64,000 nucleotides of DNA. Origin: Pedobacter cryophilus. Its GTDB lineage: Bacteria; Bacteroidota; Bacteroidia; Sphingobacteriales; Sphingobacteriaceae. A program made the position numbers and the translations under genes. Shown in pieces: positions 1-64,000 of the stretch. The notes beneath the pieces are model-generated. The model did no database searches. It worked only from the letters and a program-made list of their open reading frames with translations, and was not told the origin of the DNA. Within the stretch, counting starts at the first letter, position 1; each line of letters starts with the position of its first letter. The stretch lies in the NCBI RefSeq assembly GCF_005116455.1, contig NZ_SWBP01000003.1, positions 12 to 64,011 of the forward strand. Direction: 5' to 3'.

Positions 1-1075
1 TTGCTGAGGGTACTGCTTTCATAAAGTTTCTACAAAAGATTTATTGGTCTTCCTTTCCAAATTTTCAAAGGCCATCCTTGCTTTGCCGCTCTGCTGTATT
101 GCTCTGCTACGTCGCATTGCATAGCAACTTTGCAAAGACACCAACACAATTGGAATAGTGAATTTGACTCAAACCAAAGAAGTAGCCAGACAAACCAAAG
201 TACACCGTTTAAATTCCGCCTTGGCGATTGCGGGTAGCATTGAAGAAGTAAAAGCAGAACCTTTCATAGCAATCGGCGAAGCGGTGGCATTTTGTTACTT
301 TTTTGCTAAAGAAAAAGTAATAGGCCTCCGCGGCTATGAGCGGCGAGATTATGAAATAAAATACTAAATTTCAATTTTGACGATAATTTCCCAAACGCTC
401 AAAGGGCTTTCCGTCCCTAATGGCGGGACAAGCCTAGTCACTTTCTCCTTGATGAGAAAGTAACCAAAGAATCAAGGCTTGATGAATATTTGATCAGTAA
501 GCCTCAATAAATCTTTAATCGCAAACCGAAGCCGTGGGATCGGCAGTGTATTAATAAAGTTTATGCAACACTCGTCGGTTTGCTGAGGGTAGTGCTTTAG
601 GTAAGTTTCTACAAAAGATTTATTGGCCTTCCTTTCCAAATCTTCAAAGGCCGGCCTTGCTTTGTCGTTCTGCATAACGACTTTGCAAAGGCACCATCTC
701 CATTGGAATAGTGAATTTCAAAATTAGCCTTAGAAGTAGCCAGACAAACCAAAGTACACCAAATCATTCCGCCTTGGCGCTTGCGGTTGTGATGAAGAAA
801 TATTTGCAGAAACTTTGTAGCAATCGGCGTAGCGGTGGCTTTTTTGAATACTTTTTCAGCTAAAGAAAAAAGTATTTGCCATCCCGGCGGCATGAGCCGG
901 CGAGATTATGAATTGAAATACTATTGTTCAATTAAAACTTAAATGGCCTTTTCCCACAAGGCTTTCCAGCCCTCATTGGCGGGCTAAGCCTAGTCACTTT
1001 TTCCTTGATGAAAAAGTAACCAAAAAATCAAGGCTGATGAATATTTGATCAGTAAGCCTCAATAAATCTTAAAGC

Positions 1076-1097
1076 GCCTGCCTGCCGGCAGGCAGGC
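1076..1097. repeat. 22-bp perfect palindrome inserted in repeat copy
   Basis: GCCTGCCTGCC is followed directly by its reverse complement. The corresponding place in the preceding repeat copy (near 520) reads 'CGCAAACCG' without it, so this is an insertion at a GC dinucleotide. Confidence 0.85.
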
Positions 1098-1650
1098 AAA
1101 CCGAAGCCGTGGGAACGGCAGTGAATTAACAAAGTTTATGCAACCCTCGTCGGTTTGCTGAGGGCACTGCTTTAGGTAAGTTTCTGCAAAAGATTTATTG
1201 GTCTTCCTTTCCAAATTTTCAAAGGCCATCCTTGCTTTGTTGCTCTGCATAACAGCTTTGCAAAGGCAAGATCTAAATAGGAATAGTGAATTTCAAAATT
1301 AGCCTTAGAAGTAGCCAGACAAACCAAAGTACACCAAATCATTCCGCCTTGGCGCTTGCGGTTGTGATGAAGAAATATTCGCAGAAACTTTGTAGCAATC
1401 GGCGTAGCGGTGGCTTTTTTGAATACTTTTTCAGCTAAAGAAAAAAGTATTTGCCATCCCGGCGGCATGAGCCGGCGAGATTATGAATTGAAATACTATT
1501 GTTCAATTAAAACTTAAATGGCCTTTTCCCACAAGGCTTTCCAGCCCTCATTGGCGGGCTAAGCCTAGTCACTTTTTTCTTGATAAAAAAGTAACCAAAA
1601 AATCAAGGCTGATGAATATTTGATCAGTAAGCCTCAATAAATCTTAAAGC

Positions 1651-1672
1651 GCCTGCCTGCCGGCAGGCAGGC
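1651..1672. repeat. 22-bp perfect palindrome, second copy
   Basis: Same palindrome in the same place of the next repeat copy, again followed by 'AAACCGAAGCCGTGGGA'. It was probably duplicated with the repeat unit rather than inserted independently. Confidence 0.85.
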
Positions 1673-2191
1673 AAACCGAAGCCGTGGGAACGGCAGTGGA
1701 TTAACAAAGTTTATGCAACACTCGTCGGTTTGCTGAGGGTACTGCTTTCATAAAGTTTCTACAAAAGATTTATTGGTCTTCCTTTCCAAATTTTCAAAGG
1801 CCATCCTTGCTTTGCCGCTCTGCTGTATTGCTCTGCTACGTCGCATTGCATAGCAACTTTGCAAAGACACCAACACAATTGGAATAGTGAATTTGACTCA
1901 AACCAAAGAAGTAGCCAGACAAACCAAAGTACACCGTTTAAATTCCGCCTTGGCGATTGCGGGTAGCATTTTCATAGCAATCGGCGAAGCGGTGGCTTTT
2001 TTGAATACTTTTTCAGCTAAAGGAAAAAGTATTTGCCCTACCGGCGGCATGAGCCGGATGTGAATGAATTGGAATGCTAAATTTAAACTATATAAAAAGG
2101 ATGAAAACCTTCCGCCTCCATCCTTAAACACCATAACATCAAAAAACAAATAAAAAAAATAGATAATCGTAATAAATTAACCCAAGCTTCC

Positions 2192-2812
2192 TTACTGTAC
2201 AATTCTAGATAATACATCAGTATTTGCTTCTTGCCCTTTTCTGCCAATCGCTTTTATTCTACCATAAACCCTAATGCCACTGCGTAAACCACGCACCATT
2301 AATTCCCTTGAGCTGCTAGGTTGCATTTTCCATTGCGTTGCTGGCGTAGGCAGCTCATCTGTATATTCTAAAATATAAGAAACTGCATTATCAGCTCTTT
2401 TACAGGTAAACTTTAGCTCACCGGCATTCATGCCATCTAAAATTTTAAAGTCGGTGGGTAAACCCAAAACAGAAGGGATATCTCCCGACGATCCTAAATC
2501 AAAACCGGTACTCAATAAAAGGGCTTTATCACCGTTAGCCTGCGCATCTACATCCATTGCCAATTGGCGCATGGCGTTTAATAAGTCGTCTTTAGCTTGG
2601 TTTTTTAAAGCAATTAACAGCCTGTCGCCACCAGTAGTTTTATCTAAAGCATTGCTAAAGGCTGTTTGTATCAACGTAAAATTGGCAATAGTTGGGGTAG
2701 TAACCATAAAATTCACATTGCCAGTTAAAGAATTAACCACCGTTTTAGACTTAAAATTTAAAATCCCATCCGGAAATTTTGAGTAATCTGTAATTAATTT
2801 TTGTTGTTTCAT
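2192..2812 (-). CDS. Hypothetical protein with possible fibronectin type III-like C-terminal half
   Basis: This 206-aa protein has no signal peptide or membrane segment. Residues 1-100 look helical, with many Ala, Asp and Leu, and include a 'LLIALKNQAKDDLLNAMRQL' helix. The second half ('ADNAVSYILEYTDELP', later 'VRGLRSGIRVYGRIKAIGRKG') resembles the strand pattern of a fibronectin type III fold. Proteins of this layout are frequent orphans in Bacteroidota; I do not know a function. The gene stands alone between the repeat array and a 699-bp non-coding stretch. The start is an ATG preceded by AT-rich sequence. The assignment as a real gene rests on frame length and amino-acid composition; the fold is an inference. 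Confidence 0.7.
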   Translation of the reverse strand: MKQQKLITDYSKFPDGILNFKSKTVVNSLTGNVNFMVTTPTIANFTLIQTAFSNALDKTTGGDRLLIALKNQAKDDLLNAMRQLAMDVDAQANGDKALLLSTGFDLGSSGDIPSVLGLPTDFKILDGMNAGELKFTCKRADNAVSYILEYTDELPTPATQWKMQPSSSRELMVRGLRSGIRVYGRIKAIGRKGQEANTDVLSRIVQ

Positions 2813-3093
2813 ATGTCTTTTTTTAATCGCCAGAGTAAATTCTCCTTTGTAGGGATTAAATGTAAAGGGCTAAATCACTAATCACAATAGCAGCAAGCCT
2901 AAGCCATACACAAACGAATAGTATTAACCATTACCGCTTAAAATTTACTTTAAATAGTTGTTTATGAGCTTTTTGTGCTGTAAAGCGGCTAGTTCCGACA
3001 AAGAACGCCCGGTTTTGACCGAACTTTTAAGCATAAATGAAAAGAAAAAAGGTTTTTCGCTAAACTAATGGCGTTTTGTGCGACAAGAAATAC

Positions 3094-3303
3094 GCTTCGG
3101 GTGAAAGTAAATAGGCTTGGTGTTCGTAGAAATGTGCTTAGCGGGAAACTAAATGTGCTTTGGCCGAAACTAATTAGACTTCGCCTTTAAAGAAATACGC
3201 TTGGAGTGAAAAGAAAAATGCCTTGTATGGAAAGAAATACGCTTCGGGTGAAAAGAAATGCGCTTTGGGCGATACGAAATGTAATTGGTGTGAAACGAAA
3301 TTG
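3094..3303. repeat. 21-bp minisatellite, ten units
   Basis: Units start exactly every 21 bp (3094, 3115, 3136 ... 3283). The consensus is close to 'GCTTCGGGTGAAAAGAAATAC'. Divergence is high, but the length never changes. A degenerate 23-bp unit precedes the array at 3071. The 2813-3511 interval has no convincing gene. A minus-strand frame at 3170-3352 merely reads the array as a heptad ('KRISFHPKRISFH') and stops inside it. Confidence 0.8.
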
Positions 3304-3511
3304 AATTTAAAACCAAAGGAATCTTTAGGGGGAGTAAAGTAAACTGAACCAAATTTTAGAATTTACCCTCATAGCATAAAGCCAAAGCCTTTGCCTTTAA
3401 AGAAAACCAAAATAAAAGCTAAATAAACAGGAAAGGTTAAAGAGGAGATTTAAAACCGAAATAAAATTTTAAAGCTCATTATTAAAACAAGCCTATTGTT
3501 AAACGGAATTA

Positions 3512-3751
3512 CTATTTAGCAACCTGCACCAAATTATCCTCTCGGTTAGGTATAATTAAATACATTTCTAGCTCTTCTAAAGTAATGTGGTAAAAATCTT
3601 TTACATGTATAGTGGTAAGCTTGTCTTTTTTGCCCAAGCCAAATTTTTCTCTAATTCTATGGCATTCTTTGTACACCGCCTTGTCAGATTTTCCGGTTAA
3701 TAATTTAATATCGGCAGGGTAAACCACCAGGCGTTTCATAGTTGTTTTCAT
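3512..3751 (-). CDS. Small hypothetical protein, 79 aa
   Basis: A short basic protein with a 'GKSDKAVYKECHRIREKFGLGKK' core. That segment looks like a helix-turn-helix or winged-helix recognition region and is followed by 'ITLEELEMYL'. It could be a small DNA-binding protein of a mobile or accessory region, but no family is recognised with certainty. It points away from hsdM across a 190-bp AT-rich gap that must hold both promoters. A second ATG four codons in is an alternative start. Confidence 0.6.
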   Translation of the reverse strand: MKTTMKRLVVYPADIKLLTGKSDKAVYKECHRIREKFGLGKKDKLTTIHVKDFYHITLEELEMYLIIPNREDNLVQVAK

Positions 3752-3941
3752 AAGTTTAGATATTAGGGTGAGTTAAAAATAATGTATAATAAATTGATTA
3801 TCAAAACTTTTTGTAAAATAATTTACTTTATGTTTATTTTTTTATGTTTTGAGGGCTGTTGTTTATCAGGTGGAAATGTTTAGATTCGTTTATCTATACG
3901 TTAAACCAGCATCAATTTCTATAATATAGCTAAACCATTAA

Positions 3942-5510
3942 ATGTCAGAAGATCAGAAGAAACAATTAGAGAGCCAGTTGTGGGGGATTGCCAATTTATT
4001 AAGAGGCAAAATTAGTGCAGATGATTACCGAGATTACATTTTGGGCTTTATCTTCTACAAATACCTTTCAGAAAAACAATATTTATACGCTAACGAATTA
4101 TTAGAAGGCGAAACAGTAACGGATTTTAAATTGGTTACAGATGAAGAAACCTTAGCCGCTATTAAAGAAGAATCTTTATTAAAACTAGGTTATTATTTAC
4201 AACCTGCTGAATTATTTTCTGTACTGGCAGCCCGTGGTAATGCTGACACTGAAGATGAAAGCAATTATATTTTAGAGGATTTAAAAGCAGTGCTAAACCA
4301 TATTGAGCAAAGCACCATGGGGACAGAATCTGAAGAAGATTTTAATGCCCTTTTTGAAGATATTGATTTAAACTCTACCAAAATAGGACGTACCGTTGCC
4401 GCCCGCAATGATATTATTGTAAAGATTTTAGTAAACCTAGATAAAATAGATTTTAGGTTGAAAGATTTAGATGCTGATGTATTGGGTGATGCTTACGAAT
4501 ACCTGATTGCCAAGTTTGCAGCCGGAGCAGGTAAATCTGCCGGCGAGTTTTATACCCCGCAACCTGTTTCTAAAATATTAGCTAAACTGGTAACTGTGGG
4601 CAAAAGTAAAATTAAATCGGTTTATGACCCAACCTGTGGCTCTGGTTCTTTATTATTAAGAGTTGCTAAGGAAGCAGAAGTAAGTGAATTTTACGGACAA
4701 GAACAAAACCGTACCACCTACAATTTAGCCCGAATGAACATGATTTTGCATGATGTGCATTTTAGGGAGTTTAATATCCAACATGAAGACACTTTAGAAA
4801 CGCCTCGCCATTTAGAAAAACGTTTTGAAGCCGTAGTGGCAAATCCTCCGTTTTCTGCCCATTGGAAAGGCGATGCCAACCCACTATATAATAATGACGA
4901 ACGCTTTAGCGAATACGGACGTTTAGCCCCAAAAACCAAAGCCGATTATGCTTTTTTAACCCACATGTTTTACCAATTGGCAGATAATGGCACTATGGCA
5001 AGCATTTTCCCACATGGGGTATTGTTTAGAAGTGCTGCCGAAGGCGATATACGTAAATACTTGATTAAAGAACGCAATGCCATTGATGCTGTAATTGGTT
5101 TACCCGCAAATATTTTTTACGGTACTTCTATACCTACCTGTATTTTGGTTTTAAAAAAATGCCGCAAAGCAGATGATGATATTATATTTATTGATGCCAG
5201 TAGCGATGAACATTTTATAAAAGAAGGCAACCAAAATGCTTTACGTGATGAAGATGTAGAACTCATTGTAAAAACTTATACCGAAAGAAAAAGTATAGCT
5301 AAATATAGCCATGTTGCTAGTTTAAAAGAGATTGAAGAGAATGATTTTAACCTGAATATCCCACGCTATGTTGACACTTTTGAAGCCGAAGATAAAATTG
5401 ACTTAAAAGCTGTTTCAGAGGAATTAAAAACCTTGGAAACCGAATTGCAGGAAGTAAATACCAGCATAGCAGAGTTTTGTAAGGAGTTAAACATTGAAAC
5501 CCCGTTTTAA
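3942..5510 (+). CDS. hsdM: Type I restriction-modification system, methyltransferase subunit HsdM
   Basis: N6-adenine DNA methyltransferase subunit that with HsdS marks the host recognition sequence. The 522-aa length is typical. The N-terminal HsdM helical domain ('QLWGIANLLRGKISADDYRDYILGFIFYKYLS') spans about residues 8-140. The SAM-binding motif DPTCGSG is at 229-235, after 'GEFYTPQPV' at 201-209. The catalytic motif NPPF is at 301-304. All key residues are present, so the enzyme should be active. HsdS follows after 2 bp, clearly in the same operon. Confidence 0.97.
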   Translation: MSEDQKKQLESQLWGIANLLRGKISADDYRDYILGFIFYKYLSEKQYLYANELLEGETVTDFKLVTDEETLAAIKEESLLKLGYYLQPAELFSVLAARGNADTEDESNYILEDLKAVLNHIEQSTMGTESEEDFNALFEDIDLNSTKIGRTVAARNDIIVKILVNLDKIDFRLKDLDADVLGDAYEYLIAKFAAGAGKSAGEFYTPQPVSKILAKLVTVGKSKIKSVYDPTCGSGSLLLRVAKEAEVSEFYGQEQNRTTYNLARMNMILHDVHFREFNIQHEDTLETPRHLEKRFEAVVANPPFSAHWKGDANPLYNNDERFSEYGRLAPKTKADYAFLTHMFYQLADNGTMASIFPHGVLFRSAAEGDIRKYLIKERNAIDAVIGLPANIFYGTSIPTCILVLKKCRKADDDIIFIDASSDEHFIKEGNQNALRDEDVELIVKTYTERKSIAKYSHVASLKEIEENDFNLNIPRYVDTFEAEDKIDLKAVSEELKTLETELQEVNTSIAEFCKELNIETPF

Positions 5511-5512
5511 AT

Positions 5513-6700
5513 ATGGAAGGGAAGAAATTAGTACCTGAGTTAAGGTTTCCGGGGTTTGAAGGGGAGTGGAAAGAGAAGAAGTTAGGAGAAATCGCAACTT
5601 TTATTAATGGTAAAGCATATAAACAGGTAGAACTTCTCGAAAAAGGGAGATATCCTGTTCTTAGAGTTGGAAATTTTTTTTCCAATAGTAGTTGGTATTT
5701 TTCTGACTTAGAGCTACCTAAAGATAAATTTTGTGATTATGGAGACCTTTTATATGCTTGGTCTGCTTCTTTTGGTCCAAAAATATGGGATGGCAATAAA
5801 ACAATTTATCACTATCATATTTGGAAGGTGTTAAATGCAGAACATATAGATAAAAAATATTTATTTTATTTATTGGACGAGCAGACTTTAAAGATGAAGA
5901 CTAATTCATCGAATGGATTTGCATTGTTACATATTACAAAAGGAACTATTGAAAATTGGGATGTAAAAATACCAGTGAAACAAAAAGAACAAAAAAAAAT
6001 AGCCACTTTCCTTACAGCACTAGACCAACGCATTCAACTTTTACAAAAAAAGAAATTGCTTTTAGAAAGCTATAAAAATGGGTTAATGCAACAATTATTT
6101 AATCAAGAGTTGAGGTTTAGGGATGAGAATGGGAATGATTTTGCTGATTGGGAGGAGAAGAAATTGGGGGAGGTTGGTAAGATAATTAATGGTTTAACTT
6201 ATAGTCCTAGTGATATAGATCTTGAAGGTGTATTAGTTCTAAGGTCTTCAAATGTAAAAAATAGAAAATTAGTTTTTGAGGATAATGTGTTTGTAAAAAC
6301 AAATAATTTTAATCCAGTTAAAGAAAATGATATTTTAATATGTGTTAGGAATGGAAGTAATAGATTAATTGGAAAAAATGCAATAATTAATAAACAGAAT
6401 GAAGGTAAGGCTTTCGGTGCGTTTATGAGTATTTATCGGTCGAAATTTAATCTTTTTATATTTCATTGGTTTGATACCACTGAGTATAAAAAAGAGGTTC
6501 ATAAAAATCTTGGTGCTACAATAAATTCTATTAATGGTAGTGATTTAGTGAAATTTAAGATTCCTTTTCCATCATTAATAGAACAACAAAAAATAGCTTC
6601 TTTTTTATCTTCGATAGATGAGGCGATAGAAAGGGTGGCTTTGCAGGTAGAGAAAATGCAAGGGTTTAAAAAAGGTTTGTTGCAGAGGATGTTTGTGTAA
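5513..6700 (+). CDS. hsdS: Type I restriction-modification system, specificity subunit HsdS
   Basis: Determines the bipartite DNA sequence read by the methylase and restriction complexes. The 395-aa protein has two target-recognition domains. Each is preceded by an 'LRF..F...W..KKLGE' stretch (residues ~9-27 and ~200-225). Each is followed by a conserved helix ('LTALDQRIQLLQKKKLLLESYKNGLMQQLF' about 162-192; 'LSSIDEAIERVALQVEKMQGFKKGLLQRMF' at the end). Both halves look intact. A palindromic repeat array begins at its stop codon. I see no second, truncated hsdS or invertase that would suggest phase variation. Confidence 0.95.
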   Translation: MEGKKLVPELRFPGFEGEWKEKKLGEIATFINGKAYKQVELLEKGRYPVLRVGNFFSNSSWYFSDLELPKDKFCDYGDLLYAWSASFGPKIWDGNKTIYHYHIWKVLNAEHIDKKYLFYLLDEQTLKMKTNSSNGFALLHITKGTIENWDVKIPVKQKEQKKIATFLTALDQRIQLLQKKKLLLESYKNGLMQQLFNQELRFRDENGNDFADWEEKKLGEVGKIINGLTYSPSDIDLEGVLVLRSSNVKNRKLVFEDNVFVKTNNFNPVKENDILICVRNGSNRLIGKNAIINKQNEGKAFGAFMSIYRSKFNLFIFHWFDTTEYKKEVHKNLGATINSINGSDLVKFKIPFPSLIEQQKIASFLSSIDEAIERVALQVEKMQGFKKGLLQRMFV

Positions 6701-7160
6701 TTGTCTGCACTGTGATTTATATGATTAGGGTGATTAAAAATGAACTTATAATATGGAAATGTTTAATCATAGCCATTTAGAAAGGTTAAGTAAATCAAAA
6801 GAATACAATTGTCAGAACTATGATTTATATGATTAGGGTGATTTTTTTGAGCTTTTAGAGTGGAAAGTTTTAAATCATAGCCATTTAGAAAGGTTAAGTA
6901 AATCACAAAAATACAATTGTCAGAACTATGATTAATATGATTAGGGTGATTAAAAATGAGCTTTTAGAGTGGAAAGTTTTAAATCATAGCCATTTAGAAA
7001 GTTCAAAAAAATCACAAAAATCAAGGTTCAGACAATTGTCTGCACTGTGATTTTTATGATTAATATGATTTTTTTGAGCTTATAGCATGGGAAATGCTAA
7101 TCATAGCCAGATTGCAAAGTCAAGAAAATCACAAGAATCAAGGTTCAGACGATTTTATTT
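6701..7160. repeat. Tandem palindromic repeat array, four units of 108-119 bp
   Basis: Heads 'TTGTCTGCACTGTGATT' or 'TTGTCAGAACTATGATT' start at 6701, 6809, 6917 and 7036. Each unit ends with a tail such as 'AATCAAGGTTCAGAC', roughly the reverse complement of the head, so every unit can fold on itself. The core of each unit contains 'AATCATAGCCATTTAGAAAGG'. The first head abuts the hsdS stop codon. Isolated tails and heads recur at 7436-7489 and 11279-11315. No gene is visible inside the array. Confidence 0.85.
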
Positions 7161-7202
7161 TATGACTATTGACGACAGACACTTTAATAGCTTAATTGCG
7201 GT

Positions 7203-7442
7203 ATGAAAACAAACAAAATGAAAAATTTAAAAGAAATGTTAATATCAAATGGTTTCCCTAGAGTAAATTCAAACAACCTTGATGATGATAATAAATTTAC
7301 CTGCGAACATTATATAATTGAGGTTAATGGTAATAAAGTTGGTTTATGGGATAATAACAATTTATTTAAAAAGCTTATAGATGAATTTCCTGCTGATAAT
7401 TTATATGAAATAGTAAAAAAAATAGCAAATCATAAATCATAG
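7203..7442 (+). CDS. Small hypothetical protein, 79 aa
   Basis: A small protein rich in Asn, Lys and Asp with a plausible alpha-beta pattern ('FTCEHYIIEVNGNKVGLWDNNNLFKKLIDEFP'). No family is recognised. It lies between the palindromic array and the GxxExxY gene, and its last codons run into a tail element of the array. It could encode a real accessory protein of the restriction locus, or be a chance frame in AT-rich DNA. Confidence 0.45.
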   Translation: MKTNKMKNLKEMLISNGFPRVNSNNLDDDNKFTCEHYIIEVNGNKVGLWDNNNLFKKLIDEFPADNLYEIVKKIANHKS

Positions 7443-7489
7443 CCATATAGAAAGGTCAAGAAAATCAAAAAAATCATAGTTCAGACAAG
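7436..7489. repeat. Solitary tail element of the palindromic repeat family
   Basis: 'AATCATAGCCATATAGAAAGG' followed by 'AAAATCATAGTTCAGACAAG' reproduces the tail of the 6701-7160 units. It ends directly at the ATG of the GxxExxY gene, so the element makes up that gene's 5' leader. Confidence 0.8.
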
Positions 7490-7888
7490 ATGATAAACGA
7501 ACAATACAAATACTCAGAGCTGACTTCCAAAATAATTGGATGCGCTATGGCTGTACATAAAGTGTTGGGCAATGGTTTTCAGGAAGTGATTTATCAAAGA
7601 GCGTTAGAATTAGAGATGAATTTGGCGGGAATTAAACACAGCAGAGAATTTGAAATGCCTATATTTTATCGTGAAGTACAAATTGGCACCAGAAGAGTCG
7701 ACTTTTTAATTGAAGGTGCAATAGCAGTAGAATTAAAAGCGCTTATTAAATTGGAAGATGTGCATTTGGCACAGGCTATTAACTATTTAGAAGCCTATAA
7801 TTTAGAAGTGGGTTTACTAATCAACTTTGGCGAAACAAGCTTAAATTTTAAAAGATTAAATAATAAAAAATATAAATCAATACCCTGA
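7490..7888 (+). CDS. GxxExxY protein (PD-(D/E)XK nuclease-like fold)
   Basis: A 132-aa protein of the GxxExxY family. The namesake motif G-F-Q-E-V-I-Y is at residues 29-35. The nuclease-like residues are D71 ('RVDFLIEG') and E81-L-K83 ('VELKALIKLED'), the pattern of a PD-(D/E)XK active site. The biological role of this family is not established to my knowledge. It sits between hsdS and hsdR and is immediately preceded by a palindromic repeat tail. The next gene starts 1 bp after its stop, so it appears transcribed with the following two genes. It may be a passenger carried with the repeats or an accessory nuclease. Confidence 0.92.
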   Translation: MINEQYKYSELTSKIIGCAMAVHKVLGNGFQEVIYQRALELEMNLAGIKHSREFEMPIFYREVQIGTRRVDFLIEGAIAVELKALIKLEDVHLAQAINYLEAYNLEVGLLINFGETSLNFKRLNNKKYKSIP

Positions 7889-7889
7889 A

Positions 7890-8432
7890 ATGACTAAAAC
7901 ATCTACCATTGAACAAGAAAAAGAATACTTTTTAAAAAACCAGTTTTGGGCTGCTACCATTTCGGCAGCATTTGCTAGGGCTTATGTTTATACCTCAGAA
8001 TCTGGAGTTAAAATAACTGATAAACAAAAGAATGATTTTAAAAAGGCCTTATTTAAATGTGTTGAAGGATTGGTTGAAACCGAGTATCTAAACAGGAATA
8101 TTAATGAGGTAGAACACATCAAAAACATTCAAAAATTACAAGAATGTGTAAACGCAGAACATATTTCGATTTTACCAGAGAAAGGATTAAAATTTGGTGT
8201 CGCACAAAAACTATTAAATCTTTACCTAAAATATTTATGGTGTTCAGATAAGCTAAAATATCCACCTCCACATTTCCCATTAGATCGATTAATACAGGAA
8301 AATAATATTCAAGTAAATTGGACTGATTTGAAATGTGATGAAAAGAAATATAGTGAAGTAATTAATGATTTATGTAAAGGAGAAGGAAAAGCTGAATGGG
8401 AATTAGTAAAGTACAATAGCTTTTTAAGATAA
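7890..8432 (+). CDS. Hypothetical protein linked to hsdR, 180 aa
   Basis: A mostly helical 180-aa protein with aromatic clusters ('FWAATISAAFARAYVYTSES' at 19-38; 'LLNLYLKYLWCSDKLKYPPPHFPLDRL' about 109-135). The second cluster, with its Cys, Pro-Pro-Pro-His and aromatic residues, is the most distinctive part. No catalytic motif is recognised. It begins 1 bp after the GxxExxY gene, and its stop overlaps the hsdR start in TAATG. Translational coupling to hsdR is therefore likely, and a role with the restriction subunit is a reasonable inference. Confidence 0.8.
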   Translation: MTKTSTIEQEKEYFLKNQFWAATISAAFARAYVYTSESGVKITDKQKNDFKKALFKCVEGLVETEYLNRNINEVEHIKNIQKLQECVNAEHISILPEKGLKFGVAQKLLNLYLKYLWCSDKLKYPPPHFPLDRLIQENNIQVNWTDLKCDEKKYSEVINDLCKGEGKAEWELVKYNSFLR

Positions 8433-11278
8433 TGACCATTCAACCCGAACAGATATTAGAGAATAATTTAGTTTCCCAATTGGTTGATTTGGGTTATGAG
8501 AATGTGCTCATTGCTGATGAAAAGGGATTATTGAAAAACCTTAAAATTCAGTTAGAAAAGCATAACCATTGCAGCCTAAGCGATAACGACTTTAAACAAA
8601 TTCTCAATTACATTAATAAAGGAAACATATTTGAAAGAGCTAAGCTATTAAGAGACCGTGTGCCTTATGTAAATGATGAGGGAGAAGCCAAAACGGTACA
8701 ACTCATTAACCAAATTCATTGGTGCCAAAACGAGTTTCAGGTTACCCAACAAATTAGCATGGTGGGCAGCTACAAAAACCGTTATGATGTTACCATACTT
8801 ATCAATGGTTTACCATTGGTACAAATAGAATTAAAACGCAGGGGTTTAGAGTTAAAAGAAGCCTTTAACCAAACCAACCGATACGAAAGACACAGCTACG
8901 GAGCAGGGCAGGGCTTATTTCAGTTCATCCAAATATTTGTAATTAGTAATGGTGTTAATTCTAAATATTACGCCAACAGTCCTATTAAAGCAAGGTCTTT
9001 TAAGCAAACCTTTTACTGGGCAACAGAGAAAAACAGACTAATTACGCAATTAGCAGCCTTCTCAGAAATTTTTTTAGAGCCTTGCCATATCGCAAAAATG
9101 ATTACCAAGTACGTGGTACTTAATGAAACCCAAAAAGTTTTGATGGTATTACGTCCGTACCAGTTTTATGCAGTAGAAAACATTGTTGAGCGGGTAAAAA
9201 CTACTACTAAATACGGGTATATATGGCATACTACAGGTTCGGGTAAAACCTTAACTTCTTTTAAAGCAGCACAAATTCTTACCAATTTAAAGGAAGTGCA
9301 TAAAGTGGTTTTTGTGGTTGATAGGAAAGATTTAGATTATCAAACCAGTCAGGAATTTAATGCCTTTAAAAAAGACAGCATAGACAGCACCAATAATACT
9401 CATACTTTGGTACAGCAACTTATTGGCGATCATAAGTTAATTGTAACCACCATTCAGAAACTGAATACTGCTATTAGTAAAACTAAGTATCTGCATAATA
9501 TGGACACATTAAAAGATAAACGCATTGTTTTTATTTTTGATGAATGCCACCGCAGTCAGTTTGGGCAAACACATGAAAGTATCAAGAAATTCTTTGCCAA
9601 TTGCCAACTGTTTGGCTTTACAGGAACACCCATATTTGAAGAAAACGCCGGAAAAAATGAGTTTGGTAAACGTACCACCACCATGCTTTTTGGCGATTGT
9701 TTGCATAAATATGTAATTACCGATGCCATTAGAGATGAGAATGTTCTAAAGTTTTCGGTAGAGTATATCCGTACGTTTAAAAAGAAAGACCACATTTTAG
9801 ATATAGAGGTAGAAGCTATTGATGAGGCAGAAGTAATGGATGCGCCGCAGCGTTTAAATAATATTACAGATTACATTATTAATAACCATAGTCGTAAAAC
9901 ACATGGTCAGGAGTTTACAGGTTTATTCTGCGTTTCAAGTATTGATGCTTTAGTAGCTTATTATAAGCTATTTATACAGAAAAAAGAAGCTGGTGAGCAC
10001 AACTTAAGATTAGCTACTATTTTCTCTTACCAAGCCAACGAGGATGATAAAGATGCGGTTGGTTTTGTACCCGATGAGGAGTTTTCTATGGCTGCCGAAG
10101 ACCAAGAAGAATACCTTACACAACACAGCAGAGATGATCTGGAAGATTTTATACAACACTACAATAAGCAATTCGGCACTAATTTTACCAGTAAAGACAG
10201 TCAGAAATTCTATAATTACTATAATGACATTGCCAAAAGGGTAAAAAACAAGCAAATAGATTTGCTTTTGGTAGTAAACATGTTTTTAACAGGTTTTGAT
10301 AGTAAAATGCTAAACACCTTGTATGTAGATAAAAACCTAAAACATCATGGTTTAATTCAAGCATTTTCTCGTACCAACCGTATTTTAAATGAAGTAAAAT
10401 CTCAAGGTAATATTGTTTGCTTTAGAAATTTAAAAGAAGCTACAGATGATGCCATTACTTTATTCTCAAACATTAATGCAAAGGATGAAATCATTATGCA
10501 GCCTTTTGAGGATTATGTAGAGAAGTTTAACACTGCATACATTGATTTGCTTAAAATAGCACCAACGGTAAACAGCGTAAATGATTTAAGAAGTGAAGAA
10601 GAAGAGCTGGCATTTATTAAAGCTTTTAGAGAATTAATGCGATTAAAAAACGTATTGACCACTTTTACGGAGTTCAGCTTCGACCAGCTTTCTATGACTG
10701 CTCAACAATTTGAGGATTATAAAAGTAAATACCTCGACTTGTATCAAAAGACTAAAACTGGCGATGCAAAAGAAAAGGCTTCTATTCTAAATGATATAGA
10801 TTTTGAATTGGAGCTGATACATAGGGATGATATTAATGTTACCTATATTCTTAAACTACTTGCAAAACTAAAAGATGCCAAGCCAGAAGAACAAGAGAAA
10901 CAGCGCAAAGCTTTAATAGAAATTATGACCGGAGATGTTAGTTTGCGTAGTAAACGCGAATTAATAGAGAAGTTTATTCAAGTGAATTTACCCAACATTA
11001 CAGATTCTGAAGAAATACCCGAAGCTTTTGAAGTGTACTGGAACGAAGAACGAAGAAGTGCTTTGCAGAAAATGAGTGAAGAAGAAAATCTGGATTCAGA
11101 AAAGTTGCAGGACATTATTGGTCAATACCTTTTCACAGAAAAAGCACCTTTACGTGATGATGTAATGAGTTTGGTGAAAGTTCGACCAGCTTTAAAAGAA
11201 AGAGCCTCTATTGCAGAAAGGATAACTGGAAGGATTATATCTTTTGTAGATACGTTTATTAGTGGAATAGCGGGGTAA
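8432..11278 (+). CDS. hsdR: Type I restriction-modification system, endonuclease/translocase subunit HsdR
   Basis: Motor and nuclease subunit that translocates and cuts unmodified DNA. The 948-aa protein carries the N-terminal nuclease centre D119 and E133-L-K135 ('VQIELKRRG'). It has Walker A TTGSGKT at 267-273, the DECH box at 370-373 and 'FTGTP' shortly after. The RecA-2 domain has a 'QAFSRTNR' motif VI. A long helical C-terminus for complex assembly follows. No frameshift or missing catalytic residue is seen. Its start overlaps the preceding 180-aa gene. A palindromic repeat head ('TTGTCTGAACTGTGATT') follows its stop directly. Confidence 0.97.
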   Translation: MTIQPEQILENNLVSQLVDLGYENVLIADEKGLLKNLKIQLEKHNHCSLSDNDFKQILNYINKGNIFERAKLLRDRVPYVNDEGEAKTVQLINQIHWCQNEFQVTQQISMVGSYKNRYDVTILINGLPLVQIELKRRGLELKEAFNQTNRYERHSYGAGQGLFQFIQIFVISNGVNSKYYANSPIKARSFKQTFYWATEKNRLITQLAAFSEIFLEPCHIAKMITKYVVLNETQKVLMVLRPYQFYAVENIVERVKTTTKYGYIWHTTGSGKTLTSFKAAQILTNLKEVHKVVFVVDRKDLDYQTSQEFNAFKKDSIDSTNNTHTLVQQLIGDHKLIVTTIQKLNTAISKTKYLHNMDTLKDKRIVFIFDECHRSQFGQTHESIKKFFANCQLFGFTGTPIFEENAGKNEFGKRTTTMLFGDCLHKYVITDAIRDENVLKFSVEYIRTFKKKDHILDIEVEAIDEAEVMDAPQRLNNITDYIINNHSRKTHGQEFTGLFCVSSIDALVAYYKLFIQKKEAGEHNLRLATIFSYQANEDDKDAVGFVPDEEFSMAAEDQEEYLTQHSRDDLEDFIQHYNKQFGTNFTSKDSQKFYNYYNDIAKRVKNKQIDLLLVVNMFLTGFDSKMLNTLYVDKNLKHHGLIQAFSRTNRILNEVKSQGNIVCFRNLKEATDDAITLFSNINAKDEIIMQPFEDYVEKFNTAYIDLLKIAPTVNSVNDLRSEEEELAFIKAFRELMRLKNVLTTFTEFSFDQLSMTAQQFEDYKSKYLDLYQKTKTGDAKEKASILNDIDFELELIHRDDINVTYILKLLAKLKDAKPEEQEKQRKALIEIMTGDVSLRSKRELIEKFIQVNLPNITDSEEIPEAFEVYWNEERRSALQKMSEEENLDSEKLQDIIGQYLFTEKAPLRDDVMSLVKVRPALKERASIAERITGRIISFVDTFISGIAG

Positions 11279-11315
11279 TTGTCTGAACTGTGATTGATAT
11301 GATTTGTATGATTAT
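11279..11315. repeat. Solitary head element of the palindromic repeat family
   Basis: 'ATTGTCTGAACTGTGATTG' and 'ATATGATTTGTATGATT' match the head of the 6701-7160 units. The element begins right after the hsdR stop codon, just as the first unit begins at the hsdS stop codon. Confidence 0.75.
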
Positions 11316-11462
11316 TCTGAACTTGTGATGTGATACGATTATTTATTTTTTAGAAATAAAAGGCAAAGAAATCAAATAAATCATTTTTAATATTTATTTA
11401 TCCCATCAACTTATTTTTTTAATTGCCTTAATTTAAAACATGTAATAAAACAAAACTTATCT

Positions 11463-12857
11463 ATGAAACTAAAGCATCATGAACTAGAAATTGACATTAA
11501 TAATCCCTTCTTAAATTGTAAGTTAAATCGTGAGCAATATGCAGATGTACTTACGCAAATAGTTTATAACTATGCAGATGGTTTCGTTTTAGCAATTAAC
11601 AATGAATGGGGTGCAGGCAAAACCACGTTTGTAAAAATGTGGCGTCAGAAATTAAATTATAAAGATTTTAAAACAATATATTTTAACGCTTGGGAAAATG
11701 ATTACGATAGCGAACCGATGGTTGCGCTATTAGCTGAATTAAAAAACATAAATCCCAAGGACGCAACGTCTACTTTTAAAAAAGTCCTAAAAAACAGTGT
11801 TACATTGTCAAAAAATTTGTTTCCTATTCTAATTCAATCATTAGCAGAAAAGTACATTAATACAGAAATAATTAAGGATGCAGTTAATACAATTACAAAA
11901 GAAGCTACCCAATTATTTGAAGAGGAAGTGATAAAATATGCTGACAAAAAACAGAGTTTAGACGCATTTAAAATAGAACTTGGTAAGTATATACAAGAAG
12001 AATGTAACGGCAAACCTCTAATATTTATAATTGACGAATTAGATCGTTGTAAACCTGATTATGCTGTTCAAGTTTTAGAATGTGTAAAACATTTCTTTTC
12101 TGTACCAGGGATTGTATTCGTTCTTTCAATAGATAAAGAGCAATTATGCAATGCAATTAAAGGATTTTATGGAAGTGAAAGTATTGACTCTGCAAATTAT
12201 TTAAGAAGATTTATAGACATTGAGTATCAAATACCTTCACCAAGTGTAAAAGAGTTTGTTGATTACTTGTATGAATATTTCAATTTAGACGAATTTTTTC
12301 GCCATGAGAATAGATTGAAATATGATCAACTAAAAAGAGACCATGAATATTTTAAAAAGTATGCATCATTAATTATTGACACTAAACAGCTTTCATTAAG
12401 AGAACAAGAAAAACTTTTTGCATATACCAGATTAATACTCACTCAGTTTGAGAAAAATAATTTTGTTCTCCCTACCGTTTTGCTGACTTTCATATATGTG
12501 AAGCAATATAAACCAGTACTTTATAATAAAATTGAACTTAGAAAATTAGAAATAGCTGAGTTTGCTAATGAAATTGAACAAGTATTGAAAGATTACAACG
12601 GTAAAGAATTAAAAGTAGAATATATTTTTTCACTTTGTTTAGTGTGCTATAATAAATATTTAGAAGAAAATCATATTCATAAACAATTAATTGATGTAAA
12701 TATTGAGCCTAAAAAATTATTATTTAAAACTAATTTTAATGAGGATAGTGTAATTTATTCTATTAAAAGTATAGATGATAGTAGAGGTGAAGCTGTAAGC
12801 TTGAGTCATCTATTAGACAAAATTAATTTAACATCACAATTAGTAACATTAATATAA
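11463..12857 (+). CDS. KAP-family P-loop NTPase
   Basis: A 464-aa ATPase of the KAP group in the STAND/AAA-like P-loop fold. Walker A GAGKTT is at residues 50-55, followed by the family hallmark 'FNAWEND' at 75-80. Walker B 'IIDELDRC' lies at 189-196 with the downstream 'VLECVKHFF...FVLSID' strand. Unlike many KAP proteins, it shows no clear pair of membrane helices inside the ATPase domain, so a soluble protein is likely. The C-terminal 200 residues have no recognised domain. KAP ATPases occur in phage-defence loci such as Qat (QatA), but no other Qat gene is visible here. The position after hsdR suggests a defence role; this is inference. Confidence 0.9.
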   Translation: MKLKHHELEIDINNPFLNCKLNREQYADVLTQIVYNYADGFVLAINNEWGAGKTTFVKMWRQKLNYKDFKTIYFNAWENDYDSEPMVALLAELKNINPKDATSTFKKVLKNSVTLSKNLFPILIQSLAEKYINTEIIKDAVNTITKEATQLFEEEVIKYADKKQSLDAFKIELGKYIQEECNGKPLIFIIDELDRCKPDYAVQVLECVKHFFSVPGIVFVLSIDKEQLCNAIKGFYGSESIDSANYLRRFIDIEYQIPSPSVKEFVDYLYEYFNLDEFFRHENRLKYDQLKRDHEYFKKYASLIIDTKQLSLREQEKLFAYTRLILTQFEKNNFVLPTVLLTFIYVKQYKPVLYNKIELRKLEIAEFANEIEQVLKDYNGKELKVEYIFSLCLVCYNKYLEENHIHKQLIDVNIEPKKLLFKTNFNEDSVIYSIKSIDDSRGEAVSLSHLLDKINLTSQLVTLI

Positions 12858-12870
12858 TCCTCATTTGGGT

Positions 12871-13014
12871 CATTTGGCTCAGGTATGAAGAAAGGGTAAT
12901 TGGGTAAATACTACTTGTGCCTTTACCATAACTTAAATTAGTTAAGATGTAACAGCAGACAAAAGTACATTACTCAATTCACAAGCAAATGCTACTTACT
13001 TGAGCTAAATGAGG
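12871..13014. repeat. Imperfect inverted repeat between KAP and NERD genes
   Basis: 'CATTTGGCTCAGGTA' at 12871-12885 is nearly the reverse complement of 'TACTTGAGCTAAATG' at 12998-13012, with 13 of 15 positions matching. A second CCTCATTT copy lies just upstream at 12859. It could be a decayed small insertion or a transcript hairpin. Confidence 0.45.
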
Positions 13015-13078
13015 GAATTTATTAAACTTGTTTACAGGCATCAGTAATAAAAACAAAATTTAAAAATAGGCAGACAGA

Positions 13079-14167
13079 ATGTGCAGGACATATAACATGA
13101 TTGGGTCACTTTCGACTTTAAAATCACATTTAGAAGAGAACCACATTCATGACTTCAAATCTTTAAAAGAAGTAATTAATTTTCAAAACTCATATTCAAC
13201 TTTCCGCCAACAATTAATTACTAACCATGAAACACTTATTGAGCAGGAGAAAGATACGCTCAATACAGATTTGCAGCAGTTAGACATCACTATAGCAGCA
13301 CAAAAACAACAAACAGAACTAATATTGTTATCTGAAATTGACGCACTGAAACAGCTGTTAAACTTTGTGACTGATGACGGTTCATCAAACTTATTTCAAA
13401 AACTAAGAAAGAACTTTATACAATGGAATTATAAAAGGCAACTCATATATAAGGAGCGCAATTTTGATATTGAGGTAACAAAATCAATTCGTCACCATGT
13501 TAAGATTCAACAAGTTAAGCGTAAACGCTATCAATTTATCACCTCGCAATTTAACATAGCAGTAAAAGAAAGTGCACAAACAGCTTTATGGGAAATTGAA
13601 AGAAAGAAATCGGTTATTGATCACTCTAACAGTTACATTTATGGTGCTTTAGGAGAACAAAAAGTTGTTAAAACATTAGAATCGCTATCAGATGAGCATT
13701 TTTTAATTAATGACTTTTCCATTTCCTTCTCAAATGCAATTTACAATAGACAAGAAGACGATTATATAAAATCAATTCAAATAGACCATTTGCTTGTTGC
13801 GCCATCAGGCATATTCTTAATAGAGACAAAAAACTGGAGCGAAAAATCTTTAAAGAATTTAAGCCTACGTTCACCAGTCAGTCAAATCAAGAGAAGTAAT
13901 TTTGCATTATATATTTTGCTTAAAAATGAAATAAGCAATTTTCATCTTCGTTTAACCGACCATCATTGGGGTGATAGGAAAATAACAGTTAAGAACCTCA
14001 TTGTTTTCACTAATACAAAACCAAAAGAAGAGTTTCAATACGTAAAGGTTTTAACATTAAACGAACTTCTTAGTTACATCAACTACTTTAAACCCATATT
14101 TTCAACTATTGAAACACAGCGTATTGCTGAATTATTGATAGAAATGAATAACCAAAAGACAATTTAG
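13079..14167 (+). CDS. NERD-domain (nuclease-related) protein
   Basis: This 362-aa protein has a long helical or coiled-coil N-terminal half (about residues 40-180, rich in Gln, Lys and Leu). A NERD domain follows, with 'GALGEQ' at 189-194, the active-site-like D236 in 'IDHLLV' and E249-T-K251 in 'IETKNWS'. NERD is a PD-(D/E)XK relative found in putative DNA-processing proteins, and the key residues are present. The chosen start gives an N-terminus ('RTYNMIGSLSTLKSHLEENHIHDF') that looks conserved. A 221-bp gap separates it from the KAP gene, so it probably has its own promoter. A defence or DNA-repair role is inferred. Confidence 0.9.
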   Translation: MCRTYNMIGSLSTLKSHLEENHIHDFKSLKEVINFQNSYSTFRQQLITNHETLIEQEKDTLNTDLQQLDITIAAQKQQTELILLSEIDALKQLLNFVTDDGSSNLFQKLRKNFIQWNYKRQLIYKERNFDIEVTKSIRHHVKIQQVKRKRYQFITSQFNIAVKESAQTALWEIERKKSVIDHSNSYIYGALGEQKVVKTLESLSDEHFLINDFSISFSNAIYNRQEDDYIKSIQIDHLLVAPSGIFLIETKNWSEKSLKNLSLRSPVSQIKRSNFALYILLKNEISNFHLRLTDHHWGDRKITVKNLIVFTNTKPKEEFQYVKVLTLNELLSYINYFKPIFSTIETQRIAELLIEMNNQKTI

Positions 14168-14545
14168 CAAGTAAATATTTAATTGCTTGTAACCCCTTTC
14201 TGTCCTTAGAGTTCTAGCGCAGCGTCTCTAAGGATTAAATAATGGAAAAGAGTCTTCAGACTCGCTTTATTTAAAAGCAAAAGCCCAAATTAATAAACTG
14301 GATTGCAACGTTTACCGGCCTTTGCGCCTAATGCCTGAGGGCGTATGAGTGTAAAGCCAGACTATCGGTTGTGGTTTGCAGAACAGTACCTTTTCAAATA
14401 AAAGATAATTACAAACAGATTGCTTTCCCGAGAAATCGGGACAGGCTGTACCTAGGAATGACAAATAAATAAACAGATTGCTTCGTATCTCGCCATGACA
14501 AACGAAAGAGATTGTTTCAATAAAACTCTGAATTATCTTAACCTT
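14168..14545. other. Gene-free stretch with degenerate hairpins
   Basis: The stretch contains 'TCCTTAGAG...CTCTAAGGA' (about 14201-14233), a 9-bp inverted repeat that may terminate the NERD transcript. After it comes a fragment ('CCCGAGAAATCGGGACAGG', 'AGATTGCTTCGTATCTCGCC') of a degenerate intergenic repeat type. No coding potential is evident. Confidence 0.5.
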
Positions 14546-14863
14546 TTACGCAATTTGTTTTGTTACGTTAATAGCACTGTTTAGTGCAGTTAATAGCGCA
14601 TCTCTGTAATTAATGAAACTGTCTTGGCGATCAGCTTCTTCACTTAGTTTTAATTGTCGTTTAACCAATTTTACTTGTTGTAATTCGTTTTCGTAGAGGT
14701 TGGTAAATGCCTCCGGATTTTTGTTTTTTAATATTCTTATAGAATGAGAATATTGCTCAAATATATCTGTGATGATGGTGAGACTTTTGTCATCGTAATT
14801 TGTTAAAGCACTAATCTTTGTCGATAGTTTTTCAAGCTTTCCTCTTTCTTTTGCGTAACCCAT
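14546..14863 (-). CDS. Hypothetical helical protein, 105 aa
   Basis: A short, highly charged, all-helical protein with probable coiled coil ('SIRILKNKNPEAFTNLYENE', then 'LQQVKLVKRQLKLSEEADRQ'). No signal peptide, membrane helix or known motif is seen. It is the last gene of the accessory island before the second repeat cluster, and it points back into the island. The function is unknown. Confidence 0.6.
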   Translation of the reverse strand: MGYAKERGKLEKLSTKISALTNYDDKSLTIITDIFEQYSHSIRILKNKNPEAFTNLYENELQQVKLVKRQLKLSEEADRQDSFINYRDALLTALNSAINVTKQIA

Positions 14864-14869
14864 ATTGGG

Positions 14870-15234
14870 GCGAAGATACAGTTTTCGGGGGTCATTTATT
14901 TCGCTATTGGCGTAAAGCTTATGATTAGGCTTTAATGAAAGCCATACTTTGGCGTTTGCAATATATTAGCTTCCTAATTATTTATAGGTAATTCTTGCTT
15001 TGGAGCTTTGTATAACCGTTTTGCAAGACTGTTGTTTATTTAACCACAGAGAGCACAAAGTTCACAGAGCTAGATTTATAGATCTTGATTGATATTCCCT
15101 ACATTGACGCTCTGCATAGCAACTTTGCTAAGACACAATCTTAATTGGAATAGTGAATTTAACTATTCCCTACATTGACGCTTTACATATCGGCTTTGCA
15201 AAGACACCAACACAATTGGAATAGTGAATTTGAC
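14870..15234. repeat. Gene-free stretch ending in a 71-bp tandem duplication
   Basis: A block starting 'ATTCCCTACATTGACGCT' and ending 'GGAATAGTGAATTTAACT' or 'TTGACT' occurs twice in a row, at about 15093-15163 and 15164-15234. An 'ACCACAGAGAGCACAAAG' fragment lies at 15041; a similar one ('CCACAGAGAAACAGAG') occurs near 62520. No gene is seen. Confidence 0.7.
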
Positions 15235-15342
15235 TCAAACCAAAGAAGTAGCCAGACAAACCAAAGTACACCGTTTAAATCCCGCCTTGGCGATTGCGGG
15301 TAGCATTGAAGAAATATTTGTAGAACCTTTGTAGCAATTGGC

Positions 15343-15364
15343 GCCTGCCTGCCGGCAGGCAGGC
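15343..15364. repeat. 22-bp perfect palindrome at a second, independent site
   Basis: The palindrome is flanked by 'AATTGGC' and 'AGCGGCGGCGTTTTGG'. The sister copy near 15980 reads 'AATGGCGCAGCGGCGG' with no insert. Net insertion is 20 bp at a GC dinucleotide, in a different part of the repeat from the copies at 1076 and 1651. Confidence 0.85.
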
Positions 15365-15653
15365 AGCGGCGGCGTTTTGGTCCTTTTGCGCTGAAGCATC
15401 CTGCGTAAGCATGCTTGAGGGCAATTAAAACAATATAAACTTGCGAAAAAAGGACTAGGCAAACCGCGGCTATGAGCGGCGAGAATTTGAATTGAAGTAC
15501 TGTTTATCAATTAAGCTACTTAAGCCCAAACCCACAAGCCTCTCCGTCCCTAATGGCGGGACATGCCTAGTTCCTTTTTTCTTGATAAAAAAGTAACCAA
15601 AAAATCAAGGCTTGATGAATATTTGATCAGTAAGCCTCAATAAATCTTTAACC

Positions 15654-15675
15654 GCCTGCCTGCCGGCAGGCAGGC
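15654..15675. repeat. 22-bp perfect palindrome, fourth copy
   Basis: Same position in the repeat unit as the copies at 1076 and 1651 ('AACC' palindrome 'AAACCGAAGCCGTGGGA'). Confidence 0.85.
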
Positions 15676-16082
15676 AAACCGAAGCCGTGGGAACGTCAGT
15701 GGATTAACAAAGTTTATGCAACACTCGTCGGTTTGCTGAGGTTCTTCTTTTATGTAAGTTTCTACAAAAGATTTATTGGCCTTCCTTTCCAAATTTTCAA
15801 AGGCCATCCTTGCTTTGTTGCTCTGCTGTATTGCTTTGCAAAGGCATAAACTCCATTGGAATAGTGAATTTCAAAATTAACTTCAGAACATCTAGCACAA
15901 ACCATTCATAACCGTTTAAATCCCGCCTTGGCATTAGCGGTTGTGATGAAGAGGTTAAAGAAGAAACTTTGTAGCTAATGGCGCAGCGGCGGCGTTTTGG
16001 TCCTTTTGCGCTGAAGCAAAAGGACTAGGCAAACCGCGGCTATGAGCGGCGAGAATATGAATTGAAATACTAAATTTAATTG

Positions 16083-17040
16083 AAACTGCAATTGATCACT
16101 CTGTATTGTGCAAAATGAAATAGTATTTCCTTACTTAAATAAGTTTATATGATGCTAAAGCGAAACAAGGAAGATTTTTTTTAATCAGTTGGCTAAAGCC
16201 AAACTGCAATTGATCACTATATATTGTGTAAAATGAAAATTGCATTGCCTCTCTTAAATAAGTTTATAATGATGCTAAAGCGAAACAAGGAAGATTTTTT
16301 TTAATCAGTTGGCTAAAGCCAAACTGCAATTGATTACTCTGTATAGTGCAAAATGAAATAGTGTTTCCCTTCTTTAATAAGTTTATAATGATGCTAAAGC
16401 GAAACAAGGAAGATTTTTTTTAATCAGTTGGCTAAAGCCAAACTGCAATTGATCACGCTGTATAGTGTAAAATGAAATAGTGTTTCCCTTCTTTAATAAG
16501 TTTATATGATGCTAAAGCGAAACAAGGAAGATTTTTTTTAATCAGTTGGCTAAAGCCAAACTGCAATTGATCACTATATATTGTGTAAAATGAAAATAGT
16601 ATTTCCTCTTTTAAATAAGTTTATAATGATGCTAAAGCGAAACAAGGAAGATTTTTTTATTCAGATGGCTAAAGCCAAACTGCAATTGATCACTCTGTAT
16701 AGTGTAAAATGAAATAGTATTTCCTTACTTAAATAAGTTTATAATGATGCTAAAGCGAAACAAGGAAGATTTTTTTTAATCAGTTGGCTAAAGCCAAACT
16801 GCAATTGATTACTCTGTATAGTGTAAAATGAAATTGTATTTCCTTACTTAAATAAGTTTAGATGATGCTAAAGCGAAACAAGGAAGATTTTTTTTATTCA
16901 GTTGGCTAAAGCCAAACTGCAATTGATCACTCTTATATTATGTAAAATGAAATAGTATTTCCTCCTTTAAATAAGTTTAGATGATACTAAAGCCAAACTG
17001 CAATTGATTACTCTGTATAGCGCAAAATGAAATAGTGTTA
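16083..17040. repeat. Tandem repeat array, 118-120 bp period, nine starts
   Basis: 'AAACTGCAATTGAT' starts at 16083, 16201, 16321, 16440, 16558, 16677, 16796, 16914 and 16995. The first seven intervals are 118-120 bp and the last unit is shortened to 81 bp. Every full unit has 'GATGCTAAAGCGAAACAAGG', a T-run, and a TTGGC-taaa-GCCAA hairpin. Variable positions cluster in the 'TCTGTATAGTG' and 'TTCCTTACTTAAATAAG' parts. The hairpin core matches REP-like elements around 44580-45270. The array fills the gap before the nucleoid-associated protein gene. Confidence 0.9.
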
Positions 17041-17176
17041 ATTGCTTTGCTTTTAAGCAACTGATAAAAAGATAAATATTCAATTGGCTTTAGCCACATA
17101 AAATTCTTCTAACAGCATGATGCCATCATTACAAAATAAATCAGCTTAAAAATTATAATTCCACTATTTTCGCAGC

Positions 17177-18235
17177 ATGATTACTTCTTTTGAAGCTTCG
17201 CTGGAGCAACTATCAGTACATAAAGCCGGAAACAAATCTCAGGACGATTATTTTGTTTTGTCTGATGCACCTTTAACCCTTCATGATGAATTGTTGAATA
17301 ACCTGTTGATGCAATATTTCTTAAAGCCTTTTGAGAAAGTGAATGAAGTGTATCGATTTATGCACTCTGGTAATGATTTAGCATTAAATGAGGTTTATCA
17401 TTATGCAAAGAAATGCTTCGAAAACACTAATAATTTTCATGATTTAAGTCAGCAGTTAACCCGCCATTTATATGATGTATCTACACATCCTAAAATTAAA
17501 TCGGGAGAAGTGTATGTGGTGTTGTTTAACGATGTGCAAATAGAAGGGGAGTTACACCAGGCATTAGGAATTTTTAAATCAGAAACTAAAGAAACTTATT
17601 TAAAGGTTTATCCAGATGCTGGAGGCTTTAACCTGAGTTATGAGCAAGAAGCCATTAACATTCAAAAGCTAGATAAAGGCTGTTTAATTATCAATACCGA
17701 AAGTGAAGAAGGTTATAAAGTGGTGGTGATTGACCAAACCAATAAAACTCAAGATGCTGCCGTATATTGGAAAGACGATTTTTTAAAGCTAAAAATTAGA
17801 AACGACAGTTTTAACCAAACCAATAACGTTTTAGGGCTATACAAAAACTTTGTGAATGAGAAGATTGATGAAGATTTTACCATTTCTAAGCCTGATAAAA
17901 TAGATTTACTCAACAAATCTATGAAGTACTTTAAGGAGAAGGAAAAGTTTGATTTTGATGAGTTTTCTAATGAGGTAATTGGGAATGAAACGGCTTCAAA
18001 TTCTTTTAAATCTATGGTTCAAAATTACGAGCAGGAGTTTGAAACGCCTTTAAGCAATGGTTTTGATATTTCTAACCAAGCGGTAAAAAAGCAAAACAGC
18101 AATTATAAAACGGTATTGAAACTGGATAAAAACTTCCATGTTTATATTCACGGTGATCGTAAACTAATGGAAGAGGGGTTTGATGCAGAAAAAGGAATGA
18201 AGTATTATACTTTGTTTTTTAAAGAGGAGAGTTAG
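17177..18235 (+). CDS. Nucleoid-associated protein, NdpA/YejK family
   Basis: A 352-aa protein of the 37-kDa nucleoid-associated family. It starts with the typical 'SLEQLSVHKAGNKSQDD' segment. The family's central stretch 'SGEVYVVLFNDVQIEGELHQALGIFKSE' spans about residues 111-138, and the C-terminus ends with a 'VHIHGDR'-like 'VYIHGDRKLMEEGFD' motif. Such proteins bind the nucleoid; the exact function is unresolved. It is a single gene, closed by a strong bidirectional terminator at 18281. Confidence 0.9.
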   Translation: MITSFEASLEQLSVHKAGNKSQDDYFVLSDAPLTLHDELLNNLLMQYFLKPFEKVNEVYRFMHSGNDLALNEVYHYAKKCFENTNNFHDLSQQLTRHLYDVSTHPKIKSGEVYVVLFNDVQIEGELHQALGIFKSETKETYLKVYPDAGGFNLSYEQEAINIQKLDKGCLIINTESEEGYKVVVIDQTNKTQDAAVYWKDDFLKLKIRNDSFNQTNNVLGLYKNFVNEKIDEDFTISKPDKIDLLNKSMKYFKEKEKFDFDEFSNEVIGNETASNSFKSMVQNYEQEFETPLSNGFDISNQAVKKQNSNYKTVLKLDKNFHVYIHGDRKLMEEGFDAEKGMKYYTLFFKEES

Positions 18236-18278
18236 TTTTTGGTTGATGGGATGATAGTCAATAGTCAATGGATGCAAC

Positions 18279-18316
18279 AAAAAAAGCCCCGATTTTATTA
18301 AATCGGGGCTTTTTTG
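18279..18316. terminator. Bidirectional intrinsic terminator
   Basis: A 15-bp perfect stem, AAAAAGCCCCGATTT against its complement with loop TATT (18281-18314), has A/T tracts on both sides. It serves the NdpA-like gene on the plus strand and the DUF4382 lipoprotein on the minus strand. Confidence 0.95.
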
Positions 18317-18331
18317 TATTTGGAGAATGAA

Positions 18332-19090
18332 TTAGTTAGCTAAATTCACTGTACCTACATTAGTTACTGTACCTGTTGTTACATTAACATCTGTTAATGT
18401 TTTGTTGATGTAAGGTGCTGATGTTTCAAAATTGATTTTGTAAGAACCAGTTGCCATTCCGTTAAAATAGAATTTACCAGTGGCATCTATTATTGTTCCA
18501 ACGGTATCTAAACCGTTTATAGCATAGATTTTTGGAGCAGATAATAAAGGACTAACAGTACCAACAATTGCACCTGAAACTGCGTTTGGAATAGCTCTAA
18601 TTACTGGTTTTAAAATGTATTTACCATTGCCAGTTTGTACTATAGATTTTGCAGCATCAAAGTCTAAAATAAGCGTGTAAGCTACACCGTCTAATAAATC
18701 TTCCTGAACTTTTAATTTTACACCAGAAGTTTGCCCACTTGGCGTAGTTAAATCATAAGTTATACCATCTACTACAATTTTGTTTCCGGTAGCTTCTAAC
18801 ACCAATCTTACTTCTTTTAACGTTCCTGAGGAAATGTTTTGAGAAGCAATTAATGTATCTCTACCATTTCTAAATTTAAGAATGTCGAAAGGTTTTGCCT
18901 CCACATCTAAAATAGAAGAACCTTCAGAAGTGATTACATTAATTTCTTTAATGTTTAATATAATCGCATCGTAATCGCCTGGTGCATCTGTAATTTTCAC
19001 ATTCATTTGTGTAGTACCAGATTTGCTTTTTTCACAAGCTGTAAAGCCTATTGAAATTGCCAATAATGAGAATAAGATTATTTTTTTCAT
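18332..19090 (-). CDS. DUF4382 lipoprotein with carboxypeptidase-regulatory-like C-terminal domain
   Basis: The 252-aa precursor has a lipoprotein signal: a hydrophobic stretch and lipobox FTAC with the lipidated Cys at residue 19. Residues about 28-165 form a DUF4382 domain ('MNVKITDAPGDYDAIILNIKEI'), common in Bacteroidota cell-envelope proteins of unknown function. Residues about 170-250 ('GAIVGTVSPLL...FYFNGMATGSYKINF') resemble a carboxypeptidase-regulatory or SusC-plug-like beta domain. It is probably attached to a membrane facing the periplasm or surface. It is monocistronic, ending at the shared terminator. Confidence 0.9.
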   Translation of the reverse strand: MKKIILFSLLAISIGFTACEKSKSGTTQMNVKITDAPGDYDAIILNIKEINVITSEGSSILDVEAKPFDILKFRNGRDTLIASQNISSGTLKEVRLVLEATGNKIVVDGITYDLTTPSGQTSGVKLKVQEDLLDGVAYTLILDFDAAKSIVQTGNGKYILKPVIRAIPNAVSGAIVGTVSPLLSAPKIYAINGLDTVGTIIDATGKFYFNGMATGSYKINFETSAPYINKTLTDVNVTTGTVTNVGTVNLAN

Positions 19091-19298
19091 GATTATATAT
19101 ATTTTTAACCCATTAATCTATAACTGTGCCAAAACATAAAATACCTTATTTAAGGATGTTTAAAGGCTGTTTTTGAAATAAAAATGAGATTTAGAAATAC
19201 AGACCTATTTCTTTTTATCAAGAATAATTGAATACTTGGTTATACAGATGATTGATTTTGATTAGCCAGGTGTGTGATTTAGATATTGCTTTTAGAAA

Positions 19299-19610
19299 CT
19301 ATTTTGCAACATTAAAATAAGAAACTGTTAAGGCATCTTTTAGCATATCTTCTCTAACTTTTTCAAGTTCAATAACGGTCCATCCTTGCTTTCCCCATTT
19401 GTTTGCAACCGGATAAATTATTGATTGGTCAAAAGAAGAAAAAACAGATTGATCAATTTCAGATAGTTTTAAAACAGCTTGTTTGCGAGAGACATCCAAG
19501 GTGGCAAATATTTTTTTCTTCACTCTAAAAGACGCTTTTTCAAAGTGAGGCTCCTCGGTAGCGTCTTTAAATGATAAAGCTAATTGCCTAAATGTTTCTA
19601 AACTTACCAT
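19299..19610 (-). CDS. MmcQ/YjbR family protein
   Basis: This 103-aa protein matches the small MmcQ/YjbR (CyaY-like fold) family: 'SFKDATEEPHFEKASFRVKKKIFATLD' at about residues 13-39 and 'NKWGKQGWTVIELEKV' near 68-83. Members are often called DNA-binding, but their function is unproven. It is the last gene of a minus-strand run beginning with the DUF4442 gene at 22992. Confidence 0.9.
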   Translation of the reverse strand: MVSLETFRQLALSFKDATEEPHFEKASFRVKKKIFATLDVSRKQAVLKLSEIDQSVFSSFDQSIIYPVANKWGKQGWTVIELEKVREDMLKDALTVSYFNVAK

Positions 19611-19631
19611 TGTGATGTGTTTTTTTGGAGA

Positions 19632-20009
19632 TTAAAAACTCAGCTGTGTAGAAAGGCGTTTAAATATAAATTCCACCAATCTTTTATTGATTTCTGATTT
19701 ATGGAGGATGTAGAAATTGAGTTCATCGGAAGTAAAATGCCCAATCACCATTCCGTATAGTAGTTTTTTTAAAGCCTGATCTGTTTTTAGCGCTTCATGT
19801 AATAAGGAGTTTTTAATAGTTTGGTCTCTGCCTTCAAAATTTTTGTACTTGGTTTGAAGGAAATCCTTACAGATGGCTAACAAAGCATCGTTTTGTAATT
19901 TTAAAACCTGCCTTAAGGTATGGTTTTGAAAATGTTCCATAGGTTCATTAGTTAAATCTTCTACAGTAATTTGGGGTCTTATGCTTTGGAGTTGTGTATC
20001 GCGGTTCAT
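19632..20009 (-). CDS. Hypothetical protein, 125 aa
   Basis: A soluble, helix-rich protein ('HTLRQVLKLQNDALLAICKDFL', then 'ELNFYILHKSEINKRLVEFIFKR'). No motif is recognised. It is 12 bp downstream of the MATE transporter gene and 21 bp upstream of the MmcQ/YjbR gene, so it is in the operon. Confidence 0.75.
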   Translation of the reverse strand: MNRDTQLQSIRPQITVEDLTNEPMEHFQNHTLRQVLKLQNDALLAICKDFLQTKYKNFEGRDQTIKNSLLHEALKTDQALKKLLYGMVIGHFTSDELNFYILHKSEINKRLVEFIFKRLSTQLSF

Positions 20010-20021
20010 TGGCTTCTTTTT

Positions 20022-21380
20022 TTAAACAACAATCATTCTCTTGGTGAGTTTTTGAAAACGATAAAAAAGTAACACACTGGCGGTAAACAGACCTAAACAC
20101 AAGCCATACCAAATGCCGCTCACACCATAATCTAGCTTTATGCCTAAAAAATAACCAACAGGTAAACCCACCAACCAATAAGATACAAAGGTGATGAGCG
20201 TTGGGATATTTACATCGCCAAGGCCACGCAGTATGCCTAAACCTACTACTTGTGCGCCATCAAATAACTGAAATATAGCTGCTATTAACAGTAAGCCGGC
20301 TGCAATTTGTATTACTGCCGCATCTTTAGAATAAAACATGGGCAAGTATTGGTGAAATGCAATAAATAGTACTGCCGTTACACTCATAAAAATTAAAACA
20401 ATATGGTAACTGCTAATGGCTGATAAACGCAAATAAATGAAGTTGTTTTTCCCGAAACTATTTCCAGATTGTATGGTGGCGGCAGCCGAAACTCCGCTGG
20501 CCATCATATAAGTGGTAGCCGCTAAATTAATAGCTACTTGGTGGGCAGCTTGTTCAACTGCCCCAATAGTGCCAATTAAAATGGCTGCGGCACTAAACGT
20601 ACTAATTTCAAAAGTATATTGTAAAGCGGTAGGAGCGCCCAGTTTAAAAATTCTTTTAAGGTAATGTTTTGATAAATGTTTGTGTGTGAAATTTCTTAGG
20701 TAACCTTTAAAATGTTTGGACTTAAAAATATAAATAACCATTACTACGGCCATTAAGCTTCGGTCTATCAGGGTACTGTAACCCACGCCAACCACACCCA
20801 TGGGCTGGATGCCAAACATTCCTTTTACAAAAATAATTCCGAGAACAATATTGATGACGTTTCCCCATATAGAAATCATCATGGCTTGTTTGGTGAAACC
20901 TAAGCCTTCTGCAAATTGTTTAAAAGTAAGAAACACCATTAATGGAATGATAGAAAAGCCTAATAATTCCATGTAAGGTTTAGATTGTACAACCACTTCT
21001 GGCGATTGATTCATGTGATCCATTGCGAAAACAGAACCAAAATAAATAAGACCGTACAGCAGGAAACCAAAAATAACGTTGAGCAGCAAGCTGTTGGTTA
21101 ACAAGCGGCCACATTCTGCTTGGTTGTTTCTGCCGTTTTCTTGTGCAATAAGAGGAGTGAGGCCATAAGAAATCCCAATACCTATTACCATAACTACCAT
21201 AAATATACTGTTCACTAAAGAAACTGCCGCCAGCGGAATGGTGCCAGCAAATTGCCCTACAATCACACTATCAGCGGTATGTACCAAAGTATGCCCTAAT
21301 TGTGAAATCACAACAGGTATGGCTAAGGTTAAATTTTCTTTATAATAAGGTTTAAACTTCTGATAAATTGGCTTTAACAT
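20022..21380 (-). CDS. MATE family efflux transporter
   Basis: A 452-aa integral membrane protein of the multidrug and toxin extrusion family. About twelve hydrophobic helices are visible in two similar halves. The first helix carries 'LAIPVVISQLGHTLVHTADSVIVGQFAG' (residues ~18-45), typical of the NorM/DinF group. It is likely an Na+- or H+-driven exporter of cationic compounds. It lies 16 bp after the AlbA-type regulator gene, so that regulator may control it; that link is an inference. Confidence 0.95.
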   Translation of the reverse strand: MLKPIYQKFKPYYKENLTLAIPVVISQLGHTLVHTADSVIVGQFAGTIPLAAVSLVNSIFMVVMVIGIGISYGLTPLIAQENGRNNQAECGRLLTNSLLLNVIFGFLLYGLIYFGSVFAMDHMNQSPEVVVQSKPYMELLGFSIIPLMVFLTFKQFAEGLGFTKQAMMISIWGNVINIVLGIIFVKGMFGIQPMGVVGVGYSTLIDRSLMAVVMVIYIFKSKHFKGYLRNFTHKHLSKHYLKRIFKLGAPTALQYTFEISTFSAAAILIGTIGAVEQAAHQVAINLAATTYMMASGVSAAATIQSGNSFGKNNFIYLRLSAISSYHIVLIFMSVTAVLFIAFHQYLPMFYSKDAAVIQIAAGLLLIAAIFQLFDGAQVVGLGILRGLGDVNIPTLITFVSYWLVGLPVGYFLGIKLDYGVSGIWYGLCLGLFTASVLLFYRFQKLTKRMIVV

Positions 21381-21396
21381 AATATTGAGGTCGCCG

Positions 21397-22038
21397 TTAA
21401 CTGGCGGTGTAAAATTCTTCTTTTTCGGTAGTATGCACCCTAACCACTCCTGCTAATACCATAGTTACTAAAATTCTGGAAGCTCTTCTTCTAGAAAGAT
21501 TGAGCAAAGCTGCATATTCTTTAAGCGTAATTCTATCGTTTTGTTCTAAATATTCTAATAAAGCTTTTTCTTTGGAGGAGTACTCTATTAAAACACCATC
21601 TTGTTGATGTTCTCTTTTTAAAACATCTACCACTATTTTGCTGGCCAGCACACTTTTATCTTTTACTCTAATGTAAACCCACCATTTTTGGTCATCAGCT
21701 AAGGCATAGTGAGGTTTCATGTCGCTTTCTGGAATATCAACTACCAAAACCATTTTATCGTCTATGTAAATTTCTTCAAACGTAGGCTCTAACATGGGTT
21801 TGGCAAAAAAGGTGGCTGCTTTTTCTATCATGTATTTTTCTTCGTCCTCAGATTTTACACCTTTAATAGTGCCATCATCTGCAACGCCAATAAAAAGCTT
21901 TCCACCTTTGTTGTTAGCAAAGGAAACCATGGTTTTGGCTATTTTTTCGCAAGAGGTAATGGTTTTTTTGAAATCTAAATTTACCCCTTCACCTTGCCAA
22001 ATCATTTGTTTTACCTGATAAGCTTTTAGTCTGTTCAT
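21397..22038 (-). CDS. AlbA_2-type DNA-binding/ATP-binding domain protein with winged-helix end
   Basis: The 213-aa protein has the Schlafen/AlbA_2 domain in residues about 14-135: 'GEGVNLDFKKTI...IAKTMVSFANNKGGKLFIGVADDGTIKGV'. A C-terminal winged helix-turn-helix ('RITLKEYAALLNLSRRRASRILVTMVLAGVV' about 168-198) follows. This is the layout of putative transcriptional regulators. It lies between GNAT and MATE genes with gaps of 3 and 16 bp. Confidence 0.88.
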   Translation of the reverse strand: MNRLKAYQVKQMIWQGEGVNLDFKKTITSCEKIAKTMVSFANNKGGKLFIGVADDGTIKGVKSEDEEKYMIEKAATFFAKPMLEPTFEEIYIDDKMVLVVDIPESDMKPHYALADDQKWWVYIRVKDKSVLASKIVVDVLKREHQQDGVLIEYSSKEKALLEYLEQNDRITLKEYAALLNLSRRRASRILVTMVLAGVVRVHTTEKEEFYTAS

Positions 22039-22041
22039 GCT

Positions 22042-22506
22042 TTACGGAGTGTTAGCGTAAGGCGTAAATATTTGCATAAATCTATCTGGTTGACTTAAAG
22101 AGTCGAAACCAAATTTTTTATACAATTCATGGGCATCAGCGGTAGCTAATAACCATCTTTTGAGGTCTTTAAAATCGGCGTAAGCCAAAATAGTTTGAAC
22201 TAACCATTTAGATAAGCCTTGTTTCCGGTAAGCCGGGATAATAAAAACGTCAGCCAAATATGCAAAAGTGCTTTTATCACTTATTACTCGGGCAAAGCCT
22301 ATTTGTTGCTGCTCATGATAAATGCCAAAACAAACAGACTCTTGAATAGCCATTTGTAGCTTTTCTTTTGAAATTCCTTTGGCCCAATAAGATTGATGAT
22401 TTAAAAAGTTAAAGATAAAATCAAAGTCTAATAAGGATTTATCAGTACTAATTAAAAAGCCCTTGGCTAAATAAGATGCATCATTTATAAATACTTTTGC
22501 TTTCAT
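22042..22506 (-). CDS. GNAT family N-acetyltransferase
   Basis: A 154-aa acetyltransferase with acetyl-CoA binding motif A at 'FIIPAYRKQGLSKWLVQTIL' (R/Q-x-x-G-x-G/S type). Motif B follows as 'LATADAHELYKKFGF'. The substrate is unknown. The start codon directly follows the DUF4442 stop. Confidence 0.93.
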   Translation of the reverse strand: MKAKVFINDASYLAKGFLISTDKSLLDFDFIFNFLNHQSYWAKGISKEKLQMAIQESVCFGIYHEQQQIGFARVISDKSTFAYLADVFIIPAYRKQGLSKWLVQTILAYADFKDLKRWLLATADAHELYKKFGFDSLSQPDRFMQIFTPYANTP

Positions 22507-22992
22507 TTAATAGGCCACGGTATGTTGTTCTCCATGGAAAAGATTTCTAATATATACTTCGTTTATGGCGGTTGCGCAAAGTATGCCCTCGGCATCAAAT
22601 AAGTCTATTTTATAAGTTTTTATGAATTTTCCTATTTTTATTAAAGCAACTTCAGCTTCGGCAATATCTTCATCACTGATCTCAATTTTGAAGTAAAGAT
22701 TGCCTCTACCGGGTTTTAAATATTGAATGCTGGCACTTTTTAGCCATACTCTACTTTTAAAACCTCGTAAGCTTAAAACTTGATCAAATAATATGGCATA
22801 AAATGGATCGGTAGCGCTAAAAATTGTTCCACCAAAAATAGATTTGTTGAAATTGATGTTTAAAATGCTTTTGTTGATTTTAACTTCTACAGTTTTAAAA
22901 TCGGTTCCAAATTTAACCACCCAAATTCTTTGAAAAAATAAAGGAGGATAAAATCTTAATGCCCATTTAAGGGTTTTAGCAGAAACATTCAT
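22507..22992 (-). CDS. DUF4442 protein, hotdog-fold thioesterase-like
   Basis: This 161-aa protein matches the DUF4442 branch of hotdog thioesterase-like proteins. It starts 'KTLKWALRFYPPLFFQRIWVV', then has 'NKSIFGGTIFSATDPFYAILF' about 49-70, the helix that in relatives lines the acyl-CoA site. The substrate is unknown. It is the first gene of the six-gene minus-strand run. Confidence 0.85.
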   Translation of the reverse strand: MNVSAKTLKWALRFYPPLFFQRIWVVKFGTDFKTVEVKINKSILNINFNKSIFGGTIFSATDPFYAILFDQVLSLRGFKSRVWLKSASIQYLKPGRGNLYFKIEISDEDIAEAEVALIKIGKFIKTYKIDLFDAEGILCATAINEVYIRNLFHGEQHTVAY

Positions 22993-23111
22993 GTTAGGCT
23001 AAATATCCTAATTAATAAGCTTAAGAAAAAACAATTTATGATAAATGACGAAATATTGAAGAGGGAATAGATTGTTTAGGATTGGAATGGGGGATAAATA
23101 CTAAATACAAC

Positions 23112-23146
23112 AAAACAAAAACGGAACCAGTATAAACCGATTCCGT
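23112..23146 (-). terminator. Intrinsic terminator of small RNA candidate B
   Basis: On the minus strand, an 11-bp stem (plus 23136-23146 with 23121-23131, two G-U pairs, loop UUAU) is followed by UUUUUGUUUUG. Its sequence closely matches the terminator at 23361. Confidence 0.85.
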
Positions 23147-23233
23147 TTGATGTAGTTTTTATACATTTTAACATGTATTATTATCTACAATCTCACTTGC
23201 TGTAATAATGGAATTACTTCCTTCTTGCAGTAG
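23112..23233 (-). ncRNA. Small RNA candidate B (~120 nt)
   Basis: No frame of note is present. On the minus strand a TATATTTG box is followed about 7 nt later by an 80-nt body beginning 'CTACTGCAAGAAGGAAG' and ending in an ATACAT/ATGTAT hairpin. An intrinsic terminator closes the unit. The body is homologous to the two bodies in candidate A. It shares 'GCAAGAA', 'CAGCAAGTGAGA', 'GTAGA' and 'AAACTAC'. A separate promoter box, body and terminator suggest an independent trans-acting RNA. No known RNA family is recognised. Confidence 0.65.
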
Positions 23234-23239
23234 CTGATA

Positions 23240-23247
23240 CAAATATA
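23240..23247 (-). promoter_or_regulatory. Bacteroidota -7 promoter box for small RNA B
   Basis: TATATTTG on the minus strand fits the TAnnTTTG consensus. No clear -33 TTTG was found at the usual spacing. Confidence 0.55.
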
Positions 23248-23360
23248 AGGCTAATTTAAAGCCTGTATATAGGATTGTAATCAGCTTTACTCATGATTCT
23301 GGTTTTCTATTATATCCTAAAAATTTATAGAATTTGTAATTAAAAAAAGCTGTTTAAAAC

Positions 23361-23390
23361 AAAAAACGGAACCAGTCTAACTGATTCCGT
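23361..23390 (-). terminator. Intrinsic terminator of small RNA candidate A
   Basis: On the minus strand ACGGAATCAGT pairs with ACTGGTTCCGT (11 bp, one G-U), then TTTTTTGTTTT. Confidence 0.88.
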
Positions 23391-23563
23391 TTTGATTGTA
23401 GTTTAATGAACTTTTACATTCATTATATTCTACTCATCTCACTCACTGCTATCTTTCATTTCTTCCTTGCGGTAGTTTTTTAAAGTAGTATTGTGAACTT
23501 TTACGTCCAGTATCATCTACTTATCTAACTCGCTGCAATCGTAGAAACGCTTTCTTGCGGTGG
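23361..23563 (-). ncRNA. Small RNA candidate A (~200 nt, two tandem bodies)
   Basis: The minus-strand transcript predicted from the TATATTTG box at 23570 runs through two homologous ~80-nt bodies. Body A1 (about 23565-23485) begins 'ACCGCAAGAAAGCG' and A2 (about 23475-23395) begins 'ACCGCAAGGAAGAAA'. The transcript ends in one intrinsic terminator. Each body has a short hairpin near its 3' end with loop GTAAAA: TGGAC/GTTCA in A1 and AATGAA/TTCATT in A2. The stem changes on both sides while still pairing. It lies downstream of the alcohol dehydrogenase gene but has its own promoter box. Confidence 0.65.
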
Positions 23564-23569
23564 TTACAA

Positions 23570-23577
23570 CAAATATA
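23570..23577 (-). promoter_or_regulatory. Bacteroidota -7 promoter box for small RNA A
   Basis: TATATTTG on the minus strand is identical to the box ahead of candidate B. In both cases GCAAGAA starts about 16 nt downstream of the box. Confidence 0.55.
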
Positions 23578-23648
23578 CGTTCAGCAAAGGTGTGTAGAAG
23601 CTAAGCATAATCAAACTCACAAATGATTGTCATCATCTAATATATAAA

Positions 23649-24809
23649 TTACCACATTTTAGCTAAAATCTCTTCATATTCTTTTTCTCCTAACGGATAA
23701 ACAGAGCCGGTTACTTTATTCAGTTTAAAATTAGAGATGATCTTTTCCTGATCATTTATATGAATATCAGCCTGGTTTAAACGTATTGGAGTTTCAATTT
23801 GGGTGAAAAATGCTTCTAATTGAGTAATAAAAATATTTGCTGCTAAAACTTCATCAGTTTCTTGTATTTCAAAAACATGTTTTGCTAAAAAAGCCAGTTT
23901 AGCATTTATTTGAGGTTGATGTTGTTTTAACCAAGCCGGATAAACAATAGATAAACCTGCACCATGCGGAATATCATATAATACACTTAAAGTATGTTCT
24001 AAACCATGTACGCCCCAATCTCCCGAATTTTTTCCGGCTTTTAAAGTTCCGTTTAAAGCATTAGTAGCCAGCCACATAATTTGAGAGCGGTATTCAAAAT
24101 TCTCAGGATCTTTCCTAATTTTTAAACCATAATCAATAGCCAGTTTAATAACAGATGCAGTATACAAATCTGATAAAGGCGCATCACCTTTTCCAAAAAA
24201 TTGCTCTAAGGAATGAGAAATTAAATCGGCAACACCATAAGCCGTATAATTAAGCGGAACAGTTTGCGTAAAAGTAGGATCCAAAAAAGAAACTTTAGGA
24301 AACAAACAAGGGGCGCTATATCCTTTCTTCATTCCAGAAACCGTGTCTTGCAGTACCGTTGCCGAGTTCATTTCAGTACCAGTTGCAGCAAGGGTCAAAA
24401 TATTTAAGAGCGGAAGTGCTTTTGTTGGTCGGGGTGCTTTTTGTAAATAAAAATCCCAAACAGAATGATCAGCGTAAAAGCCCATTGCAACAGCTTTGGC
24501 GGTATCAATTACAGATCCCCCACCAATAGCCACAATTAAATCTACCTTATTTTCTTTGGCTAATTCAATAGCTTCTTCTGCATCCTGGTAAAGTGGATTA
24601 GATTTTACACCTTCAAAAGTTACATGTTCTAAGCCACTAATGTTCATTAAAGAAAGCACCCTCGCGTACAAACCACTTTTTTTAACAGAACCTTGTCCTA
24701 TAATAATAATGCATTTTTTACCATATACACTAGCCTCTGTACAAAGTTGATCTATTACATCTTTACCAAATAAAATTTTAGTCGGATTATAGTATTGAAA
24801 ATTTTCCAT
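23649..24809 (-). CDS. Iron-containing alcohol dehydrogenase (butanol dehydrogenase-like)
   Basis: A group III metal-dependent alcohol dehydrogenase, NAD(P)H-dependent, probably reducing aldehydes. The 386-aa protein has the nucleotide-binding 'IGGGSVIDTAKAVAM' near residues 95-110. Metal ligands are seen in 'GVADLISHSLEQFF' (Asp and His) and 'WGVHGLEHTLSVLYDIPHGAGL' (His residues). I chose the second ATG (MENFQYYNPT) because it matches the family N-terminus; an ATG two codons upstream (24815) is possible. It is monocistronic. Downstream lie the small RNA candidates. Confidence 0.93.
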   Translation of the reverse strand: MENFQYYNPTKILFGKDVIDQLCTEASVYGKKCIIIIGQGSVKKSGLYARVLSLMNISGLEHVTFEGVKSNPLYQDAEEAIELAKENKVDLIVAIGGGSVIDTAKAVAMGFYADHSVWDFYLQKAPRPTKALPLLNILTLAATGTEMNSATVLQDTVSGMKKGYSAPCLFPKVSFLDPTFTQTVPLNYTAYGVADLISHSLEQFFGKGDAPLSDLYTASVIKLAIDYGLKIRKDPENFEYRSQIMWLATNALNGTLKAGKNSGDWGVHGLEHTLSVLYDIPHGAGLSIVYPAWLKQHQPQINAKLAFLAKHVFEIQETDEVLAANIFITQLEAFFTQIETPIRLNQADIHINDQEKIISNFKLNKVTGSVYPLGEKEYEEILAKMW

Positions 24810-24815
24810 CAACAT

Positions 24816-25143
24816 CTAAACTACAAAAACTTTAAAATGTTTAATGTTTTAATGTTTAATAAGCTCATTTCAGTAAAAAAAAATCAACAAAGTACCATTG
24901 AATATTAATTTGGGGGTTTTAACACGCTATTCGTTACAATCTTTTGCTCCAAAAAAGCAAAAGCCTGCTTGCCGGTCAGGAAGGGATTTTCACTGCTATC
25001 GTTAACCCAATTTTAAAGAAGGATAAACTTATAGTAAACTAAGTTTATCAACCATAAATAAATCGGGTATCAAAACTTTCTCAAAAAAAAACTGTTATAG
25101 CCTCAATATCGTTTATCATTTTAAAACCATTAAAAAATAAAAC
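24816..25143. other. Gene-free region upstream of the fasciclin gene
   Basis: It holds a degenerate copy of the GC-rich palindrome ('GCCTGCTTGCCGGTCAGG', from 24964), a 10-bp perfect inverted repeat listed separately, and otherwise AT-rich DNA. Confidence 0.6.
25022..25049. promoter_or_regulatory. 10-bp perfect inverted repeat, possible operator
   Basis: GATAAACTTA (25022-25031), an 8-bp spacer and TAAGTTTATC (25040-25049) lie 95 bp upstream of the fasciclin start codon. There is no T-tract, so an operator is more likely than a terminator. No repressor is identified. Confidence 0.4.
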
Positions 25144-25737
25144 ATGAAAAAAAATTTCTTAAAATCTTTTGCAGTAGTTGCAATTTTAGGTTTAACTCTT
25201 ACTGCTTGTAACTCTAACAAACAAGCTGAAGCTGATGCAGATTCTATGGCTGTAGATAGCATGTCAATGGTTGATTCAGCTGCTACTGAAGAAGGCGTAT
25301 TGGTTGGTGGAGCCATGATGGTTACATCAAAAAATATTGTTGAAAACGCATTAGGATCTGCAGATCATACTACTTTAGTTGCTGCCGTAAAAGCCGCTGA
25401 TTTAGTAGAAACTTTAAGTGGAACAGGTCCATTCACAGTTTTTGCACCAACCAACGAAGCTTTCACTGCATTACCAGCCGGAACGGTTGATAATTTATTG
25501 AAGCCAGAAATGAAAGGCGATTTAGCTAAAGTATTAACTTACCATGTAGTAGCTGGAGCTGTTAAAGCTGCAGATTTGCAAGACGGTATGGAATTAACAA
25601 CTGTACAAGGTGGAAAGCTTAAAGTAACCATTAAAGACGGTGTAGTAATGATTAACAATGCAAAAGTAACCATCGCAGATGCAGTATCTAGCAATGGTGT
25701 AACTCACGTTATTGATGCAGTGTTATTACCAAAATAG
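25144..25737 (+). CDS. Fasciclin (FAS1) domain lipoprotein
   Basis: The 197-aa precursor has a lipobox TAC with the lipidated Cys at residue 22, then an acidic, Met/Ser-rich linker (about 25-60). One FAS1 domain follows: 'NIVENALGSADHTTLVAAVKAADLVETLSGTGPFTVFAPTNEAF' and the conserved 'LTYHVVAGAV' H2 box. FAS1 lipoproteins are surface or periplasmic adhesion-type proteins. It is a single gene with a terminator at 25766. Confidence 0.95.
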   Translation: MKKNFLKSFAVVAILGLTLTACNSNKQAEADADSMAVDSMSMVDSAATEEGVLVGGAMMVTSKNIVENALGSADHTTLVAAVKAADLVETLSGTGPFTVFAPTNEAFTALPAGTVDNLLKPEMKGDLAKVLTYHVVAGAVKAADLQDGMELTTVQGGKLKVTIKDGVVMINNAKVTIADAVSSNGVTHVIDAVLLPK

Positions 25738-25765
25738 GTAAAAGTATTTTCTTTTTTGATTAATT

Positions 25766-25804
25766 AAAAAAGCGTTTCGAAATTTTTCGAGACGCTTTTT
25801 TTTT
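25766..25804 (+). terminator. Intrinsic terminator after the fasciclin gene
   Basis: AAAAAAGCGTTTCGA pairs with TCGAGACGCTTTTTT (one G-U), followed by more T. Confidence 0.9.
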
Positions 25805-25851
25805 GTGCTATAAATTGTAATTTCATACCTCAATTATAAGTAACCAATTTT

Positions 25852-27072
25852 ATGAAAGTAAGCAGTAATAAGAATGTTATTTTATTAATTATAGTAGCCT
25901 CTTTAGGCTATTTTGTTGATATCTATGATTTAGTACTGTTTTCTGTGATTAGGGTGCAAAGTTTAAAATCTATTGGTGTTCCAGAAGATCAACTTTTAAG
26001 TGTTGGCGTAAAATTAATAAATGCGCAAATGATAGGGATGTTGGTTGGAGGAATTATTTGGGGCATTATGGGCGATAAATTGGGTCGTTTAAAAGTCTTA
26101 TTTGGCTCCATATTAATGTATTCTTTAGCCAACATTGTAAATGGTTTTGTAACTGATGTAAATAGTTATGCAATTATCAGGTTTATTGCAGGAGTGGGGC
26201 TTGCTGGTGAGTTAGGTGCTGGAATTACCTTGGTGGCAGAAAGTATGACTAAAGAAAAAAGAGGTTATGGCACCATGTTGGTGGCAGCAATAGGCTTATT
26301 AGGAGCCGTTTTGGCGGGTTGGGTTGGCGAGCGATTTCAATGGCAAACCGCTTATTTTATTGGAGGCGCCATGGGTATTGTTTTATTATTATTAAGATTA
26401 GGGGTAATGGAATCTGGAATGTACATCAACATAACAGATTCAAATGTTTCTAGGGGGAATTTCTTTATGCTTTTTAATAAATGGAGCCGATTTAAAAAGT
26501 ACATCAATTGTACTTTAATTGCATTGCCGGTTTGGTTTGTAGTGGGTGTTCTCATCACTTTTGCTCCAGAGTTTGGAAAAGCCATGGGAGCTACAGACCC
26601 CTTAAGTGCAGGCAAAGGAATTTTATACACTTATATAGGTATCTCACTTGGAGATTTGCTCACCGGATTTTTGAGTCAAATTTTTAAAACTAGAAAAAAG
26701 ATAGTCGTCGTTTTCTTATTTGCAACCTTAATTAGCATATTAATATTTTTATTCTCTAAAGGAATTAGTGCCACCACTTATCATTGGATTTGTGTTCTTT
26801 TAGGCGTTTCTACCGGATTCTGGGTAATTTTTGTTACCATTGCAGCCGAGCAATTTGGCACTAACTTAAGGTCTACCGTTACTACAACTGTTCCTAATTT
26901 TATTAGAGGCTCTGTTGTTTTAGTAACTTTAAGTTTCGAATGGCTTAAAACACCGTTCGGTATCATAAATGCAGCGTTAATTGTAGGTTTTACCACACTT
27001 CTAATTGCATTTTTTGCAGTATATAATTTAGAAGAAACTTATGGTAAAGATTTAGATTACATAGAGAATTAA
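25852..27072 (+). CDS. MFS transporter
   Basis: A 406-aa major facilitator with about twelve membrane helices. The loop 2-3 signature 'GIMGDKLGRLKVLFGS' lies near residues 69-84, and 'RFIAGVGLAGELGAGITLVAE' is near 105-126, like metabolite:H+ symporters of the sugar/organic-acid group. The opening 'GYFVDIYDLVLFSVIR' with acidic residues in helix 1 is typical of that group. The substrate is unknown. The ClC gene starts 4 bp after its stop, so the two are co-transcribed. Confidence 0.92.
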   Translation: MKVSSNKNVILLIIVASLGYFVDIYDLVLFSVIRVQSLKSIGVPEDQLLSVGVKLINAQMIGMLVGGIIWGIMGDKLGRLKVLFGSILMYSLANIVNGFVTDVNSYAIIRFIAGVGLAGELGAGITLVAESMTKEKRGYGTMLVAAIGLLGAVLAGWVGERFQWQTAYFIGGAMGIVLLLLRLGVMESGMYINITDSNVSRGNFFMLFNKWSRFKKYINCTLIALPVWFVVGVLITFAPEFGKAMGATDPLSAGKGILYTYIGISLGDLLTGFLSQIFKTRKKIVVVFLFATLISILIFLFSKGISATTYHWICVLLGVSTGFWVIFVTIAAEQFGTNLRSTVTTTVPNFIRGSVVLVTLSFEWLKTPFGIINAALIVGFTTLLIAFFAVYNLEETYGKDLDYIEN

Positions 27073-27076
27073 ATAC

Positions 27077-28855
27077 ATGAAATACCTCAAGCATCATCAG
27101 CTTGTATTAAGGTTTGTTTATCAACATTTAAGCAGAAATCAATTCCTTATCCTTTCGGGCATTTTGGTAGGGCTATCAGCCGGATTTGCCGCCATTATAT
27201 TAAAATACTCCGTACACAAAATCCATTTACTTATAGGTCATCAATTAGAAATCTTCAATTATCCATATCTCAATCTTTTTTTACCCCTAGTCGGAATTTT
27301 AATTACTGTTTGGGTAGTAACCGTTTTTTTAAAAGGTAAAGATGGAAGAGGAGTGTCTAATATTTTACAAGATATTTCTCAAAGATCTGGCGTAATTCCT
27401 AAATACAAAATGTATGCACAACTCCTTACTAGCGCAATTACAGTAGGTTTTGGAGGGTCTTCTGGTTTAGAAGGACCTATTGCTGTAACAGGAGGCGCCA
27501 TTGGATCTAACTTTGCCAGAACTTATCGCCTCAGTTATAAAGAAAGAATTTTATTATTAGGCTGTGGTTCTGCAGCGGGCATTGCAGCAGTATTTAACGC
27601 ACCTATTACCGGGGTTATGTTTGCAGTTGAGGTGATACTGGTTGGCGTTGTTTTCTCTGATTTTATTCCTCTAATTATAGCTGCTGTAAGTGGGGCTTTA
27701 CTATCCAAAATCATTTTAGATGATGATATTTTGTTTGATTTTAAAAACCTACAAGAGTTTGATCATAGAAACGTTCCATATTACCTTCTTTTAGGTGTTT
27801 TTAGCGGCTTGGTATCTGTTTATTATGCAAGAGCAACCCATAAAGTAGAGTATTTTTTCACCAAAAAATTAAAATGGAATAATTATTCTAAAGCGCTATT
27901 TGGAGGATTAATTATTGCCTTACTCTGTTTTGTATTTCCGCCTCTTTTTGGCGAAGGCTATGGAAGTGTAAAACTATTAGCATCTGGAAATCCTCAAAAC
28001 ATACTAAAAGGAAGCTTTTTCAACCTTAATGGTTATAATGATTGGATGCTTATTTTATTTGTAGGCTTAATATTTCTTACCAAAGTATTCGCAACCTCTA
28101 TTACCTTAGCCAGCGGTGGAAGTGGAGGAAACTTTGCGCCAGCCCTGTTTACAGGAGCTTTTATGGGGTTTTTCTTTTCCAATCTGATCAATAAACTTGA
28201 TTTTATTAATTTACCCGTTAATAATTTTATTTTGGTAGGCATGTGCGGCATACTCAGCGGAGTAATGTATGCACCCTTAACAGGTATTTTTTTAATTGCC
28301 GAAGTTACCGGAGGTTATGAATTAATGATTCCGTTAATGATTGTTGCAACGGTTTCTTTTGCCATTGCCAAAGTGTTTGAACCCTACGCCATGGATGTGA
28401 AACATTTAATGGCGGGTAAAAAAATATTTACTGAAGATTATGATCAGAATATTTTAACCATGATCAAACCTCACGAGATTTTAAATACAGAGTATGATAT
28501 AATTTATGAAAATAATTCTTTTGCCGATTTATTAACGGTTTTAAAAAAATCTACTAAAAACATTATTGTTTGCAAAAATGAACAAGAAGAATATGTAGGT
28601 TTTATTCTATTTAACCAAGTTAGAAAGTTGTTGTTTAATCCAGAAATGCATCAACATACCAATATTAAAGAGCTCATTTCTACCACTACCTATAGAGTAG
28701 AAATTCACCAATCAATAGATTTAATTTTAAATAAATTTGAAGAATCAGATTTATGGTATTTGCCAGCCTTTGATAATGATGATTTTGTGGGTTTTATTTC
28801 TAAAACACAATTACTATCTGCCTATAGAAACAAATTAAAATTAACTTTAAGCTGA
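27077..28855 (+). CDS. ClC-family chloride channel/transporter with C-terminal CBS region
   Basis: This 592-aa protein has a ClC membrane domain (about 1-440) with the selectivity motifs GSSGLEGP (gating Glu E132), 'GSAAGIAAVFNAPITG' and 'GGSGGNFAPALF'. A cytosolic region (about 460-590) looks like two CBS domains. The second Glu of E. coli ClC (E203, internal proton path) aligns with V186 in 'FAVEV'. Valine at this place is usual in chloride channels rather than H+ antiporters, so uncoupled or channel-like transport is predicted. The stop overlaps the hemF start (TGATG). Confidence 0.93.
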   Translation: MKYLKHHQLVLRFVYQHLSRNQFLILSGILVGLSAGFAAIILKYSVHKIHLLIGHQLEIFNYPYLNLFLPLVGILITVWVVTVFLKGKDGRGVSNILQDISQRSGVIPKYKMYAQLLTSAITVGFGGSSGLEGPIAVTGGAIGSNFARTYRLSYKERILLLGCGSAAGIAAVFNAPITGVMFAVEVILVGVVFSDFIPLIIAAVSGALLSKIILDDDILFDFKNLQEFDHRNVPYYLLLGVFSGLVSVYYARATHKVEYFFTKKLKWNNYSKALFGGLIIALLCFVFPPLFGEGYGSVKLLASGNPQNILKGSFFNLNGYNDWMLILFVGLIFLTKVFATSITLASGGSGGNFAPALFTGAFMGFFFSNLINKLDFINLPVNNFILVGMCGILSGVMYAPLTGIFLIAEVTGGYELMIPLMIVATVSFAIAKVFEPYAMDVKHLMAGKKIFTEDYDQNILTMIKPHEILNTEYDIIYENNSFADLLTVLKKSTKNIIVCKNEQEEYVGFILFNQVRKLLFNPEMHQHTNIKELISTTTYRVEIHQSIDLILNKFEESDLWYLPAFDNDDFVGFISKTQLLSAYRNKLKLTLS

Positions 28856-29760
28856 TGCTCGATAAAAATACAATAGCACAGGATTACAAGAAAATCCAAG
28901 AAAATATAGTTAACAGTTTAACTGCTTTAGATGGAGGAGCTTTATTTGAAGAAGAAAACTGGGAGCGCCCAGGCGGCGGCGGTGGCAGAAGCAAAGTATT
29001 ATTAAACGGTGCCTTAATAGAAAAAGGCGGTGTTAACTTTTCTGCTGTATATGGCAAACTACCCGATGCGGTTAAAAAAGCTTTTAAAACAGATCAGGAA
29101 GAGTTTTTTGCAACCGGAGTGTCTATAGTTTTACATCCTCACAATCCTTGGGTGCCTATTATTCACATGAATATCAGGTACTTTGAAATGCAGGCAGAAC
29201 ATGAAACCCTGCAATGGTTTGGTGGTGGAATAGACGTTACGCCGCATTATGTAATTCCAAAACAAGCTCAAGCATTTCATCAACATTTAAAAGGGGTATG
29301 TGATCAATCCCATGTTAATTTTTACCCTAAGTTCAAAAAATGGGCCGACGATTATTTCTTTATCAAACATAGAAATGAAACCCGAGGTATTGGAGGTATT
29401 TTTTATGATAGGCTTACGCCGATGAATACTGAATTAAACTGGCAGCAATTATTTGATTTTTCTAAAGCGGTGGGAAATTCATTTGTTCCTATTTATACGC
29501 AATTAGCCAATGCAAACAGAGAGAAACACTTTACATTAGATGAAAAACAATGGCAATTACAACGCCGTAGCCGTTATGCCGAGTTTAATTTGGTGTATGA
29601 TTCTGGGACAAAATTTGGCTTAGAAACCGATGGTAGAATAGAATCTATATTAATGAGTATGCCACCAGTTGCATCTTGGGTTTATGATTATAAAGCTCAA
29701 CCCAATAGTTTAGAAGAAGAAACGTTAAACTGGTTAAAAAAAGGTGTAGATTGGGTTTAG
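28855..29760 (+). CDS. hemF: Oxygen-dependent coproporphyrinogen III oxidase
   Basis: Oxidatively decarboxylates coproporphyrinogen III to protoporphyrinogen IX in heme synthesis. The 301-aa length is typical. It has 'FEEENWERPGGGGGRS' (about 23-38), the family signature 'HPHNPWVPIIHMNIRYFE' near 98-115 and 'WWFGGGIDVTPHY'-type sequence ('WFGGGIDVTPHYV'). It is translationally coupled to the ClC gene. An O2-dependent enzyme implies at least partly aerobic growth. Confidence 0.97.
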   Translation: MLDKNTIAQDYKKIQENIVNSLTALDGGALFEEENWERPGGGGGRSKVLLNGALIEKGGVNFSAVYGKLPDAVKKAFKTDQEEFFATGVSIVLHPHNPWVPIIHMNIRYFEMQAEHETLQWFGGGIDVTPHYVIPKQAQAFHQHLKGVCDQSHVNFYPKFKKWADDYFFIKHRNETRGIGGIFYDRLTPMNTELNWQQLFDFSKAVGNSFVPIYTQLANANREKHFTLDEKQWQLQRRSRYAEFNLVYDSGTKFGLETDGRIESILMSMPPVASWVYDYKAQPNSLEEETLNWLKKGVDWV

Positions 29761-29808
29761 ATTATATATTGGCTAAATTTATAAAATACTATAACATCAA
29801 AATTAAAG

Positions 29809-30279
29809 ATGGAACAAGATATACGTTGGGAGCAAAGATTTTCTAATTACAAAAAGGCATTATACAAATTAGATGAAGCTGTTGATTATATCAAACTTCA
29901 TGTTATCAACATGCCTAAAGATTTAGAAAACACCAATTTAGTATTAGATGAAATTATAAGAGAAGGCCTTATTCAACGCTTTGAATATACACATGAGTTA
30001 GCATGGAATGTAATGAAGGATTACGCCGAATACCAAGGAAATACCAATATTACAGGTTCTAGAGATGCTAGTAGAGAGGCTTTTTTAATGAATTTAGTAA
30101 AAGACGGTGAGGTTTGGATGGACATGATTAAAAGCAGAAATAAAACTTCACATACTTATAACGAGGTTACAGCATCAGAAATTTTTCAAAATATTATAGA
30201 TCATTATCATACTGCTTTTCACCAGTTCCAATTAAAGATGGAAACGCTACTTTCTGGTGCTCAAACAAAATTGTTTTAA
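29809..30279 (+). CDS. HEPN-type nucleotidyltransferase substrate-binding protein (HI0074 family)
   Basis: A 156-aa helical protein of the HI0074/HEPN group. It contains 'EGLIQRFEYTHELAWNVMKDYAEYQG' (about 47-73) and an R-x4-H motif in 'RNKTSH' (about 110-115), the pattern of the HEPN RNase active site. It is paired with the MNT gene that starts 4 bp after its stop. Such pairs act as toxin-antitoxin modules in which MNT AMPylates HEPN. Toxicity here is inferred, not shown. Confidence 0.92.
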   Translation: MEQDIRWEQRFSNYKKALYKLDEAVDYIKLHVINMPKDLENTNLVLDEIIREGLIQRFEYTHELAWNVMKDYAEYQGNTNITGSRDASREAFLMNLVKDGEVWMDMIKSRNKTSHTYNEVTASEIFQNIIDHYHTAFHQFQLKMETLLSGAQTKLF

Positions 30280-30283
30280 AAAT

Positions 30284-30598
30284 ATGTTTGGTTTAAAAGA
30301 AGAAGATATTGAGGCTATTCAGCAAATTTTTTCTAAAAATGAAAAAATAGAAGAAGTGATATTATATGGTTCAAGAGCAAAGGGGAATTATAAAACATCA
30401 TCTGATATAGATTTAACTATAGTAACAGATGAACTTACACTTCAAGAATTGCAGAAAATTGAAGGTGAAATTGATGATTTATTACTCCCTTATCAATTAG
30501 ACTTGTCTATTTTTAAGCAAATTTCTAATCCCGATTTAATAGATCATATTAAAAGAGTGGGAGTTCCTTTTTATCGAAAAGATAAAATCTCTTACTGA
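30284..30598 (+). CDS. MNT-type minimal nucleotidyltransferase (antitoxin of HEPN pair)
   Basis: A 104-aa nucleotidyltransferase with the active-site pattern GS-x10-DxD in 'GSRAKGNYKTSSDIDL' and a third acidic residue at 'QLDLSIF'. I chose the ATG at 30284 (MFGLKEEDIE), since the earlier ATG at 30257 would overlap the HEPN gene by 23 bp. It is the predicted modifier and neutraliser of the upstream HEPN protein. Confidence 0.92.
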   Translation: MFGLKEEDIEAIQQIFSKNEKIEEVILYGSRAKGNYKTSSDIDLTIVTDELTLQELQKIEGEIDDLLLPYQLDLSIFKQISNPDLIDHIKRVGVPFYRKDKISY

Positions 30599-30954
30599 AT
30601 GATAGATGTTGAAATTCAACTCAAATTTTGTTCCCTTCAACAATCTTGTTTTGCCTACATTACTCTTAATTTATTAATAATTGTATGAATACGTTTGATT
30701 TGGATTTGAATTAACAGGAAGAACCTTTGTACCTAAGCCCGATTGAAGCGATATGCGAAATGCAATGGAGCATTTAGTGAAAAGCGGGGGCTAAAGAAAT
30801 TATATTTTACTGACATTCGCTTTCAAAAAAAGAAAAAATTAGACCAATTTATAGCAACGAAAATTTTAACTAAAGAAGATACCAATTACAGCGATTTTAT
30901 TAACTTCGCACAACTCTTTTTTAAAGTGTTTTCCAATATAGAATTAAACAAAAT
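30599..30954. other. Gene-free region upstream of gyrA
   Basis: A 'GCCCGATTGAAGCGATATG' to 'GAGCATTTAGTGAAAAGCG' segment (about 30738-30788) looks like a degenerate intergenic repeat. An open frame 30743-31003 runs from it into gyrA and is not credible. AT-rich DNA just before 30955 should hold the gyrA promoter. Confidence 0.5.
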
Positions 30955-33573
30955 ATGGCTGAAGAAACAGACAATCCGAATGCAGAACAACACGATAAAA
31001 TAATTCGTATAAACATAGAAGATGAAATGAAATCGGCCTACATTGATTATTCAATGTCGGTGATTGTTTCAAGGGCTTTGCCTGATGTTAGAGATGGATT
31101 AAAGCCTGTACATCGCAGGGTTTTATACGGTATGTTAGACTTAGGTTTAGCCAGTAATAAACCTTATAAAAAATCGGCCCGTATTGTAGGGGAGGTTTTA
31201 GGAAAGTATCACCCACATGGTGATAGTTCTGTTTATGACACTATGGTGCGTATGGCGCAACCCTGGAGTTTAAGATATCCTTTAGTAGATGGCCAAGGTA
31301 ACTTTGGTTCTATTGATGGAGATTCACCGGCAGCAATGCGTTATACGGAGGCCCGTTTCAAAAAAATGGCCGAAGAAATGTTAGCCGATATTAATAAAGA
31401 CACCATTGATTACCGTTTAAATTTTGATGATTCTTTACAAGAACCAACGGTTTTACCAGCAAAATTTCCTAATCTTTTAGTAAATGGTGCTTCGGGTATT
31501 GCTGTAGGTATGGCAACCAATATGCCACCGCATAACCTTACAGAAGTAATTGATGGAATTGTTGCTTACATAGGCAACAATGATATTGAAATTTCTGAAT
31601 TGATGCAGTTTGTGAAAGCGCCAGATTTCCCTACTGGAGGTATTATTTACGGTTATGAGGGTGTTAAAGATGCTTTTGAAACCGGTAGAGGTAGAATAAT
31701 GATGCGTGGAACCGCAGAAATAGAAACCTTGCCAAATGATAGAGAAAGAATTATTGTGACCGAAATACCTTATCAGGTAAATAAAGCCATGATGATTGAG
31801 CGTACTGCTGAATTGGTGAATGAGAAAAAAATTGAAGGTATTTCTGAAATCAGAGATGAATCTGATAGAGAGGGAATGCGTGTGGTTTACGAAATCAAAA
31901 GAGACGCAAACGCCGCTATCGTTTTAAATAACCTTTACAAATACACAGCCTTACAAACTTCATTTAGTGTAAACAACATTGCCTTAGTAAAAGGCAGGCC
32001 AATGATGTTGAACCTGAAAGATATGATCAGACATTTTGTTGATCATAGACATGAGGTAGTGGTTAGAAGAACTAAATTTGAATTATCAGAGGCACAAAAA
32101 AGAGCTCATATTTTAGAAGGTTTATTAATTGCTTTAGATCATATAGACGAAGTAATTAAACTGATTAGAGCTTCACAAACACCAGATGAGGCTCGTGAAG
32201 GTTTAATTGCACAATTTGGTTTATCTGATATTCAGGCAAGAGCTATTTTGGATATGACGCTTCGTCGTTTAACCGGATTAGAGCGTGATAAAATTAAAGA
32301 TGAGTATGCCGAATTGATGAAATTGATTGATTATTTAAACTCAATTTTAGCAGACGAAGGTCTTAGAATGCAAATCATTAAAGATGAGTTGCAGGAAATG
32401 AGAGACAAATATGGTGATGCAAGAAGAACTATCATTGTTCATTCTGCAGCAGAAATGATGACTGAAGATTTCATTGAAGATGAATCAGTTGTGATTACCA
32501 TTTCTAGAGAAGGTTATATCAAAAGAACACCTTTAACAGAATACCGTACTCAAGGAAGAGGCGGAAAAGGCGCTATAGGTTCTAACTCTAGAGATGCCGA
32601 TTTTATTGAACACATTTTTATTGCATCAAACCATAATTACTTACTTTTCTTTACCGATAAAGGAAAATGTTATTGGATGAGGGTATTTGAAATACCAGAA
32701 GGCAGCAGAACTAGTAAAGGAAGAGCACTTCAAAATATCATTAACATAGAGAAAGATGAGAAAATAAGAGCTTACATTAAAGTTGTAAACTTAAAAGATC
32801 AAGAGTATCTAGAAAATAACTTTATCATTATGTGTACTAAAAAAGGTACCATAAAGAAAACCAATTTACAAGCTTACAGTCGCCCTAGATCTAATGGTAT
32901 AAACGCCATTAACATTAATGAAGGAGATGAGTTATTAGAAGCAAACTTAACTTCAGGTGGTTCTGAAATTGTTATGGCTTTACGTTCTGGTAGAGCAATT
33001 AGATTTAATGAATCTACAGTTAGGCCAATGGGTAGAACCGCAACCGGAGTAAGAGGAATTAGACTTTCTGGACCAAAAGATGAGGTTGTGGGTATGATTA
33101 GTATAGAATCATCTGAAAGTACTATTTTAGTAGTATCTGAAAATGGTTATGGAAAACGTACTGATGTAGATGATTACCGTGTGACCAACAGAGGCGGAAA
33201 AGGAGTGAAGACCATTAACGTTACAGAAAAAACAGGTGAGTTGGTTTCTATTAAAGACGTAACAGATAAAGACGATTTAATGATCATCAACCGCTCTGGC
33301 ATAGTTATTAGAATTGCTATGAGTAATCTTAGATCAATGGGTAGAGCAACTCAGGGAGTAAGATTAATTAAACTTAAAGGTGACGATTCTATTGCTTCAG
33401 TAGCTAAAGTAGAACATGATGAAGAGGAAGAAGTTGACGTTGAGAATTTGGTTTTAAACCCAGATGAAAACGATATTATTCCAGCTAGTGATACTACAGA
33501 AGAAGATGAAGACACCGAAGAAGAGGAAGATGAAACAGACGAAGATGCCTCTGAGGACGATAAAGAAGAATAA
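30955..33573 (+). CDS. gyrA: DNA gyrase subunit A
   Basis: Catalytic breakage-rejoining subunit of DNA gyrase. The 872-aa protein has the active tyrosine Y130 in '[10 protein letters not shown]' and '[11 protein letters not shown]' with Ser91 and Asp95 at the places where quinolone resistance changes usually occur, both wild-type. A GyrA box 'QGRGGKG' lies in the C-terminal DNA-wrapping beta-pinwheel. The last ~50 residues are almost all Glu and Asp, an acidic tail. No separate parC is in the window. Confidence 0.98.
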
Positions 33574-33604
33574 ATCAATTTAAAAACTAAAAAAAAGTTC
33601 AAGA

Positions 33605-34783
33605 ATGAAAAAATCAATTTTAAGCTTAATCATGCTATCTTTCTTTTTTGTAGCTATGGCACAAAAAAGCGAGATAACCGCTGCAAAGAACAATTATGCT
33701 TTGTTTGAAATTGGCTTACAAACTAAAACTCCAATTAAAAAACAATTGGAGACTTTAGAATTGGCTAAAGCAAATACAGACAAAGCTATTCTTAATGAAA
33801 AAACCAAAGACTTGGCCGAACTTTGGGCTTACCGTGGTGTTATTTACTCTTCAATAGCAGTAACAGACACTTTGAACAAAAGTAATGCTGAGTCAGCTTT
33901 TAAAACAGCTCAAGAAGCTATCGTAAAAGCAAAATCTTTAGATGCTAAAAGTGAGTTTAAGCAACAAATAGAAAATGCTGAAAAGAATTTAGCTATTATG
34001 ATGCAAAACAAAGGCGTAGCAGCATTTGCCAAAAAGGATTATAAAGAAGCTTATACCTCGTTTAAGTTTATTTCTGAGGTAATGCCTACAGATTCTTTAT
34101 TTAGTATGTACACTGCAATTGCTGCCAATAGTGCTCAACTATATGATGAGGCTATTAAGTACTATGCAAAAACTATTGAAATTAATCCAAAAAATCCTTC
34201 TTTGTATCAAGAACTAGGTAGAGTTTATTTAGTTAAATCTGATACAGCGGCTGCATTAAAAGTGATAGAAGCAGGAAGAGCGGCACATCCTGAATATATG
34301 GGTTTAGTTTACGATGAATTAAATATCTATTTAAACAAAGGAGAAGCATCTAAGCAAATTGCAAAAATTGAAAATGCGATAGCTAAAGATCCAAAAAACA
34401 AAACATTATTGTTTGTTGCTGGTGTAGCTTATTCTGCAGCTAAGCAGAGAGATAAAGCAGAGGCATCTTACAAAAAAGCTTTAGAATTAGATCCTAATTA
34501 TGCTGATGCTATTTACAACCTAGCTATTATTTACATAGATAGAGGTAATAACTATATTATTGAAGCTAACAAATTGCCAAATAATAAAGCATCTGAAGCA
34601 AAGTATAATGATCTTAAGAAGAAGTTTGAAACAGAATTAAGCAATGCTATACCTTTATTAGAAAAAGCAAGAGAATTAAATCCTAAGGATGTAAATACAC
34701 TTACTACCTTAAGAGAGGTTTATGTAAAGACTAACAAATTAGAGAAGGCAGCTGAAGTAAAGAAAGCCCTAGAGCAATTGTAA
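33605..34783 (+). CDS. Exported tetratricopeptide-repeat protein
   Basis: The 392-aa precursor has an N-terminal signal peptide ending near 'FFVAMAQ' (residue ~20). Several TPR motifs follow: 'AAIAANSAQLYDEAIKYYAKTIEINPKNPSLYQELGRVY' about 175-215, and again 'AYSAAKQRDKAEASYKKALELDPNYADAIYNLA' about 277-310. It is probably a periplasmic scaffold. It lies 31 bp downstream of gyrA, so it is possibly co-transcribed; a terminator follows at 34805. Confidence 0.9.
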   Translation: MKKSILSLIMLSFFFVAMAQKSEITAAKNNYALFEIGLQTKTPIKKQLETLELAKANTDKAILNEKTKDLAELWAYRGVIYSSIAVTDTLNKSNAESAFKTAQEAIVKAKSLDAKSEFKQQIENAEKNLAIMMQNKGVAAFAKKDYKEAYTSFKFISEVMPTDSLFSMYTAIAANSAQLYDEAIKYYAKTIEINPKNPSLYQELGRVYLVKSDTAAALKVIEAGRAAHPEYMGLVYDELNIYLNKGEASKQIAKIENAIAKDPKNKTLLFVAGVAYSAAKQRDKAEASYKKALELDPNYADAIYNLAIIYIDRGNNYIIEANKLPNNKASEAKYNDLKKKFETELSNAIPLLEKARELNPKDVNTLTTLREVYVKTNKLEKAAEVKKALEQL

Positions 34784-34804
34784 ATCACGCTACTTTATAA
34801 GAAA

Positions 34805-34834
34805 AGAGTCCCGAATAATTTCGGGACTTTTTTT
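34805..34834 (+). terminator. Intrinsic terminator after gyrA-TPR
   Basis: AGTCCCGAA, loop TAAT, TTCGGGACT then seven or more T. The following ~300 bp (34835-35130) show no gene. Confidence 0.92.
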
Positions 34835-35133
34835 ATGACATTTATTTTGAAAATATCTTTTAAGATGCTCTCATCTCATTAATATTATTAGTTGAGGAAT
34901 TATGAATATTAAAATTAGCGGAAGGTAGACATTCTTGTACCTATTTATAGTCACAAGTAGGGTTTAACCCACATAAACAATAAAGAAATTTAAGGTTTTA
35001 AACGCTTATACTTAAGCTGAAAACAACACGATACAGCCATAAACGGAGCATTGTACTTAAGAAAACATTTAGGGCTGTTTCCAATATATTTACCCTAATC
35101 ATACTTATTTTGCTTACGAAATAAGTTGTTAAA

Positions 35134-35168
35134 CTAAAAAGTCCAAACATAATGCTTGGACTTTAAAA
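35134..35168 (-). terminator. Intrinsic terminator after the MlaD gene (minus strand)
   Basis: AAAGTCCAA (35138-35146) pairs with TTGGACTTT (35156-35164). On the minus strand the stem is followed by a T-rich tract. It lies ~20 bp beyond the MlaD stop codon. Confidence 0.8.
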
Positions 35169-35186
35169 AACTGTGTTTAAATTTTT

Positions 35187-36131
35187 TTAATCTTTTCTAC
35201 CACCAATAATAGAGAAACTTACATAACGTTTAGGATTCGCCTTAAAGTCGACCATTAATTTATCTAAGTTTTCTGCGGCATTGTTTAAGTTGTTATATAA
35301 TTTTTCATCATTCAACAATAAACTTAAAGAACCAGTACCATTATTTATTTTAGCAATAGAGGCTTGTAAATCGGCGACAGCCTTATTGGCATTATCCATA
35401 GTTTCTTTAAAATTAGTCTTTGCCATTTGATCAGATAGACTATTAAAATTAGTTAATATGGAGTTTATTTTTTCATTATTGTTTTTCAAATTTGAAGAAA
35501 TAGATTCTGCATTAGATAATATGTTATCTATTCTAACTGCCTGAATACCTACAGCTCCGTCAACCTTTTTAGAAGTAGATTCTAAGGTTTCTAAAGTTTT
35601 AGCAATACTTTCAAAGCTTTTGTTTACATTTTTTTGAAATGTAGGATTCATAATAAGATTAACGGAAGTTAAAATAGAATCTAAACGAGAAACAATCATT
35701 TGTGCTTTCTTTTGTACAGGTTCAACCTGTTCCATTAAATTCATTTGCACATTTGCATTTAAAGTATCACCATCAAGGGCATATTGCAGGCTGTTTCCTA
35801 AATCAAAAATAACTGCTTTACTGCCTAGTAAATCGGTACTCTCTAATCTGGCTATGGTGTTTTTTGGAATGGAGTATTTAGGATTAATTTTAAACTGAGC
35901 TATAATTTGTCCGTTAGGTTGAAGCGTAAGCGCAGATACTCGTCCTATTTGATAGCCATTTACTAATACAGGTTTAGAAATGGCCAAACCTTCTACTTTG
36001 TCATATTTTGCATAAAACTCATTTTCACTCACAAAAATGTCGTTTCCTTTTAAAAAGTTGTATCCTATTATAAATATTGCAATAGCAAAAGCTGCTAAAA
36101 TTCCTACTTTGGTTTCGTTAGAGATTTTCAA
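35187..36131 (-). CDS. MlaD/MCE family lipid-transport protein
   Basis: A 314-aa protein with one N-terminal membrane anchor ('VGILAAFAIAIFIIGYNFL') and an MCE domain ('FYAKYDKVEGLAISKPVLVNGYQIGRV', about 41-67, continuing to 'ESTDLLGSKAVIFDLG'). A long helical, coiled-coil-rich C-terminal half follows. MCE proteins form periplasmic lipid-transfer rings or tubes that work with an ABC transporter, which is not in this window. The amidase gene lies 39 bp upstream, so this gene is second in a two-gene operon. Confidence 0.92.
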   Translation of the reverse strand: MKISNETKVGILAAFAIAIFIIGYNFLKGNDIFVSENEFYAKYDKVEGLAISKPVLVNGYQIGRVSALTLQPNGQIIAQFKINPKYSIPKNTIARLESTDLLGSKAVIFDLGNSLQYALDGDTLNANVQMNLMEQVEPVQKKAQMIVSRLDSILTSVNLIMNPTFQKNVNKSFESIAKTLETLESTSKKVDGAVGIQAVRIDNILSNAESISSNLKNNNEKINSILTNFNSLSDQMAKTNFKETMDNANKAVADLQASIAKINNGTGSLSLLLNDEKLYNNLNNAAENLDKLMVDFKANPKRYVSFSIIGGRKD

Positions 36132-36170
36132 ATTATTATGGGTTTAAACAAACTTAGACAATTACTCCAA

Positions 36171-37046
36171 TTAAGATTCAATTTGCTTCTTATAATTGAT
36201 AATAGCATTAAGTATGTTGTTAATTATTGCCCCCTGACCTTCGTCTGAGTTAATGTATTTTTCTTCTTCGGGATTACTGATAAAGCCAATTTCAGTTAAA
36301 ATTGCAGGCATTCCTGCTCTTTGTAATACTGCTAAGCCTTGTTCTTTAACCCCGCGGTTAATTCTACCTTCTTTAATATATTCATCTTGCACTAATGATG
36401 CCAATTTAATGCTTTGGTCTCTAAAGGCGTTTTTCATTAAAGAAAAAATAATATAACTCTCTGGGTCGTTAGGGTCAAATCCACCATAATTGGTTTTATA
36501 ATCTTTTTCCAACAAAATAGAAGCATTTTCTCTAATGGCTACATCTTGTTCATCTAAACGATTAAAACCGGCTACAAAAGTTTCTGTTCCTCTAGTTACA
36601 GGATTAGGAATGCTTCTGTAACCATAAACTGGTTTGCCTTTTAAATACTTAATTACATACCGTTGTTTAATTGGAGGCATAGAATTACAATGTATGGATA
36701 TAAATAAATCTGCTTTTTCTCTGTTAGCAATACCTATTCTGTCATACAATTTAACAAAAACATCAGTTGTTCTGGTATAAACTACCCTAACTCCAGGCAT
36801 TTTTGCCTCAATCTCTCTACCTAATTTAAGCGCTACAGTTAAGGCTACATCTTTTTCTTTAGAGAAAGAACCATGGGTAGAACCATCTTGTCCGCCATGG
36901 CCAGCATCTATTATGATAGTTTTAACCTTACTTCCTGTTGATAAATAATTATCTTCTTTAGCTACTTTTGCCGAAGTAAAAAGGATGGTACAAAAACTTG
37001 TTAATATTAAACAGTGAATAAACCTCTTCGATGTTGTAATTTTCAT
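36171..37046 (-). CDS. N-acetylmuramoyl-L-alanine amidase (Amidase_3)
   Basis: Peptidoglycan-cleaving zinc amidase, 291 aa. It has a signal-like N-terminus and 'IIIDAGHGGQDGSTHG' (first Zn His) near residues 45-60. 'DLFISIHCNS' gives a further His, and 'ILTEIGFISNPEEE' carries the catalytic Glu. An insertion between 'CNSMPPI' and 'TRGTETFV' (about 125-155) is usual in Bacteroidota homologues. It is divergent from lptD, with start codons very close. Confidence 0.94.
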   Translation of the reverse strand: MKITTSKRFIHCLILTSFCTILFTSAKVAKEDNYLSTGSKVKTIIIDAGHGGQDGSTHGSFSKEKDVALTVALKLGREIEAKMPGVRVVYTRTTDVFVKLYDRIGIANREKADLFISIHCNSMPPIKQRYVIKYLKGKPVYGYRSIPNPVTRGTETFVAGFNRLDEQDVAIRENASILLEKDYKTNYGGFDPNDPESYIIFSLMKNAFRDQSIKLASLVQDEYIKEGRINRGVKEQGLAVLQRAGMPAILTEIGFISNPEEEKYINSDEGQGAIINNILNAIINYKKQIES

Positions 37047-37096
37047 TAATTTTGGGCGTTTTTTGTTATTCTTGCTTACAAAAATATTATTCTTAT

Positions 37097-39751
37097 TTGA
37101 TTTTGAAATTTACCTATATATTTTTTACATATCTTCTATTATTTGTACACATTGGTACGAAAGCATCAACGCTTTTTCAACAAGATACTACAAAAAAAAT
37201 AGGTGCTGAAAAAACCTTTTCTTCTCCAGATTCCATTAGAACGGATACTTTAAAGAAAAATTCTAAGCAAAGTCAAATCAACGATGTTATTAAGTTTACA
37301 GCGGCAGATTCTTCTGTTTATGATGCTAAAAATAATGTTTGGTATTTATACGGAAAAGCTCGTGTAACCTACGGAGAGAAGGAAGTTGACGCAGGTTTTA
37401 TCAAGCTAAACCAAAAAGACAATACCATTTTTGCTAAAGGTAAAATAGATTCTTTAGGTAGGTTTTCTGGTCTGCCAATCTTTAAAGATCCAGAGCAAGG
37501 GGCGCTTACTGCCGATTCTGTTTTTTACAATTTTAAAACTTCAAAAGGGAAAATTTATCAGGTATATACCGAGCAAGAAGGAGGCTATATCACTGGTGGA
37601 AAAATAAAAAAACAACAGAACGAAGAGATACATTTAAAGGGAGTAACTTATTCAACTTGTAATTTACCAAACCCTCACCAACATTTTGGTATTGTGATTA
37701 CTAAAGGGATAGCCACAGAAAATCAAATTATTACTGGTCCGGCTTATTTGGTAATAGAAGATGTCCCCATTCCGTTAGTTTTGCCTTTCGGATTTTTTCC
37801 CAAACCTAATAAAAGAGCATCGGGTATTATTTTACCTCAAGTGGGTGAAGATGCTACTTTAGGCTTTTTCTTAAGAGACTTTGGTTATTATATTGGCTTA
37901 AATGATTATTGGGATTTAACCTTAAAAGGCGGAATTTACTCTAAAGGATCTTATGAAGCCAATGCAGCTAGTAGGTATACCAAGCGCTATAAATACTCTG
38001 GAAACTTGTTTTTCTCTTATTCTTCCAGAAAATTTGGAGTAGAAGGAACGCCAGAATTTGAGAATCCGACTAAAGATTTCAGAATTCAGTGGTCTCATCA
38101 ACAAAATCCAAATGCAAGGCCAGGTTCTACTTTTGGCGCTTCGGTAAATGCAAGTACTAGCGGTGCTTTTAGAAACGTACCAGGTAATAACTTTAATTCA
38201 ATTATTCAAAATCAGTTGAGTTCTAGTATTTCTTACAGTAAAACGTGGGCTAATAGTCCTTTTAATTTGAGTACTGCTTTAACACATAGCCAAAATTTAA
38301 CTTCCAGAACCGTTACTTTAGGTTTGCCTTCTTTAAACTTTGGGATGTCTACTTTAAACCCATTTGATAAAAAGGATAGGATAGGAGAACAAAAATGGTA
38401 TCAAAGAATTGCAGTGGGTTATTCGCTTCAAGCTGATAATCAGTTAAACACTACCGATTCGCTATTATTTAAGAAAGAAACTCTAAGTAAAATTAGAAGC
38501 GGAATACAACACAATATTCCAATTTCAATGTCATCAAAGGTTTTAAAATACTTTCAGTTTAGCCAAAACCTTAACTACAGCGAAAAATGGTATTTCCAAA
38601 CCATAAGAAAAAATTACATTGCCAGACCAACAACTACCGGTACCAAAGATTCTTTAGGAATAGATACTATACCAGGTTTTAGAAGAGCCAGCGATTATAG
38701 TTTAGGAGGTGGGTTATCTACCAAAATATACGGAACTGTAAACTTTAAAAAGGGGAAATTGGTAGCTATACGACATGTTTTTACGCCAAACGTAGGTTTC
38801 TCTTATCGTCCAGATTTTGGTCAGCCAAAATATAATTATTACGATAGCGTACAGTTAGATCAATCTGGTAGAAGGCAAGCTTATTCTATATTTGAAAACA
38901 GTTTATACGGAGGGCCAGGGCAAGGAAAAAGTGCTGCTATCACCTTTGGTTTAGAAAACAACATCGAAATAAAGATGAAAAGTTCTAAAGACACTACCAA
39001 TAGCGGAATCAAAAAAATACCCATTTTACAAGGCTTAAGCTTAAATGGCTCGTATAATTTTGTAGCCGATAGTTTAAAGCTTTCTCAATTAGGCTTTAGT
39101 GGAAGAACCTTTTTTACCGAAAAATTAGGAATCAGTTTCTATGGTAATTTAGATCCTTATGTTTTTCAAAAAGAAATAGTAAGCGGGCAATTAGTGGGCA
39201 GAACTATTAATAAATACAGATGGGAACAAGGTAAACTACCCAGATTAACCAATTTTGGTTTTTCTTTTGATTACAGTTTAAACTCTAATACTTTAGGTAA
39301 AAACAATAAGGCAAATAATCCGCCAACAGGCAACAGTCCTGATCTATTTAACAGGGTAAATGCAGAGCAGGCAGATCAGTTAAGGCAAATTAGCAGAAAT
39401 TCTAATGCTTTTGTTGATTTTAATGTGCCTTGGAATTTAAGCTTCTATTACAATTTTAGTTATTCTAATACAGGCTTAACCAAAGCTTTGGTACAAACTT
39501 TAAATGCTAATGGCGATTTTAGCTTAACCCCAAAATGGAAGGTACAATTTAATTCGGGTTACGATTTTCAAAATAAGGCCATCAGTTTAACCTCATTCTC
39601 TATCTATCGCGATTTACATTGCTGGGATATGGCCATCAGATGGATTCCATTTGGCCCTTTCCAAAGCTATAATGTAGATTTAAAAGTAAAAGCATCTATT
39701 TTGCAAGATCTTAAACTAAGCAAACGCAGAGAGTATTACAATCAATTCTAA
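37097..39751 (+). CDS. LptD-like outer-membrane LPS assembly protein
   Basis: A Bacteroidota-type LptD homologue of about 884 aa that would insert LPS into the outer membrane. An N-terminal signal ('FTYIFFTYLLLFVHIGTKA') is followed by an OstA/LptA-like domain ('VWYLYGKARVTYGEKEVDAGFIKLNQKDNTIFAKG'). A large beta-barrel rich in alternating aromatic strands follows, ending 'YYNQF', an outer-membrane C-terminal signature. The in-frame ATG at 37052 lies only 5 bp from the divergent amidase ATG and precedes the signal by 15 residues. I prefer the TTG at 37097, but this is uncertain. cinA follows after 3 bp. Confidence 0.88.
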   Translation: MILKFTYIFFTYLLLFVHIGTKASTLFQQDTTKKIGAEKTFSSPDSIRTDTLKKNSKQSQINDVIKFTAADSSVYDAKNNVWYLYGKARVTYGEKEVDAGFIKLNQKDNTIFAKGKIDSLGRFSGLPIFKDPEQGALTADSVFYNFKTSKGKIYQVYTEQEGGYITGGKIKKQQNEEIHLKGVTYSTCNLPNPHQHFGIVITKGIATENQIITGPAYLVIEDVPIPLVLPFGFFPKPNKRASGIILPQVGEDATLGFFLRDFGYYIGLNDYWDLTLKGGIYSKGSYEANAASRYTKRYKYSGNLFFSYSSRKFGVEGTPEFENPTKDFRIQWSHQQNPNARPGSTFGASVNASTSGAFRNVPGNNFNSIIQNQLSSSISYSKTWANSPFNLSTALTHSQNLTSRTVTLGLPSLNFGMSTLNPFDKKDRIGEQKWYQRIAVGYSLQADNQLNTTDSLLFKKETLSKIRSGIQHNIPISMSSKVLKYFQFSQNLNYSEKWYFQTIRKNYIARPTTTGTKDSLGIDTIPGFRRASDYSLGGGLSTKIYGTVNFKKGKLVAIRHVFTPNVGFSYRPDFGQPKYNYYDSVQLDQSGRRQAYSIFENSLYGGPGQGKSAAITFGLENNIEIKMKSSKDTTNSGIKKIPILQGLSLNGSYNFVADSLKLSQLGFSGRTFFTEKLGISFYGNLDPYVFQKEIVSGQLVGRTINKYRWEQGKLPRLTNFGFSFDYSLNSNTLGKNNKANNPPTGNSPDLFNRVNAEQADQLRQISRNSNAFVDFNVPWNLSFYYNFSYSNTGLTKALVQTLNANGDFSLTPKWKVQFNSGYDFQNKAISLTSFSIYRDLHCWDMAIRWIPFGPFQSYNVDLKVKASILQDLKLSKRREYYNQF

Positions 39752-39754
39752 AAT

Positions 39755-41005
39755 ATGCTAGCAGAAATAATCACCATTGGTGATGAAATTTTAATTGGTC
39801 AAATTGTAGATAGCAATTCTGCTTGGATGGCCACCGAATTGAATAAAATAGGCATTAAGGTAAAACAAATCACTTCTGTATCTGATGATGATCAACATAT
39901 TTTAGAAGCCTTAAAAAATGCCGAAAACAGAGCAGATATTATCATTATGACAGGTGGCTTGGGCCCAACAAAAGATGATATTACCAAAAAAACTTTAGCC
40001 ATCTATTTTCAATCTAAAGAAATGGTTTTACACCAACCAACTTTAGCTATCGTAACTAATATTTTTGCCAAGTACAAAGCGCCATTATTAGAAGTAAACA
40101 TGCAGCAAGCCATGGTGCCTAATAATTGCGAGGTTTTGTTAAACCAACAAGGTACCGCTCCAGGAATGCTGTTTAGAAAAGATAAAAAAATATTTATCTC
40201 TATGCCAGGCGTTCCTTACGAGATGATGAATTTGATGACCAGTACTGTTTTGCCACTCATTAAAGAAGAATTTAAACTTCCGGCAGTATATCATCAAACT
40301 ATTTTAACTGCTGGTGTAGGCGAATCTTTTTTAGCCGAAAAGATTAAGGATATTGAAGAAACATTGCCGCCGCATATCAAATTAGCTTATTTACCCAAAT
40401 TAGGTTCGGTAAGATTGAGATTGAGTACTACTCAACATGCCTCAGATGAAATAAAAAAAGAGGTTTTGGCTTACGCCGATAAAATTATCGAGCGAATTCC
40501 AGATGTTTGGATTGCTAAGGAAGATATTCCTATAGAGAAAGTGATTTTAAACTTAATGGAGGTTAATCATTTAACTTTATCTGTTGCCGAAAGTTGCACA
40601 GGAGGCGCCATATCTCAAATGATTACTCAACATCCGGGATGTTCTAAAGTATTTGCAGGTGGTGGAATTGTTTATTCTTACGAGTTAAAATCAAAATTAT
40701 TAGGGGTTAAGCCCGAAACCTTAGCTCAATTTGGTGCCGTTAGTGAAGAAACCATTAATGAAATGGTAACTGGCGCCCTATTAAATTTTGAAACTGATTA
40801 TGCCGTTGCAGTAAGTGGAATTGCAGGTCCTGATGGTGGAATGCCCGATAAACCTGTTGGTACAGTTTGGATAGCCGTTGCCAATAAAAATAAGGTAGTG
40901 GCTAAAAAATATAATTTTGGGAATAAGAGAGCCCAAAATATAGAAAGATCAGCAATGGCAGCCTTAAATCTTTTATTCAGATTGTTGAAAGAGTTTCATT
41001 CTTAA
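39755..41005 (+). CDS. cinA: CinA family protein (nicotinamide mononucleotide deamidase / competence-damage inducible)
   Basis: The 416-aa two-domain protein has an N-terminal molybdopterin-binding-like (COG1058) domain with 'ITIGDEILIGQIVDSNSAW' and 'MTGGLGPTKDDITKKT'. The C-terminal CinA domain (about 260-416) has 'VAESCTGGAISQMI' and 'AVSGIAGPDGGMPDKPVGTVW', the NMN deamidase signature. It acts in pyridine nucleotide salvage. It is close behind lptD. Confidence 0.95.
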   Translation: MLAEIITIGDEILIGQIVDSNSAWMATELNKIGIKVKQITSVSDDDQHILEALKNAENRADIIIMTGGLGPTKDDITKKTLAIYFQSKEMVLHQPTLAIVTNIFAKYKAPLLEVNMQQAMVPNNCEVLLNQQGTAPGMLFRKDKKIFISMPGVPYEMMNLMTSTVLPLIKEEFKLPAVYHQTILTAGVGESFLAEKIKDIEETLPPHIKLAYLPKLGSVRLRLSTTQHASDEIKKEVLAYADKIIERIPDVWIAKEDIPIEKVILNLMEVNHLTLSVAESCTGGAISQMITQHPGCSKVFAGGGIVYSYELKSKLLGVKPETLAQFGAVSEETINEMVTGALLNFETDYAVAVSGIAGPDGGMPDKPVGTVWIAVANKNKVVAKKYNFGNKRAQNIERSAMAALNLLFRLLKEFHS

Positions 41006-41050
41006 GTTAATCTATATTACTATTTTTGCACAAACCAATTTTTATAATTC

Positions 41051-42427
41051 ATGGCTCAATACGAACTTTTATTGCCTAAAATGGGGGAAAGTGTTGCTGA
41101 GGCAACCATTATCAGATGGGAGAAAAATCCAGGTGATAGCATAGCAATAGACGATACCATTTTAGAGATCGCTACAGACAAGGTAGATTCTGAAGTTCCT
41201 TCGCCAGTGGCAGGAAAAATGGTGAAGCATCTTTTTAATGAAAATGATGTTGCCCAAGTGGGTGATGTTATCGCTATCATAGAAATTGAAGGTAGTGAAG
41301 GAGAAATTGTGTTAGAAGAGCAACCAGAAGTTATTGAAGTAGAAGCAGTAGCCGAAAAAGTTGAAGAAATTCCTTTTGTGCCAGAAGAAGAACCAAAATC
41401 AGAAGGAATTGATTTTGTAGCTTCAGATCGTTTTTATTCTCCATTAGTAAAAAGCATCGCTCAAGAAGAAGGAATTAAGATAGAAGAATTACATCAAATT
41501 AAAGGATCAGGAAGTGAAGGCAGAGTCACCAAAGATGATCTTTTACAATTTATAGAAAACCGACAACAACCAGCAGCTTCACCTGTAGCATCAGCTCCTG
41601 CCCAAGAGGTGAAAGCAGTTTCTGCTCCAGTTGCTTCGGCACCTAAAGTAGAAAGCCCAGTGCCAGCAGCAACAAAAACAGAAGCTCCAAAACCAGCTCC
41701 AACAGTATCAGTAAATGGTGGAGATGAAATTATAGAAATGGACAGGATGCGTAAACTAATTGCCGATCACATGGTGAATAGTAAGCATATTTCGGCCCAT
41801 GTTACTTCATTTGTAGAAGCAGATGTGACCAATATGGTACAATGGCGTAATAAAATTAAAAATAGCTTTGAGAAAAGAGAAGGAGAGAAAATTACTTTTA
41901 CTCCCATATTTATTGAAGCAGTTGCCAAGGCCATTAAAGATTTACCTATGATCAACGTCTCGGTAAATGGGACTCAAATTATCAAGAAAAAGGATATTAA
42001 TATTGGAATGGCGGCCGCTTTACCAAGCGGAAATTTAATTGTTCCGGTGATAAAAAATGCCGATCAACTCAACTTAGTAGGTTTAACTAAATCTGTAAAT
42101 GATTTGGCTAACCGCTCTCGTATCAATAAGTTACAGCCAGATGAAATACAAGGGGGGACTTTTACTTTAACCAATGTAGGTACTTTTGGTAACGTAATGG
42201 GTACGCCAATTATTAACCAACCACAAGTTGCGGTTTTAGCGGTTGGCGCTATTAAAAAGAAACCAGCAGTTATTGAAACCGAATACGGAGACGTGATTGC
42301 TATCAGACACATGATGTTTCTTTCACTTTCTTATGATCACCGTGTGGTAGATGGTTCTTTAGGTGGAAGTTTTGTAAGAAAAGTTGCTGATTACCTAGAA
42401 GCTTGGGATGTAAACAGAGAAATTTAA
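41051..42427 (+). CDS. Dihydrolipoamide acyltransferase (E2 of a 2-oxo acid dehydrogenase)
   Basis: A 458-aa E2 subunit. The lipoyl domain is at 1-78 with the lipoylated K44 in 'ATDKVDSE'. An acidic linker follows, then an E1/E3-binding domain (about 135-172, 'SPLVKSIAQEEGIKIEELHQIKGSGSEGRVTKDDL'). After an Ala/Pro-rich hinge comes the catalytic domain with 'SLSYDHRVVDGS' (His and Asp active-site pair). Whether it belongs to a branched-chain, oxoglutarate or pyruvate complex cannot be decided, since no E1 or E3 gene is adjacent. Confidence 0.94.
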   Translation: MAQYELLLPKMGESVAEATIIRWEKNPGDSIAIDDTILEIATDKVDSEVPSPVAGKMVKHLFNENDVAQVGDVIAIIEIEGSEGEIVLEEQPEVIEVEAVAEKVEEIPFVPEEEPKSEGIDFVASDRFYSPLVKSIAQEEGIKIEELHQIKGSGSEGRVTKDDLLQFIENRQQPAASPVASAPAQEVKAVSAPVASAPKVESPVPAATKTEAPKPAPTVSVNGGDEIIEMDRMRKLIADHMVNSKHISAHVTSFVEADVTNMVQWRNKIKNSFEKREGEKITFTPIFIEAVAKAIKDLPMINVSVNGTQIIKKKDINIGMAAALPSGNLIVPVIKNADQLNLVGLTKSVNDLANRSRINKLQPDEIQGGTFTLTNVGTFGNVMGTPIINQPQVAVLAVGAIKKKPAVIETEYGDVIAIRHMMFLSLSYDHRVVDGSLGGSFVRKVADYLEAWDVNREI

Positions 42428-42448
42428 TTTATTATTGTGATAATTATT

Positions 42449-42482
42449 AAAAGACAGGTTTTGTTAAGCCTGTCTTTTTTTG
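42449..42482 (+). terminator. Intrinsic terminator after E2 gene
   Basis: AAAAGACAGG (42449-42458), loop, CCTGTCTTTT (42469-42478), then more T. Confidence 0.88.
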
Positions 42483-42529
42483 TTAACGATTTTCTTGGAG
42501 AGTAAAATCTGTAAATATTTAATTGAGCA

Positions 42530-44434
42530 TCATTGGGCAAATTCCCAAGCAGATTTGTACATCGCCAAGTTTTCTGTGTACTTGATAAAACCATTATAAA
42601 AATCAGATTGGGCAATGGTTGCACTATCTCCAATCACCACCAACTTTTTCTTTGCTCGGGTTAGCGCTACGTTCATTCTTCTGGTGTCAGCTAAAAAACC
42701 AATATTATTTTGTGTATTGCTTCTGGTTAAACTAATGTAAACCACATCTCTTTCTTGCCCTTGAAAACTATCTATAGTGTTTATAGAGATTTGCTTATTA
42801 TATGGTTTTAATTCTTCGGCTTGGGAAATGAGTTCTCGTAAATGGTGAACTTGTGTTTTATAAGGAGAAATGACTGCTATTGTAGGGAAATTTTCTACCG
42901 AATAATTTTCACTTAGTTTTGCGATGTAATTTATTAAATGTGTCACCAAAAAAATAGCTTCTTCTATGTTGTTTAAACTTGTACCATCTTGTTTTTCGTT
43001 AAAGCCACATCCTGCAGTATCTATAAATTCAATTGGCGAATCATTCTCAAATAAAATTTGTGTTGCAACAGTTTGATGAGCTTGTAGCTTGCTTTTATAG
43101 AAAATTTGTGATGGATAAGACATAATAGACTCATGCATACGGTATTGCTCTTCCAGTAAAATCACACTTTCAGGATATAAAATCACACATTTTTCAAACA
43201 AAGTATGACCTAATCCTTTTTTTGCAGCTAAAGCGGATTTAACAGTTGGCGGCAGTTGACAATGATCTCCGGCAAAAATTACTTTGTTGGCTTTTAATAA
43301 AGGAATCCAACAGGCAGGCTCTAAAGCTTGCCCTGCCTCATCAATAACTACAGTGTTAAAATGGAGATCTCTAATGGTATAATGATTTGCACCTACCAAA
43401 GTAGCGGTAATGACTTGGGCTTTTTCTATTAAATTTTCTGTAATATATTCCTCAATTCGTCCAACATCTTTCATCAGCTTACGCGATTCGTCTAACAACG
43501 CATTTTTTTGCTCACGTTCTGCTCGTCCAAAACTTCGCTTATATTTATGAGCCATATTTTTAAATTCGGCGGCTCGCTTTCTTAAGTCTTTAAGCTGTTT
43601 TCTATCGGGATGCTCGGCTATTTTATGATCTAAAGTAAGTGAAATAAGATCTGAAGAAACCCTAGCTGGGTTGCCAATTCTTAATACATTTAACCCTTCG
43701 GCAGCCAATTTAGTACTTAATAAATCTACTGCAGTATTGCTTGGGGCAACAATTAAAATTTGTTTATCGCCATTGTTTATCAAAGCTTTTACGGCTTCAA
43801 CTAATGTGGTGGTTTTTCCTGTTCCGGGAGGGCCATGTACAATGGCTAAATTTTTAGCATTGATAATTTTATTGACTGCTAATTGTTGTGCCGCATTCAG
43901 TTTTTGGCTAGTAAAAGGAGTTGTTTGAGTTGAAAATTCGGGATTCCCATCTCCAGATAATAACCTTACTAAATGCCCTTTTTCTTTGTTTTCTATTAAT
44001 TGAACTGCTTTTTTAATGGCATTTTGCATTTCCTGATAGCTGTTATTATCAAAAAGCAAATCAATACCTAATTTCCCATCGTTACACCAATCAGGCAATT
44101 CATCGGTACGCAAGGTGATTTTCATGATGTTATTTCCGTAGAAATTCACAATAGCTTCTAAACGATCTGTTTGAGGATTGTGATTAGAGAATAATGCAAC
44201 TGGCATTCCAAATCTAAATTGATGATTTACATCATGATGCGTAGTGCGTTCAATTTCAACGGTTAAATAATCTCCACGACTCATTTCTGTCCCTCTAATA
44301 GCTATTGGATACCATGCTAAACCATTGACTCTTCGTTCTGAAACAGGACTGGTTTGGGTTTGCTTTAGAAACGTGGATAAGTCTTCTTCCTTCTCTATTT
44401 TTAAGAGTTCCAGAAGATTTTGGAAATAATTCAT
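42530..44434 (-). CDS. Superfamily 1 DNA/RNA helicase, IGHMBP2/SMUBP-2-like
   Basis: A Upf1-like helicase of 634 aa. Walker A 'GPPGTGKTTTLVEA' sits near residue 200. 'VVIDEAGQALEPACWIPLL' (DEAG-type Walker B), 'GDHCQLPPTV', 'EQYRMH', 'TIDSFQGQERDVVYISLTRSN' and 'RRMNVALTRAKKKLV' complete motifs I to VI. The N-terminal region is a beta-barrel/1B-type domain. I placed the start at MNYFQNLLEL (44434) rather than 44500, because the 22 extra residues are atypical. Confidence 0.93.
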   Translation of the reverse strand: MNYFQNLLELLKIEKEEDLSTFLKQTQTSPVSERRVNGLAWYPIAIRGTEMSRGDYLTVEIERTTHHDVNHQFRFGMPVALFSNHNPQTDRLEAIVNFYGNNIMKITLRTDELPDWCNDGKLGIDLLFDNNSYQEMQNAIKKAVQLIENKEKGHLVRLLSGDGNPEFSTQTTPFTSQKLNAAQQLAVNKIINAKNLAIVHGPPGTGKTTTLVEAVKALINNGDKQILIVAPSNTAVDLLSTKLAAEGLNVLRIGNPARVSSDLISLTLDHKIAEHPDRKQLKDLRKRAAEFKNMAHKYKRSFGRAEREQKNALLDESRKLMKDVGRIEEYITENLIEKAQVITATLVGANHYTIRDLHFNTVVIDEAGQALEPACWIPLLKANKVIFAGDHCQLPPTVKSALAAKKGLGHTLFEKCVILYPESVILLEEQYRMHESIMSYPSQIFYKSKLQAHQTVATQILFENDSPIEFIDTAGCGFNEKQDGTSLNNIEEAIFLVTHLINYIAKLSENYSVENFPTIAVISPYKTQVHHLRELISQAEELKPYNKQISINTIDSFQGQERDVVYISLTRSNTQNNIGFLADTRRMNVALTRAKKKLVVIGDSATIAQSDFYNGFIKYTENLAMYKSAWEFAQ

Positions 44435-44519
44435 TGTCGGCAAAGATAAAATATATTTTAAGGTTAAAATGGATAAGAGATGGTTTAGCCTAGCTAACAC
44501 TTTTTAAATTTTGCATAAA

Positions 44520-45016
44520 TTATGAAGGTGAATGTTGATGTTTTGTTTACTCTTCTTTAAGGCTTAATATGTGTAAAGATTTGGCTAAAGCCAATTGCAT
44601 TCATTTTATAATAGAATGGGCTAAAGCACCATTCCTATTAATCTTAGTATTGTAGTGATTGTGTTATAGGTGTGTTTGAAAATTATCTTCAGAAATAGGC
44701 TATATTATTTAATCTCGTATTTTAATTGCCTCCAGATTTATCTGGAGGACAAATAAAAAATGCTTTTTAGTTTTGTATGATTTATGAAGGTGAATGATGA
44801 TGTTTAGCCACCCTTAGTTCCAAAAGATTTGGCTAAAGCCAATTGCATTCCTTTTATAATAGAATGGGCTAAAGCACCATTCCTATTAATCTTAGTATTG
44901 TAGTGATTGTGTTATTGGTGTGTTTGAAAATTATCTTCAGAAATAGGCTATATTATTTAATCTCGTATTTTAATTGCCTCCAGATTTATCTGGAGGACAA
45001 ATAAAAGATGTTAGGA
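44520..45016. repeat. REP-like tandem duplication (~250 bp units)
   Basis: Two successive units begin 'TTATGAAGGTGAATG' at 44520 and 44782. Both contain the TTGGC-taaa-GCCAA hairpin (44581, 44829), an imperfect GAATGG/CCATTC hairpin and 'TTTAATCTCGTATTTTAATTG'. Both end in the 9-bp palindrome CCTCCAGAT-tt-ATCTGGAGG (about 44732 and 44975). The whole helicase-to-transposase gap (44435-45287) is made of such elements. Confidence 0.85.
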
Positions 45017-45287
45017 ATTGGCTTTAGCAAAAAAACCAATGTATTTTTAGATTTCAATCAATTTAAAATTGACTAATTATATCAATTAAGTATTTTCAAT
45101 TGCCTCCAGATTTATCTGGAGAATAAATAAAAGATTTTAAAAATTGGCTTTAGCCAAAATATCACCCAATGTCTTCTAAGATTTCAATAGATTTAATGTT
45201 GACTAATGAGATTAATAATTGTTTTCAATTGCCTTTAGATTTATCTGGAGGCAAAAAAGATGTTAAAAATTGGCTTTAGCCCAAATA
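45017..45287. repeat. Further REP-like elements next to the transposase
   Basis: Two more units with 'TTGGCTTTAGC' (inverse orientation of the hairpin) and the CCTCCAGAT/ATCTGGAG palindrome (about 45106 and, decayed, 45233). Alternating orientations resemble paired REPs (BIMEs). Confidence 0.75.
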
Positions 45288-45740
45288 TTACCCAATGAAT
45301 CTCTCAAATTTATATTTATCCATAAATTCATCATATTCTTCATTAAATGTTTTCTTTTTATGATGCTCTTCTTGATTTTTAATGTAAAGTCTTATTTTTT
45401 CTATAACAGACTCTGAAACTGAAACAGCAAAATATTCATCTTGCCATTCAAATTTATTACTACCTAAAATATCACGAAATTGCTCTTGTTTATTCATCCA
45501 AAAAGATGATTCTCCTTTTATTAATTGCATAATTTTTTGAATGTTTTGGTCTACACCTAAAGAAACTAAACAATGGCAATGATCGCTGTATCCATTTATA
45601 AAATCTATGAATATTCCTTTCTCTTTAGCATTTTCTTTAATATGTTGCCAAAGTGCTTTTCTTATTTATGGAGTTATCAGAAAAGGCTCTCTGTTTTTAG
45701 TGCTCCAAACAAAATGGATATATACTTTAATAAAAGGCAT
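45288..45740 (-). pseudogene. REP-associated tyrosine transposase (IS200-like, Y1_Tnp), interrupted by a stop codon
   Basis: Reading the minus strand from the ATG at 45740 gives a 150-codon frame. It has the family start 'VWSTKNREPFL' (residues 11-21), the HUH metal site H54-C-H56 in 'SDHCHCLVSLG', a 'WQDEYFAVSVS' strand and a catalytic tyrosine (about Y119 in 'LYIKNQEEHH'). Codon 25 is TAA (45666-45668) and is the only disruption seen. An intact product could only start internally (MQLIKGES at 45530), which would lack the HUH site. Surrounding palindromes are the probable cognate REPs. Confidence 0.88.
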
Positions 45741-45847
45741 TTTTTTAATAATTAGATAATGTAAGATATAAATTACTTTACTAATTCATAAAGATAAATA
45801 GTGATTTAGCTTAGCACTGCACTTTCTAATTTAAACCGGATTGAATT

Positions 45848-45932
45848 GAAAATCCCTGCCTGTCCGGCGAGGCAGGCTTTTTGTTTTTCACAAAAAGATT
45901 GCAACAAAAAGCCGGACTAGCGGGATTTAAAT
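45848..45932. repeat. Large imperfect hairpin containing a decayed GC-rich palindrome
   Basis: 'AATCCCTGCCTGTCCGGC' (45851-45868) is almost the reverse complement of 'GCCGGACTAGCGGGATT' (45911-45927). Inside, 'CTTTTTG' pairs with 'CAAAAAG'. The left arm is merged with a variant of the GCCTGCC palindrome ('GCCTGTCCGGCGAGGCAGG'). Confidence 0.65.
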
Positions 45933-45944
45933 TGCATAAGAGTA

Positions 45945-45990
45945 CCTTTTCTAAAAACAAAAAAGCACCTGCTATAAAACAGGTGCTAAA
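45945..45990 (-). terminator. Intrinsic terminator of the metX-hom operon
   Basis: AGCACCTG (45964-45971) pairs with CAGGTGCT (45980-45987). On the minus strand a T-rich tract follows. It lies 20-60 bp past the hom stop codon. Confidence 0.9.
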
Positions 45991-46009
45991 TCATTAAATA
46001 AAAAGAGTT

Positions 46010-47248
46010 TTATATATTTTCTGATTGAAGTAAAGCTTCAATTGTAATATGAGTAGGGGCAACTAAATTTCCGGTATCAGCAATAAAAGCACCGTCACTT
46101 AAGATTAGATCTTTGGCTTCAATAATATCGCTCAATTTTATACTTCCAATAACATAATGATATTCGCGAGAAGAATAACGTTCCTCTATGTCTATAAAAG
46201 GCAGTTTTTCTACTAAATCTTCTTGGTTAAAGCGTAAATAAACTTGTAATATTTCTTCGTTATTAAAAGTTACTTTTTCTTCAATGAGAGTTTTCTTATA
46301 CTCATAACGATAATCATATCTTAAAGCAGAAATATCAGAGAAAACTGCTGCTCCGGTAGGGTGGCCTCCGGCTCCTTTACCAAAAAAGAACTGTTGATCT
46401 GCAAAGGCAGCTTGTACACTTACGCCATTGTACTCGTTTTCTACATTAAAAAGGAAATCTTCTTTTTTAACTAATTTGGGCAAAACGTAAATACTCACTT
46501 CATTATCGTTTTGCTTTTTAGCAACGGGAACCAATTTAATTTTCTGGCCTTTTTCTCTGGCATATTGCAAATCGCTGGTTTGTAGGTTTTGTATACCGAT
46601 ATTTAAAATATCATCTGGATTGACAAATAAACCGTAAGCATGCGCAGCAGCGATAGTTACTTTGTATTTAGAATCATAACCGCCAACATCTAAAAGAGGG
46701 TCTGTTTCTGCAAAACCTAAATCTTGAGCTTTTTTTAAGGCTGCATCATAAGTTTGATTTTCATTAAAAACTTTAGAAAGAATGTAGTTAGAAGAACCGT
46801 TAAAAATTCCGCTTACGGCATATAATAATTCGTTATCATAATATTCCTCTAAGTTTCTGATGATAGGAATACTGCCACAAACGGCGCCTTCATACAGTAA
46901 AGAAGTGCCATATTCATGTTGTATAGCCACCAATTCTTCTAAATGATTAGCAATCATTTTTTTATTGGCAGATACTACATTTTTACCGTTTTTAAGCGCA
47001 TAAGTTACTATTTCATAAGCGGCTTCGGCATCATTTATTAGTTCTATAATGGTATTGATTTCTGGGTTATTTAAGATTTCCCATTTATCGGTAGTGAACA
47101 ATTCTTGTGGTAAAGTCCTTTTTTTAGATGGATCTTTAATGGCTATTTTTTTGAATTCTAAATTCAAGTGTCGGCTTACGGTGATGTCATATAATCCTTG
47201 TCCAACTACACCAAATCCAAATAAACCTATATTTAATTTCTTACTCAT
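46010..47248 (-). CDS. hom: Homoserine dehydrogenase
   Basis: NAD(P)-dependent reduction of aspartate semialdehyde to homoserine. The 412-aa protein has the Rossmann 'GLFGFGVVGQGLYDI' at residues 8-22. The catalytic region 'FNGSSNYILSKVFNENQTYDAALKKAQDLGFAETDPLLDVGGYDSKYK' spans about 149-197. It is monofunctional, with no aspartate kinase part and no obvious ACT domain. The start is 1 bp after the metX stop, and both share the SAM-riboswitch leader. Confidence 0.95.
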   Translation of the reverse strand: MSKKLNIGLFGFGVVGQGLYDITVSRHLNLEFKKIAIKDPSKKRTLPQELFTTDKWEILNNPEINTIIELINDAEAAYEIVTYALKNGKNVVSANKKMIANHLEELVAIQHEYGTSLLYEGAVCGSIPIIRNLEEYYDNELLYAVSGIFNGSSNYILSKVFNENQTYDAALKKAQDLGFAETDPLLDVGGYDSKYKVTIAAAHAYGLFVNPDDILNIGIQNLQTSDLQYAREKGQKIKLVPVAKKQNDNEVSIYVLPKLVKKEDFLFNVENEYNGVSVQAAFADQQFFFGKGAGGHPTGAAVFSDISALRYDYRYEYKKTLIEEKVTFNNEEILQVYLRFNQEDLVEKLPFIDIEERYSSREYHYVIGSIKLSDIIEAKDLILSDGAFIADTGNLVAPTHITIEALLQSENI

Positions 47249-47249
47249 T

Positions 47250-48305
47250 TTATGCTATTCTTAAATTTTTCTGATTTTTATTGGCGGCATTTTTTTTGAT
47301 AAATGCACCAATGATATTTTCTAATGTGCTTAATTCTAAAAGGAAACCATCATGACCATAAAAGGAGTCGATTTCAGCAAATTCTGCATCGTTGATATTT
47401 CTAGCTAAGAATTTTTGTTCTTCTACCGGGAAAAGGAAATCATTTTTTATTCCGACAACTAAAGTATTAGCTTTAATAATGTTTAAAGCGTCTTTAACCG
47501 AGTTTCTACCACGTCCAACGTGGTGACTGTCCATTGCTTTAGTTAAATAATAATAGCTATAGGCATTAAAACGTTTTACTAATTTTTCGCCTTGGTAACG
47601 TTGGTAAGATGATGCGTTAAAGTCTGTTTTCTTTTCACTATCAATCTCATGTTGTGTTTTATCATAGCTCTCGTAAGAACGATAAGAAAGTAATGCAATG
47701 CTTCTGGCTGTTTTTAAACCTTTTGAACCGCCATCTTTATGGTTGGCGTAAAAAGTTCTGTCGGAAGTAATAGCTAAACGTTGAGATTCGTTAAAAGCAA
47801 TTCCCCACGGAGAGTGTTGGGCATTTGCTGCTAAAACAATTAAGTTTTTTATTCTATTTGGATTAGAGATTGACCATTCTAAGGCTTGTTGGCCACCTAA
47901 TGAACCTCCAATTAGTATTTCAATATTTTCAATTTCTAGTGCATCAGCTAATATTTCATGTGCTGCCGCTAAATCTCTGATGGTAAATTCTGGAAAGGCA
48001 AGAAAAAAAGGTTGACCAGTAGTAGGATTTATGGATAGGGGATTGGTAGTACCATAATGTGAACCTATTACATTTGCGCAAACAACAAAATAATCTTGAG
48101 GATTAAACAAATCGTTTTTACCAAATAAACCTGCCCACCAGTCGCTTACATCTGAATTTGCTGTAAGTGCATGGCAAACCCAAACCACATTGCTTTTATC
48201 TTTATTTAATTTGCCGTAAGTGTGATAAGCAATTTCTAGGTTTCTTAGTTTTTTACCGTTTTCTAATTTGAATTGCTTTTTATATTGAAATTTTTTGATG
48301 CTCAT
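47250..48305 (-). CDS. metX: Homoserine O-acetyltransferase
   Basis: Activates homoserine for methionine synthesis. The 351-aa alpha/beta hydrolase has the oxyanion segment 'VWVCHALTANSDVSDWW' and the nucleophile elbow 'GGSLGGQQALEW' (catalytic Ser). The catalytic Asp comes later, near 'VVGIKNDFLFP', with the His in 'FYGHDGFLLE'. Its 460-bp upstream region holds a SAM riboswitch and a short cysteine-rich frame, so expression should fall when S-adenosylmethionine is plentiful. Confidence 0.96.
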   Translation of the reverse strand: MSIKKFQYKKQFKLENGKKLRNLEIAYHTYGKLNKDKSNVVWVCHALTANSDVSDWWAGLFGKNDLFNPQDYFVVCANVIGSHYGTTNPLSINPTTGQPFFLAFPEFTIRDLAAAHEILADALEIENIEILIGGSLGGQQALEWSISNPNRIKNLIVLAANAQHSPWGIAFNESQRLAITSDRTFYANHKDGGSKGLKTARSIALLSYRSYESYDKTQHEIDSEKKTDFNASSYQRYQGEKLVKRFNAYSYYYLTKAMDSHHVGRGRNSVKDALNIIKANTLVVGIKNDFLFPVEEQKFLARNINDAEFAEIDSFYGHDGFLLELSTLENIIGAFIKKNAANKNQKNLRIA

Positions 48306-48377
48306 GATGATATTGTAATGATGTTATAAAATGGTTAATAGAATTTCTTGGTGCGTTTTTGTTGAAAACGAGAAATA

Positions 48378-48491
48378 TTAACACATATAACATGTATTGC
48401 AAAAGCAAAGATTTTGCATGTTGCAAATGATAGAGTTATCTTTTGTAAAAAGATGAACGGTTGAACCGGATGTTTTTGTTTGTTTTTTCAT
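48378..48491 (-). CDS. Cysteine-rich short ORF (37 aa) between the SAM riboswitch and metX, possible leader peptide
   Basis: The ATG at 48491 starts 11 nt after the 3' end of the riboswitch P1 stem. The frame runs 37 codons to a TAA at 48380-48378. The N-terminal half is Lys/Thr/Ser-rich ('MKKQTKTSGSTVHLFTKDN'). The last 15 residues hold five Cys (23, 29, 31, 34, 37) and two Met (25, 36). A 7-bp hairpin TGCAAAA/TTTTGCA (48398-48418) covers the Cys codons. The metX start lies 72 nt after the stop codon. The arrangement suggests a translated leader that senses Cys or Met supply, or a small protein made only at low SAM. Translation is unproven. Confidence 0.5.
   Translation of the reverse strand: MKKQTKTSGSTVHLFTKDNSIICNMQNLCFCNTCYMC
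48398..48418 (-). promoter_or_regulatory. Hairpin inside the leader ORF, possible attenuation element
   Basis: A 7-bp perfect stem TGCAAAA/TTTTGCA with a 7-nt loop, extendable by AACA/TGTT with a bulge. It overlaps cysteine codons 29 and 31 of the leader frame. It is not followed by a strong T-tract, so translational coupling is more likely than termination. Confidence 0.45.
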
Positions 48492-48501
48492 GTCTTTTAA
48501 A

Positions 48502-48597
48502 ATTTATATTTCCCTTGCGGGCTAGGAATTGGCACCTTCTTTTTAAAGGGTTGCCAGTGGGTCTTAGAGCCTAATCTCTCGCCACTTCTTTATAAAT
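48502..48597 (-). promoter_or_regulatory. SAM-I (S-box) riboswitch upstream of metX-hom
   Basis: On the minus strand, P1 ATTTATA/TATAAAT closes the element. P2 has GTGG/CCAC around 'CGAGAGATTAGGCTC'. The conserved 'GGCAACC' and 'AAGGTGCCAATTCC' cores and a P4 'CCCGCAAGGG' follow. This is the standard S-box layout. The aptamer starts about 290 nt ahead of the metX start codon and sits just ahead of the short ORF, so closing P1 could control access to that ORF's start. Confidence 0.95.
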
Positions 48598-48651
48598 CAA
48601 GACCTGTTATTGAAGAGGAATTGATTTTGGTATCTCAACCAAATGATATTG

Positions 48652-48684
48652 CGAATATAGAACAGATTTTAGTAATATTCCAAA
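48652..48684 (-). promoter_or_regulatory. Predicted promoter of the SAM-riboswitch leader
   Basis: On the minus strand, TTTG (-33), 21 nt, then TATATTCG, one mismatch from the TAnnTTTG -7 consensus. The predicted start is about 50 nt ahead of the riboswitch. Confidence 0.45.
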
Positions 48685-48769
48685 TTAAATTCTGTTTTAT
48701 TTTTAAGTTACTGAAAATGAATAAAATACAAAATTCTTTTTAAAGGGGTTAAGTATTAAAAACTTGTAA

Positions 48770-49181
48770 CTAAATAATGTTTAGATAATCTTTTGCTGTT
48801 AGAACTGGGATTTTGGAGAGTTTAAAGTCTTTAATATTACGGGTAATAATAATATCCAACTTATTTTCAATAGCACTGTAGTATTGTATGTCATCCTCAA
48901 AATCTTTAAAATCTGAATTTAAGGCTAAATCAATGATTTTGTCATCCATAGAGACAACAGAGATTAATAATTTCAATTGCCTTAAAGATTTTCTGGAATC
49001 ATTTTCTTTTAATTACTGTGATAAAATATAGTGAGTATTTGCAAAAGTTAATGCAGAGGCAAAAAGTGTTACTTTCTTTTGATCTGCAAGAGTAAAGAGC
49101 ATTTGAGCTTCTTTAAAAAAACTAATTCTTTTGGCCAATAAATCAAGAATAATATTGGTGTCTACAAGTAATTTTATCCAT
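48770..49181 (-). pseudogene. PIN-domain toxin, frameshifted and interrupted
   Basis: Reading minus from ATG 49181, the sequence 'MDKI' must shift one base (four A's where three are expected) to give 'LLVDTNIILDLLAKRISFFK', the PIN start with its catalytic Asp. The frame then runs to an in-frame TAA after 'NTHYILSQ' and resumes as 'LKENDSRKSLRQLKLL'. The intact tail to 48770 has 'DDIQYYSAIENKLDIIITRNIKDF', the C-terminal PIN acidic segment. There are thus two lesions, so no full-length toxin. The antitoxin gene upstream is intact. Confidence 0.85.
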
Positions 49182-49183
49182 TA

Positions 49184-49426
49184 TTACTCATGTTTTTTGA
49201 TAAGAAAACGGGTATAATCTTTTTTATAGTCATCATTCTCTATTTTAATGATACCTGTTAAACTTTCAACAAGAGGGCTTATCTCTATGTTTTCAGTAGG
49301 TTTTTTAGTAAGGATTTGTAAATAATTCTCCATCATTCTAGACAAGCTTAAATTCTTGTCTTTGGCATATTTTTTAGCCTCTTCTATGATAGATTTATCT
49401 AGCTTTAAAGTGAGTTTAGTATCCAT
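49184..49426 (-). CDS. Antitoxin-like protein, DUF6364 type (ribbon-helix-helix)
   Basis: An 80-aa protein starting 'MDTKLTLKLDKSIIEEAKKYAKDKNLSLSRMMENYL', a ribbon-helix-helix strand and two helices as in DUF6364 antitoxins. A toxin-binding tail follows. It precedes the PIN gene by 2 bp, the normal antitoxin-first order. It is now an orphan because the toxin is broken. It may still repress its own promoter. Confidence 0.85.
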   Translation of the reverse strand: MDTKLTLKLDKSIIEEAKKYAKDKNLSLSRMMENYLQILTKKPTENIEISPLVESLTGIIKIENDDYKKDYTRFLIKKHE

Positions 49427-49477
49427 AATTACAAATCATAAGTATAAATATTTAGTACGTAATTTTTTTAAAAAAAA

Positions 49478-50590
49478 TTATAAAACTCCCTCTAAATCGG
49501 CAATTAAATCATCAATATGCTCCAATCCAACAGAAACTCTTAATAAATTTTTAGGGGTTTTAGTATCCGGACCTTCTACCGAATAACGATGTTCTATTAA
49601 ACTTTCTACTCCGCCTAAACTTGTAGCTTGAGTAAATATTTTTAAATCGTTAATCACTTGTCGGGCTTTTTCTTCTCCATCTTTTAATAAAAAAGAAAGC
49701 ATTCCACCATAAGCCAGCATTTGTTTTTTTGCCAATTCATGTTGCGGATGTGACGCCAAACCTGGGTAATAAACTGCTTCAACAGCCGGGTGATTTTCTA
49801 AATAATTAGCCAATGCTTGTGCGTTAGCTACATGTCCACGCATACGATAAGGCAAAGTTTTAATGCCTCTGGTAATTAAATAACAATCAAAAGGAGAGGG
49901 AACTGCACCACCAAAACTTTGTACATTTTTTATGTTTTGCCAAAATTCATTGTTCTCTTTGGTAATTAAAATCCCACCAGTTACATCACTATGTCCGTTT
50001 AAATATTTAGTGGTAGAATGCATCACTATATCTGCACCTAAACTCAAAGGCTGCTGGCAACAAGGCGAAGCAAAGGTATTATCTACTGCAAAAATGAGCT
50101 GATGTTCTTTAGCAATATGCGCAATGGCAGCAATATCACACAATTTCAATAAAGGATTTGATGGCGTTTCGGCCCAAATTAATTTGGTTTCCCTTTTTAT
50201 GGTTTGAAAAATGAGCTCGATATTAGTGAAATCAATAAAATCAAAGGTGAGCACACCGTTAAACAACATTTTTAATTGATTTCTTAAGCCATGGTACATA
50301 TCATCAGGACAAATGATATGGCTGCCGGGTGCTAAAGCTTGAAAAACAGACATTCCAGCCGCATTTCCAGTAGCAAAGGCACAGGCGTCAGCTCCATTTT
50401 CTAAAGCTGCAACTACTTTTTCTAAAGATTTTCTGTTGGGATTATCTGCCCTAGAATAAATATATCCGCCAGGATAATCTCCGCTTTCACCTCTTTCAAA
50501 AGTGGTAGATAAAGTAATAGGTTGAATGGCTGCTTTGGTGGTGTTGTCCATCTGGTTACCAGAGTGGATGGCTATAGTTTCAATTTTCAT
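49478..50590 (-). CDS. Trans-sulfuration PLP enzyme (cystathionine gamma-synthase / O-acetylhomoserine lyase type)
   Basis: A 370-aa Cys/Met-metabolism PLP enzyme. The PLP lysine lies in 'MHSTTKYLNGHSDVTGG' (about residues 186-202), with 'FATGNAAGMSVFQAL' (phosphate loop), 'VDNTFASP' (Asp for pyridine N) and 'RHSVSLGGVESL'-like 'TQATSLGGVESLIEHR' near the end. It is likely a metB-type enzyme using the O-acetylhomoserine made by MetX. The exact reaction cannot be decided by motif. It is divergent from mqnE. Confidence 0.93.
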   Translation of the reverse strand: MKIETIAIHSGNQMDNTTKAAIQPITLSTTFERGESGDYPGGYIYSRADNPNRKSLEKVVAALENGADACAFATGNAAGMSVFQALAPGSHIICPDDMYHGLRNQLKMLFNGVLTFDFIDFTNIELIFQTIKRETKLIWAETPSNPLLKLCDIAAIAHIAKEHQLIFAVDNTFASPCCQQPLSLGADIVMHSTTKYLNGHSDVTGGILITKENNEFWQNIKNVQSFGGAVPSPFDCYLITRGIKTLPYRMRGHVANAQALANYLENHPAVEAVYYPGLASHPQHELAKKQMLAYGGMLSFLLKDGEEKARQVINDLKIFTQATSLGGVESLIEHRYSVEGPDTKTPKNLLRVSVGLEHIDDLIADLEGVL

Positions 50591-50710
50591 TTAATCGTAA
50601 ACAAATATTTATTTAAAATATGACTCAAACTTAATAATTCCGTTCTTGTTTTAACATTAAAACCAGCAAATAAAGATGGCTTTTTGCTAATTTGCACAAA
50701 ATTCAAACAT

Positions 50711-51904
50711 ATGAATTCAGAACATCAGTTAGATACACTTTTAGGAGATCAAAACCTTCCTCAGGCTCACCGTAATATTGCAGAAAAAGTTAAAAATTCT
50801 GAAAGAATTACTTTTGATGAAGGCGTTTATTTATATGAAAAAGGCGAGCTTCCTTATTTGGGTATTTTGGCCAATTTTATTCGCGAGAAGCGCCATGGCA
50901 ACAACACTTATTTTAACCGTAATTTTCATATAGAACCTACTAATCTTTGTGTGTACGATTGTAAGTTTTGTTCGTACTCTGTTTTAATAAAAGAAAAAGC
51001 CCAAGGTTGGGAATACACTTTAGAAGACATGATGAATATTGTGAAATCTTATGATGGCGAGCCTGTAACCGAGGCTCATATTGTAGGTGGTGTTTTGCCG
51101 CAATATGATATGGCTTTTTATCAGAGTTTATTTTCTGAAATTAAAAAACATCGTCCAGAATTGCATGTGAAAGCTTTAACTCCTGTAGAATATCATTATA
51201 TATTCAAAAAAGCCAAGGTAGATTACGCTACAGGGATGAAATTGATGAAAGAATCTGGTTTAGAATCTATGCCTGGTGGTGGTGCCGAAATTTTTCATCC
51301 TGAGATAAGAGAGCAAATAGCAAAAGATAAATGTAATGCTGATCAATGGCTGCAAATTCATGAGGAATGGCATAAATTAGGAATGCGCTCTAATGCAACC
51401 ATGCTTTATGGACATATTGAGGAATTTAAACACAGAATAGATCATTTAGAGCGTTTACGAAATTTGCAAGATAAAACTGGTGGTTTTCAAACTTTTATTC
51501 CTTTAAAATTTAGAAATCAGGATAACCAAATGTCTCACGTTGCCGAATCTACCATTTTAGAAGACTTACGTAATTATGCTGTTTCAAGAATTTATTTAGA
51601 TAATTTTGATCATATTAAGGCCTATTGGGCTATGATTAGCAGAAGCACTGCGCAACTTTCTTTAAATTTTGGGGTAGATGATATTGATGGTACTTTAGAC
51701 GATACCACTAAAATATATGCTATGGCTGGCGCCGAAGAACAACACCCAGCTATGAGCACCAAAGAATTGGTAAAACTGATTAAAGAAGTAGGAAGAAAGC
51801 CTTTAGAAAGAGATACTTTATACAACGTAATCACCGATTACGAAAATATAGAGTTTGCCGATGATGTTAAACCCAAATACTACGCCTTACCTGTTTTAAA
51901 TTAA
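50711..51904 (+). CDS. mqnE: Aminofutalosine synthase, radical SAM enzyme of the futalosine menaquinone route
   Basis: Joins 3-[(1-carboxyvinyl)oxy]benzoate with SAM to make 6-amino-6-deoxyfutalosine. The 397-aa protein has the cluster motif C-x3-C-x2-C in 'CVYDCKFCSYS' (about residues 79-89). 'FHIEPTNLC' lies before it, and 'HIVGGVLPQYDMAFYQ' and 'SMPGGGAEIFHPEIR' follow. I placed the start at MNSEHQLDTL; the ATG at 50684 is nine codons earlier and less typical. It is first in an operon with a phosphatase gene and mqnA. Confidence 0.94.
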   Translation: MNSEHQLDTLLGDQNLPQAHRNIAEKVKNSERITFDEGVYLYEKGELPYLGILANFIREKRHGNNTYFNRNFHIEPTNLCVYDCKFCSYSVLIKEKAQGWEYTLEDMMNIVKSYDGEPVTEAHIVGGVLPQYDMAFYQSLFSEIKKHRPELHVKALTPVEYHYIFKKAKVDYATGMKLMKESGLESMPGGGAEIFHPEIREQIAKDKCNADQWLQIHEEWHKLGMRSNATMLYGHIEEFKHRIDHLERLRNLQDKTGGFQTFIPLKFRNQDNQMSHVAESTILEDLRNYAVSRIYLDNFDHIKAYWAMISRSTAQLSLNFGVDDIDGTLDDTTKIYAMAGAEEQHPAMSTKELVKLIKEVGRKPLERDTLYNVITDYENIEFADDVKPKYYALPVLN

Positions 51905-51906
51905 TT

Positions 51907-52554
51907 ATGAGTGATTCTACAGAAAATCAAAAATTGAAAAAGAGATTATACATTATCCGCCATGGTGAAACCGATTTAAATAAAAACGGAATAGTACAGG
52001 GCAGAGGCGTAGATTCTGATTTGAATGAGACTGGGAGAGCTCAAGGAGATGCTTTTTTTGAACGATATCAACACATCGCTTTTGATAAACTATATACTTC
52101 CAAATTAAAACGTACCCATCAAACCGTTGCCAAATTTATAGAAAAAGGGTTGAAATGGGAGCAGCTAGAAGGATTAGACGAATTAGCCTGGGGGAAATAT
52201 GAAGGTATGCCTAGTACTCCAAAACTCAGAGAAGATTTTAAAAAACTAGTAGAAGCTTGGAATTTAGGGCACTTTGATGTAAGAGTAGAAGGTGGCGAGA
52301 GTCCTAATGAAGTTTACATCAGGCAGGCAGCAGCAATGCAACACATTATGCAGCAAAATGATGAACATACTATTCTAATTTGTATGCATGGTAGGGCTAT
52401 TCGTTTATTACTTTGCCAATTATTAAAAAAGTCATTAGATAAAATGGATGAATTTCCTCATCAAAATACTTCTTTGTATATATTAGATTACGATGGAAAA
52501 GATTACAGCATTAAAACTTTTAACAGCTTAGATCATACCCATAAAAATGATTAG
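51907..52554 (+). CDS. Histidine phosphatase family protein
   Basis: A 215-aa phosphoglycerate-mutase-like phosphatase. It has the catalytic 'IIRHGETDLNKNGIVQGRG' (about 17-35) with the phospho-accepting His, 'YTSKLKRTHQTV' (Arg) and 'CMHGRAIRLLLCQLL' (second His). The substrate is unknown. It lies 2 bp after mqnE and overlaps mqnA by 8 bp, so it is tightly built into the menaquinone operon. Confidence 0.93.
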   Translation: MSDSTENQKLKKRLYIIRHGETDLNKNGIVQGRGVDSDLNETGRAQGDAFFERYQHIAFDKLYTSKLKRTHQTVAKFIEKGLKWEQLEGLDELAWGKYEGMPSTPKLREDFKKLVEAWNLGHFDVRVEGGESPNEVYIRQAAAMQHIMQQNDEHTILICMHGRAIRLLLCQLLKKSLDKMDEFPHQNTSLYILDYDGKDYSIKTFNSLDHTHKND

Positions 52555-53284
52555 AATTTCGGCGGTAAGCTATACCAATACCATCCCTTTTATATACGGA
52601 TTACAAAATGATTTAATCTCTAAAGAAATTGAATTAAGTTTAGATATACCAGCAACCTGTGCAGAAAAATTAATAGATGATAAAGTAGATATTGGCTTAA
52701 TTCCAGTAGCTTCTATTTTAAATTTACCCGAAGCACATATCATTTCAGACTATTGTATTGGCGCTAATGGAGCGGTAGATTCGGTTTTTATTTTTAGCAA
52801 TTGCCCAATAAATGACGTACGTTATTTGCAATTAGATCCTCAAAGTAAAACTTCCAATAATTTAGCTTTAGTTTTAATGAAAAATTATTGGAAAGTAGCT
52901 CCCGAATTGGTTTATAAAGCTAAGGAATACGGAAGATCTTCCCATCCAACAACAGCTTACGTTCAAATTGGAGATAGAACCTTTGGACAGGTAAATAAAC
53001 ATTCTTACGTTTATGATTTAGCCGCCGAATGGAAACTTTTTACAGGCTTAGAATTTGTATTTGCCGCTTGGGTGAGTAACAAAAAGCTAGATGATGTTTT
53101 TATAACCAAATTAAATAAAGCTTTAAAATTTGGTTTAGATAACAGATTAAAAGTATTTGAAAACATAGAAATGCGTAAAGATTTTGATCTTGTTGATTAT
53201 TTAATGCATAAAATTGACTATCAATTAACCAATAGTAAAAAAGAAGCACTCAAATTATTCCATCAATATATTAAAGATTTATAG
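52547..53284 (+). CDS. mqnA: Chorismate dehydratase of the futalosine route
   Basis: The 245-aa MqnA (periplasmic-binding-protein fold, cytosolic here) converts chorismate to 3-[(1-carboxyvinyl)oxy]benzoate, the substrate of MqnE. The typical start 'ISAVSYTNTIPFIYGL' is present, followed by 'CAEKLIDDKVDIGLIPVASI' and 'IGDRTFGQV..HSYVYDLAAEWKLFTGLEFVFAAWVSN'. Together with MqnE it implies menaquinone made by the futalosine route. Confidence 0.94.
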   Translation: MIRISAVSYTNTIPFIYGLQNDLISKEIELSLDIPATCAEKLIDDKVDIGLIPVASILNLPEAHIISDYCIGANGAVDSVFIFSNCPINDVRYLQLDPQSKTSNNLALVLMKNYWKVAPELVYKAKEYGRSSHPTTAYVQIGDRTFGQVNKHSYVYDLAAEWKLFTGLEFVFAAWVSNKKLDDVFITKLNKALKFGLDNRLKVFENIEMRKDFDLVDYLMHKIDYQLTNSKKEALKLFHQYIKDL

Positions 53285-53375
53285 TTTCAATATTTAATTT
53301 GATCATTCCCTATTTTCCTTTTAATTTTAATCAAACAGCAATTTGTTTTTATTTAAAATTATGTAAATTGTATCG

Positions 53376-54509
53376 ATGAATAATGAAATCGAACCTAAAG
53401 AAATTAGCCGGGATGAATATATCACTATTCATAAAGATGAATATGATGACTTTAAGCGCCTAGAACATTTTTTTGATCTCACTTTAGATTTATTTTGTAT
53501 AGCAGATTTTAATGGTTATTTCAAAAAAATAAATCAATCAGTTTGCGATGTATTGGGCTATACCAGAGAAGAATTATTTGCTCAACCTATACAATTTTTT
53601 GTTTACGATGAAGATAAATACATTACACAAGGATTTAGAAATCAAGTAAAAAGTGGGGATCCTCTATTTAATTTTGAAAACAGGTATTTGACTAAAAGTG
53701 GAGAAATTGTTTGGCTTTCTTGGACATCTATGCCAGTAAAAAATGATAGTACAATTTATGCAATAGCCAAAAACGTTACTGAAAAGAAAAAATTAGAGGA
53801 AGACAAAAATATTCTTATCGAAAATATACAAAATAACAATAGAGATCTTCAGCATTTTACCAGAGTTGCTTCTCATGATTTAAGATCACCGGTAATTAAT
53901 ATCCTATCTATTTTAGAGCTTCTAGATGTTTCAAAAATAAGTGATACTGAAACAGTAAGAATGATTGAAATGCTCAATACAACCACTCAACAATTGTATC
54001 AAACATTAGAGCATTATATAGATGATTTAATTAAAAAAGATAATTTAGGTGATCAAAATATAGAAAATTTAGATCTTGATGTTACTTTTACTCATGTTCT
54101 AAATGCGATAGAGTCATTAATCAAAAAATCAGGAGCAACTATACATGCAGACTTTACGGTTTTCAATGAAATTAATTTTAACAGAGTTTACTTAGAAAGT
54201 ATTTTTCTGAATTTAATTACCAATGCCATTAAATATGCTAGCCCGGATAGAGCCCCAATTATTCATATTTCTACCAAAGAAACAAATGGATTAAAACAAA
54301 TTGTTTTTTCGGATAACGGAGTTGGGTTAGACTTAGAAAAAGTAAAAGATAAAATATTTGGCTTAAATCAAACTTTTCATCAGAATATAGATGGAAAAGG
54401 AGTGGGGCTTTATTTAGTTCAATCTCATGTGAGGGCAATGGGAGGCGAGATTTCTGTGGATAGTGAGCTTGGAAAGGGAACAACTTTTACTTTTACACTA
54501 AAGGCGTAA
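53376..54509 (+). CDS. PAS-domain sensor histidine kinase, soluble
   Basis: A 377-aa kinase with a PAS domain plus PAC (about residues 30-145: 'FDLTLDLFCIADFNGYFKKINQSVCDVLGYTREELF'). The H box 'ASHDLRSPV' (phospho-His) follows at about 168-176, then 'NLITNAIKYAS' (N box), 'DNGVGLDLEKV' (G1) and 'GKGVGLYLVQSHV' (G2). No membrane helix is present, so it senses an intracellular signal. No response-regulator gene is adjacent. Confidence 0.94.
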   Translation: MNNEIEPKEISRDEYITIHKDEYDDFKRLEHFFDLTLDLFCIADFNGYFKKINQSVCDVLGYTREELFAQPIQFFVYDEDKYITQGFRNQVKSGDPLFNFENRYLTKSGEIVWLSWTSMPVKNDSTIYAIAKNVTEKKKLEEDKNILIENIQNNNRDLQHFTRVASHDLRSPVINILSILELLDVSKISDTETVRMIEMLNTTTQQLYQTLEHYIDDLIKKDNLGDQNIENLDLDVTFTHVLNAIESLIKKSGATIHADFTVFNEINFNRVYLESIFLNLITNAIKYASPDRAPIIHISTKETNGLKQIVFSDNGVGLDLEKVKDKIFGLNQTFHQNIDGKGVGLYLVQSHVRAMGGEISVDSELGKGTTFTFTLKA

Positions 54510-54609
54510 TTATTGAATTAAAATAGCTTCCAAAAAATAAATGCGCCAAACTTTATTACAAGTTTAGACGCAAAATATCTTAATTAAATATTTTGAATGA
54601 AAAGGTAGA

Positions 54610-55068
54610 TTAAGGTATCAATTGAACTTTAATCGCATTTAAGCCTTTAGGACCTACTTCAGTTTCAAAAGTAACTTTATCATTTTCTTTAATGGCTTGC
54701 ATTAAATTATTGGCATGTACAAAAATACTATCCTGTGATACGTGATCTTTGATAAAACCAAAGCCTTTTGATTCATTAAAGAAAGTTACTGTTCCTTTTC
54801 TTGTGATTTCGGCTGGTTCTGGAGCTTCTTGTCTAGAAATACCAATTTGAATATCTTCTGTTTTATAAACAGCTTTCTTTTTGGTTGGATCTGGTGGAGT
54901 AGAAGTAATGTTTCCAAACTCATCTACATAAGCCATCATCTCATCTAAGCTTTTTCCTTTATCAGAATTAGATTTACGCTCTTCTTTCTTTTGCTCTTTA
55001 TCCTGCTTCTTTTTTAATCTTTTCTTTTCTTTTTCTTTTTTACTAAATGTTTCTTGTGAGCTACCCAT
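54610..55068 (-). CDS. Cold-shock-domain protein with lysine-rich N-terminal extension
   Basis: The 152-aa protein has a very basic Lys/Glu N-terminus (about 1-45, 'KEKEKKRLKKKQDKEQKKEE') and a middle linker. One cold-shock domain spans about 88-152, with RNP-1 'KGFGFIK' and RNP-2 'SIFVHANNL'. It is twice the size of ordinary CspA proteins. The domain binds single-stranded RNA or DNA. It is a single gene. Confidence 0.92.
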   Translation of the reverse strand: MGSSQETFSKKEKEKKRLKKKQDKEQKKEERKSNSDKGKSLDEMMAYVDEFGNITSTPPDPTKKKAVYKTEDIQIGISRQEAPEPAEITRKGTVTFFNESKGFGFIKDHVSQDSIFVHANNLMQAIKENDKVTFETEVGPKGLNAIKVQLIP

Positions 55069-55372
55069 ATTTTATTTTAAATGTATTAAAGTGCCTATTT
55101 TTTTTGTTGGAGCATTATATGATTGTACTGTACGTTTCGTGATGTTTGTAGGCGTAATCCCATCACTTAATATGCGGTATAATTTTACAAAAATAGTCAA
55201 AAAAAATTTAGCTACATATCATAAAAATAAATTAATATTCAGAATTTATTTTTATGCCTTAATTATGATTAAAGATTTAGCTGAGGGAATAGTGTTTGAT
55301 GTTTTGCATTAACGATGGAAGCGGCATCCTTTATCTCCTTTTTCGGGGGATGAAGATACAGCGTACAGCGTG
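55069..55372. other. Gene-free stretch between the cold-shock and dgkA genes
   Basis: AT-rich DNA that should hold the cold-shock promoter and long 5' leader. The short plus frame 55091-55312 is not credible. A 'TATCTCCTTTTTCGGGGGATG' segment near 55331 has no obvious partner. Confidence 0.45.
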
Positions 55373-55753
55373 TTAAAATGCCCAAATTATTATTTTTGGA
55401 AGAAAAATTATTAAACCAATAATAACCGCTGCAATTACACCAATTACCACCGAAGCTGCTGCTAAATCTTTAATTCTCTTTATTTTTTCGTGTTTTTCTG
55501 GCGAAATAAAATTAGCAATCTGCTCAATTGCGGTATTTAAAAGCTCTAGTGAAAGTACTAAACCAATAGCAAAAATAATGGCAATCCATTCTGTACCCGA
55601 AACTTGAAATACAAAGCCACAAATAATAATAGCTATGGCAATTACAAAATGAACTTTAGCATTAAGCTCTTCTTTAAACAATATTTTTAATCCATTAAAA
55701 GCGTAAGAAAAACTTTTAATCACTTTAAAGAAGCCTTTTCTTTGAGTTTCCAT
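55373..55753 (-). CDS. dgkA: Diacylglycerol/undecaprenol kinase family protein
   Basis: A 126-aa membrane kinase with three hydrophobic helices and the family signature 'SLELLNTAIEQIAN' followed by 'KIKRIKDLAAASVVI' (residues ~66-100). It recycles diacylglycerol or undecaprenol in the inner membrane. It is the last gene of the ribD-led cluster, 7 bp after the hydroxyacid dehydrogenase gene. Confidence 0.93.
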   Translation of the reverse strand: METQRKGFFKVIKSFSYAFNGLKILFKEELNAKVHFVIAIAIIICGFVFQVSGTEWIAIIFAIGLVLSLELLNTAIEQIANFISPEKHEKIKRIKDLAAASVVIGVIAAVIIGLIIFLPKIIIWAF

Positions 55754-55760
55754 TTAATTA

Positions 55761-56753
55761 TTATGAAATTTTCACTTCGCAATCAGTGGTTTTTCCATTT
55801 TCAAAGTCAGAAATATTTTGAACCGTAATTTTTACAATTTGCTCTAGGGCTTCATTAGTAAAAAAGCCTTGATGTGCAGTTAATAATACGTTTGGAAACG
55901 ACATTAATCTTGCAATTACATCATCTTTAATGATACTTTCTGATAAATCTTTAAAGAATAAATGTTCTTCTTGTTCATAAACGTCAATCCCTAAATAGCC
56001 TAATTTTCCTGATTTTAAAGCCTTAATAGCTTGCTTGGTATCAATAACAGCGCCTCTACTGGTGTTAATAATCATCACCCCATTTTTCATCTTTTTAAAA
56101 GCCTCTCCATCAATTAAATGTTGGGTTTCTGGAGTTAGTGGGCAGTGTAATGAAATGATATCAGCTACTTCTAATATTTCTTCAAAAGTCTGATAAACAA
56201 CGCCTCTTGTCTTTAAATCTTCATTTTCGAATATATCATAGGCCAGTACTTTACAGCCAAAACCAAGCATGATTTTACAAAATTCGACTCCAATTTTACC
56301 TGTTCCAATTACACCTATAGTTTTACCGTTTAAATTAAATCCAGTTAGTTTTTTGAGTGAAAAATTATTCTCTCTAATTCTGTTATAAGCTTTATGAGTT
56401 TTTCTATTAAGGGTTAAAATTAATGCTACAGCATGTTCGGCAATTGCATTTGGAGAATATGCAGGGACCCTAAATACTTTAATCTGCTGTTCTTTTGCAG
56501 CTAATAAGTCTACATTATTAAAGCCAGCGCAACGCAAAACAATTAATTTGATGCCATATTGCGCCAATAAGGTGATGGTTTTTTTATCCATTTTATCGTT
56601 CACAAAAACACAAACAGCATCAAAACCATCGCATAGTTTAGCCGTGTCTTTATTTAATGGAGCATCAAAATAAGTGAATTGGTGAACAGAATCATTGAAT
56701 TGGTCAAAGAATTCTTTATCGTAAGATTTGGCACTAAAAAGGGCAACATACAT
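55761..56753 (-). CDS. D-isomer 2-hydroxyacid dehydrogenase (D-lactate dehydrogenase-like)
   Basis: A 330-aa NAD-dependent enzyme. It has 'LRCAGFNNVDLLAAKEQQIKVFRVPAYSPNAIAEHAVAL' (substrate Arg region), the Rossmann 'GKTIGVIGTGKIGVEFCKIM' (about 143-162), 'NTSRGAVIDT' (catalytic Arg nearby) and 'LLTAHQGFFTNEAL' (catalytic His). The pattern is that of LdhA. Confidence 0.93.
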   Translation of the reverse strand: MYVALFSAKSYDKEFFDQFNDSVHQFTYFDAPLNKDTAKLCDGFDAVCVFVNDKMDKKTITLLAQYGIKLIVLRCAGFNNVDLLAAKEQQIKVFRVPAYSPNAIAEHAVALILTLNRKTHKAYNRIRENNFSLKKLTGFNLNGKTIGVIGTGKIGVEFCKIMLGFGCKVLAYDIFENEDLKTRGVVYQTFEEILEVADIISLHCPLTPETQHLIDGEAFKKMKNGVMIINTSRGAVIDTKQAIKALKSGKLGYLGIDVYEQEEHLFFKDLSESIIKDDVIARLMSFPNVLLTAHQGFFTNEALEQIVKITVQNISDFENGKTTDCEVKIS

Positions 56754-56846
56754 AAGTATAAACAGATATTATTTTTCTAAAAATACATTTAAAAGCTGAA
56801 AAGTATTGTTCAGCAATTTGAGGTTTATTGATATTTAAAGTAACGT

Positions 56847-57713
56847 TTAAATTCTTTCTAAAACCAGTTTAATCATGTTATCTACTATTTTTTGTGGGTC
56901 TTTGGCAAATTCTAATTTTTTACGCTGTGCGAGTATAGCGTTGATAGACAAAGCTTGATGACCAAAAATATTTGCTAATGCATAAATTCCGGCAGTTTCC
57001 ATTTCTAAATTGGTCAATTTTTGATTTTGATGCTCAAAAGATGAAAGTTTATCAATTAATCCTTCAAAACGGTTATTTGCTCTTACTTTTCTGCCTTGCG
57101 GCGAATAAAAACCTGGCGCCGTTACTGTAATTCCTTGTAAGAGATCATGACCAATTTGATGTAGTAATTTTGACGATCCCGCGGTTAAATAAGGGCGAAG
57201 CTGTTCTAAACCTAAATGCTTGGTGATTTTTTGCTGTAAATAAACATCCTCTATATTGTTATTAGGCTCATAAAAATCCATCAAAGCATCTAAACCTAAA
57301 CCATGGGTAGAAGCCAAAATACTGCCTACCGGGATATCTTCTCTAATACTACCCGAAGTGCCTATTCTAATGATATCCAAACTTCTTAATTCAGATTTTA
57401 CAGTTCTGGTTTCAAAATCAATATTTACCAGCGCATCTAATTCGTTTAAAACAATGTCGATATTATCCGTTCCAATACCTGTAGATAGCACCGTAATGCG
57501 TTTATTTCCTAAATTTCCGGTATGGGTAATAAATTCTCTTTTTCCTTTTTTTAAATCTATGCTATCAAAATGCTTACTTACTTCGCCCACACGATCAGGA
57601 TCGCCAACCGTAATCACTATATCGGCAACATCTTCTGGCAGTAAGTTTAAATGATAAATACTTCCATCGGGATTAATAATTAAATCGGCTTCTGATATTT
57701 TTTGAATAGACAT
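56847..57713 (-). CDS. Nucleoside phosphorylase (uridine phosphorylase-like)
   Basis: The 288-aa protein of the PNP/UDP family cleaves a nucleoside with phosphate. The phosphate-binding 'ITVGDPDRVGEVSKHFD' is near residues 34-50, 'LSTGIGTDNIDIVLNELDAL' is near 76-95, 'RIGTSGSIREDIPVGSIL' is near 117-134 and 'NLEMETAGIYALANIFG' is the nucleoside-binding Glu region. The exact base preference is unknown. It lies 11 bp downstream of yigZ. Confidence 0.92.
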   Translation of the reverse strand: MSIQKISEADLIINPDGSIYHLNLLPEDVADIVITVGDPDRVGEVSKHFDSIDLKKGKREFITHTGNLGNKRITVLSTGIGTDNIDIVLNELDALVNIDFETRTVKSELRSLDIIRIGTSGSIREDIPVGSILASTHGLGLDALMDFYEPNNNIEDVYLQQKITKHLGLEQLRPYLTAGSSKLLHQIGHDLLQGITVTAPGFYSPQGRKVRANNRFEGLIDKLSSFEHQNQKLTNLEMETAGIYALANIFGHQALSINAILAQRKKLEFAKDPQKIVDNMIKLVLERI

Positions 57714-57724
57714 ATCCTAAATTT

Positions 57725-58339
57725 TTATACTGTTTGGAGAAAATTGGTTTTTATATTTTGAAGTTGCCCTAATTTATCAATTATTCTATTTACATCAGAT
57801 TGATTTACTGCTATTTTTATGTTACAGGTTAAATCAAATTCCTGTTCAAAGCTTTCTAAATGTTCATCTTTAATCAATTTCATCACTTCATTCATTTGTA
57901 AGTATTCAAAACTTACTTCATAAATATCTTTTACCTTTTTCTCTATGATTTGTGCTTGATTAATGGCATCTTCAGTAGCTAATTTATAAGCATTTATTAA
58001 GCCAGGAACCCCTAATAAAGTACCACCAAAATACCTTACTACTACCACCAAAACGTTGGTAATTTCTTTAGATAATAAAGTGTTTAAAATAGGTCTGCCC
58101 GCTGTTCCAGAGGGTTCACCATCATCATTTACCCTAAACACAGAGCGATCTGGAGTTAAACGATAAGCATAACACCAATGTCGGGCTTTGGCATGTTCGG
58201 CTTTAAGCCTGATGATAATTTCTTTGAGTTGATCTTCCTTAGTAAACGGAAAAGCATAAGCTAAAAACTTACTTCCTTTATCTTTAAAAACACCTTCGCT
58301 AGGTGCAAGAATAGTTTTATAAGTATCGTCAAATAGCAT
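57725..58339 (-). CDS. yigZ: YigZ/IMPACT family protein
   Basis: The 204-aa protein of the UPF0029 family has the signature 'ARHWCYAYRL', 'NDDGEPSGTAGRPIL' and 'NVLVVVVRYFGGTLLGVPGLINAY' (about 51-120). A small C-terminal UPF0029 domain follows. It is thought to act on translation or RNA; the biochemical function is not settled. Its start overlaps the EamA gene by 11 bp. Confidence 0.94.
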   Translation of the reverse strand: MLFDDTYKTILAPSEGVFKDKGSKFLAYAFPFTKEDQLKEIIIRLKAEHAKARHWCYAYRLTPDRSVFRVNDDGEPSGTAGRPILNTLLSKEITNVLVVVVRYFGGTLLGVPGLINAYKLATEDAINQAQIIEKKVKDIYEVSFEYLQMNEVMKLIKDEHLESFEQEFDLTCNIKIAVNQSDVNRIIDKLGQLQNIKTNFLQTV

Positions 58340-59186
58340 TGGGTAAATTAAGAATTACAATTGCAACAATAGCTAAACCTATACCCAATAAGTTTAGTTT
58401 ACTTAATTTCTCTTTAAAAAGTAAAATACCTACTATAGAACCCAATACAATTACACCAATATCTAAAGAAGAAAAGACAACGGAAGGCTGATCTTTTTCT
58501 ATTTGTAAAGCTTTGATATAGAAATAAATAGATCCAAAATTAAATAATCCCAACACAATGCCGGCTAAGGCCGCTTTTGGTTGAAATTTTAAAGTACCCT
58601 TAATTTGCTGATAAATTAAACTTAAAAAACCCAATACACTAGCAATGCAAAATATGTAAAACAAAGAAGCCGTAAATGAGATATTTTCTAATAACGTAAG
58701 TTGGTTAAACAATACATCAATAATTCCTGTACCTAAAAAAACGATGATAGGATACCAACTGATGATGTCCTTTAAATTACCTTTACCTGTAGGTTTTGAA
58801 GCATAAATAGCGATTAATCCAACGCCTAAACCAATAATTTTTAAGGCAGTTGGAGTTTCTGAAAAAATTAAAAAAGCAGATAAAACCGGAATAACCAATG
58901 AAAGTCGCTGAGCAATTGCGGTTAATACAATGCCTGAAGTGGCAATACTTTTTCCGATAAAATAGAAGATAGAGATTAATAAAATTGCTAAAACGAGATA
59001 TAAAACCCAGTGCTCACTATTTGGTTTTACTGATAAATTTGGCTTAAAAAAGAAATAGCAAAATAAAGCAGCGGTTGGATAATTAAACACAATAGCTTGA
59101 TAAGCATTGGTGTAATATCTATTTAATAATTTAAAATTGATACTTACCAAAACGCTACAAACAATAGCAATTAATACAAAAATCAT
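58329..59186 (-). CDS. EamA/DMT family transporter
   Basis: A 285-aa membrane protein with about ten helices in two EamA halves, ending 'LGIGLAIVAIVILNLP'. The substrate is unknown. It overlaps ribD by 4 bp upstream and yigZ by 11 bp downstream. The position might hint at flavin- or metabolite-linked transport, but nothing in the sequence proves this. Confidence 0.9.
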   Translation of the reverse strand: MIFVLIAIVCSVLVSINFKLLNRYYTNAYQAIVFNYPTAALFCYFFFKPNLSVKPNSEHWVLYLVLAILLISIFYFIGKSIATSGIVLTAIAQRLSLVIPVLSAFLIFSETPTALKIIGLGVGLIAIYASKPTGKGNLKDIISWYPIIVFLGTGIIDVLFNQLTLLENISFTASLFYIFCIASVLGFLSLIYQQIKGTLKFQPKAALAGIVLGLFNFGSIYFYIKALQIEKDQPSVVFSSLDIGVIVLGSIVGILLFKEKLSKLNLLGIGLAIVAIVILNLPNAI

Positions 59187-60238
59187 GAATTTAAGGGCTT
59201 AATAATGGTTAATTTATCTTTTCCAATTGGGTACTTTTCTGTTGTATTTCCTTTAATATGCGGTGCTTTTTTGCCTTCGCCCCAATTTACATCTCCTGTA
59301 AATATTCTTGCTTCATCCCATAAACCTGCATCAATAAATGTTTGCAAAGTTTTAATGCCGCCTTCAATAATTAACGATTGCACATCTTGTAAATACAATT
59401 GAAACAAAATGTATTGAGGTAAAAAATGATCAAAATCTTCTATTCCAATATAGGTTGTTTTGTTTTCTAAATCGGTTTTAGTGGCGTTAAAAACAAATGT
59501 ATTTAAGCTATTATCAAACAAATTTAGATTTTTAGGAAGATCGAGGTTTCTATCAATAACTGCTCTTTTTGGATCTCTACCTTTAACTAATCTCACATTT
59601 AATTGAGGATTATCTATCAATGCGGTATTTTTTCCTACCAAAACACAATCTTCTTGAGAGCGCCACAAGTGAACCAAACGTTTGGCTTCTTCGCCTGTAA
59701 TCCATTTTTGATCACCATCTGCAGGGCAAAAATAACCATCCTCGGTTTGGGCCCATTTTAAAATCACATAAGGCCTTTGTTGTTTAACACGAGTAAAGAA
59801 ACGTTTATTAAGATCAATACATTCTTCCTCCAAAACTCCGGTAATTACATTTATTCCAGCAGCTTTTAGTTTTTCAACACCCTTGCCATTTACACTTTCA
59901 AAGGGATCTAAACAGCCAATTACAACTTGTGGAATTTGATGTTTAATGATCAAATCTGCACAAGGTGGGGTTTTGCCGAAATGAGAACAAGGCTCTAAAG
60001 TGACATATAGAGTAGAATTCTTCAATAATTCTTCGGCGTTTGTGAAGTTTTCTAAAACTTGCTGGATAGCATTGACTTCTGCATGTGCTTTGCCATATTT
60101 TTGATGGTAACCTTCACCAATAATTTTGTCCTGATGAACAACCACACTGCCCACCATTGGGTTAGGACTTACGTTCCCTAAACCTAGCTTTGCAAGCTCT
60201 ATGGCTCTTTTTAGATAGTTTTCATGTTCTAACACCAA
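59183..60238 (-). CDS. ribD: Bifunctional riboflavin deaminase/reductase RibD
   Basis: Two riboflavin-synthesis steps in one 351-aa protein. The N-terminal deaminase (about 1-145) has the zinc site 'HAEVNAI' and 'PCSHFGKTPPCADLI'. The C-terminal reductase (about 150-345) has 'RPYVILKWAQTEDGYF', 'LVGKNTALIDNPQLNVR' and 'IIEGGIKTLQTFI'. It is first gene of a six-gene minus-strand cluster. No FMN riboswitch is seen in the 97-bp gap to prmC. Confidence 0.96.
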   Translation of the reverse strand: MVLEHENYLKRAIELAKLGLGNVSPNPMVGSVVVHQDKIIGEGYHQKYGKAHAEVNAIQQVLENFTNAEELLKNSTLYVTLEPCSHFGKTPPCADLIIKHQIPQVVIGCLDPFESVNGKGVEKLKAAGINVITGVLEEECIDLNKRFFTRVKQQRPYVILKWAQTEDGYFCPADGDQKWITGEEAKRLVHLWRSQEDCVLVGKNTALIDNPQLNVRLVKGRDPKRAVIDRNLDLPKNLNLFDNSLNTFVFNATKTDLENKTTYIGIEDFDHFLPQYILFQLYLQDVQSLIIEGGIKTLQTFIDAGLWDEARIFTGDVNWGEGKKAPHIKGNTTEKYPIGKDKLTIIKPLNS

Positions 60239-60334
60239 ACAAAGGTAAATAAATAGCTTAATGCCATGCTACCAAAATAATTTTTGATCACTACAAAAGT
60301 CATTATACTTACCTTTGGGACATAATCTGAATTT

Positions 60335-61168
60335 TTGAAGCAGCTGAAGCAAATTTTTAAGAATACCCTAAATCATCTTTACTCAGATGAAGAGCTAAAT
60401 ATTATTTTTAAAATGATGATAGAAAACATCATTGGTAGAAATGATTTAGTTAACCAAGAAGTAGAATTATCCTTAACTGATAAAGCAGCTTTTGAGGAGA
60501 AAATCCAAAAATTACTCCTGCAAATTCCAATTCAATATGTTTTAGAGGAGGCTGATTTTTATGGCTTAAAGTTTAAAGTAAATTCAAGTGTTTTAATTCC
60601 ACGACCAGAGACCGAAGAATTGGTACATTTGATTATTAAAAATCATAAAAATCAATCCCTCAATATTTTAGATATAGGAACCGGAAGCGGATGTATTCCT
60701 ATTAGTCTTCAAAGGAATTTGCCTTTGGCACATATTTCTGCAATAGATATCAGTGAAGATGCCTTGAAAGTTGCCAAGCAAAACGCACAATTAAATAGGG
60801 TAGAAGTATCTTTTTTGAAAGATGATGCCTTAAACCTTTTAACATCCAATTATCCTGTTTTTGATGTTATCGTCAGTAATCCGCCTTACATCGCAATAAG
60901 CGAAAAAAGTGATATGGAAAACACGGTGATTGCTTATGAGCCGCATTTAGCACTTTTTGTAAGTGATGAAAATCCTTTAATTTTTTATGATAGAATTGCT
61001 GATTTTGCCTTAACTAATTTAAATAAACAAGGTTTTCTTTATTTCGAGATCAATCAGGCTTTGGCCGAAGAAACAAAAATTTTGTTAGAGCAAAAAGGCT
61101 TTAAAGCACAAATTATAAAAGATATCAATAATAATGACCGAATGATTTCTGCTCAATTTCTGGGGTGA
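60335..61168 (+). CDS. prmC: Peptide chain release factor N5-glutamine methyltransferase
   Basis: Methylates the GGQ glutamine of release factors. The 277-aa length is normal. The SAM motif 'LDIGTGSGCIPI' (about 111-122) and the catalytic 'NPPYIA' (about 188-193) are present. The start is a TTG (60335); no upstream in-frame ATG exists and the N-terminus 'KQLKQIFKNTL' fits. Its 3' end overlaps the xerD stop by 16 bp in convergent orientation. Confidence 0.94.
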   Translation: MKQLKQIFKNTLNHLYSDEELNIIFKMMIENIIGRNDLVNQEVELSLTDKAAFEEKIQKLLLQIPIQYVLEEADFYGLKFKVNSSVLIPRPETEELVHLIIKNHKNQSLNILDIGTGSGCIPISLQRNLPLAHISAIDISEDALKVAKQNAQLNRVEVSFLKDDALNLLTSNYPVFDVIVSNPPYIAISEKSDMENTVIAYEPHLALFVSDENPLIFYDRIADFALTNLNKQGFLYFEINQALAEETKILLEQKGFKAQIIKDINNNDRMISAQFLG

Positions 61169-62052
61169 AATTGTTGAATGGTTTGCTTTAAAAAATCTCT
61201 ATCTAAATGGGTGTAAATTTCTGTGGTGGTAATGCTTTCATGCCCCAGCATTTCTTGTACGGCTCTTAAATCAGCTCCACCTTCTATTAAATGAGTAGCA
61301 AAAGAATGTCTAAAAGTATGCGGACTAATGGTTTTTGTTAACCCGGTTTTTAAAGCTAAATCTTTAATGATCATAAAAATCATCACTCTGCTTAATTTAG
61401 TTCCTCGGCGGTTAAGAAATATAAAATCTTCATTTCCTTTTTGAATCGTTTGATGCCTTCTAACGCCTTCAAAATAAATGGCAATAAATTTCATAGCCGA
61501 ATTTCCGATGGGTACTAAACGCTCTTTATTTCCCTTACCTGTGATTTTTAAAAACTCTTCATCAGGAAAGTAGTTTGATATTTTTAAATTAATTAATTCG
61601 CTCACCCTTAAGCCAGAACCATATAATACTTCTAGCATCGCTTTATTTCTGATGTTTTCTAATTTGCTTAAATCTAAAGCATTAATTAATGCCTCAATTT
61701 CAATTACGGTTAAAACATCGGGTAACTTTCTGACGGTTTTTGGGGCTTCAATTAATGCAGATGGATCAGATTTAATTAGATCTTCTAAAATTAAATATTT
61801 ATAAAAAGCTTTAATTCCGCTAATCAATCTAGCCTGACTGGTGGCTAACATTCCTAATTCGTTAATCCATTGAATTAAATCTTTAAGGTCTTGAGCTTGT
61901 AGGTTTAACGGATTAACTTTTCTTTCAGAAGCGTCTAAAAACTGAGTGATTTTATCAATATCTCTTAAATAAGCTTCAATGGAATTTGCCGAAAGCGAAC
62001 GCTCTAATTTCAAATAATTTTTAAATCCTTTTTTAGCTGAAACCCAATCCAC
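61153..62052 (-). CDS. xerD: Site-specific tyrosine recombinase XerD
   Basis: Chromosome-dimer-resolving recombinase. The 299-aa frame from a GTG start (V-D-W-V-S-A-K-K-G-F) matches the usual XerD length. The ATG at 62100 would overlap aroQ. The catalytic set is present: Arg in 'GSGLRVSELINLK', Lys in 'TGKGNKERLVP', 'HTFRHSFATHLIEGGADLRAVQEMLGH' (His, Arg, His) and Tyr in 'TTEIYTHL'. It resides in the housekeeping region with no neighbouring mobile element. Confidence 0.93.
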   Translation of the reverse strand: MDWVSAKKGFKNYLKLERSLSANSIEAYLRDIDKITQFLDASERKVNPLNLQAQDLKDLIQWINELGMLATSQARLISGIKAFYKYLILEDLIKSDPSALIEAPKTVRKLPDVLTVIEIEALINALDLSKLENIRNKAMLEVLYGSGLRVSELINLKISNYFPDEEFLKITGKGNKERLVPIGNSAMKFIAIYFEGVRRHQTIQKGNEDFIFLNRRGTKLSRVMIFMIIKDLALKTGLTKTISPHTFRHSFATHLIEGGADLRAVQEMLGHESITTTEIYTHLDRDFLKQTIQQFHPRN

Positions 62053-62088
62053 TTTATCTTTTGAAATTTTAAGGTTATGTTTGAATGC

Positions 62089-62505
62089 ATGAAGATACAA
62101 ATTATCAACGGTCCCAACTTAAATTTACTTGGAAAACGCGAACCTGGTATTTACGGAAGTGAAGGTTTTGAAACTTTTTTTGAAGAATTAAAAGCAAAAT
62201 ATTCTCAAATAGAATTGAGTTATTACCAAAGTAATGTGGAGGGAGAAATCATCAACAAATTACATGAAGTTGGTTTTGAATTCGATGGAATAATTATAAA
62301 TGCAGGTGCTTATACGCATACTTCAGTAGCTATTGCCGATGCTGTTGCGGGTATTAAAACTCCTGTAATTGAAGTTCATATTTCTAATGTTTATGCAAGA
62401 GAAGAATTTCGTCACCACAGTATGATGGCTAAAAACTGCAAAGGGATTATTACTGGTTTTGGATTAAAATCTTACGAATTGGGGTTGTTGAGCTTTATGG
62501 GATAG
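62089..62505 (+). CDS. aroQ: Type II 3-dehydroquinate dehydratase
   Basis: Shikimate-pathway enzyme, 138 aa. It starts 'MKIQIINGPNLNLLGKREPGIYG', with the catalytic Arg and Tyr in 'REPGIYG'. 'NAGAYTHTSVAIADAV', 'PVIEVHISNVYAREEFR' (catalytic His) and 'GFGLKSYELGL' follow. I chose the ATG at 62089 over 62077 by family N-terminus. It is divergent from xerD. Confidence 0.95.
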   Translation: MKIQIINGPNLNLLGKREPGIYGSEGFETFFEELKAKYSQIELSYYQSNVEGEIINKLHEVGFEFDGIIINAGAYTHTSVAIADAVAGIKTPVIEVHISNVYAREEFRHHSMMAKNCKGIITGFGLKSYELGLLSFMG

Positions 62506-62717
62506 TCTTTTTATAAAACCACAGAGAAACAGAGAAATTTCACAGAGTTTGCAGAGAGAAATCCCTGAAATCCTTATAATCCGTGTTAAAAATCTCGTCA
62601 GATTAGCGTTAATTAGTGAAATCGTTTAAATCTGTGTAAAAAAACTTGTAATTTGTGCTCATATTATCGCCACCCAGCATTCGATTAATTTGTGAAATTC
62701 GTGGCTAAAAACCTTTC
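62506..62717. repeat. Degenerate intergenic repeat ('CACAGAG' type)
   Basis: 'CCACAGAGAAACAGAGAAATT' and 'AAATCCCTGAAATCCTTATAATCC' types of sequence are tail fragments of a widely scattered intergenic repeat; a similar start occurs at 15041. No gene is seen. Confidence 0.5.
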
Positions 62718-63734
62718 TTAATCCAGCTCACTAAATTTCCTCTTCCCGTTCACAAAATACTTCCAAACTATGCTCTGTTGATACATTCCCGTTAAGTTTG
62801 GCTGGGCTGATATATCTTTATTGTACTTTATTTTTTTATCCCACAATGCTTTTATAACATGCTGGTGGGCTTTAGAAATGGCCATTGCATTTTTCCATTT
62901 TCCTTCAGAGGCGAACTTTAAGAGGGCTAAAAGATCGAGGCAAAACCTTAAAGGAATTAAAAAATTAGCTCTTTTTGGTTCAATGTTTTTCTTAATAAGG
63001 TAATGATTATTTCTAAAATTAAGATAAGTTTTAAACGGACTTTCGGCATTTAAGGTGCCACCACCCACATGATAAATTGTAGAAGCCCCACAATACATCA
63101 CTTTATAACCTAAGTTTTTTACTCGCCAACACAAATCAATTTCTTCCATGTGAGCAAAAAAGTTTTCATCTAAGCCATTTACTCTTTTCCAAACAGATGA
63201 TTTGATAAATAAAGCACAACCTGCTGCCCAAAAAATCTCTTTATTTCCATCATATTGTCCTTTATCTTCTTCAACGGTATCAAAAATTCTTCCCCGGCAA
63301 AAAGGATAAGCTAAATAATCTATAAAACAACCGGCTGCTCCAGCGTATTCAAAATGGCTGCGTCTTAAAAATGATTTAATTTTTGGTTGTGCTATCGCAA
63401 TTTGCTCATCTGTTTCCATTAAATCAATAACGGGCTGAATCCAGTTTGGAGTAACTTCTACATCAGAGTTTAATAGAATAAAATAATCAGCATCAACCTG
63501 GCTTAAAACTTTGTTATAACCTTCGGCAAAACCAAAGTTTTTTTCATTTCTGATGACTTTTACTAAAGGATAATGATCATTTAAATAGTTTAAAGATTCA
63601 TCGGTAGAGTCGTTATCTCCAACAATGATTTCCAAATTTGGGTAATCAGTATTAAAAACCGACGGAAGAAACTGCTCTAAATATTTTTGGCCGTTCCAGT
63701 TTAAAATAACAATGGCAACTTTAGGGCTATTCAT
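62718..63734 (-). CDS. Family 2 glycosyltransferase
   Basis: A 338-aa GT-A glycosyltransferase with 'VAIVILNWNGQKYLEQFLPS', the nucleotide-sugar 'GDNDSTDESLNYL' (about 40-52), 'LLNSDVEV' (DXD-like), and 'ANGCALFIKSSVW'/'HMEEIDLCWRVKNLGYKV' (ED-type catalytic motif). It resembles rhamnosyl-type transferases. No membrane helix is clear. Its ATG overlaps the end of the upstream acyltransferase gene by 7 bp, so the pair is an operon. Confidence 0.92.
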   Translation of the reverse strand: MNSPKVAIVILNWNGQKYLEQFLPSVFNTDYPNLEIIVGDNDSTDESLNYLNDHYPLVKVIRNEKNFGFAEGYNKVLSQVDADYFILLNSDVEVTPNWIQPVIDLMETDEQIAIAQPKIKSFLRRSHFEYAGAAGCFIDYLAYPFCRGRIFDTVEEDKGQYDGNKEIFWAAGCALFIKSSVWKRVNGLDENFFAHMEEIDLCWRVKNLGYKVMYCGASTIYHVGGGTLNAESPFKTYLNFRNNHYLIKKNIEPKRANFLIPLRFCLDLLALLKFASEGKWKNAMAISKAHQHVIKALWDKKIKYNKDISAQPNLTGMYQQSIVWKYFVNGKRKFSELD

Positions 63735-64000
63735 TAACTTTTTGAGGTTTATATTTCCATCTTTTATGAGACCAAAGCCAATAAGCTGGTTCTTGGTTAA
63801 TTCTGTCTTCTAACAAAGAAACATGTTTTTTAGTAATTTCTAAATCAGCAGTTTCAGCAGGGTTTTCACAAACACTTTTAAAATCGCAAGAGTAATATCC
63901 TCTTTTTACTCGTCTGATATCACAAAAAACAACTGGAAAATTGGTTGATTTGGCTATTTTCTCTAAACCAACAAATACCGAAGTAGGTTGATTTAAAAAT
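63728..64000 (-). CDS. Lysophospholipid/lipid A acyltransferase, C-terminal part (cut by window edge)
   Basis: The minus-strand frame open at the window edge gives a 90-residue C-terminus 'FLNQPTSVFVGLEKIAKSTN' to 'KPQKVNE'. It contains 'VVFCDIRRVKRGYY' and the family ending 'EPAYWLWSHKRWK', typical of LpxL/HtrB-type acyltransferases that add the secondary acyl chain to lipid A. The catalytic HX4D is outside the window. It overlaps the glycosyltransferase start by 7 bp. Confidence 0.9.

Follow-up and report, generated by a model that had tools for sequence, protein, structure and literature searches.

The 64,000-nucleotide stretch of Pedobacter cryophilus DNA analysed here, referred to as the window, contains a 656-bp gap between two minus-strand genes, an iron-containing alcohol dehydrogenase (Fe-ADH) gene upstream (23649..24815) and a DUF4442 gene downstream (22507..22992). 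Two tandem small RNA genes had been predicted in this gap, which raised the question of whether the repeated sequences found there are genes for small RNAs (sRNAs) and, if so, how they may be controlled, how widely they are distributed and how they may act.

Organization of the gap and its two units

Minus-strand positions 23645-23119 hold two units. In each, an upstream block and a TATATTTG box lead into at least one homologous body, and an intrinsic terminator follows. In unit 1 the block (23608..23645) is followed by the box (23570..23577), two bodies, b1 (23481..23564) and b2 (23394..23477, with no TAnnTTTG box of its own), and terminator 1 (23363..23393). In unit 2 the block (23278..23315), recognized by its match to unit 1, is followed by the box (23240..23247), a single body, b3 (23148..23235), and terminator 2 (23119..23148). 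The bodies were delimited by alignment and consensus fold and the terminators by a terminator scan, terminator 2 also by alignment with terminator 1. Both boxes lie where they had been predicted, and alignment bore out the claim that a homologous body stands behind each, with two bodies in the first predicted transcript. The boxes are 330 bp apart, as are the sites upstream of them.

The -7 box of the phylum is placed at -12 to -5 in the available text of a published study (PMC9723704), and the predicted starts are therefore 23565, one base ahead of b1, and 23235, the first base of aligned b3. The TATATTTG box alone is ordinary, since it occurs four times in the window against 7.5 expected by chance, with two of the four being the unit boxes. 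Apart from the unit boxes, neither strand of the gap contains a TAnnTTTG box. The type of box, together with a Flavo-1 RNA elsewhere in the window, points to Bacteroidota as the phylum. A TTG-type element 17-23 nt before the box is usual; no TTG was read at that distance before either unit box. Transcription of both units from these starts would give an RNA 1 of approximately 205 nt with two modules and an RNA 2 of approximately 118 nt with one.

Three terminator-like sites were found in 22990-23650, where 0.2 were expected in shuffles, and two of them are the unit terminators. Their stems match almost letter for letter and run into T-runs; the predicted near-identity of sequence was upheld, whereas the predicted stem length of 11 bp was not, as the stems have 14 and 13 pairs. 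The stems (window 23102-23149 and 23346-23393, minus strand) resemble each other much more closely than do the bodies that precede them, which could reflect gene conversion or strong constraint. By sequence, each unit has the features of an independent sRNA gene, namely its own promoter-like box, an intrinsic terminator and no conserved coding frame. Because box, body and terminator recur twice in the same register, and because the changes between the copies preserve structure and surpass shuffles by most measures (see below), the reading of the locus as small RNA genes is supported.

The units lie on the same strand as the DUF4442 gene, and terminator 2 ends approximately 127 nt ahead of its ATG, which would suit a cis-acting leader, that is, a tandem riboswitch or attenuator for that gene. 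Each of the two units, however, has a separate box and terminator, and no Rfam riboswitch reached threshold here. The DUF4442 gene also has a box-like sequence directly before its ATG (GATATTTA at this locus), and GATATTT[A/G] was present at that position in 12 of 13 genus loci, this one included, with GACCTTTG in the thirteenth. Since this box-like sequence is conserved, the units are probably not a leader of the DUF4442 gene. The Fe-ADH gene lay within 1.5 kb upstream in four of the 13 genus DUF4442 loci, again including this one; in the other three (L018, L019 and L024) the gap measured 85, 87 and 368 bp, respectively, and none of the bodies was visible in it. These three relatives share the flanking genes but have no cassette in the gap, which implies that the cassette originated, was acquired or was lost at this position; its absence also tells against a leader, a reading we regard as highly improbable. 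In the L019 gap, the opposite strand matched the core motif once with two mismatches, but without the rest of the cassette, and this match was set aside.

Homology and fold of the three bodies

The three bodies share 60/83, 56/83 and 57/83 aligned positions in pairwise comparison, and their local alignment scores of 73, 47 and 54 exceeded the highest among 2000 dinucleotide shuffles each (37, 40 and 40). The RNAalifold consensus of the three bodies comprises three helices: a 5' helix (ACYGC with GYG-A-GU), an outer 3' helix (GUAG with CUAC), and an inner hairpin, enclosed by the latter, with up to 6 pairs and a loop of GUAAAA or GUUAAA. The arms and loops of the hairpin are as originally quoted; the 5' helix and the GUAG/CUAC helix had both been overlooked.

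Compensatory change had been claimed for the hairpin and was confirmed among the three paralogues, with three of its six pairs changed on both sides; the consensus fold of the bodies outdid all 1000 column shuffles, which keep gaps and conservation class. Across the whole body, both-side changes affected 5 of 17 consensus pairs (reached by 6/500 shuffles), and the share of paired cells was uncommon too (1/500), although the number of further pair types was not unusual (98/500). Versions of the fold slid along the alignment had at most one pair changed on both sides. With the two 3' helices taken alone, four pairs were changed on both sides (35/500 shuffles), and the paired-cell share was reached by 7/500. 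Because no convincing homologue was found, this covariation rests on three paralogous copies, in which the fold is kept by paired substitutions.

Consensus stability gave z = -5.8 for the whole body and z = -10.3 for the 3' module, neither of which was reached by any of 1000 column shuffles, whereas the 5' half with its helix was not significant when taken alone (152/1000). Single-sequence z values were -1.9, -3.7 and -2.5 for the 3' modules and -0.2, -2.0 and -1.5 for the whole bodies. Of the lowest-energy folds, only that of b1 by itself contained the 5' helix; those of b2 and b3 by themselves and of both full transcripts lacked it. From the shuffle significance and the lowest-energy folds together, the modelled 3' module is firm and the 5' helix tentative.

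The statement that no coding frame fits is true insofar as neither strand has a frame that persists in each of the three copies. Opposite b2, a plus-strand frame of 25 codons (23406-23483) would encode a hydrophobic peptide, which raised the idea of a type I toxin-antitoxin pair in which the minus-strand RNA silences that peptide. The matching frame, however, stops after 11 codons opposite b1 and after 10 opposite b3, the gap has no TAnnTTTG box on its plus strand, and such frames would arise easily from pyrimidine-rich strands; we consider this explanation scarcely credible. The original remark that no known RNA family was recognized also held, with all Rfam scores here under threshold: no Rfam 15 family reached its gathering score, and the best match (L20 leader, 23.5 bits against a cut-off of 58.7) had its printed pairs in the terminator.

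The upstream block and its candidate regulator site

A block located 31-68 nt before each box is shared by the two units and had escaped the original prediction. The best 38-nt stretch is identical at 26/38 positions in register, a value reached by none of 5000 shuffles, and the whole 73 nt upstream has 31 identities (7/5000 shuffles), while the 30 nt adjoining the box match at only 5/30. When the upstream regions were aligned locally without a fixed register, the result was less striking, with 34/2000 shuffles doing as well. Within the block, AATCAT-N9-TGATTA (23608-23628 in unit 1 and 23278-23298 in unit 2), centred approximately at -53 from the predicted start, is possibly a shared site for a regulator. 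In the window, AATCA-N10-TGATT occurs twice, both times at the units, and 6/100 shuffles gave at least two occurrences.

The combination of site and box was found at three places in the genome itself, the two units and one other, which was taken for chance and has no downstream open reading frame (ORF) from ATG. Among 60 genomes, the combined pattern occurred at 20 places in 16 genomes, compared to 2 for a control pattern, with two of the 20 being the unit sites. The other 18 were not accepted as a regulon; several seemed to lie inside genes when judged by eye and by the first downstream ATG. A search of the genome itself for the site with 2 mismatches found no regulon signal (36 matches, and 36 for the control). 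Three of the other 18 places carry a longer motif, part of which the unit sites lack. In these three (L094, L097 and L104, approximately 1501-1558 in each), which come from a genus-mate, a member of the same family and a relative at class level only, AATCA-N10-TGATTRGYNTCAT opens a 58-nt stretch that closes in a TAnnTTTG box. The genes that follow were read as encoding a D-lactate dehydrogenase (L104), an alpha/beta hydrolase (L097) and a cytochrome c-like protein (L094). This stretch may contain a CRP/FNR-type site, of which the unit sites share the first part only. A similar AATCA-N10-TGATT with a box precedes a gene read as pyruvate kinase in two genus members (L101 and L103, approximately 1501-1565). 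As a separate observation, a 12-codon minus-strand frame that starts from an ATG at about 23294 (window 23250-23300) ends, by eye, just before the unit 2 box.

Distribution and possible function of the RNAs

A covariance search of related genomes with the three bodies had been proposed, and it yielded no convincing homologue with paired substitutions in samples of the genus, family or phylum. In the genome itself, the model found the three copies at 90 bits or above and its next match at 20.5 bits. The best match in 17 other genomes of the genus scored 28.8 bits and those in two family samples (151 and 399 genomes, this one included) 29.1 and 31.2 bits outside the locus, none of them convincing; in a phylum sample of 395 genomes, also including this one, there was no other match at E 0.01. 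The samples overlap, and stricter filters applied in runs over more than 40 genomes. A scan of 84,980 species with an exact pattern gave three hits, none with the unit layout; on inspection by eye, all lay within genes or at their ends. Viral contigs gave 0 matches in both of two scans; the genome itself and its nearest kin may be left out of both collections. No record covered 80% of the query among the 35 phage records (20 listed, E 0.1-0.5) or the three plasmid records (E 0.1-0.4). Among 60 genomes, this one included, DNA-similarity matches in 12 others (22-67 nt, E 1e-4 to 6e-3) were scanned for the core motif and not counted as homologues. No convincing relative of the modules was found in any genome searched, and diverged ones could be missed, as they can escape both an exact pattern and a three-sequence covariance model.

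Sixteen covariance-model near-matches of 20-31 bits (L032-L035, L038-L040, L044-L049, L055, L056 and L180) were read by eye with their flanks. None had box, body and terminator together, and on this reading they were taken for chance matches. Several were read as coding sequence (ORF listings covered L055 and L180 only), and those of L040 and L180 both marked the beginning of one related gene. Closest in appearance was L055, from the same genus (27.0 bits, E 0.086 for one genome). It came with neither a terminator-like site nor, in the 400 nt upstream, a TAnnTTTG box and was left out; it may be remotely related or have matched by chance. The L055 stretch (1501-1582, minus strand) is non-coding, has a GUAAAA hairpin inside a second stem and lies upstream of a run of ribosomal-protein-like genes, for which it may be a leader RNA.

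The gap without the cassette in three relatives would also fit a DNA element instead of an RNA, whether a decayed repeat, a mobile-element remnant or an operator array. Yet the locus is single-copy in its genome, which leaves the decayed repeat, named at the outset as a possible refutation, unsupported, and neither pair-preserving changes nor T-run terminators would be expected of such an element, so that we find it very unlikely. The best reading of the sibling sRNAs is one of recent origin or arrival, and the most fitting description of the locus is a new family of tandem sibling sRNAs. Regulatory sRNAs as such are common, but this family looks new and confined to its lineage. The searched literature, as far as its text was available, held no description of these RNAs. 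If transcribed, they would make up an sRNA family that is structured, has undergone duplication and seems to be co-regulated, with no counterpart in the relatives searched, and would provide a case for the birth, duplication and divergence of a regulatory RNA within one lineage. They would moreover draw attention to a regulator site and, perhaps, to a new RNA-binding partner in Bacteroidota.

Our preferred reading, held with evenly balanced confidence, is that the locus comprises two tandem co-regulated sRNA genes of a lineage-restricted family whose products act in trans as sibling antisense sRNAs. A regulator would bind AATCAT-N9-TGATTA approximately 53 bp upstream of each start and act on both promoters, and RNAs of about 205 nt (two modules) and about 118 nt (one module) would be made. 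Less surely, these might act in trans by base pairing, with the conserved 5' end (CYACYGCAAG(A/G)A) and the exposed loops as contacts. The pairing would fall close to the start codons of mRNAs that encode exported proteins, with a LemA-family lipoprotein and the fasciclin lipoprotein at 25144 as candidates. Among 658 genes sampled from approximately 864 kb, about one fifth of the genome, the LemA-family start region had the best joint pairing with the three 5' segments. This gene was already known as a one-mismatch hit ahead of the sampled test, and 3/120 joint permutations did as well; its mRNA is a weak candidate target. The fasciclin mRNA ranked second for b3. Start-region hits of the b2 5' end exceeded 39/40 shuffles, and the b1 5' end beat 40/40 on mean energy difference; for each measure, the other five of the six segments showed no excess or unusual value in the sampled genes. 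Complements of the seed were not enriched in the genome (130, compared to 224 for a control pattern). Taken together, the target tests came out largely negative, and the antisense targets are candidates.

This weak target prediction is one of several points in favour of the main rival, in which the RNAs are sponges and each module is bound by an RNA-binding protein. In Gac/Rsm-type circuits, repeated modules and an upstream regulator site set the dose, and the sponges proposed here would work likewise with another protein. The hairpin stems vary while the GURAAA loop and several internal-loop letters stay, and a protein-binding RNA would account at least equally well for loops that are conserved along the entire body. 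Two modules share one predicted transcript, and the upstream site is common to both units at one fixed distance. The sponge RNAs CsrB and RsmZ have repeated hairpin modules, an intrinsic terminator, a palindromic upstream activating site and GGA in their loops. The present locus resembles them in the first three features and differs in its loops, which are GUAAAA or GUUAAA. As GGA is the motif of CsrA sites and is lacking from the hairpin loop, a sponge would need a protein other than CsrA; GGA does occur elsewhere in b2 and b3, but not in GCAAGAAAG of b1. No RRM_1 match was found in the genome, and on balance we think a sponge rather unlikely. More doubtful still is its fullest form, a Gac/Rsm-like circuit invented independently in Bacteroidota, in which an activator at the upstream site drives tandem sponges that titrate a non-CsrA protein binding GURAAA loops, with an RNA family younger than the genus.

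For sibling antisense sRNAs, the LhrC family of Listeria offers a parallel, with its tandem layout and lipoprotein targets. It comprises LhrC1-5, Rli22 and Rli33-1 (PMC9973317; PMC7509114), homologous sRNAs in multiple copies that, by the portions of these papers available, have an additive effect. In Rfam, the only contact with LhrC was rli22; it lay on the opposite strand, in the stretch that separates the units, and scored 16.1 bits where the cut-off is 80. The adjacent sRNA genes NgncR_162/163 of Neisseria, whose products bind Hfq, form three stem-loops and are 78% identical (PMC9973317, text available in part), also resemble each other in sequence and fold, a parallel drawn by description only. 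Within Bacteroidota, FopS/GibS of Bacteroides thetaiotaomicron is a set of 14 paralogous sRNAs of approximately 65-70 nt that are bound by the RRM protein RbpB, have sigma-A-type promoters and use a common 5' part as seed (PMC11697453, in the text available). The likeness, again by description only, is that of multicopy paralogous sRNAs with such promoters and, as predicted here, a common 5' seed; unlike that 14-member family, the present one has three modules in tandem in a genome with no RRM_1 match. The search for an RbpB-type RRM (PF00076), which gave no match here, found one in 2 of 14 control genomes, one of them a Bacteroides. Rfp18 of Flavobacterium psychrophilum is another structured sRNA of the phylum, described in the accessible part of its report as independent, affecting mRNAs and conserved in its genus (PMC9723704). 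The comparison, made from that description, differs in that the present modules were not found in the genus-mates searched.

Two other RNAs were recognized elsewhere in the window. One is a SAM riboswitch (RF00162, 48501-48598, minus strand, 71.8 bits), and the other is a Flavo-1 RNA (RF01705, 55301-55379, plus strand, 56 bits), a family listed for Bacteroidetes in the available text of PMC2864571.
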